Assembly (NCBI GenBank): GCA_024274695.1 | Contig: JAJSAI010000010.1 | Span: forward strand, 1 to 40,653 | Direction of reading: 5' to 3' | DNA length: 40,653 nucleotides | Source of the DNA: an archaeon | GTDB taxonomy: Archaea > B1Sed10-29 > JAJSAI01 | Shown: positions 1-40,653 of the stretch, piece by piece | Numbering within the stretch: the stretch's first letter is position 1 | How the letters are laid out: every line of letters begins with the position of its first letter | Program-made: the position numbers and the translations under genes | Notes under the pieces: generated by a model | The model's database searches: none | Told to the model about the DNA's origin: nothing | The model's input: the letters and a program-made list of their open reading frames with translations, nothing else

Positions 1-1245
1 ATGAATTTCAATCCTAACAAGGCACTATTGAAACATCAAGAAATAACTCTGACAATAACATGCGAAAAGTGATTTCAATCCTAACAAGGCACTATTGAAA
101 CACATGGCCAAGCTCGGCGCTAAGCTGGGAGTACTGATATTTCAATCCTAACAAGGCACTATTGAAACCTTAGGAGACATGCTAGTCCAGGCCCCCTGCC
201 AAGGATTTCAATCCTAACAAGGCACTATTGAAACGAACGCTCTAACTTCACTTACAATCTTGACGTTGACCGCATTTCAATCCTAACAAGGCACTATTGA
301 AACAAAGTTTACACAGGCTGGAGTATACTGGTTTACTGAATTTCAATCCTAACAAGGCACTATTGAAACTTTTAATTCTTCATCGTGGATTTGGTCAGCG
401 TAGTACATTTCAATCCTAACAAGGCACTATTGAAACGAAGAAGCCATCTGCAAAGTCACGTTCACATTATTAAGTCCATTTCAATCCTAACAAGGCACTA
501 TTGAAACTTGATAACGTAAAAACTCCCCTGCTTGATTCCCCTAACATTTCAATCCTAACAAGGCACTATTGAAACGGAATATTATCAGTTCGTAGGCCAT
601 TATCGGGTAGAAATTTCAATCCTAACAAGGCACTATTGAAACAGAAAAAAGAGAGAAGGAAGGTTTTTTTAGTAGGTTATTTCAATCCTAACAAGGCACT
701 ATTGAAACAACCGCTATCGTGGGACAACTACTTCAAAGTACAGGATTTCAATCCTAACAAGGCACTATTGAAACATAGGATACGCTCCAATGACCCTCGG
801 GATACTCGTAATATTTCAATCCTAACAAGGCACTATTGAAACTCTTCTGTTGTTCTAAACAGAACAACAAAAAAGAGGATTTCAATCCTAACAAGGCACT
901 ATTGAAACATTTGTTCTAAATCTTCCCTCGTGATTCCTCCGAATGTAATTTCAATCCTAACAAGGCACTATTGAAACTACAACATTGCCAACAATCTTAT
1001 ACAATTTCTTTAAATTTCAATCCTAACAAGGCACTATTGAAACTTGGTTGCTTATACCATTCAACTGGAGGGAAAAATGAATTTCAATCCTAACAAGGCA
1101 CTATTGAAACCAAGCCAGGGAGTGCAGACCTTTGACGGCAGGGTAAGATTTCAATCCTAACAAGGCACTATTGAAACGACTCCTGTGAGGCTGAACGTGA
1201 ACTGGTGCGAAGAATATTTCAATCCTAACAAGGCACTATTGAAAC
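1..1245 (-). CRISPR. CRISPR array: 19 identical 30-bp repeats (+ strand ATTTCAATCCTAACAAGGCACTATTGAAAC), 18 complete spacers of 36-41 bp, truncated by the left window edge
   Basis: Repeats start at 5,72,139,205,274,340,407,478,545,613,679,745,813,879,948,1014,1081,1148,1216, all identical. Minus orientation preferred because the minus-strand repeat GTTTCAATAGTGCCTTGTTAGGATTGAAAT ends GGATTGAAAT like known archaeal type I-A repeats, and an A-rich 73-bp putative leader lies between the array and cas2. Orientation is not certain, since the plus strand also ends ATTGAAAC. Confidence 0.98.
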
Positions 1246-1318
1246 GCGGTTAATTTCTTGCAATATTTTGGGCTTTTTGGGTTTATTTTTGTTTTGGTTT
1301 CCGGAATGCGAGGTTATG

Positions 1319-1606
1319 CTACTCATTTATATTGTCCTCGGAAAACAGGATCTGACCTCCTTCGGTTTTGTCCTTCCCGATCACCCTCTTTCTCAGCGCC
1401 TTTTCGGTCCTGGCCTTGTATACTCTTACCGAATCGTCTCCTTTTACTAGTTCTTTTAGTTTGTTTTCTAGTTCGAAGTACTGTGACCTTGTGAGTTCTC
1501 CTTCAAACAAAGAGTTTTGCACTCTGGTAAGATACTGCCTGAGCAGGTTACAGAACTTGTTCACTCTCTCTACTGAGACATCGTATGCTATGATATAGTA
1601 GGCCAT
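1319..1606 (-). CDS. cas2: CRISPR-associated endonuclease Cas2
   Basis: MAYYIIAYDVSVERVNKFCNLLRQYLTRVQNSLFEGELT is a typical Cas2 N-terminus; adjacent to cas1. Start trimmed to the internal ATG. Confidence 0.95.
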   Translation of the reverse strand: MAYYIIAYDVSVERVNKFCNLLRQYLTRVQNSLFEGELTRSQYFELENKLKELVKGDDSVRVYKARTEKALRKRVIGKDKTEGGQILFSEDNINE

Positions 1607-1610
1607 CAGT

Positions 1611-2567
1611 TCACCACCATGACACGAACGGTTTATACTCTTGCTGTCCGACAAAATGTTTTATCAGCTTGTATAGTTCTATTCTCATAAGACCATAGTA
1701 GGAAACTCTTTTCTTGAGGTTTTTGTGAAGTATTGTCCTTGACAGCTTGTCTTCCATTTCCTTTATTAACAGGGCCTTCCCTTTTTCTGTCAATAGTACT
1801 GCTTTGCCCTCTTTCCTGAAGTGTTCTTCTTTGAATTGTTTTTTCAGGATGAGTTTTAGGACACTCCTGTCCACGATCACCGGCTTGAACACTTCAGAAA
1901 CGTCAAGGGCTAGAGAAAATCTTCTTTCTAAAGGCTCATGCAAGTATGATATCGTAGGGTTTAGTGATGTGGCGTACAAAAGGGTTATTAACTTGGAATA
2001 TAGAAGCATGTTCCCGAAGCTTATTGCCGCGTTTGCCTTGTTCTGCGGGGGCCTCCTGGTCCTTTTTGTTATCCTGTATTCCGTTGGGAGCACTTGGTCT
2101 AATGCGTTGTAATACTTTTCTCTGAAGTTTCCTTCGTACGCCATGAGCTCTTGTACTGTACGGGGAGCAGGATACTCGCACACTATGGTCTTCCCGTACC
2201 TTGAAAGGGTTTTCAGCATGTTTTGCTGTGCTCCCTTGACAAATTTTTCCGCGAGAGCCAGCCTCTTGCGGTGGTCAAGGTAGTGTTCTGCTTGTTTTAT
2301 TGTCAGATATCCTGAAAGGTGGGAGTCTCTTGGATAGTAAGTGCCCTGGTACCCACCATGATAGTTATAGTAGTGTATTATTATGCCTTGTTTTGAGGCA
2401 AGGGAAAGGGCTTGTGAGGATACCGTTATCCTCCCCAGTAGGTGAAGAGAAGTTATCCTGTTTACGGGCAAGCGCTTTTTGCTTCCTTCAGTATATAGCA
2501 CGAGAGTGTTAGCATTTCTTTTCAGCACCCCGTTGTCCAATAGGTAGTAATCGGCCAATGTAATCAC
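1611..2567 (-). CDS. cas1: CRISPR-associated endonuclease Cas1
   Basis: YYLLDNGVLKRNANTLVLY...HYYNYHGGYQGTYYPR...ISFGNMLLYSKLITLLYATSLNPTISYLHEP...LALDVSEVFKPVIVDR are Cas1 motifs. GTG start overlaps the cas4 stop. Confidence 0.97.
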   Translation of the reverse strand: MITLADYYLLDNGVLKRNANTLVLYTEGSKKRLPVNRITSLHLLGRITVSSQALSLASKQGIIIHYYNYHGGYQGTYYPRDSHLSGYLTIKQAEHYLDHRKRLALAEKFVKGAQQNMLKTLSRYGKTIVCEYPAPRTVQELMAYEGNFREKYYNALDQVLPTEYRITKRTRRPPQNKANAAISFGNMLLYSKLITLLYATSLNPTISYLHEPLERRFSLALDVSEVFKPVIVDRSVLKLILKKQFKEEHFRKEGKAVLLTEKGKALLIKEMEDKLSRTILHKNLKKRVSYYGLMRIELYKLIKHFVGQQEYKPFVSWW

Positions 2568-3037
2568 CCGAAGCAGATCTCGTAGTAACTGCAATTCCTA
2601 CAATAGTTCTTTTTCCGTGGCGCGGGAGGGTTTTCCCTTGAAACTATCCGAACAATTTTCTTTAGGGCCTCCTCAAGCTCTTTCCGGTCTTCTCTGGTCA
2701 GGGTTATTGTCTCTGTCTTCTTGTCTTGGTAGTAGTGTATGACCGCTTTTTGCTTTCCTGAGATCATTAGCATGTACTTTGCTTGCATTAGCGCTGCCCT
2801 ACGCATGCTTTTCCTCTTTTTTATCTCATGCAGTTCTTCGCCGAGCATGTCCACAGGGATGTCTCCTATCATGACTTCGTGCTGTTTTCTCTTGAAGGAA
2901 CTCTCGTGTATTGTCTTGCCTGTTTTCACGTTCTCGTGAGAGTGCTCGAGGCATATTCTGTGATGGTAGTACCATAGTTTCGTGTGGCAAATGTAGTAGT
3001 ACGCTATTTCTTCTGAAGTGGGTTGGAGAGAAAGCAA
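2564..3037 (-). CDS. cas4: CRISPR-associated exonuclease Cas4
   Basis: Cas4/RecB-like; C-terminal Cys cluster YCRNCSYYEICFG; N-terminal YYYICHTKLWYYHH; position next to cas1. Confidence 0.93.
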   Translation of the reverse strand: MLSLQPTSEEIAYYYICHTKLWYYHHRICLEHSHENVKTGKTIHESSFKRKQHEVMIGDIPVDMLGEELHEIKKRKSMRRAALMQAKYMLMISGKQKAVIHYYQDKKTETITLTREDRKELEEALKKIVRIVSRENPPAPRKKNYCRNCSYYEICFG

Positions 3038-3984
3038 TTTATCACGCTCGAACTGGGTTTTCTTTTCCGATCAACAGCCATTTTTCTGAGGGTGTTGTAC
3101 AAGTACGTAGGCATCCCTGTTTTCAGGAACAGCAGGAACTGGCTTGAGTACTTTTCGTCTTGCGAGACAGTGTTCAAGAAGGAATATAATTCATGAAATA
3201 CCTTGTGCTCTCCTGCTTCTGGGCTGAAGGCATCTTCCTCTGCGGCCAAGTACTTTACTTGAGATACTTTCTCGAAGTACTCTTTCCAGGGTCCTGACCA
3301 GGTCTTCCTGCAGAACTGGTATCCTTTGTTGCCTTTCTCTAGGACTAGCACGTTGAGATCGAACCCTTCCTGCATGGGCAGTTCAAGGAATGATATCGTG
3401 TGGGCGAGGGTCTTGGCCGTCCTGTCCGAGTAGTATGATGACATGCCAAGCTCTTTCGCTGCCAGGAGCTCGGATGAAGAAATTAGTCTGTTGGGAGAAA
3501 AGAACATGAACTGCGCGAGATTCCCGGATTCTATTATCATTGCGTATTCTTTCACAGCATGGGCTGCGAGTACTGCCAGCATGACAGGAACTTCTTCCCT
3601 TGCATAAGCATCCCCAAAAACCTTGACCGAAATCAACCCTTTTGACAGGGTGGGATCATACTGCATTGGGAACGGGGATGTTTCCTTGCTTCCGCTGGGC
3701 TTCCAGCCGAGAGGGAACTGGCCCGGGTCCTTGAGTGTTTTTTCCGCGAGAGAGTTCATTGCCTTGCTTACGTCTTCTCTCGTCAGATTACTCCATGAGA
3801 TCTCGTACACTATCCCTTTTGGTGCTATGATCAATTCTTCGTCAGGAAACTTTTCCAGTATCCCGTCTACTATTCCGTAGGCGATCCACATGTCAGCGTA
3901 CGGGCCTATTCCCGGGGTGGTGAGCTTGTTGCCCGCGATCTTGAGCCAGTCAAGCCAGTCCTCCTTCTTTTTACTTCTTGGCAT
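3004..3984 (-). CDS. cas8a2: type I-A Cascade large subunit Cas8a2 (Csa4-like)
   Basis: ~326-aa protein between cas3'' and cas4, in the position and size expected for Csa4/Cas8a2; assigned mainly by synteny. Confidence 0.7.
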   Translation of the reverse strand: MPRSKKKEDWLDWLKIAGNKLTTPGIGPYADMWIAYGIVDGILEKFPDEELIIAPKGIVYEISWSNLTREDVSKAMNSLAEKTLKDPGQFPLGWKPSGSKETSPFPMQYDPTLSKGLISVKVFGDAYAREEVPVMLAVLAAHAVKEYAMIIESGNLAQFMFFSPNRLISSSELLAAKELGMSSYYSDRTAKTLAHTISFLELPMQEGFDLNVLVLEKGNKGYQFCRKTWSGPWKEYFEKVSQVKYLAAEEDAFSPEAGEHKVFHELYSFLNTVSQDEKYSSQFLLFLKTGMPTYLYNTLRKMAVDRKRKPSSSVINCFLSNPLQKK

Positions 3985-4723
3985 TCCTTGCCGCCTCCAC
4001 CATCCTGTCAACGTATCTTGTGAAGAAAGGCTTTTTTCCGCCTCTTTCAGAGGCTCCCTTGTAATCGCACAGGACCAGGGGGATCACGAACGGGACCACT
4101 TTGCGATAGTACTCTCTCCTGTAGAACGGGTGGTACCTGGCCATGACCACTAGTCTTGAAAGGTTCCTTGTAACCAATTCCGCTGAAAGCACGGGGAGTT
4201 CAAGTTCTCCTATCTCCCTGCTGAACTCGTTCAGGAACTCCTCCACCTTTTCCTTGCTCGGGTGCCAGGATAGTCTTTCTCCTAGCCTGGTTATTTGATT
4301 ATAGGCTATTGAGGGTGTTAACGCCGGCTGGTTTATGTTCCCGAGCATTCCAAACATGAGTGGCTCGTGATGATGCAGGGTGGTCAGAGAAATTGTTCTT
4401 GCCTCGTCCGGAGTATAATGTCCTGAACTCTCCAGCATCTGGAGCGATACTGCCGCACTCACTAGCTCGTGCCGGTAGAAGGGTATCTTGCCCTTTCCAG
4501 TGTTGTTATCGTGGTATACTCTTGTAAGCTTTCCTAAGTCATGTAGTACTATCGCGGTTTTCAGGATTTTCTCTGGGTCAAGCCCGGTTACTTTTTTTAT
4601 TCTGTTCTCGTACCTTGGCAGAATCTCTTTCATCGCCTTTAGCATCAGGCGAACATGGTCCGTCATGCTCTGGGCGCATGCCCCGTTCTTATCATAGTAA
4701 GCGCACGGCTGCAATTCAATCAC
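3971..4723 (-). CDS. cas3'': Cas3'' HD nuclease
   Basis: HD motifs: MTDHVRLMLKAM, TAIVLHDLGKLTRVYHD, FYRHELVSA, LHHHEPL. Confidence 0.92.
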   Translation of the reverse strand: MIELQPCAYYDKNGACAQSMTDHVRLMLKAMKEILPRYENRIKKVTGLDPEKILKTAIVLHDLGKLTRVYHDNNTGKGKIPFYRHELVSAAVSLQMLESSGHYTPDEARTISLTTLHHHEPLMFGMLGNINQPALTPSIAYNQITRLGERLSWHPSKEKVEEFLNEFSREIGELELPVLSAELVTRNLSRLVVMARYHPFYRREYYRKVVPFVIPLVLCDYKGASERGGKKPFFTRYVDRMVEAARNAKK

Positions 4724-6392
4724 CTTCTAACCCGATCTCAGGATCATATGTCTCGCTTTTTATCGCGTAGACCCCTCCTTCAACCACGTACCCCCTAAAA
4801 TCTTTTTTCACGTAAACTGTCCTCCCTGTATCCTCTTGTTTTTCTGGAACCAACTGGAAGGAGATAATGTTCTTGAGGGAATCTATCCTTTTCCCGTACA
4901 CGTAAAGCGAGCCTACCGAATAAGGCAAGCTCTTCTCCAGAACCCTTTCTGGACTAATAGAATACTCTTGTTCTTTTTCTGCTTCTTTTTCCAGGGGAAC
5001 CAGTGTCACGTAGTATCCTAGTCTTGCCTTGTAGGGCACGGCTGTTGGAGGAGAGGATAAAAGCATTAGGCCGTGCAAGTACTCTGTCGCGCTGCGTGCA
5101 TAGCTCCAAGCAGGGCCTCCCTTTCCCGTTTTTTTCGGATCATAGTCTTTGTATTTTTCGTCAATAAATTCTTGGGCTTTCCTGTTGTCTCTTAATGCCT
5201 TTTCTATCTTCAGCGTATCGTCCTGGGAAAGTTTTTTCACGAGGTTCTTAGGGTAAGGGACGTTCTTGGAATGATTGAGGATTGTTGCCATTCCTTCAGT
5301 ACCCGGTCTCCGGGCACACCTCCCGATCCTTTGTATTAGGGCATCAGCGGGACAGTTTTCTGTCACGACCAGCGAAACGTCAGGGAGGTCCAGACCCGCT
5401 TCAACCACCTGGGTCGCGATTATCATCTTGGCAGTGTTAAGCTCTTCTTCTTTCTTTTGTCTGTCCTCGTGCGTGAACTTCCCGTGAACTAGCAGGACAC
5501 TATCATCACCAAACAAACTCTTTATGCTCTGGTATGCTTCCACTGCCCTAGAAACAGTGTTAAAGACGAACAGGACTTTACCTTCTCCAGCTTCTTCGGT
5601 CACTTCCTTGAAAAAAGCTGTTGCTTTCTTTGGCTTCTTCAGAGTCTTAGGATCCCACTTCTCGAGTCTGACTTTGATTTTGCCTCTTTCTGGTTTCCTG
5701 TGATCAGATTTTCTCGGACTCTCTTCCAGGACCCCCTCTTTTACTTTCTCGAACATAAGTTCTTCGAACTTTGATGGGATAGTAGCACTCATCACGATCA
5801 TTGGAACCCCTAGTTTTCTGTTAACATGATGTATCACTGTACCGAGCAGTCTCGGCAGGTAGGCGAACTCGTCCTGGAGCATTTGAACTTCGTCAAACAC
5901 GACAAGACTTGTGGATGTTATGCTGGCGGGCATTGTGAATCTCCGTGAAACCGTTCTTCTTGCCCCGAGAGAGTAAGCGAAAGAGTCCCAGGTTGTTATG
6001 TTCACGAGCCCGGAGTACATCGGTTTTTCCATGATGTGCCCGTAGTCTACCAGCACTTGCTCTTGAGCGAATTCTTCAGCCTTTTTCTTGTCCCAGCCGC
6101 TTTCTTCGAGCAGGCTTGAGAACAGTCTGACTATCCTCTGCCTCTGCACGTTCACCAGGCTCTTGTTCGGGAGCACATAAATGACGCTGGAAAATGGATA
6201 TTCTCCCTGAGAATAGGGGCAAAGCAGGCTGAACAATGCGGCTTCTGTCTTGCCTCCCGCAGTCGGGGCTATGATCTTGAGTATTTTGGGCTCTTTTTCT
6301 TGGGCCATGCTGTCTATCTTTTCCCATACTCTAACCTGGTAATCGTAGGGTCCTGACCCAACAATTCTATTGAACACCTTCACTCTACCCAT
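4716..6392 (-). CDS. cas3': Cas3' superfamily 2 helicase
   Basis: Walker A APTAGGKTEAAL, Walker B VVFDEVQ, motif III MSATIP, motif VI QRIGRCAR. Confidence 0.95.
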   Translation of the reverse strand: MGRVKVFNRIVGSGPYDYQVRVWEKIDSMAQEKEPKILKIIAPTAGGKTEAALFSLLCPYSQGEYPFSSVIYVLPNKSLVNVQRQRIVRLFSSLLEESGWDKKKAEEFAQEQVLVDYGHIMEKPMYSGLVNITTWDSFAYSLGARRTVSRRFTMPASITSTSLVVFDEVQMLQDEFAYLPRLLGTVIHHVNRKLGVPMIVMSATIPSKFEELMFEKVKEGVLEESPRKSDHRKPERGKIKVRLEKWDPKTLKKPKKATAFFKEVTEEAGEGKVLFVFNTVSRAVEAYQSIKSLFGDDSVLLVHGKFTHEDRQKKEEELNTAKMIIATQVVEAGLDLPDVSLVVTENCPADALIQRIGRCARRPGTEGMATILNHSKNVPYPKNLVKKLSQDDTLKIEKALRDNRKAQEFIDEKYKDYDPKKTGKGGPAWSYARSATEYLHGLMLLSSPPTAVPYKARLGYYVTLVPLEKEAEKEQEYSISPERVLEKSLPYSVGSLYVYGKRIDSLKNIISFQLVPEKQEDTGRTVYVKKDFRGYVVEGGVYAIKSETYDPEIGLEGD

Positions 6393-7144
6393 CCTATCAC
6401 ATGCTTCTTGCCCTCAATGCTGACCTTCGTTCCTCTGACAACATCATCGGAGAACTCTATTGTCTTGTGAGCGTAAGAGTTCCTTCCCATTATGCGAAGG
6501 GGGAGAATAAAGTTCCTGAGGTTGCTCCCGTAATCTTTTTTTGACCAGCCGCTGGAGGAAGGGAAGACTTCTGTGAGGTAGGATCCCTTGAGAAGGGACC
6601 ATGCTTTCCCTGTATCGTGTACCGGAACATCGGATTGTCCGTACTCTCCGATGTTGACATCCTCATAAAACCATGCCCTGGTCAAGGTGAACAGGCTCTC
6701 CGTGTCCCCGAGTCTCACGATATTATCTATTCTTACCTTCTCCTTCAGGAAAGCGTACACGTAAAGCTTTTTAGAATAAGCGTATTCCTTGAGCAAAGCG
6801 TCTTCCCTCTCAAATCCTTTTGTGTCTGATCTTAAGGGCAATGCTCTTTTGAGAACGAATCTGTTGACCACCATCCGGTTCTCGCTCTTGCCAAGGAACG
6901 CTCCGCACAAGGGAATGCCTTCCCTGCGCTCCACAATTTCTTCTGCTTGGCTTATTGCATTCTCTGAGATTTTTTGCAGACTGTTTCCAGTTGGGGCTAT
7001 TTCTCCTGAGATGACAAGAGCCCTGGCTATCGCCCCGAGTACTGTTACTGGCGGGGGCAACAGCCAGGTTCTCTGCACCTTTACTGACTCAAGCGGCCTG
7101 ACCGAAAACAACGGGCCCCTGAGCTCTGCCACGAACAAGTGCAC
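6380..7144 (-). CDS. cas5: CRISPR-associated Cas5 (type I-A)
   Basis: N-terminal MHLFVAELRGPLFSVRPLESVKVQRTWLLPPPVTVLGAIARAL is Cas5-like; lies between cas7 and cas3'. Confidence 0.88.
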   Translation of the reverse strand: MHLFVAELRGPLFSVRPLESVKVQRTWLLPPPVTVLGAIARALVISGEIAPTGNSLQKISENAISQAEEIVERREGIPLCGAFLGKSENRMVVNRFVLKRALPLRSDTKGFEREDALLKEYAYSKKLYVYAFLKEKVRIDNIVRLGDTESLFTLTRAWFYEDVNIGEYGQSDVPVHDTGKAWSLLKGSYLTEVFPSSSGWSKKDYGSNLRNFILPLRIMGRNSYAHKTIEFSDDVVRGTKVSIEGKKHVIGWVE

Positions 7145-7150
7145 CTGAGC

Positions 7151-8113
7151 TCACTCTCCAAGGAATTCGTCCAGGTCCTTGGTGTCGGTTACCTTCTCGG
7201 CTTCCTTGAACAACCTGTCGTTCTCCTGTTTGTACTCCTTGTAGTGGGCTGAGACAGGGTTAGGCAACAGCCTGTCGCCCTTGACCCCGTACACTTCCGT
7301 TAATTTCATTATCGGGAGAGCTCTGGCCTGGCTTGCTCCGAACCTCCCGCGCAGCACATCCTTTATCGCGAGCAGTAAGGCCCTGCGCCTTAGGCCTGCT
7401 TCTTTTTCGTCGATCACTTTCTCGCCTGCTGACGTGACCCCTATCCTGTCAAGCTCCGCGATTATGAGGAATGAGTATTCTGCTGAAGAATATTCTCTCT
7501 CGAATAACATCATGGCAGTACCAAGCTCTTCTCCGGCAGACTCCTGCTCTTCTTCAGAAGACTTGCTTTTCTTTTTCTTTCCCTTGCCTATCTTGCCGGT
7601 CTCATCCACGTCAACCCTGTTATGGGTGACTGCGAAGGAAAGCTGTCCCTCGTCATACTCCTGCATTATCTCTTCAAGAAAGTCTTCAGGAGGGATAAGG
7701 AAAGAGGTTTTCAGGACGGATTCTCTCCTTAGCCCAACGTTCGGGACCAGGAACCCGAAAACGTCGCAGTCAGCGTACGCTTTCACAAGACTTTTTTCCT
7801 CCAAGTTCATGCCCTTCAGATCGTCCTCGTTATTACTCTGGAACCTGACCGCGTTGTACCTTCTGGCCCTCTTGCTCAGGTTTTTTCCTCCCAAGCTCGT
7901 GTAATGGTCGACGAAGGCCCTGAATATCCAGTGCCTGAGCATGTTCCCTGAGATTACTGGGACAGAGACTATCTTGTAACCGTCTCCCTTCTTCACCACT
8001 ATGTTGGCTCTCGTGATCTCGTTATAGTTTGAGCCTGCTCCTCCGGCAGTGTTCAGGGACGCCACGTTTATGAGCATCCTGCCTGTTATTCCAATGAACC
8101 CGGCCTCCTTCAT
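7151..8113 (-). CDS. cas7: CRISPR-associated Cas7 (Csa2/DevR-like backbone subunit)
   Basis: ITGRMLINVASLNTAGGAGSNYNEITRANIVVKKGDGYKIVSVPVISGNMLRHWIFRAF is the Cas7/DevR N-terminus. Confidence 0.94.
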   Translation of the reverse strand: MKEAGFIGITGRMLINVASLNTAGGAGSNYNEITRANIVVKKGDGYKIVSVPVISGNMLRHWIFRAFVDHYTSLGGKNLSKRARRYNAVRFQSNNEDDLKGMNLEEKSLVKAYADCDVFGFLVPNVGLRRESVLKTSFLIPPEDFLEEIMQEYDEGQLSFAVTHNRVDVDETGKIGKGKKKKSKSSEEEQESAGEELGTAMMLFEREYSSAEYSFLIIAELDRIGVTSAGEKVIDEKEAGLRRRALLLAIKDVLRGRFGASQARALPIMKLTEVYGVKGDRLLPNPVSAHYKEYKQENDRLFKEAEKVTDTKDLDEFLGE

Positions 8114-8445
8114 TCTTCATCACCTTCCCTACTCTTTTTTGATCCATGGTACGATAGCGCGAAGAGCCCTATGACCGGCGCGAGCACGCGCACTTTTCTC
8201 TTGTCACAGTCCCCTCCATTCAAGAATTTTTCCAGGGTTTCCAAGTGCTTTTCGTTAGGAGAATAGTTAGTGTGGGCCATTCTCGCTATTCTGACAGCAT
8301 GATACAAATTAGACCAGAGCTCTTGACATGTAGTGCTTCTGGCAATCCTGTCTACGGCAGAAAGCTTCATGTTCTTGTCACTCCAGACTAAAACGCTTAT
8401 GTACTCTCCTATCCCCCTAGCAGCCTCCAGAACCTCTTTTTCCAT
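8110..8445 (-). CDS. csa5: type I-A small subunit Csa5-like
   Basis: Small protein overlapping the cas7 start and first in the cas operon; the I-A small subunit position. Confidence 0.7.
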   Translation of the reverse strand: MEKEVLEAARGIGEYISVLVWSDKNMKLSAVDRIARSTTCQELWSNLYHAVRIARMAHTNYSPNEKHLETLEKFLNGGDCDKRKVRVLAPVIGLFALSYHGSKKSREGDEE

Positions 8446-8507
8446 GAGAACTCACCCAGTATATGGTGAACAAAAACATTTAAAAACTTTACTGAGGTAG
8501 TTAATAT

Positions 8508-8524
8508 TTAACATTAAATGTTAA
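8508..8524. promoter_or_regulatory. palindrome TTAACATT-A-AATGTTAA abutting the csa3 start; candidate operator in the divergent csa5/csa3 promoter
   Basis: Perfect 8-bp inverted repeat with 1-nt spacer ending one base before the csa3 start; a TTTAAAAAC TATA-like element lies upstream. Confidence 0.6.
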
Positions 8525-9151
8525 GTGATGCTCATGTACTACCATATAGTTAATGTGGGATTCCACCATTCTCACGTTCTCCCCCCAGTGACCAGGTTCG
8601 GAGCGGAAAAGGTCGTACTAGTTTACTCTCTGAGGGATCCGGAGTACATGAGCAAAAAAGAGGCTGAAAAGAGGATCAAGGAAAGTCTGAAGAAAGCTGG
8701 GGAACTCCTGAAAAAAAACAATGTGGACTGCGAGAAAAAAGAATTGTCTGGAAACTTCAAGAGAGACTACTTGACCCTCCGCAGGATAATCAAAAAAGGC
8801 GGAAGCTGTGTCATAAACGTCACGGGCGGAAGGAAAATAACCACTCTGGCAATGGTTTACGCTGCAATGGCCGAGTTCAGCAGCGTGGCAAAAATCATTT
8901 ATGTAGTCAAGGGAAAAATAATAGAACTCCCCAAGCTCGTGCACGAGATAGACCTCACTGAAGGAGAAAAGAACGTGCTGAGAGCAGTACTGGAAGGATA
9001 CACCACCACCAGTCGGATCGCAGTAAAATTAGGCAAAAAAGAGTCGGCAGTGTCACGGAGTCTCAAGCTTCTGGAACGAAAGAAGATCATAAAACGCGAA
9101 AGGAAGGGGAAGCACACGCTGATAATCCCGGAAAACATTATTCTCGGATGA
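8525..9151 (+). CDS. csa3: Csa3-type CARF-wHTH regulator of type I-A CRISPR-Cas
   Basis: CARF-like N-terminus with INVTGGRKITTLAM, C-terminal wHTH LTEGEKNVLRAVLEGYTTTSRIAVKLGKKESAVSRSLKLLERKKII; divergent from the cas operon. Confidence 0.92.
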   Translation: MMLMYYHIVNVGFHHSHVLPPVTRFGAEKVVLVYSLRDPEYMSKKEAEKRIKESLKKAGELLKKNNVDCEKKELSGNFKRDYLTLRRIIKKGGSCVINVTGGRKITTLAMVYAAMAEFSSVAKIIYVVKGKIIELPKLVHEIDLTEGEKNVLRAVLEGYTTTSRIAVKLGKKESAVSRSLKLLERKKIIKRERKGKHTLIIPENIILG

Positions 9152-9839
9152 CCTCAACCATCCCAAAACCTTCTCCTGTGCGCGACCCAAAACCAGCCTG
9201 GTACCCGAACGCGATTAACCCAGGATCTCCCGTAACAACCAGCCTGGAAAACAAGACCCCTTTACAGTATCCTTTCCTTACCCTGTGCCTTTTTATCTTA
9301 ACATCCCCCTCCACCCTAAAGCTTATCCTGCCAGGAGCCATGCCAGTGAAATCATAGTACTTTCTCTGAACGATACCAGAAAGCCGCTCGTAAAACCCGG
9401 GTTCTGTAGGAAGCAAATCCGCATCATTTTTTCTTACCACAACAGGAGAAAGGCTTCTGAAAACAGCCCGTTCACCAAAGTCTGGTTCCTTGAGAATGCT
9501 AACGCTTGAGACTATTGCCTCAAAAGAAGAACCAAGTCTTACAACCTCATGTGCTACGGCATGCGAAAACAACCGGCCTAGCTCAGGATCTGGGGTGGAA
9601 AAAAAGAATCCAGTCCTACCATAACATAGTACTCCACTCTTTACGGGCTTCCTTTTTTCCGAGAGCACGTAAGAAAACGTGAACGGCTTGAACCCAGGAA
9701 GATCATGAACCATCCCAGCCGTGCTTCCAAGCTTTTCCTCTAGCACCCTGTAAATCCATGACATCAGCAGGTACTGGTGATCGTACGGCAGGAGCCGCCT
9801 GCCTCTCAGCGGATCCAACAGCACGTGAAACCTCATCAA
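9138..9839 (-). CDS. cas6: CRISPR RNA endoribonuclease Cas6
   Basis: RAMP fold with C-terminal Gly-rich loop GFGSRTGEGFGMVEV; N-terminal LPYDHQYLLMSWIYRVL. Confidence 0.93.
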   Translation of the reverse strand: MMRFHVLLDPLRGRRLLPYDHQYLLMSWIYRVLEEKLGSTAGMVHDLPGFKPFTFSYVLSEKRKPVKSGVLCYGRTGFFFSTPDPELGRLFSHAVAHEVVRLGSSFEAIVSSVSILKEPDFGERAVFRSLSPVVVRKNDADLLPTEPGFYERLSGIVQRKYYDFTGMAPGRISFRVEGDVKIKRHRVRKGYCKGVLFSRLVVTGDPGLIAFGYQAGFGSRTGEGFGMVEVIRE

Positions 9840-9872
9840 AACCTTTTAACGTGCGCAAGAGTATATAACACC

Positions 9873-10291
9873 ATGCGTTCCATCCTGAACGAAATAGAAG
9901 AAAACGCTGACCCAGAGCACGCTAAGTCGGCTCGCAGGCTCGTGAAAACAAGGACAAGCTCCTGTTCCTGGAAGTCTCAGACGAGAACCCACCCCCAGAG
10001 TTCATAGGCTGGTGGATGATGAACTACGGAGAACAAGGGATACTGGACCAGGTTAACGGGATCCTGATCGGCAGGTGAAGAGGATACTCTCCAGAGCAAG
10101 AGAAAAAGATAGAAGAGGACATCGTGAGAGTGGTCGCGAAAGAGTACGGGAGGAACGACCTGACTATCATGGCAGGAATGGACTTCGGGCACACCGACCC
10201 CAAGTGGATCCTGCCCCTTGGAGTCAGGGCAAGAATAGACCCGAGAGAAAAAACGTTCAGGCTGCTCGAGAGCCCTGTGAGAAAAGCCTAG
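9873..10291 (+). pseudogene. degraded S66 LD-carboxypeptidase / MccF-like remnant
   Basis: Spliced reading gives KDKLLFLEVSDENPPPEFIGWWMMNYGEQGILDQVNGILIGR*RGYSPEQEKKIEEDIVRVVAKEYGRNDLTIMAGMDFGHTDPKWILPLGVRARIDPREKTFRLLESPVRKA*; N-terminal truncation, one frameshift, one in-frame TGA. Confidence 0.8.
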
Positions 10292-10881
10292 CCAAGGAGC
10301 CATTCAAGGGCCAGGCGCTCTGCCTCCTTCTCATCCTCAGGGAACATGAACAGCCTGTCCCCGACCTGATGGCACTGGGCGCGGTAGTCCTCTCGGACGA
10401 GTTTCACGTACTCTAGCTCGAGCGGTTTGACCCACTCGTCCTCTCCCCTCCAGACCCCGGAACGCTTTATCCTCTGCCAGAGCCTGCCGTCGTCAGGGTC
10501 TTCTATGAACAACGGCTTCACTGACTCCACTCCCCTGAAAACCTTTCGGACCAGGACCGGGTACAGGCTGACTCCCTCGAGCACGAGAGAATCGTACTCT
10601 TCAGCAGACTCCACGAAGGCCTTGACCCCTTTCATGGTCTCGCAAGCCACCTGGTACTCCATCCGCGCAACCTCCTCCGGGGAGTGAACAGAGTAGAATT
10701 CTTCAGGGGACCAGCCCTCGAACAAGAACAAGTCAGGATAATCTCTTCTCTCAAGCAGCCTTACCATCATTCCCCTGAGCGTGTCAGTGCTGACGAAGAG
10801 GATCCCGTGCCGCGCGAGCAAGCGCCTCGCGAACTCTGTCTTCCCGCTCCTGGGATGGCCTCCTATCAAGAGCACTCTCAT
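10288..10881 (-). CDS. P-loop kinase-like protein (AAA/2-phosphoglycerate-kinase-like)
   Basis: MRVLLIGGHPRSGKTEFARRLLARHGILFVSTDTLRGMM; Walker A GHPRSGKT. Confidence 0.75.
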   Translation of the reverse strand: MRVLLIGGHPRSGKTEFARRLLARHGILFVSTDTLRGMMVRLLERRDYPDLFLFEGWSPEEFYSVHSPEEVARMEYQVACETMKGVKAFVESAEEYDSLVLEGVSLYPVLVRKVFRGVESVKPLFIEDPDDGRLWQRIKRSGVWRGEDEWVKPLELEYVKLVREDYRAQCHQVGDRLFMFPEDEKEAERLALEWLLG

Positions 10882-10946
10882 CACAAGACCCCCTCTTCCC
10901 GACAAAAGCATAAAAATTTCGGACGTATAAAAAAGTTCGGTAAGGC

Positions 10947-11123
10947 ATGACCCCAAAGAAAACGATATACTTGAATCTCACCAGCCAGTGCAACCTCAAG
11001 TGCGAGGGAGGATGCCGGGAAATGGCCTACGAGTTCTACGGAGACCACAACGCGCCAGACCCCTTCTGTCCAGTACTGCACAAGGGAGAAGAATACTCTT
11101 ACCTGGACGCAAGGTTCTTGTGA
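10947..11123 (+). CDS. 58-aa Cys-rich mini-ORF with CX3CX3C (possible radical-SAM fragment)
   Basis: MTPKKTIYLNLTSQCNLKCEGGCREMAYEFYGDHNAPDPFCPVLHKGEEYSYLDARFL*; TATA-like GTATAAAAAA ~20 bp upstream. Not in the supplied ORF list (under 60 aa). Confidence 0.5.
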   Translation: MTPKKTIYLNLTSQCNLKCEGGCREMAYEFYGDHNAPDPFCPVLHKGEEYSYLDARFL

Positions 11124-11205
11124 GCGCTCTGGGGAAAAATCTGCAAAAAACTGAAGAGGAGGTCCAAAATTTTATTTATAGGAAAACCTAAAACAATATA
11201 TACGT

Positions 11206-11223
11206 GTAATACGCATGTATTAC
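11206..11223. promoter_or_regulatory. inverted repeat GTAATAC-GCAT-GTATTAC upstream of an RHH antitoxin; candidate autoregulatory operator
   Basis: Perfect 7-bp arms between the TATA-like ATATATA and the GTG start at 11234. Confidence 0.6.
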
Positions 11224-11233
11224 GGGTGATTTT

Positions 11234-11458
11234 GTGGAAATAATTCAAGTAAGGGTTAATGACAAACTCGCGCAACTGCTTGACGCGGCCGTAAAGACTG
11301 GAATGTACTCAAACAGGTCAGAGGCGGTTCGGGACGCGATAAGAAAACTGTTCGCTCCCGAGCTTAAGGAGGAAGTGCTGGCGGAAATCGCCAAAAGAAG
11401 CAGCAGCAAAGAATTCGTGACACAAGAAGAAGTGGAGAAAGAGTTCGGGTTAGCATGA
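11234..11458 (+). CDS. ribbon-helix-helix antitoxin (CopG/ParD-like)
   Basis: MEIIQVRVNDKLAQLLDAAVKTGMYSNRSEAVRDAIRKL RHH pattern; overlaps the downstream RelE-like ORF. Confidence 0.88.
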   Translation: MEIIQVRVNDKLAQLLDAAVKTGMYSNRSEAVRDAIRKLFAPELKEEVLAEIAKRSSSKEFVTQEEVEKEFGLA

Positions 11459-11721
11459 ATTTCAGGATTCAATGGCACAAAAAAGCCTTGAAGGAATTGC
11501 ATGAGATTCCTAGGAAAAACGCGGAGCAACTAATCCTAAAAGCAAAAGAACTTGCCAGCGATCCCATCAAAAGCTCTGCACCCTTGTCCGGATGCAAGCA
11601 CAGGAAGCTCAGGGCAGGGGATTACAGGGCCATCCTTGAAGTAATTCCCAAGAAAAGGCTCGTGAGAATCCTGAAAGTCAGCCACAGGAAAAACATTTAC
11701 AAGAAACTAAAAAAGTCTTAG
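11455..11721 (+). CDS. RelE/ParE-superfamily toxin
   Basis: FRIQWHKKALKELHEIPRKNAEQLILKAKEL...CKHRKLRAGDYRAILEVIPKKRLVRILKVSHRKNIYKKL. Confidence 0.9.
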   Translation: MNFRIQWHKKALKELHEIPRKNAEQLILKAKELASDPIKSSAPLSGCKHRKLRAGDYRAILEVIPKKRLVRILKVSHRKNIYKKLKKS

Positions 11722-11947
11722 AAAAACCAAAAAAGTTTTTCCAAGCCCGGTTTTACCCGAATTGTGTCTTGCAATAATTTTAAGATACAAAGAGCAGGCC
11801 TCTTCCAGATCCTGCAACCCCCTGCTGACGGAGAGCATACTCTCTCACTCGTGTTCGCAAGAGTGGAACCGGTGATGGCCGGAACCCTGATCCTGTTCAA
11901 GCTCAAGTACGACTGCAACAATTTTTCAAATAATTTGCAAAAACGGT

Positions 11948-12394
11948 TTAGGAAAACCTATCGTAGCGTAAAATTAGATCCCAGTTGTTGAGAAACTTAT
12001 GCTTGTTCTTTTTATTCCTAAACTTAAAAAGCCCCCTAAGATCTGATTCAAAAATTGTTATCATATTGCTTTTACCGAGGGTAGTAAACTCTTTCCTCGG
12101 GAATACAAAAAATCCTAAGGGAACCTTTTCTGCACTGAAGGGTACGCACACAAAATAATCTGCAGATTTTTGCAATTCAGTAGTAACCCGGAACTGCCAG
12201 TGCACATACTCATAAATTTTTCCTTTTTTAATAGCTCTGTTCTTCGAGGGTAATGCTGACTTTACTTCTATTCTAACACCATTTTCGCCAATAAAATCAA
12301 CACCTAACCCATATACTCTTGAAACATAAAATCCTCTTCGAGCTAGTTCCAATTGTACCCACACTTCTCCGAGATATCCTATATCCTCCTTCAT
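11948..12394 (-). CDS. PD-(D/E)XK nuclease-like protein
   Basis: MKEDIGYLGEVWVQLELARRGFYVSRVYGLGVDFIGENGVRIEVKSALPSKN fits E...D...E-x-K spacing. Confidence 0.6.
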   Translation of the reverse strand: MKEDIGYLGEVWVQLELARRGFYVSRVYGLGVDFIGENGVRIEVKSALPSKNRAIKKGKIYEYVHWQFRVTTELQKSADYFVCVPFSAEKVPLGFFVFPRKEFTTLGKSNMITIFESDLRGLFKFRNKKNKHKFLNNWDLILRYDRFS

Positions 12395-12505
12395 GTAGCT
12401 TAATGAGAAGTAAAATAGATTAACAAAACATAACAAACTATATTGTGTTTAACAAAGTTTATTTTTGCAAAAAGATATTACTCTTAATGGCCCTTAAGCG
12501 AACTA

Positions 12506-12769
12506 TTATAGTCTCTTGTAAACCTCCTTCCTAGGGAGAATGCGCAGCAAAACAACCTTGTTTTCCTTGAAAAGCGCGTGATACACCAGCCTGTAACCGC
12601 CTATCCTTATCCTGAAAAGATTCTGGTATCCCTTAAGCTTCCGGATGTGCTTGGAAGGAAAAAAGGTTTGTGAAAAATTATTGCATAACTCGCGTACTTT
12701 GTTTCGTGTCTCTGGATCCAAGGATCTAAAGTCTTTTTCAAAAGAAGGAGTAAAAAGCACTTTAGGCAT
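12506..12769 (-). CDS. RelE/YafQ-like toxin
   Basis: MPKVLFTPSFEKDFRSLDPETRNKVRELCNNF...HIRKLKGYQNLFRIRIGGYRLVYHALFKENKVVLLRILPRKEVYKRL. Confidence 0.9.
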   Translation of the reverse strand: MPKVLFTPSFEKDFRSLDPETRNKVRELCNNFSQTFFPSKHIRKLKGYQNLFRIRIGGYRLVYHALFKENKVVLLRILPRKEVYKRL

Positions 12770-12772
12770 GAC

Positions 12773-12952
12773 TCACAACTCTGAAAACTTTTTGAGCTTT
12801 CCTTCTGACTCTTCTTTCAAAGCCTCCTCCACCAGCCTTTTTTCTTCTGCAGAAAGCCCTTCTTCTGGCAACAGCAGCGCCTTTATTTCTTCCACTTCTT
12901 GCCTGAGACTCAACAGCTCAGAATAGACCTTTTCCAGAGTAACGGATTCCAT
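12773..12952 (-). CDS. putative cognate antitoxin (59 aa)
   Basis: MESVTLEKVYSELLSLRQEVEEIKALLLPEEGLSAEEKRLVEEALKEESEGKLKKFSEL; helical acidic ORF directly upstream of the toxin, below the ORF-list size cutoff. Confidence 0.75.
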   Translation of the reverse strand: MESVTLEKVYSELLSLRQEVEEIKALLLPEEGLSAEEKRLVEEALKEESEGKLKKFSEL

Positions 12953-13036
12953 GAATAATATTTGGCCGTGCAGAGTTTATTTAAGTTTTGTATGTTAAGC
13001 GAACTCTTATATACCTGGAATCCCTGCTTTTAGGCG

Positions 13037-13870
13037 ATGAACCCTGGCCCTAGCGTGGAAAAAGAACTGGAAAAACTCAGGGCAGAGCTAAGACTCAGCG
13101 GATTCAGCCAGAACACGGTCGAAACCTACTCCATCCTAGTCAAGGAGTTCCTGCTCAGCACGAGAAAAAACCCAGCAGAGCTGGACGAACAAGACCTTAA
13201 AAAATTTTTGCTACAACTGCTTGACTCGGGTAGGAAAAAAACTACTGCCAACCTGGCCAGGGCAGCGCTCGTGTTCTACTACAGGAACGTGCTCGGGAAG
13301 CAGGTTGAGGTCAAGAGCATAAAAACAGAAAAAAAGATCCCTGAAGTGCTTACCCCGGAAGAGGTTAAAAAATTATTGCAGGCGTGTGACAATCCCTTGC
13401 ACGAGCTGATAATAGAGTTCTTGTACTCTACTGGGGTCAGGCTAAGCGAGCTCGTGAACATGAAAATCAAGGACATTGACTGGCAGGAAGGAATGGGCTG
13501 GGTGAGAGGAGGCAAGGGAGCCAAGGACAGGAGAATCATCCTTTCCAAAAAACTCTTGGAAAAACTAAAAGATTTTGTGAAAGGCAGGAACCCCGACGAG
13601 TACCTGTTCCCAGGAAGAACAGGAGGCAGGATGAACAAGAGGAACGTTCAAAAAATTGTTGCAAGAGCAGCGAGGAAGGCTGGGATCACGAAGAACGTGC
13701 ACCCCCACACGCTTCGCCACTCGTTTGCAACGCACCTGCTGCAAGAGGGCACGGACATCCGAATAATCCAAGAGCTGCTGGGCCACTCGAACCTGAACAC
13801 CACCCAGATCTACACTCACGTGAGCACCCAGGACCTCAAGAAAATCAGGAACCCGCTGGACGAGTTATGA
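13037..13870 (+). CDS. xerA: XerA/XerC-D type tyrosine recombinase
   Basis: STGVRLSELVNMKIKDID, HTLRHSFATHLLQEGTDIRIIQELLGHSNLNTTQIYTHVS: R..HxxR..H..Y catalytic motifs. Confidence 0.93.
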   Translation: MNPGPSVEKELEKLRAELRLSGFSQNTVETYSILVKEFLLSTRKNPAELDEQDLKKFLLQLLDSGRKKTTANLARAALVFYYRNVLGKQVEVKSIKTEKKIPEVLTPEEVKKLLQACDNPLHELIIEFLYSTGVRLSELVNMKIKDIDWQEGMGWVRGGKGAKDRRIILSKKLLEKLKDFVKGRNPDEYLFPGRTGGRMNKRNVQKIVARAARKAGITKNVHPHTLRHSFATHLLQEGTDIRIIQELLGHSNLNTTQIYTHVSTQDLKKIRNPLDEL

Positions 13871-13921
13871 GCATACCAATATTAAACGCGCAGAACAAGA
13901 ATATAATAGGAAGGGAGAATC

Positions 13922-14697
13922 ATGAAACCGAAAAAACGCAAGAAATTCTGGGAATGGTACAAGAAAACAGTGTTCGGCAGAGAAGAAAAGAAAGAAGCCC
14001 TGCGGGCCGCGGTCAAAAAAGCAAGAGGAGAAAAGCTCTCGCCAGAAGAAGAAAAGCTGATCAAAAAGTACAGGATAGAACACCAGCTCAGCCTGCCCGT
14101 GGGAATCAAAGGACGGCTCGGACTAGCTCACGCCACATGGTCTTATCCTGGAAGGCACGCGGACGTTGCAGAAGAGATTAAGAAAATAGCAAAGCGCAGG
14201 AAGAAAATCGTGATCAACGACGTGGGCTACGGAGAGCTCGCGATCCCGGAAAAAGGAGAAAAAAGCTGGGCCCCGCAGTTCCTGGACATAAAAAAAGCGC
14301 TTGAAGAAGCAGGAGTAGAATACCAGTACAACGGGTACGTTTACGAGCCCGAAAGGGCCAAAATAACCCAGGAGAGCATTCCAGAAAAAGAAAGGGAAAA
14401 GCACAGGTTCGCTGCCCTGGACATAGTCAACACCGTGCCCGCCCAACAGGCTGACGTGACAGTGTTCCTGCACGTCTCAGAATACCTGCCGCCGCACGAG
14501 ACAAAAGCAGCATTCGCTAACCTGCTCTCCGCGACCAAAAAAGGAGGATACATAATCACTGACATCCCGCTAAACACCTGCCCAAGGAACTGTCAGAATA
14601 CTACGAGATCGTCAAGAAGATCGGGAGAGAAAAGTACGTTATCCGGAAAAAGAAAGAAATAGAATGGGACAAGATCGCGGGAGAAAAGAAAAAATGA
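13922..14697 (+). pseudogene. SAM-methyltransferase-like gene with apparent 1-nt frameshift near 14562-14575
   Basis: KIVINDVGYGELAIP...DVTVFLHVSEYLPPHETKAAFANLLSATKKGGYIITDIPL then, in another frame, KHLPKELSEYYEIVKKIGREKYVIRKKKEIEWDKIAGEKKK*; the shifted stop overlaps the next ATG. Confidence 0.6.
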
Positions 14698-15629
14698 ACT
14701 ACTCAGAATTATTTGACTGGATCTCGCAGGACATCCGAGCACACTACGCGCGTTTGTGTTACAGGCAAAAAGAATTCCAGGAATTCCTGCAAGAAAGGGA
14801 TAATGTCTCGAGCGCGAAAACCGCAGGAGAGTTCTCTGAAAAACTGAACAAGACCCTCTGGAAACTCAGGGACAACCACATCCGGGTGAGGCTCACTAAC
14901 GGGAAGACACTTAAAGGATACCCTAGAGAACTAAAACCGAACTACTCCTGGGAGTACTGTGCGCGTTTGTTCAAAACAAAGCCTGACAGAGTAAAACACG
15001 CCACCCTATTATACAAGAGAATCAACAGCAAAACACTTTATCTCTTAATAAACTCATTCTCGAAAAACAGGATTAACACGTTCATGAGAGAAGCCCCAAA
15101 ACTAAGAGAGAAGCTTGGAATTACGGAGAACGTGATAATAGACGTAAGGCCCAACCAAGGAGGATCAGACAAAACAGGCTCTCTAATCTGGTCCCTGTTC
15201 TTGCCTAAAGGAGAAAAAAAGCTCGCGAGAGTACTAAAATACCGGGCAAACCCCCGTGATCCAAATGAGTTCTACGAGTACGAAGACTACATACACGGGA
15301 CAGAAGAAAAAGCACTTAAACCGAAGAAACTCCTGGTTTTATGCGGCCAACAAACTGAAAGCTCTGCCGAAGGATTCGTTCTCAGGATGAAGGCAATCGG
15401 AGCAACAGTCCTCGGAGACAGAACAGGAGGAACAAGCGGGAGGCCCTTACCACACGTTTTCGGACCAGTAGAAGTAGATATTCCAAGCTGGATACCCTGC
15501 GAATCAGACAGGACACCAATATTTGACAGAGGAGTGCAACCCCACATAAAAATAGACCCAGAAAAAGCCCCAACCACCCCAGAGGAAGACCCAACACTGG
15601 AAAAGGCGCTTGAGACCACAGGGAGATGA
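14694..15629 (+). CDS. S41-family (tail-specific/C-terminal processing) peptidase-like protein
   Basis: NVIIDVRPNQGGSDKTGSLIWSLF...LVLCGQQTESSAEGFVLRMKAIGATVLGDRTGGTSG; Ser nucleophile region of S41. Confidence 0.8.
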   Translation: MNYSELFDWISQDIRAHYARLCYRQKEFQEFLQERDNVSSAKTAGEFSEKLNKTLWKLRDNHIRVRLTNGKTLKGYPRELKPNYSWEYCARLFKTKPDRVKHATLLYKRINSKTLYLLINSFSKNRINTFMREAPKLREKLGITENVIIDVRPNQGGSDKTGSLIWSLFLPKGEKKLARVLKYRANPRDPNEFYEYEDYIHGTEEKALKPKKLLVLCGQQTESSAEGFVLRMKAIGATVLGDRTGGTSGRPLPHVFGPVEVDIPSWIPCESDRTPIFDRGVQPHIKIDPEKAPTTPEEDPTLEKALETTGR

Positions 15630-15636
15630 AACGAGC

Positions 15637-16278
15637 ATGATAAAAGAATACAACCAACTTGAGGAAAAAGACTGGAAAAGGATAAAGAGCGCGCTGGCAA
15701 TAACCAATGGAAAAGCGCTAGTCCTGGTGCACCCGTTCTACGCGACAGGGTCCAAGGCAGAAATGAAAAAACTGAAAGAAGTAAAAGGACAGGACGTGCT
15801 GGACTACTTGTTCGAACTAAAAAAAGAACTCAAGCAATGGAACGGACCGGTCTTTGTCATGGTGGAAGAAGACAAGATACCTGCAATGAAGGAAATACTC
15901 AAGCACGAGAAAAAAGACGTGATAATAGTGCCCACTGAACCCGGGACCCCCACCCCTCACGGGGTAGACCCCGGCAGGGAATGGAAGGCGTTCCTGGAAA
16001 GGCTCAAGAGAGAGGGACTGAAAAAAGTGTTCCTGGGAGGAGAACTGTACTATAAAGCAGAAGCAGGAGAGACAGGGTGCGTGAGCGGGGCCAGGCGGCT
16101 GTGGTCAAAAGAAATCGCGTTCGAGAAAATAGGTCTCGTGAGAAACCCGCGCACTGGAGGGGTAAAGCCTGCGTGGGTTCCTGAGCACGAGATCGGGAGG
16201 ACCGGGATAGAAACAGAAATAAAAGAAAACATCACGTTCCCGGGAAAAAGGCTTACTAAAAAGAGGAGGAGAAGATGA
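15637..16278 (+). CDS. uncharacterised protein
   Basis: 214-aa ORF, tightly packed with neighbours; no recognised motif. Confidence 0.6.
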   Translation: MIKEYNQLEEKDWKRIKSALAITNGKALVLVHPFYATGSKAEMKKLKEVKGQDVLDYLFELKKELKQWNGPVFVMVEEDKIPAMKEILKHEKKDVIIVPTEPGTPTPHGVDPGREWKAFLERLKREGLKKVFLGGELYYKAEAGETGCVSGARRLWSKEIAFEKIGLVRNPRTGGVKPAWVPEHEIGRTGIETEIKENITFPGKRLTKKRRRR

Positions 16279-17150
16279 AGAAAAAAAGAAAACCGAAAGT
16301 GGTGGTCGTACTAGAAGCCCACACTCCCGGACAACGGGAAAAAGTAGTGAAACTGCTCAAGGAAAAAGGAGCCAGAAGAGTGGTCCTGGAAGCAACAAAA
16401 GAAGAACTTGAAACAGGAACCAACGTACACTACCATAAGATAGCGAAAGCGCTTGAAAAAGAGGGAATAAAAGTGATACCAGGAGACGCGCCAATAGACG
16501 TAAGCCCTATGATGGAAGTGGAAGAATTCGCAAAGAAAATGCTTGAAGAAAGAGAAAAGAAAATGGCCGACGCGGCAGTCAGGGCGGCGGAAGAGGAAAA
16601 AGAACAAGTTTACCTAGTGATCGGCGCAGGCCACTCCGGAGTAGTACAAGAACTCAAGAGGAAGGGCGCGGAAGTAAAAGTCGTGAGAACCACCGGAAAA
16701 ACGACATACGAGCCCGGAGCCCAGCTGGCAAGATTCTTCAGGTTCAGGGTACACGAGAGGTACCTGCCAGAAGAAGTTGACCTGATAGCCAGAATCCTTC
16801 AAGAAAAAGCAAGAATCCTAGAGGAAGCGCTTGACATGACAGGAGCACGGCCACAGAAAATGAAGGGAGAAATGACTGACGAGTCAGTAAAAAAGTACAA
16901 CAAGCTCCTTGAGATCCTGGCCAAAGAAGGACAGCTAACGTATCCTGCCAAGAAAATAAGAGAAAAACGGAAAGAACTGGACTCTCTCCTTGAAAAACAG
17001 GATCCGGAGTACAAGAGGATAAAGGAAGAAGCGCGGAGAAAAACAAAAACAGAAGAAAAAGCGGTCCTGCTCGCACTGCAGGAGTACAGAAAACTAAAGG
17101 AAAAAGAGTACGAGAAGGCGTTCGAAAAAGTCTATTCTGACCTAATGTGA
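16275..17150 (+). CDS. uncharacterised, possibly TraB/ChaN-like fold
   Basis: EREKKMADAAVRAAEEEKEQVYLVIGAGHSGVVQELKRKGAEV resembles the GAGH segment of TraB-type proteins; long basic C-terminal helix. Confidence 0.5.
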   Translation: MKKKRKPKVVVVLEAHTPGQREKVVKLLKEKGARRVVLEATKEELETGTNVHYHKIAKALEKEGIKVIPGDAPIDVSPMMEVEEFAKKMLEEREKKMADAAVRAAEEEKEQVYLVIGAGHSGVVQELKRKGAEVKVVRTTGKTTYEPGAQLARFFRFRVHERYLPEEVDLIARILQEKARILEEALDMTGARPQKMKGEMTDESVKKYNKLLEILAKEGQLTYPAKKIREKRKELDSLLEKQDPEYKRIKEEARRKTKTEEKAVLLALQEYRKLKEKEYEKAFEKVYSDLM

Positions 17151-17152
17151 AA

Positions 17153-17755
17153 TCATTCCACGGAGTCAAGCTTTTTCAGGTTAAGCTCAAGATAACCGCC
17201 ACCCGGCTTCTTGTACACTCCCCCTCCAATGACCCTCGTTTTTTCAGGGATCTCAGGCAGTCCTGCCAGGTACTTCACCATCTTTATCGCATGCCGCCCG
17301 GGACCGAAGGCGTTCGGTACGTTATCGTAAACCTCAAAACCGAGATCAGAAAAGGTCTTTAGCATGTTTGGAGCCCTTTCAGGAACCAGCACGTACAGCT
17401 TCTGGCAGGGAATGTAATCAAACGCCTCCTTCAGGAACACGCCCTCTATCTTACCCCTGAGTCGCTTAATAACCGAAAGCATGTCAATGCTCGCTTCATC
17501 CCCTTTCACTCTGACTATCATAAAGCCCACAGGTTCTCCCTCGTCCTCCGCGAGCAGAATAACGTTCGTTCCCTTCATGATCCAGTCAATCAAAGGATAC
17601 CTTGACAACGGCTTCAGACTCTTCCTCCCATCCTTCCTGTGAACAGTTTCAAGAGCCTCAAGGTCGTCAAGAGTCGCTTTTCTCACCCTCACCCGGAACA
17701 CCCTCCAAAACATTATTAGAGTTTCCAACACTTTTTTTCTGGGAGAGTAACTCAC
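17153..17755 (-). CDS. GNAT-family N-acetyltransferase-like
   Basis: VRKATLDDLEALETVHRKDGRKS...VILLAEDEGEPVGFMIVRVKGDEASIDMLSVIKRLRGKIEGVFLKEAF; start uncertain (ATG at 17710 also plausible). Confidence 0.75.
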   Translation of the reverse strand: MSYSPRKKVLETLIMFWRVFRVRVRKATLDDLEALETVHRKDGRKSLKPLSRYPLIDWIMKGTNVILLAEDEGEPVGFMIVRVKGDEASIDMLSVIKRLRGKIEGVFLKEAFDYIPCQKLYVLVPERAPNMLKTFSDLGFEVYDNVPNAFGPGRHAIKMVKYLAGLPEIPEKTRVIGGGVYKKPGGGYLELNLKKLDSVE

Positions 17756-18005
17756 TGGCTTCTTCTAAAATTTTTGCAATCCTCTTGCCCTTGCTCGTGA
17801 GTCTGACCGTCCTTATTCTGCCCACTTGTTCTGTGCGTATTAATCCCACACTCTCAAATTCTTTCAGAATTTTTAGCATGTGAGGATATGTGGTGTCAGT
17901 GTGCTTGCACAAGACATTGGCATACCACACTCGCGAGTCGTCATTCAAAGAAATAAGCGTACGGAAAGGCTTTTCCTTAAAAATTATCATGTCTTTTTCA
18001 GGCAT
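17667..18005 (-). CDS. winged-helix (MarR/ArsR-like) regulator
   Basis: WYANVLCKHTDTTYPHMLKILKEFESVGLIRTEQVGRIRTVRLTSKGKRIAKILEEASELL. Confidence 0.75.
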   Translation of the reverse strand: MPEKDMIIFKEKPFRTLISLNDDSRVWYANVLCKHTDTTYPHMLKILKEFESVGLIRTEQVGRIRTVRLTSKGKRIAKILEEASELLSQKKSVGNSNNVLEGVPGEGEKSDS

Positions 18006-18200
18006 CTTTCTCCCCACTATCTTCGAATTCTTACGCGCATTTTGTGTGCATTCATCCGCACAAAACAAAAAGAAAACAATATATTTAAACGTTTCGGTTT
18101 CATGCAATCCATCAGAAAATATATCTTGAATAATATAAACAATAAAAAATAAAGTTAATTATAGGAAGTGAAACATCAGAAGTATTAACTTTTGTTTATA

Positions 18201-18735
18201 CTCACGTGAGGATAACGTGAGAGAAATTCGTACAAAATTTTTGCAATAGCATCGGTGGTGGAAGCAAATGGGAATGGTAATGGACTGAAGGGTGAAGAAG
18301 ATAGGAGCACAGAAGGTTCAAAAAATGTGAGAGATCTGACAGTCTGGTTTCACAAAGAGATAAATGCTTTGCGCCTTGAAAGGAAGCATAACCCCATCAA
18401 ACGCTGAAAAAAGACCTGAACAAACTTGCATTCATTGTGAGAGTTTTCCTATTTTAAGAAAAACCAAAAAGAGGCGGGAAAAAAGTCCAGTGTGTTTTAA
18501 AAATTATTACAAAATTTGTGAGAGAACGTGGGAGGGACGGAGAAAAGAAGAGATGTGAGAGAAAAAGGAGTGAGGAGGTGTGAGAAGAAGACCGCGCAGG
18601 TCCACGATACAACAGTTCGTGAGAGATCATGAAGACCAGCGCGCATTACAGCCGTTAGTGTGAGAAACTCTGCTAAAAACGTGAGGGTTCTAAGCCAAGC
18701 GCTGGCGTTGTAGAATAGCCGGAATGTGTGAGAAA
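18201..18735 (+). repeat. cluster of ~10 co-oriented GTGAG(A/G) boxes (consensus GTGAGAGA)
   Basis: Starts at 18217, 18327, 18437, 18518, 18555, 18580, 18619, 18660, 18681, 18728; first box preceded by palindrome CTCACGTGAG (18201-18210). Noncoding in both strands. Confidence 0.75.
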
Positions 18736-18780
18736 AACATTCAAGTCTAACGCGCATTCTAGAAAGTGCAGGAGACGGGC

Positions 18781-19082
18781 TAGTCAAACGCTTAGTCAGA
18801 CTAATCATGCTCAAAAAAGTGTTAGTCAGGGGATTAGTCAGAACCTTAGTCAGCTTAGTCATGTTAGTCAAGGGTTAGTCAAACGCTTAGTCAACTTAGT
18901 CACGAGCGTAGTCAAAAGCTTAGTCAGCTTAGACACGGCTTAGTCATGACTAATAGTCAAACGGTCTTGACTAAGGTGCTTTTGACTAAGCTAAAGCAAA
19001 AAATGACACACGTGGGCTTAGTCAGAGGGTTAGTCAAGTTTGACTAAACCCTTAGTCAAGGTTTAGTCATGACTAATAGTCA
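18781..19082. repeat. iteron-like array of TTAGTCA/TGACTAA heptamers
   Basis: 15 exact TTAGTCA (18792,18822,18834,18846,18855,18864,18875,18887,18896,18920,18940,19018,19030,19052,19063), 5 TGACTAA (18947,18968,18983,19041,19070) plus near-matches; 20-bp TTAGTCATGACTAATAGTCA occurs twice (18940, 19063). Confidence 0.95.
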
Positions 19083-19135
19083 GGTTTAAATACCTGTAAA
19101 GCCTTGTCTAACACGAAGTAAGGGGGTCTTAGACC

Positions 19136-20302
19136 ATGTGGTTCAAGACGTACGGTTTCAAAGAAAATCCGTTCAAGATAACACCAAAGCCAGAGTATAT
19201 GGTTGGATACGAATCGCAGGAGATCCAGGCAAAAGAAGCGATCACAAGCGGAGATATTATTGTAATAACAGGGCCAACAGGGTATGGCAAGACAACCTTG
19301 CTCAGGAAACTGAAAAACTGGGCAGCCAGACAAGGTTACAAGACTGTGTACTTTGACTGCACATATTCTCCGAGTGATCAGGTTAATTTCAGGGAACTGC
19401 TGAGCGTGAAAACGTTCTTTGGGCTCAGGAAAAGGCTTCCTGTGAAAAAGGACAGGATCGTGCTCTTCCTTGACGAAGTACAAAGACTCGGGAAGGACAA
19501 ACTGGAAGAACTCAAGTACTACTATGACTCTGAAAGAATACACTCCATCGTAATGTCTACCATAAGCCACTTGAACGTGCACGAGAGCATGAGAACAAGA
19601 GTGGCAGAAACGGTAAAACTGTGCAACCTGACTGCACACGACCTGCGTTCCATGATCCTAAAGAGGGTTGAAAAAGGCAAGAACCCGTTCTCTCCTGACG
19701 GGATAGAAGAAATCGTGCTCTTGTCAGGAAACAACCCGAGAAGTGTTCTAATAAACGCTGAGAAGGTGTGCAAGGTCTTGCACACTTCATTCCCAGAGGG
19801 TAATATTGGAAGAGAAGAGGTTTTATACGTGCTAAAGGGGGAAAAAACGGGCTGGTACAAACCTGTGGAAGTAAAAGAGATCGTTTCCGAGGAGCGTGAA
19901 AAAGGAGATAGTGTGCAGGATACTGCACAGGAAGCCCCTGTTTTCCCTGATTCTCTGGATTCAGAAAAACCTGCTGTTAAAGCCGAGAATACGAGTGTTT
20001 CAGCGCAGCAGGATGATCTTGTTTGGGCCTGGGAACTAAAGGACCTCTCACCCCTGCAGAAGAAGATAGTGAAGGTCTTGGCAGAAGCGGGCAGGCCCCT
20101 GTCGTATGAGGAGATCTGCCCTGCTGTGGGAGCAGGAAAGGGGAGTGTGGCGAAACAGCTGAGCAGATTAGCCCTAGTCTCGGACACTGAACTGATGAAC
20201 AAGAAGGGGATCACAGAGCCTGTTGTTTCAAAAATTGTTGCAGACGGGAAGTCTTTGTTCGAGCTCACCGAGAAGTACAGAAAACTTCTAGCGAGAGAGT
20301 GA
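19136..20302 (+). CDS. AAA+ ATPase (ExeA/Orc-like) with C-terminal winged-helix-like domain; candidate initiator/remodeller
   Basis: MWFKTYGFKENPFKITPKPEYMVGYESQ; Walker A GPTGYGKTTLL; Walker B IVLFLDEVQRL; sensor-like STISH; C-terminal LSPLQKKIVKVLAEAGRPLSYEEICPAVGAGKGSVAKQLSRLAL HTH-like. TATA TTTAAATA at 19085-19092. Confidence 0.8.
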   Translation: MWFKTYGFKENPFKITPKPEYMVGYESQEIQAKEAITSGDIIVITGPTGYGKTTLLRKLKNWAARQGYKTVYFDCTYSPSDQVNFRELLSVKTFFGLRKRLPVKKDRIVLFLDEVQRLGKDKLEELKYYYDSERIHSIVMSTISHLNVHESMRTRVAETVKLCNLTAHDLRSMILKRVEKGKNPFSPDGIEEIVLLSGNNPRSVLINAEKVCKVLHTSFPEGNIGREEVLYVLKGEKTGWYKPVEVKEIVSEEREKGDSVQDTAQEAPVFPDSLDSEKPAVKAENTSVSAQQDDLVWAWELKDLSPLQKKIVKVLAEAGRPLSYEEICPAVGAGKGSVAKQLSRLALVSDTELMNKKGITEPVVSKIVADGKSLFELTEKYRKLLARE

Positions 20303-20434
20303 TGCCCTGGAAAAAGAGGAAGTAACCAGCACCCCCTAGACTTCCAGTATTCAGGAGGTCTTGCGGTTAGTAGGAATGTCCTCAGGGGGTTTGTGGGAAA
20401 AGCATAAAAACCTGGTTTAACCATAACGATTATT

Positions 20435-21046
20435 GTGAGTCAAAAAGAGTTTGATGAAATTGTTCTAAAATACTGCCAGTTCCCAATACCCAGGACAAGG
20501 TACATGATCCTGGAAGAACTAAAGAAAAACGGGTTCTGGAAGAAAACCCCTGCCAGAAGAGCAGTGTCACTGCTGAACAAAAAGCTTGAACCCCTGAAAG
20601 AAAAGGGGTTACTCCTGGAATATACTGAAAACGATTCAAGATGGAATGAAATGAGAGTACTCTTAAAAAAATATTGCACTGCTCATGGTCTGACAAAACC
20701 GAGAAGAGTGCAAAAAATTTATCAGACTAACTTCTTCTATTCTGGTAGAGAAATGTTCCTCCCTGTTTTAGGAGAACACAATTTCGTGCTAACAGCATTG
20801 TTCAGCAGGTTCAACAGGCCAAAGAACTTTGGCATGAGGGCGCTGAACTTGTTCCTGGCCTACGATCAGGATCCCGGCAGGATGAGGGTTAAAGCGTATA
20901 ATGTTCTTCCAGAAGAGGATGCTGAGGTTCTTGAGAAAGCCCTTGAGGCATCGGCCTGGATTGTTAGAGATTTCGGTCTTCCGTTCAAGCCTGACGTTGA
21001 TAATGCCTTGAGATTCCTTGAGGAGGTCGCAGGACATGGACCCTGA
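20435..21046 (+). CDS. uncharacterised protein
   Basis: 203-aa ORF with GTG start and upstream TTTAA; no recognised motif. Confidence 0.6.
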   Translation: MSQKEFDEIVLKYCQFPIPRTRYMILEELKKNGFWKKTPARRAVSLLNKKLEPLKEKGLLLEYTENDSRWNEMRVLLKKYCTAHGLTKPRRVQKIYQTNFFYSGREMFLPVLGEHNFVLTALFSRFNRPKNFGMRALNLFLAYDQDPGRMRVKAYNVLPEEDAEVLEKALEASAWIVRDFGLPFKPDVDNALRFLEEVAGHGP

Positions 21047-21335
21047 AATGAAAAAACTCTTGTATGCGCTGAAGCAGATACCAGAAGGCAGGGTCACCAC
21101 GTACAAGGCTTTGGGAGAGCGTTTGGGCTGGCATCCTCGGAAAGTTGCCAGAATGCTGTCCAAGAACCCTTTTCCTTTGTTGTTCCCTTGCCACAGGGTA
21201 GTGCATTCTGACGGCAGGATAGGAGGCTATACTCCCCACGGCAGTGACACAAAAGCAGGAATACTGGAAGTAGAGGGGGTCCCTATAAAAAACGGGAGAG
21301 TACAAAACCTTAAAAAATACTTGCACGAGTTCTGA
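21036..21335 (+). CDS. methylated-DNA--protein-cysteine methyltransferase-like (MGMT/ATL)
   Basis: QIPEGRVTTYKALGERLGWHPRKVARMLSKNPFPLLFPCHRVVHSDGRIGGYTPHG: PCHRV active site. Confidence 0.92.
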   Translation: MDPEMKKLLYALKQIPEGRVTTYKALGERLGWHPRKVARMLSKNPFPLLFPCHRVVHSDGRIGGYTPHGSDTKAGILEVEGVPIKNGRVQNLKKYLHEF

Positions 21336-21346
21336 GACTCTGTCTT

Positions 21347-22098
21347 TTAGATCCTGCCCCTCAGGGTCTCAAACACTTTTAGCAGGATGGGTCTTGTCGT
21401 GTGGAACATTGACTTCCAGCCCTTCTCGTGAAGAACAAGGTCGCTCACCACGAAAACAGCTGCAGCTTCTATTCCCCTGCGTTGGGCGAAGGTGAACAGG
21501 GCCGCGGCCTCCATCTCAACGGTCTTGATCCCTTCCTCGCGGTACCTTTTGACCTCTTCAACCGTTTCCCTGAACGGTGCGTCCATCGTCCAGGTGGGCC
21601 CGACAGTGTACTTGACCCCCTGTTCGTCAAAAATTTTTGCTATCCTGTTGGTGAGTGTCTTGCTCGGGAAAGCGTACTTTGAGGGCTTGATATAATGGTA
21701 GCTTGTGCCCTCGTCCCTGAGGGCCTTGCTGCAAACCACAATACTTCCTGGCCTGACCTCGGGGTCCAGGGATCCTGCTTCTCCTATTATCACGAATCTC
21801 TTGGCTCCAACGGCCAGGAACTGCTCGGCGAACATGGTGCTGACAGCAGCTCCTTGCATGAACTTTGACACGCCGTAGCCCTTGCTTGATTCTCTGAGGT
21901 CAACCCATTTGATTACCTTGTTCCGTTTCAGTCCTCTCACGGCGTCCTGGAAGAAGCCGTCATTGTACGCGATGAAAATGGTGTCAGGTGCTTTTCTTTT
22001 GACCCGTGCATTTTGCTTTCATTGTACTTTTTCCACGCGGAGTGCGTGATTATCTCGTCATCAAGCTCCCATTTCCTTGGGAAAACGGGATACGCCAT
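21347..22098 (-). pseudogene. nucleoside phosphorylase (uridine phosphorylase-like) with 1-nt frameshift near 22005-22015
   Basis: MAYPVFPRKWELDDEIITHSAWKKYNESK in one frame, then ARVKRKAPDTIFIAYNDGFFQDAVRGLKRNKVIKWVDLRESSKGYGVSKFMQGAAVSTMFAEQFLAVGAKRFVIIGEAGSLDP in another; shift at an A-run. Confidence 0.75.
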
Positions 22099-22129
22099 CA
22101 GAATAACCTCATCCCACATCTTTTGAGGA

Positions 22130-22207
22130 TGGTAGCGGGGAGAGGATTTGAACCTCCGACCTCGGGGTTATGAGCCCCGCGGGCACTCCTGGCTGCCCTA
22201 CCCCGCT
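22130..22207 (-). tRNA. initiator tRNA-Met (CAT), CCA encoded
   Basis: AGCGGGGTAGGGCAGCCAGGAGTGCCCGCGGGGCTCATAACCCCGAGGTCGGAGGTTCAAATCCTCTCCCCGCTACCA; complete cloverleaf; GGG/CCC anticodon stem as in archaeal initiator tRNA. Confidence 0.95.
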
Positions 22208-22281
22208 GTCACGCAAAGAACAGAGCCAGAACATTATATCACTCTAATCCTTTAAAAACATTGCCCGCGCATATACTCTTC

Positions 22282-22349
22282 AGGGGAATGAGGAGTTCAG
22301 TCTTATCCGAACGGCGGAGCATGAGGATAGACGGGCGGCCTGACCCCCT
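22282..22349 (+). ncRNA. putative C/D box guide sRNA
   Basis: AGGGGA [C ATGAGGA] GTTCAGTCTTAT [D' CCGA] ACGGCGGAGC [C' ATGAGGA] TAGACGGGCGGC [D CTGA] CCCCCT; terminal stem AGGGG/CCCCT; TATA-like TTTAAAAAC ~30 bp upstream. Confidence 0.7.
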
Positions 22350-22378
22350 CCTGTTCACATTCGCCTTGTTCTCAGGGG

Positions 22379-24970
22379 TCAGATGTTCCTCCCGTACCCT
22401 TCTTCCAGGGGCACTGCCTTCATTATGATCCAGGTCAGCGCTATTCCTGTCAGCAGGCCCAGGAGCACGAACCCTCCTATTGCCGCGAGCTGGGCTATTG
22501 TGAGCGGCACGACACCGAACAGGCCCGTGAGGGGCGGGAAGTAAAGTACCAGCAACTGCATCCCGACAGAAACCGCCAGGGCTATGTCAAGCCACTTGTT
22601 CGCAAAGTAGGGCATTCCTTCTTCGTACCTTATCACGAACAGTCTCACGAACTCGTAGAACACGAACCCGGTGAAGGCCATGGTCTGGGCTGTCTTCGGT
22701 CCCCAGAGCATCAGTCCGACGAAGAACGTTAGCAGGATCATCAGTGCTTTCTTCGTTCCTATGACGAAGATCATCCACTTGAGCCTCTTGTCTACAACAC
22801 CCACTCTCTTGTCATGGGGCTTTCTTTTCATGACGTCCCTTGGGACTGGGTCCACTCCAAGGGTGAGGGCTATGGGACCGTCCGTGAGCAGGTTTATCCA
22901 CAGTAGCTGCGGGGCTGTCACGAGCAGGAGCCCGGAGGAAATGGACGCGAAGAACACTGAGATGACTTCCCCGACATTGCACGTTAGCAGGTAGTTCACG
23001 AACTTCCTGATGTTGTTGAATATTGTCCTGCCCTGTTTTATAGCCTCTTCTATCGTGGCGAAGTTGTCGTCCAAGAGTATCATGTCAGCAACTTCTCTTG
23101 AGACATCGCTTCCCCTGATGCCCATTGCTATTCCAACGTCAGCAGCCTTGAGCGCGGGAGCGTCGTTCACCCCGTCTCCTGTCACGGCCACCGAGTTACC
23201 GTGCTCCTGGAGCACTTTCACTATCCTGTACTTGTCAGCAGAGCTCGCTCTTGCCACCACGTCAACCGTTTCCAGGGCCCTGACAAGCTCTTTGTCGTTC
23301 ATCTTCTGAACGTCCGCTCCTGTTATCCCGTTTCCCTTGAGCCCGACCATCCTGGCTATTGTTACTGCCGTCTTAAGATGGTCTCCTGTGACCATTATCA
23401 CCTTTATGCCAGCGTTCTGGCACTCCCTTATTGCTCCTGGAACCTCTTTCCTGGGAGGGTCGAGCAGGGCTATGAGCCCGAGGAACACGAGCCCGTCTTC
23501 AGGCTCTTTTTTGTCCTTTGCCTTCTTGTACGCGAGCGCGAGGACCCTGTAACCTTTTCCGGCGAGCGCGTCGTTCTCTCTTATTATCTTCTCCGCGGAT
23601 TTCTTGTCAAGCCTTTTCTTCTTCCCGTTGACCATCACCCACTTGCTCTTCTCAAGAATCCTTTCAGGAGCCCCTTTGGTGAAGTAGTAGTACTCCCTGT
23701 TCTTCCTGGTTATCACTGTCATCATTTTCCTGTCAGAAGAAAAGGGTATCTCGCCCACCTTTTCCATCCTCTCGGAACCGATGTCCTGACAGGCTTCTAT
23801 TATGGCGATTTCTGTCGGGTCGCCTACCATCCTCCCTCCTGTCCGGATGACGTCATGACAGTGCAGGCCCACGGCCGCGATCATCCTGGCCGTCTCGCTC
23901 TTCTTGTCAAGCTTTTTCTTTTCCTTCCAGTCGTAGTACACTGCCACTGCTTTCATCCTGTTTTCGGTCAGGGTTCCTGTCTTGTCAGTGAGTATTATGT
24001 TAACGCTCGCCAGCCCTTCCACTACAGGAAGTTTTCTGACGAGAGCGTTCTTTTTCACCATCCGCTTCGTCCCGAGGGCCAGGGCGAGAGTGCTCACCGC
24101 GGGAAGGCCTTCTGGGACCGCTGCAACGGCAAGGCTGACGGACACTAGCAGCACCTGCAGTGGTTCCATTCCCTGGGCCAGGAGCACTCCTGCCATGACA
24201 ACCGTGCCTGCTATTATGGCCTTCCCTATTTTCTTCCCGAGAACGTTCATCTCCACCTGGAACGGGGTGAGAGAGTCTCTGGCCTCCTGTATCTTTCCAG
24301 CAATCCTGCCTATTTCCGTGTTCATTCCTGTTTCAACAACGACTGCTACAGCCTTTCCTTTGACCACGCTTGTCCCGGAGTACAGCATGTTCTTCCTGTC
24401 GGCCAGGGGTGTTTTCAGGGGCAGTACTCCTGCTTCCTTGGCTTCGGGAACACTTTCCCCGGTCAGGATGCTCTCGTCAGCCACGACCCCCTGTTCTTCT
24501 ATTATCCTGCAGTCAGCGGGGACCACGTCCCCTTGTTCTACTATTATGATGTCTCCTGGAACGAGTTCGGCCGCGTCAATTATCTTTTCCCTGCCGTTCC
24601 GCCTGACTATCGCCCGCTTTCTGACCATCTTCTTGAGCATTTCAATGCTCTTCTCCGCGTTATAGTCCTGCCAGAACCCGAGCACTCCGTTCAAGCCGAC
24701 GATTGTTATTATGAGGCCGGCGTCAGTGGCCTGTCCCACGAGCCCGGCGATGATCGCGGAAATGATGAGGACTATTATCAGAAAATCAGTGAACTGGGAC
24801 AAGAAAATGCTCAGCGGGCTGACCTTCTTGTACTCCTTCAGCTCGTTAGGCCCGTACTCTGCAAGCCTTTTTCCAGCTTCTTCCTCGCTCAGGCCCTCGA
24901 GCCCTGAGTCAAGCGCTTTCAGCACTTCTCTTACGCTCATCGCGTGCCATTTCCTGTCGCGCATGACCAT
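22379..24970 (-). CDS. P-type cation-transporting ATPase (Ca2+/SERCA-like, P2A)
   Basis: ILTDKTGTLTENRMK phosphorylation motif, TGES (ILTGESVPE), VTGDGVNDAPALKAADVGIAMG. Confidence 0.96.
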   Translation of the reverse strand: MVMRDRKWHAMSVREVLKALDSGLEGLSEEEAGKRLAEYGPNELKEYKKVSPLSIFLSQFTDFLIIVLIISAIIAGLVGQATDAGLIITIVGLNGVLGFWQDYNAEKSIEMLKKMVRKRAIVRRNGREKIIDAAELVPGDIIIVEQGDVVPADCRIIEEQGVVADESILTGESVPEAKEAGVLPLKTPLADRKNMLYSGTSVVKGKAVAVVVETGMNTEIGRIAGKIQEARDSLTPFQVEMNVLGKKIGKAIIAGTVVMAGVLLAQGMEPLQVLLVSVSLAVAAVPEGLPAVSTLALALGTKRMVKKNALVRKLPVVEGLASVNIILTDKTGTLTENRMKAVAVYYDWKEKKKLDKKSETARMIAAVGLHCHDVIRTGGRMVGDPTEIAIIEACQDIGSERMEKVGEIPFSSDRKMMTVITRKNREYYYFTKGAPERILEKSKWVMVNGKKKRLDKKSAEKIIRENDALAGKGYRVLALAYKKAKDKKEPEDGLVFLGLIALLDPPRKEVPGAIRECQNAGIKVIMVTGDHLKTAVTIARMVGLKGNGITGADVQKMNDKELVRALETVDVVARASSADKYRIVKVLQEHGNSVAVTGDGVNDAPALKAADVGIAMGIRGSDVSREVADMILLDDNFATIEEAIKQGRTIFNNIRKFVNYLLTCNVGEVISVFFASISSGLLLVTAPQLLWINLLTDGPIALTLGVDPVPRDVMKRKPHDKRVGVVDKRLKWMIFVIGTKKALMILLTFFVGLMLWGPKTAQTMAFTGFVFYEFVRLFVIRYEEGMPYFANKWLDIALAVSVGMQLLVLYFPPLTGLFGVVPLTIAQLAAIGGFVLLGLLTGIALTWIIMKAVPLEEGYGRNI

Positions 24971-25054
24971 AAGAAACTTTGTTCTGGTTTAAACGGTTTT
25001 CCCTCGGCACGGTCTCGTAATGTCTTTTGAGCCCGTCAGGCCAGTAACACTCTC

Positions 25055-27511
25055 ATGAGACGAGTGCTGTTCGCGCTGGCCATCCTGCTGTCAGCATGTC
25101 TTTCATGGCCTCAGGGAGAGCTGGTGGGAGGGTACGGGAAGCCTGTCGCGCTCAAGGTTGTCTCGGGCGGTTCAGGAATTGTTTCTCCTGGATGGGTTGA
25201 CTACAGCGCGCTCCTCAGAGGGTACAACACGAGCCTGCAGGGTATAGTGGTCTTGGAGAACAACAGCCTGCCGGTCCGCGCGTGGGAGTACAGGATGGGG
25301 AACAAGAGCCTCGTGTACTGGAACGCTTCTCCCAACACCACCTACTACGTTTACGCTGGAGAAGGCGGCGGCACTGCCGCTAACGGCAGTGTCATAGAGT
25401 ACCGTGACTTCTTTTACCTGATCCACCCGCCGACCCGACCCCAGCTGACGGAGTACCCTTGGTCCAATTACTACCCTTACTGTAACCGGACGAAGGACAC
25501 TTCAGAAAACTGTGTTGTCAGAATCTGCAACTCCACTGACGGGTTCTACTGCTACGGGAGGACCAGGACCAAGACCCCTGACAATGGTACGACCGTACTG
25601 CTGAGCTTTACCGCGGGAAACCTGCAGGGCTGGGTTCAGGACGGGCAGGCGTGCAGGACCGGCTCGCGTTCCTGCTGCTGGGGGTGTAGCACGACCTGCT
25701 GGTGGTACGACTACAGGCCCTACAACGCGACGGTGTACCTTGACGGCGAGCTCCTGGCGGTATTGAACAACCAGAACACAGCGCACTGCGCGGACTGTCA
25801 GACGAGCCCGGAAGAATACCCTGCAGCAGGATACTCCTTTCACGTGACCGCCGGGCCCGGGAGCGTGCTGGAACTCAACGCATCATACCCTCAAGGGCTC
25901 GGACCATCCTGCACCCAGTGCAGCGTGCCAGTATGCCCGCCTAACACTGTTTTCTCGTACACCGCAGAGGTAAGTGTTTCCGAGAGCGTGCTTCCCTTCA
26001 ACCTCTCATTACAGGACTACGAGGTCCTGAACAGGACCCTCGTACGCATCTCCTGCCCTAAGACCGTAAGGGTCGGCGGGAACGCTACAGTCATCCTGCA
26101 GAACCTTGGCACCGAGCCAGCTGAAAACACTGCCTTTTCAGGTCCGGGCGTTACCCTCCTCCTATCGTTCAACCGTACCGCGAACATCACCCTGCTCGTT
26201 TCAGCACAGGACATCAAAACACTCCGCTACGAGGTGTCCGCGTTCAAGGAAGGAGTGACCTGGAAGAAGGAGTGCACCACCCTGTTCTACGACGAGTTCT
26301 CGGAAGCGGCGGCTAACCTTACCTTCAACGGGACCGCCGCGAGCGCAAGGTACTGGAGGCGGACGAGGTACTACTTTAACCATTCTCCCGAGGACAGTGT
26401 CAGCCTGTTCTGCGCTAACGCCTCGCTCAACACGTCCTGTTACCAGGGAGAGTGCATTACCGTGCAGGAGTGTTCCGAGAGCCTGAACGCTTCAAGCAGG
26501 CTCGCGAGGGTCGAGCAGCTGCCTGGGACCGTCGCTTCCTTTAACAACGGGAGCGTGGCGTACGCGAGGGTGTTCGTGCTTCCCAACCCCTTGAACGAGA
26601 GCGTTACGGCAGTCTTTTTCTCAGGGAACCTTTCCTGGAACCAGACTATCCCCGCAGAAGGCCTGGAGTACCAGGAAAACCTTTCAGGAGAATTCCTCTC
26701 ATGGGAAGGGCCCTTGAACGAGACCGCGGCAGAATGCGCTGAGCCAGGGAAACCTGTGAGGGCCAGGGCAGGCTTCCTGCTGAGGAACACCGCGCCCTTC
26801 AACGTCACCGCGTCCTTCTATTACGCCGGGGCTAACGCCACGTTCTCGCTGCAGGCCAACTCCACTGAGACCGTCACGATGGAGTACCTGGTGCCGGAAG
26901 ACAAGGCCTCCGACCTTGAAGGATACTCTGCCTGCCCAAGGCCAGAGGAAGAACCTCGCGCCTCCTCAGGCGGGGCCTCTGGAGGCGGTGCGGCTGTAGC
27001 TGTCTTCCCAGCGCCTGCTAAAACACTCCCTCTTCCAGCAGCTCCAGCGCCGGAGAAGAACAACAGCACCAGTCCAGAGAACACCAGCAGGAAGGCAGAG
27101 TCTTCATCAGAACCTGCTCTCCTGAACGAAAGCGTTCCTAAGACCCTTCAATTACAGGAGCTTCCTTCAGCGACCTTCACGGCTTCAGGAACAAGCGTTG
27201 TTGCTGTGGGAGACTTTGACGAGTGCCTTGTCAGCGTCCTAGGCAAGCGCTTTAAAATGCGTCCTGGGGACAGGGTAGAATGCGGCGGGAACGGCACTGC
27301 TGTGCTCTCGTACGAGTGCGTCAAGGGCAACGCGACCGTTTCAGGGGAAAGCGTTCTAGCACTCGTCCCCTTGCTCCCGCAGGAGAACAGGAGTGGGACG
27401 AGGGTTACCGGGGCATGGTACGCTGGCATTGGAACGCTTCCAGCGGTCCTGCTGCCTCCTGCCGCGGCAGGGCTCTCAGCAGTCCTGATATTGTTAAAAA
27501 GGCTGAAGTAG
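25055..27511 (+). CDS. large secreted, Cys-rich, N-glycosylation-sequon-rich surface protein with C-terminal TM
   Basis: Signal-like MRRVLFALAILLSACLSWPQG; many NxS/T sequons; Cys-dense segment CRTGSRSCCWGCSTTCWW; C-terminal TM GTLPAVLLPPAAAGLSAVLILLKRLK. Confidence 0.75.
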   Translation: MRRVLFALAILLSACLSWPQGELVGGYGKPVALKVVSGGSGIVSPGWVDYSALLRGYNTSLQGIVVLENNSLPVRAWEYRMGNKSLVYWNASPNTTYYVYAGEGGGTAANGSVIEYRDFFYLIHPPTRPQLTEYPWSNYYPYCNRTKDTSENCVVRICNSTDGFYCYGRTRTKTPDNGTTVLLSFTAGNLQGWVQDGQACRTGSRSCCWGCSTTCWWYDYRPYNATVYLDGELLAVLNNQNTAHCADCQTSPEEYPAAGYSFHVTAGPGSVLELNASYPQGLGPSCTQCSVPVCPPNTVFSYTAEVSVSESVLPFNLSLQDYEVLNRTLVRISCPKTVRVGGNATVILQNLGTEPAENTAFSGPGVTLLLSFNRTANITLLVSAQDIKTLRYEVSAFKEGVTWKKECTTLFYDEFSEAAANLTFNGTAASARYWRRTRYYFNHSPEDSVSLFCANASLNTSCYQGECITVQECSESLNASSRLARVEQLPGTVASFNNGSVAYARVFVLPNPLNESVTAVFFSGNLSWNQTIPAEGLEYQENLSGEFLSWEGPLNETAAECAEPGKPVRARAGFLLRNTAPFNVTASFYYAGANATFSLQANSTETVTMEYLVPEDKASDLEGYSACPRPEEEPRASSGGASGGGAAVAVFPAPAKTLPLPAAPAPEKNNSTSPENTSRKAESSSEPALLNESVPKTLQLQELPSATFTASGTSVVAVGDFDECLVSVLGKRFKMRPGDRVECGGNGTAVLSYECVKGNATVSGESVLALVPLLPQENRSGTRVTGAWYAGIGTLPAVLLPPAAAGLSAVLILLKRLK

Positions 27512-27524
27512 TATACTAAGAACC

Positions 27525-30284
27525 ATGTACACTCGCATGATCCCAGCACTACTGCTGCTGGTTACGGCCTCCCTGGCGGGCGTTTCCTTTTACTCTACCG
27601 GAAACGATAACCTGACAGACGCCGGATCCCCTGAAGACTACTACTTTACCCTGTCAAACGACTACGGGACGAACGTGACCTGGTTCAACATAACCCTGCC
27701 CACAGGGTTCGTGGTGGACGAGGGAAAGTCAGACCCAGCGGACCAGAAGAACGGCAGCACCTACTCCTACAATGTCTCGCTCCAGCCAGGAGATTCTGTT
27801 ACCAAGAAAATAAGAGCCCAGGCTCCTTCACCCTCTAATGACTCGTACTACCAGATAATCGCGGCCTGCGACCAGGAGACAGTTTCCCTCGGGGTCAGCG
27901 TGCTCGCTCCCCTGCTCAGGGTGACCTGGTACTCTGCTCCCGGGAGAGTGCTCGCTAACCAGGTTTTCAGCGTGAACTTCACGGTAGAGAACGTCAGGGA
28001 CTCCTCGCACTCGGGAGCGCTTTACTCGGTAGGCAGCCTGACCTCCCCGAACACTGACTACCAGGTCATCTCAGGCGCTGACATTCCCCTGCTCGCTTCA
28101 GGCGGAGAACAGAACGCGAGCATTGTCATGCAGGCCCCTGACCATGCGCTGACACAGAATCTTACTCATACTGTCTACTCCAGGATCGCGCCCTTCACTT
28201 ACAGGGACGAGTTCAGCACGCTGATAAAAACAGTGTACCCGAGGGTTAACATTAGCGTGTACAACGACTCCTCCTACTCCGTCCCAGCCCAAGAGTTCCT
28301 CCCGAACCAGACGGTGTACATAAGGGTGACCGTTGAAGACCCTGATGACGGGACCCTGATCCCAGGGAACCTGAGCATAAGAATTTTTGACAACGATTCC
28401 GCGACAGTACTGTCCCTGGAGAACTTCACCCAAGAGCAGAGGATAGCGTACACCCTGAACTCCACGGCCGTGAGCGGCAACTGGACGGTCACCGCGGAAG
28501 AGCTTACGAGCAGGGCCTCCGCCCGCGCGCAGTTCAAGGTAAGGGCGGTCCTTTCAGGCCTGAGCATAAGAACGTGCAGGAGCAGCCCGTGCAACCAGGA
28601 CACGAGCCACTTTGCTCCAGCCGACACGCTTTACGCCGTGATAACACCAGTGGACCAAGCAGGCAGGCCTGTGACCGAGGACTATAACACGAGCGTGACC
28701 GTGACCGTGGACTGGAACAACAGCCTCGCGGGCCAGGACCAGGGAACAGGAGAACTCTCAGTACCCCTCCCGGACGACTACTGCACTCTCACGGTCAACG
28801 CGAGCGCCTGGAACCAGCAGAGTAACGTGAGCGGGGCGAAGCACGTTGACATTCCTCTGTTCTACTCTATCACGCTATCACCGTCACAGCCGTACAACTA
28901 CGGGCAGGCCGTGACCGTGAACACGAGCTTCACGGACGCTGGCGGCAGCCCAGACTCTCCCGACTTTTTCCTCGCGAGAGTGTCAGACGATTCAGGAGAG
29001 TACACTAACAGCACGAGCCCCAACTTCTGGTTCACGGTCTCGGGAACGGTGGACCGGAACGAGGCCCAGGCTCTTGAAGTGTACTACTCAAAATCCCACT
29101 ACAACGCTTCTTTCTCCACGAGCCTGAGCGTCACGAACCAGCTGCAGGTCCGCGAGAACTTGCTCTCAGAATACCACACGGGAGAAACAGCGAACTTCTC
29201 GTTCGAAATCGCTCACGCTAACGGACAGCCCGCGACCGCGAACGTTACCGTTCTGCTCGTGCAGCCTAACTCTTCTGCCAGGATCCTGTGGCAGGGCACT
29301 GCCCACGAGCAACTGCTGCAAGAGTACTTCGGGCAGGACACGCAGACGGGAACGTGGAAGGTGGTTTACAACGTGTCAGATGCTCACGGTAACAACGCGA
29401 GCCTGGAGAAGACGTTCCAGTTCTTGGTGGGCGTCACCGCGGTCATGAGCGCTCCTGGCAAGGTGATGGAAGGCTCTTGGTTCACCGTGAGCGTACAGGC
29501 TAACAACAGCCTGCCCTACCCTGTCAACGTTTCCGCGACACTGAACAACGCGGACAAGCAGACGTCACTCATAACATCCAACGGCTCGCACACGTTCTCC
29601 TGGACCACTGTTCTGAGCTCGTCAGGCGTCCTGACGGTCAGGCTGGAGTGGAACGGCGGGCACCTCCTGCTGTCCAAGAGCATTACAGTGAGACCGTCAG
29701 GAGGAAGCTCTGGGTACGTGTGGTACTGGACTCAGGAACCTAAAGAGGAAGAGGAAGCGCAGGCCAAAGAGGCTGCCGGAGAAGAGGAGGAGCCGGAACC
29801 AGCTCCAGAGATAACAATGAGACTATACACTCCGGAGGAAGGGGGGAGGTACTACAATCCGGTTACCGTGGGAGTCGTCTCCAACGCTGAAGAATGCGTG
29901 CTGCAAGAGTACAACAGGACCCTGTCAGGAGGCGCTTTCGGGAACTACTACACCCGGCTGAACTTCACCCCTGGAATAAACAGGATCCGCGTCTCATGCT
30001 ACAAGGGCAACCTCAGCGTGACGGCAGAGAGAACTTTCTTCGTGCTCTCAAGGCCCGGGGAACAGGAGCCTGCTGTCCAGAACACTGCAGAGGATAACGG
30101 GACACTGTCCGGAGGCACGAGGGTTACTGGGCACGCGCTGTTAGGAGGCAGTACAGCGCTCGGCCTTGCCGCGGCCGCGGGGTTCTTCGCTCTCGCGGTG
30201 GGCCTCAGGGTGATAGGCCCGAGGGTCAGGAGAAGGTATCCGATAGAAGGGCCTGCCGGGTGGAAGAGGTTCTTCAGGCCCTGA
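27525..30284 (+). CDS. large secreted beta-sandwich-type surface protein with C-terminal TM
   Basis: MYTRMIPALLLLVTASLAG signal; Ig/CARDB-like repeats, sequon-rich; ALLGGSTALGLAAAAGFFALAVGLRVIGPRVRRR. Confidence 0.75.
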   Translation: MYTRMIPALLLLVTASLAGVSFYSTGNDNLTDAGSPEDYYFTLSNDYGTNVTWFNITLPTGFVVDEGKSDPADQKNGSTYSYNVSLQPGDSVTKKIRAQAPSPSNDSYYQIIAACDQETVSLGVSVLAPLLRVTWYSAPGRVLANQVFSVNFTVENVRDSSHSGALYSVGSLTSPNTDYQVISGADIPLLASGGEQNASIVMQAPDHALTQNLTHTVYSRIAPFTYRDEFSTLIKTVYPRVNISVYNDSSYSVPAQEFLPNQTVYIRVTVEDPDDGTLIPGNLSIRIFDNDSATVLSLENFTQEQRIAYTLNSTAVSGNWTVTAEELTSRASARAQFKVRAVLSGLSIRTCRSSPCNQDTSHFAPADTLYAVITPVDQAGRPVTEDYNTSVTVTVDWNNSLAGQDQGTGELSVPLPDDYCTLTVNASAWNQQSNVSGAKHVDIPLFYSITLSPSQPYNYGQAVTVNTSFTDAGGSPDSPDFFLARVSDDSGEYTNSTSPNFWFTVSGTVDRNEAQALEVYYSKSHYNASFSTSLSVTNQLQVRENLLSEYHTGETANFSFEIAHANGQPATANVTVLLVQPNSSARILWQGTAHEQLLQEYFGQDTQTGTWKVVYNVSDAHGNNASLEKTFQFLVGVTAVMSAPGKVMEGSWFTVSVQANNSLPYPVNVSATLNNADKQTSLITSNGSHTFSWTTVLSSSGVLTVRLEWNGGHLLLSKSITVRPSGGSSGYVWYWTQEPKEEEEAQAKEAAGEEEEPEPAPEITMRLYTPEEGGRYYNPVTVGVVSNAEECVLQEYNRTLSGGAFGNYYTRLNFTPGINRIRVSCYKGNLSVTAERTFFVLSRPGEQEPAVQNTAEDNGTLSGGTRVTGHALLGGSTALGLAAAAGFFALAVGLRVIGPRVRRRYPIEGPAGWKRFFRP

Positions 30285-30924
30285 ACCCCTGCTCTCCTAC
30301 TAGCGGGACGAACACCACCGGGAACCCGAGATCTTCCTCAGTAAGTCTTCCTCCCTTCTTTGAAACCCTCACCATTCTCTGGGAGTGCCTCGGGCCCACT
30401 GGTATGACCATGATCCCTCCCTCGGAGAGCTGTTCTCCCAGCGCCCTCGGGACCTCCGGGGCCGCGGCGGTCACTATTATCCTGTCAAAGGGCGCGTGTT
30501 CAGGCAGTCCCAGGCTACCGTCCCCCACGACAACCCTAACGTTACGGTAGCCGGTTCTCTCAAGATTCCTTCTAGCGTACTCCGCGAGCTCGGGAATCCT
30601 TTCCACGGTGTAAACGATCCCGTCAGGATCAAGCTCTGCGAGCAGGGCGGCCTGGTACCCTGACCCCGCACCCACCTCCAGTATCTTCTGACCGTTCTCC
30701 ACCTGCAGCGCTTCAGTCATGAACGCCACCACGGACGGCTGGGAGATGGTCTGCCCCGAGAACAAGGGAAGCGCGTCGTCAAAGTAGGCGTACGGCCTGT
30801 GCTCGGGGAGCACGAACTCTTCCCTGGGAACCTTCAGGAAGGCCCTCCTGACCCTCTCGGTTTTTATCATCCCGGTCCTGCAGAGGAGGTCAACGAGAGC
30901 CTTTCTCTCTTCTTCCCCGCTCAT
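30274..30924 (-). CDS. pcm: protein-L-isoaspartate O-methyltransferase
   Basis: VPREEFVLPEHRPYAYFDDALPLFSGQTISQPSVVAFMTEALQVENGQKILEVGAGSGYQAALLAEL. Confidence 0.96.
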   Translation of the reverse strand: MSGEEERKALVDLLCRTGMIKTERVRRAFLKVPREEFVLPEHRPYAYFDDALPLFSGQTISQPSVVAFMTEALQVENGQKILEVGAGSGYQAALLAELDPDGIVYTVERIPELAEYARRNLERTGYRNVRVVVGDGSLGLPEHAPFDRIIVTAAAPEVPRALGEQLSEGGIMVIPVGPRHSQRMVRVSKKGGRLTEEDLGFPVVFVPLVGEQGFRA

Positions 30925-30985
30925 GAAAGAACATTAGGAAAAAGTGTTATATATGACCGGCTTCCTTTCTCCCTCAGGTGGTCTG

Positions 30986-32449
30986 ATGATCAGAAGAGTT
31001 CTCTTGATCGCGCTGGTCATGCTGTCCCTGGCAGCAGGGTTTCCTGAAGTGGACCTGAAGCTCAGGAACGTTCAGTTCCTGCCCAGCCCCGTGAGCCCTG
31101 GGAGCGAGGTGACCCTGCAGGCCACGCTCGTGCACGAGGGAACCCTGTCCTACAAGAACGTTGTCCTAGAACCAGTGTACGTCAGCCCGCTCCAGCCGGT
31201 GACAGAAAAGGTGGTCATACCGAGAATGGACCCCGGTCAGAGGTTTCCTGTGACGATAAAGTTCAGGGTAGCTGACGGCACGCCCTCTTCAGTGTACCCT
31301 CTTGACATAAAAGTTTCTGACACTAACATAGAGTACGGGGACTACGCCGAGAAGACGATTACCGTGAGCGTCCCGGTTTCCTCAACCCCCCTGCTCTCGC
31401 TGTCAGGAGCAGAACAGCATAACGTGAGGCCAGGTTCAGAGTTCGTCCTCGCGTTCAACGTGTCCAACAAGGGAGGTCTGCACACGGGGAAGATGACTGT
31501 CTCGCTGTCATTCCAGGCTGATCCCGGGTTCATGTTCTACACGAGCAACCCCCTGCTGGACGAGGGAGTGCCCGCAGGCTCCTGGAAGAAGATAGAGTTC
31601 AGGGGAAGGCTTTCCCCGAACGCCGTCCCAGGAGCCTACGAGGGCGTGCTGAAGATCTCGTGCTCCGGAGGAGAGTTCTCGTTCCCGGTGTACGTGCTGG
31701 TGGAAGGGCACAAGCAGTTGGAAATAATGAACGTCTCCTCTGGGCTGACCGTGGGGTCAGAGGGCAGCGTTTGCTTCTCGTTCCGCAACCCTCTGGGCAT
31801 AAGAATAACCGGCGTGCGGGTCAGGATATCGTCCGACGCGTTGCCCCTCTCAATGCAGGACCCAGAAGTCTACTATGACTCCCTGAGCCCAGGAGAAGAA
31901 AAGCGCGCGTGCTACCGCGCGTTTGTTGACAGGAGCGTTCCTCCAGGCTCCTACCCCGTGACAGTGTCCCTGTCATCAGACCAGGTCAGCAAGACAGCGT
32001 CCGTTGACGTTCTCGTGAAGGGAGTTCCCAGGCTCTCCCTGTCAAGCGTTTCCTACGACGTGGACAGGATCGTTCAAGGAGCTCCCCTGCTCCTCTCGGT
32101 ACAGCTTGAGAACACTGGAACAGGAGACGCGAGGAACGTCAGGATCACGATATCAGGCCCCCAGGGCCAGTCAGAGCAGAGGATCGGGACAATAGAGCCT
32201 GACGACACAGGGACAGGGGTTTTCGACGCGAGGTTCCCTGACACGGGCAAGGAATGGGTCACGGTGACCGCCTACTACGAGGACGATTACGGGACACAGT
32301 ACCAGCAGTCCTTCAAAGCCCAGGTTCTGGTGAACCCGAGGCCTGCTGACTACACTCCCTTCATCGCGGCCGCGTCGGCCGCAGCCGTTTTCCTCGCGTA
32401 CCTCGGAAGAAAGCGCAAGAGAAAGAAGTGGCTTAGGAAGGTCTTCTGA
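30986..32449 (+). CDS. secreted CARDB/NEW3-like domain protein, membrane-anchored; ABC-exporter associated
   Basis: Signal MIRRVLLIALVMLSLAAG; repeated NTGTGDARNVRITISG-type beta domains; C-terminal TM then KRKRKKWLRK; its stop overlaps the next ATG. Confidence 0.75.
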   Translation: MIRRVLLIALVMLSLAAGFPEVDLKLRNVQFLPSPVSPGSEVTLQATLVHEGTLSYKNVVLEPVYVSPLQPVTEKVVIPRMDPGQRFPVTIKFRVADGTPSSVYPLDIKVSDTNIEYGDYAEKTITVSVPVSSTPLLSLSGAEQHNVRPGSEFVLAFNVSNKGGLHTGKMTVSLSFQADPGFMFYTSNPLLDEGVPAGSWKKIEFRGRLSPNAVPGAYEGVLKISCSGGEFSFPVYVLVEGHKQLEIMNVSSGLTVGSEGSVCFSFRNPLGIRITGVRVRISSDALPLSMQDPEVYYDSLSPGEEKRACYRAFVDRSVPPGSYPVTVSLSSDQVSKTASVDVLVKGVPRLSLSSVSYDVDRIVQGAPLLLSVQLENTGTGDARNVRITISGPQGQSEQRIGTIEPDDTGTGVFDARFPDTGKEWVTVTAYYEDDYGTQYQQSFKAQVLVNPRPADYTPFIAAASAAAVFLAYLGRKRKRKKWLRKVF

Positions 32450-33576
32450 TGCTGCTGTTCGCGGTGAAGAGCCTTTCAAGGAACAAGACCAGGACAGGAC
32501 TGACCGTGCTCGGGCTCGCGGTAGCCGTGATGGGAGTTGTGTCCCTGCTGTCAATATCAGAGGGCCTCAGGGAAAGCGTTATCTCTTCCCTCGAGAAGGT
32601 GCAGCTTGTTCTGGTAACCTCAGAGGACGCGATGGGACCGAGCGTTTCCGTACTGGACGAGAGCCTGATGAGCGACGTGCAGAGGGTAGAGGGAGCCAGG
32701 ACGGTGGCCGAGGCAGTCATATACCCTGTGGTGGTAGGAGAAGAGAGGGCTGTCACGACACCTGTTTTCGCTATGGGAATAGACCCCGGGCAGGACAAGA
32801 GCATGAAAAACCCGGTCATCTCCGGGGGGCTGGTCGCTGGAAGCATGTTCTCCGGCACGTCAGGGCACAAGGTCCTGCTCTCCAAAAAGATTGCGGACAA
32901 GTACAAGAAGAAGGTCGGGGACACGATCACCATTAACGGCGTTAAGTACAAGGTCACCGGGATAACGGACCCGAAGATATCCATACTGAACAGTATGGTG
33001 TTCGTTCCCCTGGACACTGCCAAGCAGTACTCCGGCAAGGGACAGGACAAGGTCTCCGTCTTTTTCGTGGAACCAGAGGATCCTGAGCAGGCTAGCGCGC
33101 TGGCCAGGAGAATAGAACTATCAGTCTCAGGGGTCTCCGCCAACACCGTCTCCGAGATGGCCGGGACTGCCGAGTCCCTGCTGGCTGAAATAGACGCGTT
33201 CTTCGTGCTCATATCCTCCTTTTCCATCGTGGTCGGGGCCCTGATAGTAATGAACACCCTGTACATGAACGTTCTCGACCGGACCGCTGAAATAGGCGTG
33301 CTCAGGGCAATGGGCTGGACCAAGGATGACGTGATGAAGGAGGTGATGCTGGAGTCCTTCGTCCTGGGAATAATGATTTCAGGAGCGGGGATTGCCTTGA
33401 GCCACGTTCTCAAGTACGCGGTTCTTGACAACCTGCTCACGTTCCCGACAACGATAACCCCCTGGCTCATGCTGGCAGGATTCCTGCTGGCGGTCACAGT
33501 GTCCCTGCTCGGAGGAGTATACCCCGCGATGAAAGCGGCTGGAGTGGATCCTGTGACAGCAATAAGAACGGAGTGA
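32449..33576 (+). CDS. FtsX/MacB-like ABC transporter permease
   Basis: MLLFAVKSLSRNKTRTGLTVLGLAVAVMGVVSLLSIS...VLRAMGWTKDDVMKEVMLESFVLG. Confidence 0.9.
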   Translation: MLLFAVKSLSRNKTRTGLTVLGLAVAVMGVVSLLSISEGLRESVISSLEKVQLVLVTSEDAMGPSVSVLDESLMSDVQRVEGARTVAEAVIYPVVVGEERAVTTPVFAMGIDPGQDKSMKNPVISGGLVAGSMFSGTSGHKVLLSKKIADKYKKKVGDTITINGVKYKVTGITDPKISILNSMVFVPLDTAKQYSGKGQDKVSVFFVEPEDPEQASALARRIELSVSGVSANTVSEMAGTAESLLAEIDAFFVLISSFSIVVGALIVMNTLYMNVLDRTAEIGVLRAMGWTKDDVMKEVMLESFVLGIMISGAGIALSHVLKYAVLDNLLTFPTTITPWLMLAGFLLAVTVSLLGGVYPAMKAAGVDPVTAIRTE

Positions 33577-33582
33577 TGGAGC

Positions 33583-34260
33583 TTGATCGTGCTGGACAAG
33601 GTGACCAAGGTCTACAAGGTCGGGGAGACAGAGGTGCACGCGCTGAAAGGCGTTTCCCTGAAGGTCAGGCCAGGGGACTTCGTTTTCATCGTAGGGCCGA
33701 GCGGTTCGGGAAAGACGACACTCCTGGAAATAATGGGGGGTCTCATGACTCCCACGAGCGGCAGGGTGCTCATAGACGGGAAGGACATAAGCAAGTTCAA
33801 CGACTGGCAGCTCAGCCTCTTCAGGAGGAACAGGATCGGATTCGTCTTCCAGAACTTTAACCTGATACCCTCGCTCACGGCCCTGGAGAACGTTCTCGTG
33901 CCGATGATCCCTGAAGGCATTACCAAGAGCCTGGAAAAAAGGGCCCGGGAACTGCTGAAAGAAATGGGGCTCGGGCACCGGCTTCACCACACTCCAGGCC
34001 AGCTGAGTGGGGGAGAAAAGCAGAGGGTTGCGATAGCCAGGGCCCTGATAAACGAGCCCCTGATAGTACTGGCTGACGAGCCGACAGGCGAGCTTGACAC
34101 GGCCACGGGAGCAATGATAATGGACTACATGAGAAAACTTAACAAGGAAAACAACCTCTCATTCGTGATAGTAACCCATGACGTGGAGTACATAAGAAAG
34201 AGTGACAAGTTGTACCGGATAAAGGACGGCCTATTACACCATGTGAGGAGAGTGGGATAG
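33583..34260 (+). CDS. LolD/MacB-like ABC transporter ATPase
   Basis: GPSGSGKTTLLEIMGG, LSGGEKQRVAIARALINEPLIVLADEPTGELD. Confidence 0.96.
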   Translation: MIVLDKVTKVYKVGETEVHALKGVSLKVRPGDFVFIVGPSGSGKTTLLEIMGGLMTPTSGRVLIDGKDISKFNDWQLSLFRRNRIGFVFQNFNLIPSLTALENVLVPMIPEGITKSLEKRARELLKEMGLGHRLHHTPGQLSGGEKQRVAIARALINEPLIVLADEPTGELDTATGAMIMDYMRKLNKENNLSFVIVTHDVEYIRKSDKLYRIKDGLLHHVRRVG

Positions 34261-34261
34261 C

Positions 34262-35392
34262 GTGCTCTTGTTCTCGCTCAGGAACCTGGCCAGGAGCAGG
34301 ACCCGGACCCTCATAATGGTGATAGGAATAGGAATTGCTGTAGCAGGATTCATAGGGCTCGTCTCGTTCTCCCACTCCATAAAAACAACGTTCCACGAGT
34401 CGCTTGACGTGATAAGCGGTATAATGGTAATGCAAAAAGGAGCCGTGGACACTCCCTTCTCCTTTGTTGACGAGGATGACTCGGCGAAGATCGCGAAAGT
34501 GTACGGGGTTAAAACAGTCATCCCCCAGATAACAGGAGTCGCCAGGGAGATTGACGGGAAGAAAATAAGCGGGATCTCGTTCACCGGAATGTACTCTTTC
34601 CTGGGAGAAGACCCTGCCAAGGCAGAGGAGGAAAACCTTCTCAGGCAGTACCTGTCAGAAGGGAGGTACCTGCAAGAAGGAGACGAGAACGCGGCTGTCA
34701 TAGGCAGGAAGATAGCAGAAGACTATAACAAGAGGATAGGCTCCACAATAACCGTGAACGGCTACCGTTTCAGGGTCGTCGGAATATACTCTTCCGGGAT
34801 TGACTTCATGGACAGCATGATAGTCATACCCATAGAAAAGGCTCGGAAGATGGCAGGCCTGCCCAAGGGAACCGTGAACGATTTTTACGTGGAAGTGGAC
34901 GACCCGAAGAAAGCGGGGGCCATAGCAGGGATAATAGAAGACCTGTTCCCGGAGTACCAGGCCAGCACCTCTCAGGACTACGCAGAAGAGATGGGAGGAG
35001 TGCTCTCGTCAATAGACATGTTCTTCCTCGCGGTCGCGGGCATAGCCCTTGCAATAGGAGGGATAGGCGTCCTGAACACCATGATGATGTCAGTGGCCGA
35101 GAGGAAAAAAGAGTTCGGGGTCCTGAGGGCAGTGGGCTGGACCGACGATGACGTCATGAAAATGATCATACAAGAGTCCTTCTTCCTGGGCCTGTTAGGA
35201 GGAGCGGCGGGCATGCTCCTAGGGTATCTTGCGCTGGCAGGAGCCGCGGGAGTAATGCCATTCAAGATCGTTGCCGAGCCGACCATTTTCGCTGAAGGGC
35301 TCCTGCTCTCTGTGGTCCTTGGGGTTGCAGGAGGATTGTATCCCGCGTGGAGGGCGAGCAGGCTGGAGCCCACGATAGCAATGAGGGACTAG
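34262..35392 (+). CDS. FtsX/MacB-like ABC transporter permease (paralogue)
   Basis: MLLFSLRNLARSRTRTLIMVIGIGIAVAGFIGLVSFS...VLRAVGWTDDDVMKMIIQESFFLG. Confidence 0.9.
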   Translation: MLLFSLRNLARSRTRTLIMVIGIGIAVAGFIGLVSFSHSIKTTFHESLDVISGIMVMQKGAVDTPFSFVDEDDSAKIAKVYGVKTVIPQITGVAREIDGKKISGISFTGMYSFLGEDPAKAEEENLLRQYLSEGRYLQEGDENAAVIGRKIAEDYNKRIGSTITVNGYRFRVVGIYSSGIDFMDSMIVIPIEKARKMAGLPKGTVNDFYVEVDDPKKAGAIAGIIEDLFPEYQASTSQDYAEEMGGVLSSIDMFFLAVAGIALAIGGIGVLNTMMMSVAERKKEFGVLRAVGWTDDDVMKMIIQESFFLGLLGGAAGMLLGYLALAGAAGVMPFKIVAEPTIFAEGLLLSVVLGVAGGLYPAWRASRLEPTIAMRD

Positions 35393-35697
35393 CCTCCAGC
35401 AAAACCGTACTCCTGCGCCAGCTGAGAGGTCCTGACCGCCACGGCGAGGAACAGGAACAGCAGGGTAAGAGTAGGAAGTTCCCTGACCAGAACGTTTTCA
35501 ACCGTCACAATACCTGTTGACAGGAGCAGCACCCAGAAAGAGTACACCACAAGGTTCAGGAAAGAGTACATCAGCACGGTCACAAGTTTTTTCACGAGCC
35601 CTGGAGTGAACTTTTTCCTGCTCGTGTACACCAGCCAAGACCCGTAACAGCTGAAGGCCAGCGCGAGAAAGCTTACGATCAGGCTCTCTATGCTCAT
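35389..35697 (-). CDS. small membrane protein
   Basis: 102-aa hydrophobic ORF; 4-bp convergent overlap with the upstream permease. Confidence 0.6.
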   Translation of the reverse strand: MSIESLIVSFLALAFSCYGSWLVYTSRKKFTPGLVKKLVTVLMYSFLNLVVYSFWVLLLSTGIVTVENVLVRELPTLTLLFLFLAVAVRTSQLAQEYGFAGG

Positions 35698-35709
35698 AAC
35701 ATCATCCTC

Positions 35710-36177
35710 CTACAAGACTATTACCTCGTCAGCGAACTGCGAGACCGTCCTAATAACCTCCTCGTCCTCCTCCCTTTTCAGGGACATGAGTACTGTCTTA
35801 ACCCCGTAAGCCCTGACCCTCGCGGTCAGGAACTGGGAGAACTTCTCCACCGTCCTGGCCTCATTGCTTATCAGCATCGTGCTAAGAGAGTCCAGGAACA
35901 GGAAATCCTTCCCAGGAAGCACTTGGGAGAGGGTGACTCCCAGGTCGGTCAGGCCGGAGGGGGTGTTGATGAAAACACAGTCAGGAGCAGGGCCTGTCTG
36001 CACACCGCTGGCCTTGGAAATCATGTCAATAAAGAAAACGTTCTCCACCTTCACGCCCTCCTCGGAGAACTTTTTCTTCAGGTAAGAGTACGGAGCGTTA
36101 AGGGTTACGTACACCCCCCTGAGCCCAGCGTCAGTAAACTCTTTCAGCAGGAGCGTGTTCGTTTTGGTGTACTCCAT
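35710..36177 (-). CDS. RecA/KaiC-superfamily-like ATPase-related protein (no clear Walker A)
   Basis: GVYVTLNAPYSYLKKKFSEEGVKVENVFFID...DFLFLDSLSTMLISNEARTVEKFSQFL; coding signal extends upstream to about 36251 without an ATG. Confidence 0.6.
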   Translation of the reverse strand: MEYTKTNTLLLKEFTDAGLRGVYVTLNAPYSYLKKKFSEEGVKVENVFFIDMISKASGVQTGPAPDCVFINTPSGLTDLGVTLSQVLPGKDFLFLDSLSTMLISNEARTVEKFSQFLTARVRAYGVKTVLMSLKREEDEEVIRTVSQFADEVIVL

Positions 36178-36247
36178 TGACCTGACGGTAACCAGGATGA
36201 CCCCGTTCTCCTTCTTTCTTATTATTCTCCTGACCTTCTCCAGTCCC

Positions 36248-36919
36248 TTAATCCAGCTCTACCCCCTTGGGCCCAACATCAAACCTGAACTCCACCCTCT
36301 TGGGCTTTATCCCGTTCATCCTCTTTATGAAGAGCTTGTTGTCCCTGAGTTCTATCGTGCCGTCTGTCAGGAACTCGAGCATGCTGTGCATCTCTTGAGA
36401 GAACGTTCCTTCCTCGGCGACCAAGAGCATGCACGCCCTCTTGTCCTTCACAAGGGCTATCATGGCCTGCACGAACTTTTCAACCTGCTTGTCAGTATTG
36501 TACATGAAAAGGCTTGAAAGAGAGTCAAAGCATATTCTCTCCACCCTGGCGTTTGAAAGCACGTTGTCAAGAGCTTCAAGGAATCCTGTCAGGTCCGACA
36601 GGTCAACGCCACCCTCCTTGCCGACAAGCCACGAGTAGCCGTCCACGAACCTCGCCTTCAGTTCGAGGCCCATCCCCCTTGCTATCTGCACTATCTCCTC
36701 AGGATAGTTGTTCGTGGCAATGTATATGCTGTCCTCTCCCGAGGCAGCGAACTGCACGCACAAGGCGGTCTTGCCCGACCCAGGCGGGCCTATGACGAGC
36801 ACGGCGCTGGGTATCCTCAGGCCCCCGCCAAGGGACCTGTCAAGCAAGGGCACGCCCGTGGGTAGCCTTTCCTCCTTTTTCTTTTTAGCATTCTTTTTCT
36901 TAGCGGTCTTCGCGGGCAT
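36248..36919 (-). CDS. KaiC/RadA-like ATPase
   Basis: TGVPLLDRSLGGGLRIPSAVLVIGPPGSGKTALCVQFA; Walker B ICFDSLSSLF. Confidence 0.88.
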   Translation of the reverse strand: MPAKTAKKKNAKKKKEERLPTGVPLLDRSLGGGLRIPSAVLVIGPPGSGKTALCVQFAASGEDSIYIATNNYPEEIVQIARGMGLELKARFVDGYSWLVGKEGGVDLSDLTGFLEALDNVLSNARVERICFDSLSSLFMYNTDKQVEKFVQAMIALVKDKRACMLLVAEEGTFSQEMHSMLEFLTDGTIELRDNKLFIKRMNGIKPKRVEFRFDVGPKGVELD

Positions 36920-36985
36920 CCGAGTAGAAAAGAAAGAGGCAACATATAAAAAGGTTGGTCAGCAAAAAAACACAGGAGCAAGAAA

Positions 36986-37062
36986 GGGAAGGTAGCTCAG
37001 ACTGGGAGAGCACACGGCTGAAGACCGTGGTGTCCCGGGTTCAAATCCCGGCCTTCCCACCA
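36986..37062 (+). tRNA. tRNA-Phe (GAA), CCA encoded
   Basis: GGGAAGGTAGCTCAGACTGGGAGAGCACACGGCTGAAGACCGTGGTGTCCCGGGTTCAAATCCCGGCCTTCCCACCA. Confidence 0.96.
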
Positions 37063-37089
37063 CCAGAAAAACGTAGGAGGCCCGCCCTG

Positions 37090-37509
37090 ATGCTGAAGAC
37101 AATCGTGTACTTCGCGCTCGTGATCGCGCTCGTTTTCCTGGTCTGGCAGTACGTTCTCCCCACTGTCAAGCCCCCTGAGCTCGTGAGCCAGGCTTCCAGT
37201 CCCGGAAGCGCTAAGGAGGCCATGGTCAAGGGGCTGAAGGACTCGTACGGCGCGTGGGTGGTGATGGAAGAGGGAGAGTACGATTTCACCGAGGGAGAAA
37301 AGTACTCAAGAGAGTCCCTGCAGGTGAGCAGTGTCTTCGGGGACATCCTGTTCTACTGCGAGCAGGGCCTGCCGTGCCAGGGCAATCCTGATCAGGCGTT
37401 CATCCGAGCAAACTTTACGGCCAGTGTGACCGTGTACTGCCCCTACCAGAAGGACCACTGCTGCGTAGGAATAGGGTACAAGCCAACAAAACTCGCGGAC
37501 GTGTGCTGA
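37090..37509 (+). CDS. single-pass membrane/secreted protein with Cys pairs
   Basis: MLKTIVYFALVIALVFLVWQYVLPTVKPPE N-terminal TM; CEQGLPC, CPYQKDHCC. Confidence 0.65.
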   Translation: MLKTIVYFALVIALVFLVWQYVLPTVKPPELVSQASSPGSAKEAMVKGLKDSYGAWVVMEEGEYDFTEGEKYSRESLQVSSVFGDILFYCEQGLPCQGNPDQAFIRANFTASVTVYCPYQKDHCCVGIGYKPTKLADVC

Positions 37510-38996
37510 TGAAAACCGCGTACATCGCGCTGTTACTGGTCGTGCTAGCACACGCGGGAGCCAGCATCCCCGCACACCATCTGGGCACGGCAGAGTACCT
37601 GCTGAAAGCCAGCGCGGAGGGGCAGGGGAAACTGAGGCTGCCTGGAAACTACTCCTGGCAGAAGGTCTACGGGAACGTTTCCGTTGACGGGAACGGAGCG
37701 TACGCGTGGCTGCAGGACGGAGGAACGGCCAGCGTTACCGTGACGGTGGACTACTCCAGCGCCAGAATAAAAGAGGACGTCCCGCTCCCGGTTGAAGGGA
37801 TGGAGTACTACACTCTCTCCAGCAAGACAATACCCCTAACCCCGGAGGTCAACGCGACCGCAGAGCTCGTGGCAGGGGACGCGGGCACAGAAGCAGAGGC
37901 GGTCGCGCGCATTTTCGAGTGGGTGGTCAACAGCATACAATCGCAAGAAGTTCAGGGATCGCCTGACGCCTCGCAGGTGATTGAACAGAAGAAGGGAGAG
38001 TGCAGGGAGAAGGCAATCGCCTTCATAGCCCTGCTAAGGGCGAGGGGGATCCCGGCGAGATACGTTTCAGGACTGCTGTATTCCAACAATCAGACCATCC
38101 TGCACGCCTGGGCGGAAGTCTATTTCCCAGGAGAAGGGTGGGTGCCCTTCGACCCTGCCCAGGCCGAAGCGGTATACCTTGACGCGGGGCACGTGAGGCT
38201 CTGGAGCGCCCTGGACCCCGCTGAAGTGCCCATAGTACGGGGACAGGATTACTCCCTAACGCTCCTGGACTACACCCAGAAGAAGGACTGTTACTCCGCG
38301 AGCGTGTCAGGCGAGAAGACAGTGTACAGGGGGAGCAAGTTCTCGTTCAACATTACCGTGGACAGCGAGTGCCCTCCCCTGATAGGAGTGTTCAGGGTAG
38401 TGTCAGGCCCGGGAATAGACGCGGGAGGCCCGTACAAGGCGTTCCCGGTTCTCCCCGGGAAAAGAGAGCGCGAGCTCACGGCCGTGCTGAAAAAAGACTC
38501 AGGAGACCTTGAACAGTTCACGCTCGTCCCAGGAGAAGGAGTGCTTAAAGTGCGCGCCGTAGGCCCTAGGATAGTGAAAGGAGGAAGGATAACCGTCCAG
38601 AGCCTTGAGAAAACAGGATCAGGCGACAGTCTTGTCCTCACTTTCTCCCTGTACAATCAGGGAGAGTCTCCCAGGACCGCGACCGTTGTCTTCAAGTCCC
38701 CTGAAGAAACCCTGTCAAAAAAGAGGGAGTTAGGTCCAGGAGAGACTGCGATAGTGCAGCAGTCATTCAAGCGGAAGGACTTCCCGTACTCAGTGGTCCT
38801 GGAAGTGCTTGACGGGGACCACGTAGTGTACACCGGCCAGGTGATGGTCCCCGCAACCGCGAGCCCAAGCGTGGAGTACGATTTCACGAGCGTGTTCCTG
38901 CTCGTGCTGGGAGCTGTCCTGTTCGCGGCCGGTCTCCTGCTGATATCACCCTACGTTGTCAAGGGCAAAAAACCGTTCGGAGGAGACGTGTTCTGA
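37509..38996 (+). CDS. secreted transglutaminase-like protease-fold protein
   Basis: GECREKAIAFIALLRARGIPARYVSGLLYSNNQTILHAWAEVYFPGEGWVPFDPA (C-H-D triad region); C-terminal TM. Confidence 0.88.
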   Translation: MKTAYIALLLVVLAHAGASIPAHHLGTAEYLLKASAEGQGKLRLPGNYSWQKVYGNVSVDGNGAYAWLQDGGTASVTVTVDYSSARIKEDVPLPVEGMEYYTLSSKTIPLTPEVNATAELVAGDAGTEAEAVARIFEWVVNSIQSQEVQGSPDASQVIEQKKGECREKAIAFIALLRARGIPARYVSGLLYSNNQTILHAWAEVYFPGEGWVPFDPAQAEAVYLDAGHVRLWSALDPAEVPIVRGQDYSLTLLDYTQKKDCYSASVSGEKTVYRGSKFSFNITVDSECPPLIGVFRVVSGPGIDAGGPYKAFPVLPGKRERELTAVLKKDSGDLEQFTLVPGEGVLKVRAVGPRIVKGGRITVQSLEKTGSGDSLVLTFSLYNQGESPRTATVVFKSPEETLSKKRELGPGETAIVQQSFKRKDFPYSVVLEVLDGDHVVYTGQVMVPATASPSVEYDFTSVFLLVLGAVLFAAGLLLISPYVVKGKKPFGGDVF

Positions 38997-39304
38997 GAAG
39001 AAGGGGAAGCAAGCCAAGGTGGGTCCGGAGACTCGCTCTTGATAGAATAAGAGCCCTGTTCGAGTTCGCCAGAGCAAACCTCAGGAACTCCAGAGAATAC
39101 GTGGGCCTGGCGGTCAGGATATCCAAAAAGTATAACGTGAGAATACCTTTCAGGAGAGAGTACTGCAAGAAGTGCCATGTGCTCTGGATCCCGGGGAAAA
39201 CGGTCAGGGTGAGGACCGACCGGAAGAACAAGAGGGTGGTCTACACGTGCCTTGAGTGCGGGCACAGGCAGTACTACGGTTACCACAGGAAGCGCAAGGC
39301 TTAA
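38993..39304 (+). CDS. rnp4: RNase P protein component 4 (Rpp21/Rnp4)
   Basis: RWVRRLALDRIRALFEFARANLRNSREYVGLAVRISKKYNVRIPFRREYCKKCHVLWIPGKTVRVRTDRKNKRVVYTCLECGHRQYYGY; CxxC...CxxC zinc site. Start appears non-AUG (CTG at 38993 proposed). Confidence 0.85.
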   Translation: MRRRGSKPRWVRRLALDRIRALFEFARANLRNSREYVGLAVRISKKYNVRIPFRREYCKKCHVLWIPGKTVRVRTDRKNKRVVYTCLECGHRQYYGYHRKRKA

Positions 39305-39338
39305 AAAAGCCTTTTCCAGAAAATGATTAGGTGAAACA

Positions 39339-39917
39339 ATGGTCTCCATACTAGAAGTTCCAGCTGACAAGCTGATAGAAAAGGTGAGCAGCAAGCTCAA
39401 GGAAATGCCGGAGATAAGCCCCCCAGCCTTTGCCATGCACGTGAAAACCGGGGTCCACAAGGAAAGAAAGCCTGACAACCCCGACTGGTGGTACGTGCGT
39501 GCGGCAAGCGTGCTCAGGAAAGTTTACCTGAACCCTGGGATCGGCGTCCAGAGGCTCAGAACATGGTACGGGGGGGCCAAGAACCTTGGAGTAGGCCCAG
39601 AACACCACAGGAAAGCCTCTGGAGCGATAATAAGAAAGATAATGCAACAGCTTGAGGCAGCGGGGCTGCTGGAGAAAAAGCAGAAGGGAAGGGCTGTTTC
39701 TCCCAAGGGAAGGTCCCTGCTGGACAAGACCGTCCTAGAACTGCTCGGAGGTAAGAAGAGTGCTACCGGAAAACAACCCGCAAAGCGAAAGTCTGGAAAA
39801 GGAACTGGAGCAAAGAAGACAACTAAAACTACTGCTAAGAAGAGCACTGGAACCAAGCGCGCTGGAAAGACTGGAAAGAGTAAGACTAGCAAACCCAAGT
39901 CTGGCGGAAAAAGCTGA
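39339..39917 (+). CDS. rps19e: ribosomal protein S19e with C-terminal basic low-complexity tail
   Basis: VLEVPADKLIEKVSSKLKEMPEISPPAFAMHVKTGVHKERKPDNPDWWYVRAASVLRKVYLNPGIGVQRLRTWYGG; canonical end near GRSLLDKTVLELLGG then ~50-aa K/T/G-rich tail. Confidence 0.95.
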   Translation: MVSILEVPADKLIEKVSSKLKEMPEISPPAFAMHVKTGVHKERKPDNPDWWYVRAASVLRKVYLNPGIGVQRLRTWYGGAKNLGVGPEHHRKASGAIIRKIMQQLEAAGLLEKKQKGRAVSPKGRSLLDKTVLELLGGKKSATGKQPAKRKSGKGTGAKKTTKTTAKKSTGTKRAGKTGKSKTSKPKSGGKS

Positions 39918-40032
39918 GCAGGCCGTGATACAGTACTACTACACCACAGGGACTATTGTGACAGAACAAGCCCTTATCACGCTCCTCTCAAAACTCGGGC
40001 AGAAAAGGAGAACCAGGATAATAAGAAAATGA
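39760..40032 (+). CDS. PDCD5-family DNA-binding protein
   Basis: LKLLLRRALEPSALERLERVRLANPSLAEKAEQAVIQYYYTTGTIVTEQALITLLSKLGQKRRTRIIRK; GTG start; overlaps the S19e 3' end in another frame. Confidence 0.9.
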   Translation: MLPENNPQSESLEKELEQRRQLKLLLRRALEPSALERLERVRLANPSLAEKAEQAVIQYYYTTGTIVTEQALITLLSKLGQKRRTRIIRK

Positions 40033-40042
40033 GGTTATTGTT

Positions 40043-40240
40043 ATGACAAGCAAGAAAGGAGAAAACTTCAAAAAAGGCCTTATCAAGGAAGCAAGGTCTA
40101 ACAAGAGAGCCCCGGTATGGGTTTACCTGAAGACCCACGTGAGGGAGTACATAACCAGTGCAAGGAAAAGGCACTGGAGAGCAACCAACTCCAAGAAAGG
40201 AAAAAGAGTAAGGAAAAAGCTCGGAGGGGTTAAAGCATGA
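40043..40240 (+). CDS. rpl39e: ribosomal protein L39e
   Basis: SNKRAPVWVYLKTHVREYITSARKRHWRATNSKKGKRVRKKL. Confidence 0.92.
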   Translation: MTSKKGENFKKGLIKEARSNKRAPVWVYLKTHVREYITSARKRHWRATNSKKGKRVRKKLGGVKA

Positions 40241-40632
40241 GCGAGAAAAAAGAAGCAGCAATTCAGGCGAAGACCCTGAAAAAGGCTGAAGAAAAGAAAG
40301 CAGAAGAGGAAGAGAAAAAGGCAGAGCCTGAGAAGAAGACCGCTAAGAAAAAGGCAGAAGCGAAGACCAAGAAGAAGGCTGAGGAGAAAAAGGAAGAAAG
40401 GATCATGACACTCTCGCTCAGGGACGCGTGGGCCAGCAAGAGGACCAACAGGACGAGAGCAGCCGTGAAGGTGCTCAAGAGACAGCTCAAGAGGCACGTG
40501 AAAAAAGAGGTCAAGATAGACAAGAGCCTGAACGAGCTCATCTGGGCAAGAGGAGACCAGCATCCTCCCAGGAAAGTTAGGGTAAGAGTGGTCATAGGAG
40601 CAGAGACCGCCACAGCCTATCCTGCAAAGTGA
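40237..40632 (+). CDS. rpl31e: ribosomal protein L31e with N-terminal K/E/A-rich extension
   Basis: IMTLSLRDAWASKRTNRTRAAVKVLKRQLKRHVKKEVKIDKSLNELIWARGDQHPPRKVRVRVV; ATG overlaps the L39e stop. Confidence 0.93.
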   Translation: MSEKKEAAIQAKTLKKAEEKKAEEEEKKAEPEKKTAKKKAEAKTKKKAEEKKEERIMTLSLRDAWASKRTNRTRAAVKVLKRQLKRHVKKEVKIDKSLNELIWARGDQHPPRKVRVRVVIGAETATAYPAK

Positions 40633-40653
40633 AGAGAGAATGATAGAAAGGGC

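Follow-up and report, generated by a model that had tools for sequence, protein, structure and literature searches.

What is the function of a dense block of short repeats that runs into the promoter of an AAA+ ATPase gene in an archaeal genome? The block lies within a contig stretch of 40,653 nucleotides (the window). An earlier note on this DNA had proposed that the ATPase, or the product of a nearby wHTH gene, binds the repeats and that the locus is an origin of the chromosome or of an integrated replicon. DPANN archaea, in which the ATPase is widespread, make up a large share of archaeal diversity and, to our knowledge, the control of replication and segregation in them is almost unstudied. 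No published description of this ATPase or array was found among open-licence PMC papers.

The function best supported by sequence comparison is binding of the ATPase to its own array with autoregulation of its gene. The full proposal, which we consider reasonably probable, is that the heptamers are the predicted sites of the downstream ATPase, which would bind them, repress its own promoter and take part in chromosome maintenance, and that a wHTH protein with a second array (GTGAG) would form a separate unit.

The heptamer array and the ATPase promoter

The array (18780–19082) contains 15 TTAGTCA and five TGACTAA copies, reproducing the exact counts of the earlier note, together with one-mismatch copies (seven within 18780–19111 besides the 20 exact ones). 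No exact copy in either orientation was found in the rest of the window. When the window was simulated 60 times with an order-2 Markov model, no 7-mer exceeded five copies per 300 bp; the number observed is 20. Between 18822 and 18946 the heptamers follow one another in steps of 9–12 bp (mean 10.7 bp); the spacing near one helical turn that had been noted is thus confirmed.

TTAGTCA occurs 36 times in the whole 825 kb genome (20 copies in the array and 16 scattered) and the reversed control occurs 23 times. Since the scattered copies do not exceed the control, the heptamer marks one site; a dispersed regulon was rejected on the same count of lone sites. The pair pattern TTAGTCA-N(1–10)-TTAGTCA was found in the array and nowhere else in the genome.

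As claimed earlier, the array reaches the TATA-like element of the ATPase gene, TTTAAATA (19085–19092, + strand), and motif copies in fact flank this element on both sides. The last copy before the promoter (ATAGTCA, 19076–19082) lies 2 bp upstream of it and a one-mismatch copy (TGTCTAA, 19105–19111) lies 12 bp downstream. The same geometry, with different letters, was found in G000 (the window's genome), G005 (DPANN group archaeon RIFCSPHIGHO2_02_FULL_47_15; JAGVWA010000011.1), G015, G135, G160 and G168. Its recurrence across lineages is the main ground for proposing autoregulation. The ATPase would bind the heptamers immediately upstream of its own gene through its C-terminal winged helix, would probably assemble cooperatively along one face of the DNA (spacing of about 10.7 bp) and, by occupying sites on either side of its TATA box, would repress its own promoter.

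The same promoter geometry favours the main rival reading suggested by these sequences, a pure operator. Here the array would be the autoregulatory operator of an ATPase that regulates transcription, with no role in replication or partition; we rate this as somewhat unlikely. It is opposed by the number of sites, as 10–20 sites across 300–500 bp far exceed the needs of a repressor. This excess suggests a role in chromosome maintenance for the autoregulatory ATPase: its nucleoprotein assembly on the array would also serve the control of initiation or the handling of origin-proximal DNA.

Architecture of the ATPase

The ATPase (388 residues; 19136–20302, + strand) was matched to Pfam AAA_22 (7.5e-13). 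An AlphaFold model (mean pLDDT 75) comprises an AAA+ core and lid, a disordered linker (about 237–298) and a C-terminal winged helix (about 304–388), and resembles Orc/Cdc6 proteins in overall architecture. In VIA-align the model fell among ORC/Cdc6, RFC and RuvB proteins, and some of the alignments, including that to Aeropyrum ORC2, covered its full length. The ORC2 match (Z 17.8, rmsd 4.9, 298 residues) spans residues 4–388. RFC and RuvB match the model equally well, so the Orc-like match in architecture is not specific.

The AAA+ and winged-helix architecture of Orc/Cdc6 type proposed earlier is borne out by the structure model and the VIA-align comparison, but membership of the Orc1/Cdc6 family is not: the score against TIGR02928 is 17.4 bits (cut-off 181.3) and two genuine Orc1/Cdc6 genes (385 and 190 bits) lie on another contig of the same genome. 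The system resembles archaeal Orc1/Cdc6 initiators and their ORB origins in the AAA+ core, lid and C-terminal winged helix, in the repeated sites beside the gene and in the frequent nearness of the ATPase gene to orc1. It differs in the score below the family cut-off, in the presence of two Orc1/Cdc6 proteins already in the genome and in the sites identified, which are short heptamers about 10.7 bp apart and do not look like canonical ORB elements. The Orc-like architecture, unlike that of a simple repressor, is a further point against a pure operator.

Residues 1–61 at the N-terminus match the ExeA/TniB-like AAA+ ATPases (TIGR03015) with 39 bits. This score falls well short of the 324.5-bit cut-off, which places the ATPase outside the family, and the C-terminal winged helix replaces the partners of those families. 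The best Pfam families (AAA_22 and AAA_14) are not those of a ParA-type ATPase, and no plasmid Rep family of the kind expected in an iteron replicon was present among the Pfam and NCBIfam matches.

Repeat motifs and winged helices among relatives

By alignment search, the ATPase was detected in six of the 19 genomes from the window's phylum, a low share that counts against the full proposal; in two further archaeal phyla the counts are 27 of 34 and 102 of 145 genomes. Several genomes of the last phylum are Aenigmatarchaeota records (for example, G135 and G139; JAFGAZ010000020.1 and JAFCDY010000004.1, respectively), and within DPANN archaea the ATPase occurs mainly in Aenigmatarchaeota. It is mostly present as a single copy per genome.

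Related ATPases have arrays at the equivalent position, but the letters depend on the lineage: TAGTCA in G000 and G005, CGTGTA in G003, CGAGTA in G004 and TGTCA in G015, while most Aenigmatarchaeota have ACGTGAA or similar GTGAA forms. The winged helix changes with them. Identities within motif groups are 52% (G000–G005), 41% (G003–G004, with motifs that differ by a single base) and 62% (G044–G135, ACGTGAA), compared with 18–32% between the TAGTCA, CGWGTA and ACGTGAA groups. The winged helix of G015 is 47% identical to that of G000 and 34% to that of G005, and GTCA is common to all three motifs. The AAA+ domains group much as the winged helices do, so the co-change is partly phylogeny; few independent switches were seen, and motif and winged helix could both merely track descent. 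The wHTH/GTGAG unit is constant in the same genomes and provides an internal control for the change of motif.

These comparisons divide the earlier proposal that either the ATPase or the wHTH protein binds the heptamers. Promoter geometry and the joint change of motif and winged helix favour the ATPase; the constant GTGAG array argues against the wHTH protein. The natural switches of specificity among relatives make protein–DNA recognition directly testable.

Several lineages retain the ATPase but have weak arrays or none (members of families f42, f47 and f48; for example, loci L036–L039, L049, L052, L193, L194 and L196), so the array is dispensable for some functions of the ATPase. Absence of heptamer clusters from relatives with the ATPase, which the earlier note would have counted against its own proposal, is seen in part. 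This argues against an array needed by every such chromosome and leaves the pure operator as the main rival.

Where genomes contain the CACGTGAA pair pattern, the ATPase gene is the site of almost every pair. A single pair clearly departs from this, 112 bp upstream of orc1 in G132 (G132:C24:18446-18475), and motif copies are also present in the orc1 promoters of G137 and G196 (L138 and L143). These sites suggest that the ATPase may also regulate orc1 in these three genomes of the Aenigmatarchaeota phylum, and they again favour a pure operator. Motif copies were also observed inside the ATPase gene, besides the promoter array, in G005 (L018:1895-1960) and G196 (L124:10024-10265).

The second unit and the chromosomal setting

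A second array, of 12 GTGAG copies in a single orientation (18206–18732, + strand; nine are GTGAGA), precedes the heptamers. The expected number is 0.95 and the maximum in 300 simulations was four; all copies observed are on the + strand. Next to it is a 120 bp stretch (18079–18198) with 78% AT (mean 49%), the AT-richest of the window, which is unwinding-element-like or promoter-like DNA. The array and the AT-rich stretch had been overlooked in the earlier note. The adjoining gene (17667–18005, − strand) encodes the wHTH protein, of 112 residues, with a MarR/PadR-like fold in its structure model.

Beside the wHTH gene in the window's order is the gene of a GNAT-like protein (17153–17755, − strand; 29% identity to its G003 neighbour, E 1e-22). 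A gene for an uncharacterised 203-residue protein (20435–21046, + strand; 35% identity to its G003 neighbour, E 1e-30) is likewise conserved in the order, downstream of the ATPase. In relatives in the order a PRC-barrel gene lies between the ATPase gene and this one; it is absent from that position in G000. The block GNAT, wHTH, AT-rich stretch, GTGAG array, motif array, ATPase, (PRC-barrel), uncharacterised protein is shared by G000, G003, G004 and G005, and the gene order is maintained across four families of the order.

In most genomes of the class the DNA preceding the wHTH gene is enriched in GTGAG, with CTCAC always on the wHTH coding strand, and the enrichment is also present where no full-length ATPase was detected (L094, L096 and L098–L101). 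Immediately before the wHTH gene, the AT-rich stretch ranks first to third in AT among the DNA examined in nine genomes (G003, G004, G008, G009, G011, G012, G014, G016 and G017). Because the unit persists without a detected ATPase, the heptamers are probably not bound by the wHTH protein. Co-occurrence suggests the wHTH protein as the partner of the GTGAG array and the ATPase as that of the heptamers. The wHTH protein, the GTGAG array and the AT-rich stretch would form a separate, older unit alongside, in which a second protein–site pair (wHTH and GTGAG) is predicted.

The conserved block bears on whether the locus is an integrated plasmid or another mobile replicon with iterons. Like iteron-controlled plasmid replicons, it has dense direct repeats near one helical turn that abut the gene's own promoter, and a tyrosine recombinase gene is present at 13037–13870. 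The recombinase, however, is of the archaeal chromosomal XerA type, the gene is that of a conserved chromosomal AAA+ ATPase rather than a RepA-type initiator and the motif letters are lineage-dependent. The integrated replicon of the earlier note was rejected on conserved synteny in four families and on the mostly single ATPase copy per genome across phyla; we regard it as highly improbable.

The XerA-type recombinase scores 276 bits against NF040815 (cut-off 220) and its gene is 5 kb from the arrays.

In relatives the ATPase gene sits among replication genes, often with orc1/cdc6 at 0.3–40 kb and with radA- and RPA-like genes adjacent to it. In Aenigmatarchaeota it adjoins ThpR-like, PRC-barrel, RadA-like, RPA-like and wHTH genes, with orc1 and replicative polymerase genes near; neighbour names except PRC-barrel, wHTH and Orc1 were assigned from sequence by eye, not by family search. 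Where the ATPase and orc1 share a contig, 41 of 44 pairs are within 60 kb (median 17 kb). A pair closer than 30 kb was found in ten of 23 families, where at most 7–12% were expected under a uniform null (binomial P of 1e-6 to 2e-4). If both genes are required to share a contig, a condition that is over-strict for short contigs, the linkage is borderline (P = 0.052). The distance is 41 kb in G003 and 34 kb in G004, and the two genes are on different contigs in G000. They are far apart in G196 (main copy), G210 and G229.

The single contig of G196 (C1) carries the ATPase/RadA-like/RPA-like cluster twice (L170 and L124, at 255 and 461 kb), one of them near orc1.

The replication genes around the ATPase speak against a pure operator, and the frequent nearness to orc1/cdc6 and to radA- and RPA-like genes makes initiator-like or partition-like work by the ATPase plausible. 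In a chromosomal origin, the AT-rich stretch would be the unwinding element and the GTGAG and TTAGTCA repeats the initiator boxes of the wHTH protein and the ATPase. In G000, G003, G004 and G005 a single intergenic region brings together the AT-rich stretch, both arrays and the ATPase, which fits this, as do the AT-rank of the stretch, which in most of the class members tested is among the AT-richest DNA of the contig, and the orc1 distances in G003 and G004. An origin is nevertheless unlikely. The G003 contig has no GC-skew minimum at the locus, and in G196 the turn in skew is close to orc1 rather than at the array copy. Skew is weak or driven by gene strand in G133, G196, G184 (C2) and G003 (C1) and does not support an origin at the array, so the origin claimed earlier is unproven. 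In addition, a canonical Orc1/Cdc6 is present in the genome, arrays and ATPase are not universal and archaeal genes are commonly preceded by AT-rich DNA.

For partition, in which the array would be centromere-like and the bound ATPase, possibly with the wHTH and PRC-barrel proteins, would position origin-proximal DNA, the probability is lower still. One dense array per genome near orc1 is consistent with it, as is the PRC-barrel gene that adjoins the ATPase in three phyla, and the wHTH model resembles the archaeal plasmid centromere-binding AspA and TubR. These two stand among many MarR/PadR folds, however, and the likeness (E 4e-4 for TubR) is generic; the window's genome has no PRC-barrel gene at the locus, and the ATPase is of AAA_22 type, not ParA- or tubulin-like. 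The partner of the wHTH protein is thus not the tubulin-like GTPase of a TubZRC-type system. In SegAB and pNOB8-type partition a DNA-binding protein likewise has sites upstream of its own cassette, as for SegB upstream of segAB (PMC12284271). Unlike here, SegA is a ParA orthologue and SegB is a ribbon-helix-helix protein with scattered palindromes, in place of an AAA_22 ATPase with one dense array.

An Orc-shaped ATPase on a lineage-specific array, combined with the wHTH/GTGAG/AT-rich pair, could form a new DPANN maintenance system that acts as an auxiliary origin or centromere; we put this forward tentatively, as a possibility that we do not favour. The ATPase and its array are in any case a specific, testable pair, widespread in at least one phylum and near orc1/cdc6 in many genomes.

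Elsewhere in the window, a CRISPR array and type I-A cas genes were observed (4–1253 and 1611–9839), with 19 repeats at a period of about 67 bp. The cas set comprises cas1, cas4, csa4-like, cas3 parts, cas5a, csa2, cas6 and a CARF regulator.

Follow-up and report, generated by a model that had tools for sequence, protein, structure and literature searches.

An archaeal box C/D sRNA gene with guides predicted to direct 16S rRNA methylation at the equivalents of C1402 and probably G902

The locus at 22282-22349 of an archaeal contig is very probably an independently transcribed box C/D sRNA gene whose two guides would direct methylation of 16S rRNA at the equivalents of E. coli C1402 and, probably, G902. 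The window, meaning the whole 40,653-nucleotide stretch analysed here, is contig 4 of a genome (G000) of 825,026 bases in 32 contigs, and 19 genomes of its class were compared. We observed directly the architecture of the RNA, its conservation, its complementarity to 16S rRNA, the register of that pairing, coevolution with the target, and the presence of fibrillarin and Nop5 genes. We infer transcription, RNP assembly, methylation and any benefit to rRNA folding or P-site geometry.

In the proposed mechanism, L7Ae would bind the kink-turns formed by C/D and C'/D', and Nop5 and fibrillarin would assemble on the L7Ae-bound kink-turns. Each of the 12-nt guides would then pair with its stretch of 16S rRNA, and in each duplex fibrillarin would add a methyl group to the 2'-OH of the rRNA nucleotide that faces the guide's fifth base counted back from the D or D' box. 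For the D guide this would be the counterpart of E. coli C1402 (h44, P site), and for the D' guide it is probably the G at the position of G902 (h27). The same genome encodes both fibrillarin (E=2.2e-84) and Nop5 (Nop, E=9.1e-63), about 1 kb apart.

Gene structure and conservation

The gene reads, on the plus strand, AGGGGA ATGAGGA gttcagtcttat CCGA acggcggagc ATGAGGA tagacgggcggc CTGA CCCCCT. It lies between the initiator tRNA-Met gene and a P-type ATPase gene (22379-24970, minus strand). Its parts and nearest neighbour are as follows.

22130-22207, minus strand: initiator tRNA-Met (CAT), divergent neighbour outside the sRNA, given as context
22251-22258, plus strand: TATA-like box TTTAAAAA, which precedes the modelled 5' end of the sRNA by 31 nt
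22282-22349, plus strand: modelled limits of the double-guide box C/D sRNA gene (59.1 bits with covariance model R1, which includes the window sequence itself)
22283-22286, plus strand: terminal stem 5' arm GGGG, pairing with 22344-22347
22288-22294, plus strand: C box ATGAGGA (sequence, motif pattern, alignment)
22295-22306, plus strand: D' guide GTTCAGTCTTAT, 12 nt, of which TTCAGTCTT pairs with the genome's own 16S AAGACTGAA
22307-22310, plus strand: D' box CCGA (sequence, homologues, alignment)
22321-22327, plus strand: C' box ATGAGGA (sequence, homologues, alignment)
22328-22339, plus strand: D guide TAGACGGGCGGC, 12 nt, of which GACGGGCGG pairs with 16S CCGCCCGTC
22340-22343, plus strand: D box CTGA (sequence, homologues, alignment)
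22344-22347, plus strand: terminal stem 3' arm CCCC (stem covariation)

The layout claimed in a sequence-only reading of the window, with 12 nt between C and D', 10 nt between D' and C' and 12 nt between C' and D, was found in full, as were its ATGAGGA boxes and terminal stem. The C, D', C' and D boxes occur in order with the paired GA/AG residues of kink-turns, both guides have the length of about 12 nt expected between C and D' and between C' and D, and the GGGG/CCCC stem closes the terminal kink-turn. The upstream TATA element of that reading is likewise present, and of the 13 class homologues 11 have an A/T-rich TATA-like box at a distance of 24-32 nt upstream.

Searching with a covariance model built from 27 archaeal sequences recovers the sRNA from 13 of the 19 genomes in the class (E<=1.2e-6), and nine of the 13 sequences had no part in building the model. 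A match in G043 has the same guide ahead of a D' box, with TGATGA after that box; it was not used for the model, as its other half is non-canonical. Six class genomes gave no strong match; five of these are 61-81% complete and the sixth, G015, is 87% complete. Across the archaea sampled, 164 of 294 genomes have a match at E<=0.001, although the weak ones may be other C/D RNAs. All 17 strong matches inspected keep a recognisable C1402 guide. In alignment A1, TGA and GA are invariant in the C box, TGA in C' and CTGA at D.

The alignment also shows compensatory change. All four terminal-stem pairs changed on both sides (4/4), with 91.7% of cells paired, and the covariation score of the whole structure was reached by none of 500 shuffles. 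The variant G of the C' box had been proposed to pair with the variant C of CCGA; counted over the alignment, 8 of the 11 homologues that have G as the fifth C' base have C as the second D' base, and all 12 that have T at that C' base have T at that D' base, although the sequences are not independent of one another.

Short box motifs do arise by chance, and the locus could in principle be an intergenic stretch that happens to resemble C/D boxes beside a 16S antisense segment. Its C and C' boxes are each one change from the RTGATGA consensus, and its D' box is CCGA. The RNA is not unusually stable, folding alone no better than shuffles by thermodynamic folding (z -0.22), which is as expected for a C/D RNA and makes the folding test uninformative. 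A looser generic C/D pattern matched the host genome 11 times against 4 in the control, and only one of these matches besides the window gene, C12:23230, has complete architecture. However, homologues with complete architecture occur across archaea, and both the stem and, as described below, four rRNA substitutions are compensated. We give a chance origin a negligible probability and, judging from the sequence comparisons, consider it already refuted.

Within the window the four-box composite motif has a single match, and 300 first-order Markov simulations, read on both strands, gave none. The exact half-motif of C', guide and D was found in 15 of 297 archaeal genomes and not at all in the reversed control, and all 15 matches share a single 12-nt guide spacing although five spacings had been allowed. 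In 85,462 species genomes the exact pattern has 30 matches in archaea and 20 in bacteria. Correctly spaced C and D' boxes stand beside 20 of the 30 archaeal matches but none of the 20 bacterial ones, so the bacterial matches act as a built-in chance control. BLAST of a 101-nt region against 100 genomes returned only two partial matches in other genomes.

The match at C12:23230 (L090 about 1501; G000:C12:23230-23258) is another box C/D sRNA of the host genome with all its parts. It reads GCGA-g-ATGAAGA-aatgtacaaccg-CTGA-aagc-GTGATGA-taaaagccgg-CTGA-TCGC, and its D' guide pairs over 10 bp with the genome's own 23S rRNA. The 16S-23S spacer of this genome (L001 3064-3104) also holds a kink-turn-like element, ATGAGGA-hairpin-CTGA.

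The D guide and the decoding site

In the genome's own 16S, which contains ACACCGCCCGTCAAG, the segment CCGCCCGTC forms 9 uninterrupted base pairs with the D guide GACGGGCGG. The fifth base before box D faces C1351 of that 16S, the equivalent of E. coli C1402. The E. coli numbering of both targets was assigned by hand from conserved sequence, and the h44 and h27 segments of 16S were read on both strands. The 9-nt match and the N-plus-five assignment to C1402 made in the sequence-only reading are thereby confirmed against the genome's own 16S. Site and register stood, but the site is less of a surprise than that reading implied, since archaeal Cm at this position is already known. Cm1376 of P. 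abyssi, the equivalent of C1402, was seen by cryo-EM, with the modified nucleoside seen by LC-HRMS; it pairs with m6A1469, and the pair holds the start-codon phosphate at the P site (PMC7005279). The equivalent nucleotide is also established as Cm in yeast, human and Arabidopsis (PMC11542601).

The strongest evidence for this interpretation, as read from the sequences, comes from guide-target coevolution. The 16S segment CCGCCCGTC is near-universal, and three relatives differ from it by rare substitutions: C1400U, C1404U and C1404U plus U1406C. In G009, the 16S CTGCCCGTC goes with the guide GACGGGCAG; in G005, CCGCCTGTC goes with GATAGGCGG; and in G003, CCGCCTGCC goes with GGTAGGCGG. All four rRNA substitutions in these genomes are compensated by guide changes (4/4). 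G005 and G003 tolerate an additional G.U wobble at 1405. Counting against the reading, G017 and G011, whose 16S is standard, keep an A.C mismatch at the outer-edge guide base two before box D. The coevolution indicates that selection maintains pairing of the guide at the C1402 site, and the comparative support for this RNA is unusually strong.

The 16S genes of these relatives have features of their own. The altered segments CTGCCCGTC, CCGCCTGTC and CCGCCTGCC (L080, L081 and L131) would mismatch PCR primers placed there. The 16S of G005, a relative of the same order, carries an insertion of ~800 nt (L083 about 620-1455) with an open frame that by eye resembles a helix-turn-helix plus nuclease, and it has a short insertion in h27 (L083 90-145).

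The D' guide and its possible targets

The sequence-only reading overlooked a second 16S target. The D' guide forms a 9-bp duplex with AAGACTGAA in h27 of the genome's own 16S, where its N+5 base faces the G equivalent to E. coli G902. The pairing covaries across lineages: the window has TTCAGTCTT against AAGACTGAA, and G098 and G240, whose sRNA is of the same type as the DHVE2/Aciduliprofundum records, have TTCAGCCTT against AAGGCTGAA. Within the class the D' guide is not conserved, and relatives bear a different one, so the G902 target comes down to complementarity and this cross-lineage covariation only. Members of the Thermoproteota have yet another D' guide, AATTCCTT, with a target near 16S A915. 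Because class relatives and Thermoproteota alike swap the D' guide, the D guide is the conserved half of the RNA.

A genuine C/D sRNA might therefore use its D' guide on some other RNA, such as a tRNA, with the G902 pairing a coincidence. For a random 12-mer from the window, the chance of a 9-bp in-register match to the genome's own 16S is 2%, a rate that leaves some room for coincidence; both guides achieve such a match, to the C1402 and G902 equivalents. The D' guides of G014 and G016 fit C34 (N+5) of their own tRNA-Leu(CAA), in the anticodon loop ACTCAAGATCC. That of G013 fits C34 of the elongator tRNA-Met, in the anticodon loop ACTCATAGGG of the spliced form and not in the gene sequence; the C34 register and the G013 splice junction were worked out by hand. 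Guidance of Cm34 in tRNA-Met is already known from sR49 (PMC2584109). The tRNA-Phe of the window was examined as a candidate, given how often the anticodon loop of tRNA-Phe resembles the D' target, and its sequence does not match. DHVE2-type homologues and Rfam sR60, moreover, carry the same D' guide matched to AAGGCTGAA. A different D' target is on balance unlikely, and G902 is the probable one. The elongator tRNA-Met gene of G013 (L138; G013:C34:7794-7846) has an intron.

The two 16S targets are ~500 nt apart in sequence and both fall in the decoding core. The RNA might accordingly act chiefly as a chaperone of rRNA folding, forming a bridge between h27 and h44, with methylation secondary at one or both sites, and chaperone roles for such double guides have been proposed by Dennis et al. 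2015 (PMC4644070). Yet what the lineages share is the D guide; the D' guide beside it aims at G902 in some, at an A915-like site in others and at tRNA C34 in still others. Conservation therefore does not extend to a fixed h27-h44 bridge, and Cm was directly seen at the C1402 equivalent in P. abyssi. A chiefly chaperone role is improbable. Each testable part of the sequence-only reading held, and its interpretation of the locus as a C1402 guide gene is supported.

Neighbourhood, significance and comparison with known systems

In 7 of the 13 class genomes that carry it, the sRNA gene is a neighbour of the gene for initiator tRNA-Met. It is divergent from it in G000, G003 and G005, which is the order in the window, and lies upstream on the same strand in G010, G014, G016 and G017, the two genes abutting in G017. 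Dicistronic tRNA-sRNA arrangements are known from Nanoarchaeum and others, with the sRNA downstream in the cases described (PMC3491384, PMC7994747). The initiator tRNA-Met genes of G016 (L007/L099) and G014 (L102) have introns and were missed by ARAGORN.

It is tempting to join these observations into one history, in which the C1402 guide is ancestral and shares common descent with eukaryotic snR70/U43, has been kept across archaea by coevolving with a decoding-site sequence generally regarded as invariant, and is physically linked to the initiator tRNA gene in this DPANN-type class. As a whole we consider this unlikely. Were it true, the P-site tRNA and the guide for the P-site mark would be expressed together.

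Ribose methylation of C1402 occurs in all three domains of life; bacteria use proteins for it, eukaryotes enzymes directed by guide RNAs. A specific predicted C1402 guide gene is now given for a deep, reduced-genome archaeal lineage, and the genomes surveyed suggest that RNA-guided Cm1402 may be widespread in archaea.

Against Rfam, the window RNA has no match at the gathering threshold. The archaeal, Pyrococcus-type family sR2 (RF01139) scores 18.7 bits on it (E 0.02) against a gathering threshold of 42, but a homologue found with our model (L167, in G156), with the D guide GATGGGCGA, scores 55.1 against that same threshold. The window RNA differs from sR2 in its ATGAGGA and CCGA boxes, its 10-nt spacer between D' and C' and its D' guide. 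The archaeal family sR60 (RF01309) scores 27.2 bits (E 5.5e-5) against a threshold of 50. It shares the C box AUGAGGA and a D' guide, GUUCAGCCU, with a G902-type target, whereas its D guide differs and is not directed at C1402. The covariance model built here would annotate RNAs that Rfam's current families miss.

The snR70/U43 snoRNAs of eukaryotes target the equivalent nucleotide, a likeness of target site; eukaryotic C'/D' motifs are poorly conserved. Yeast snR70 guides 18S Cm1639, and human U43 guides Cm1703. In Arabidopsis, U43 (AtU43) guides 18S Cm1645, with yeast Cm1639 and human Cm1703 as the equivalent sites (PMC11542601). Bacterial RsmI and RsmH (m4Cm1402) act on the same nucleotide, including its ribose, but they are protein-only, work without a guide RNA and add N4 methylation. 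The window RNA is not a new kind: its class is textbook, its site is shown in P. abyssi (Cm1376), and an archaeal relative scores as sR2.
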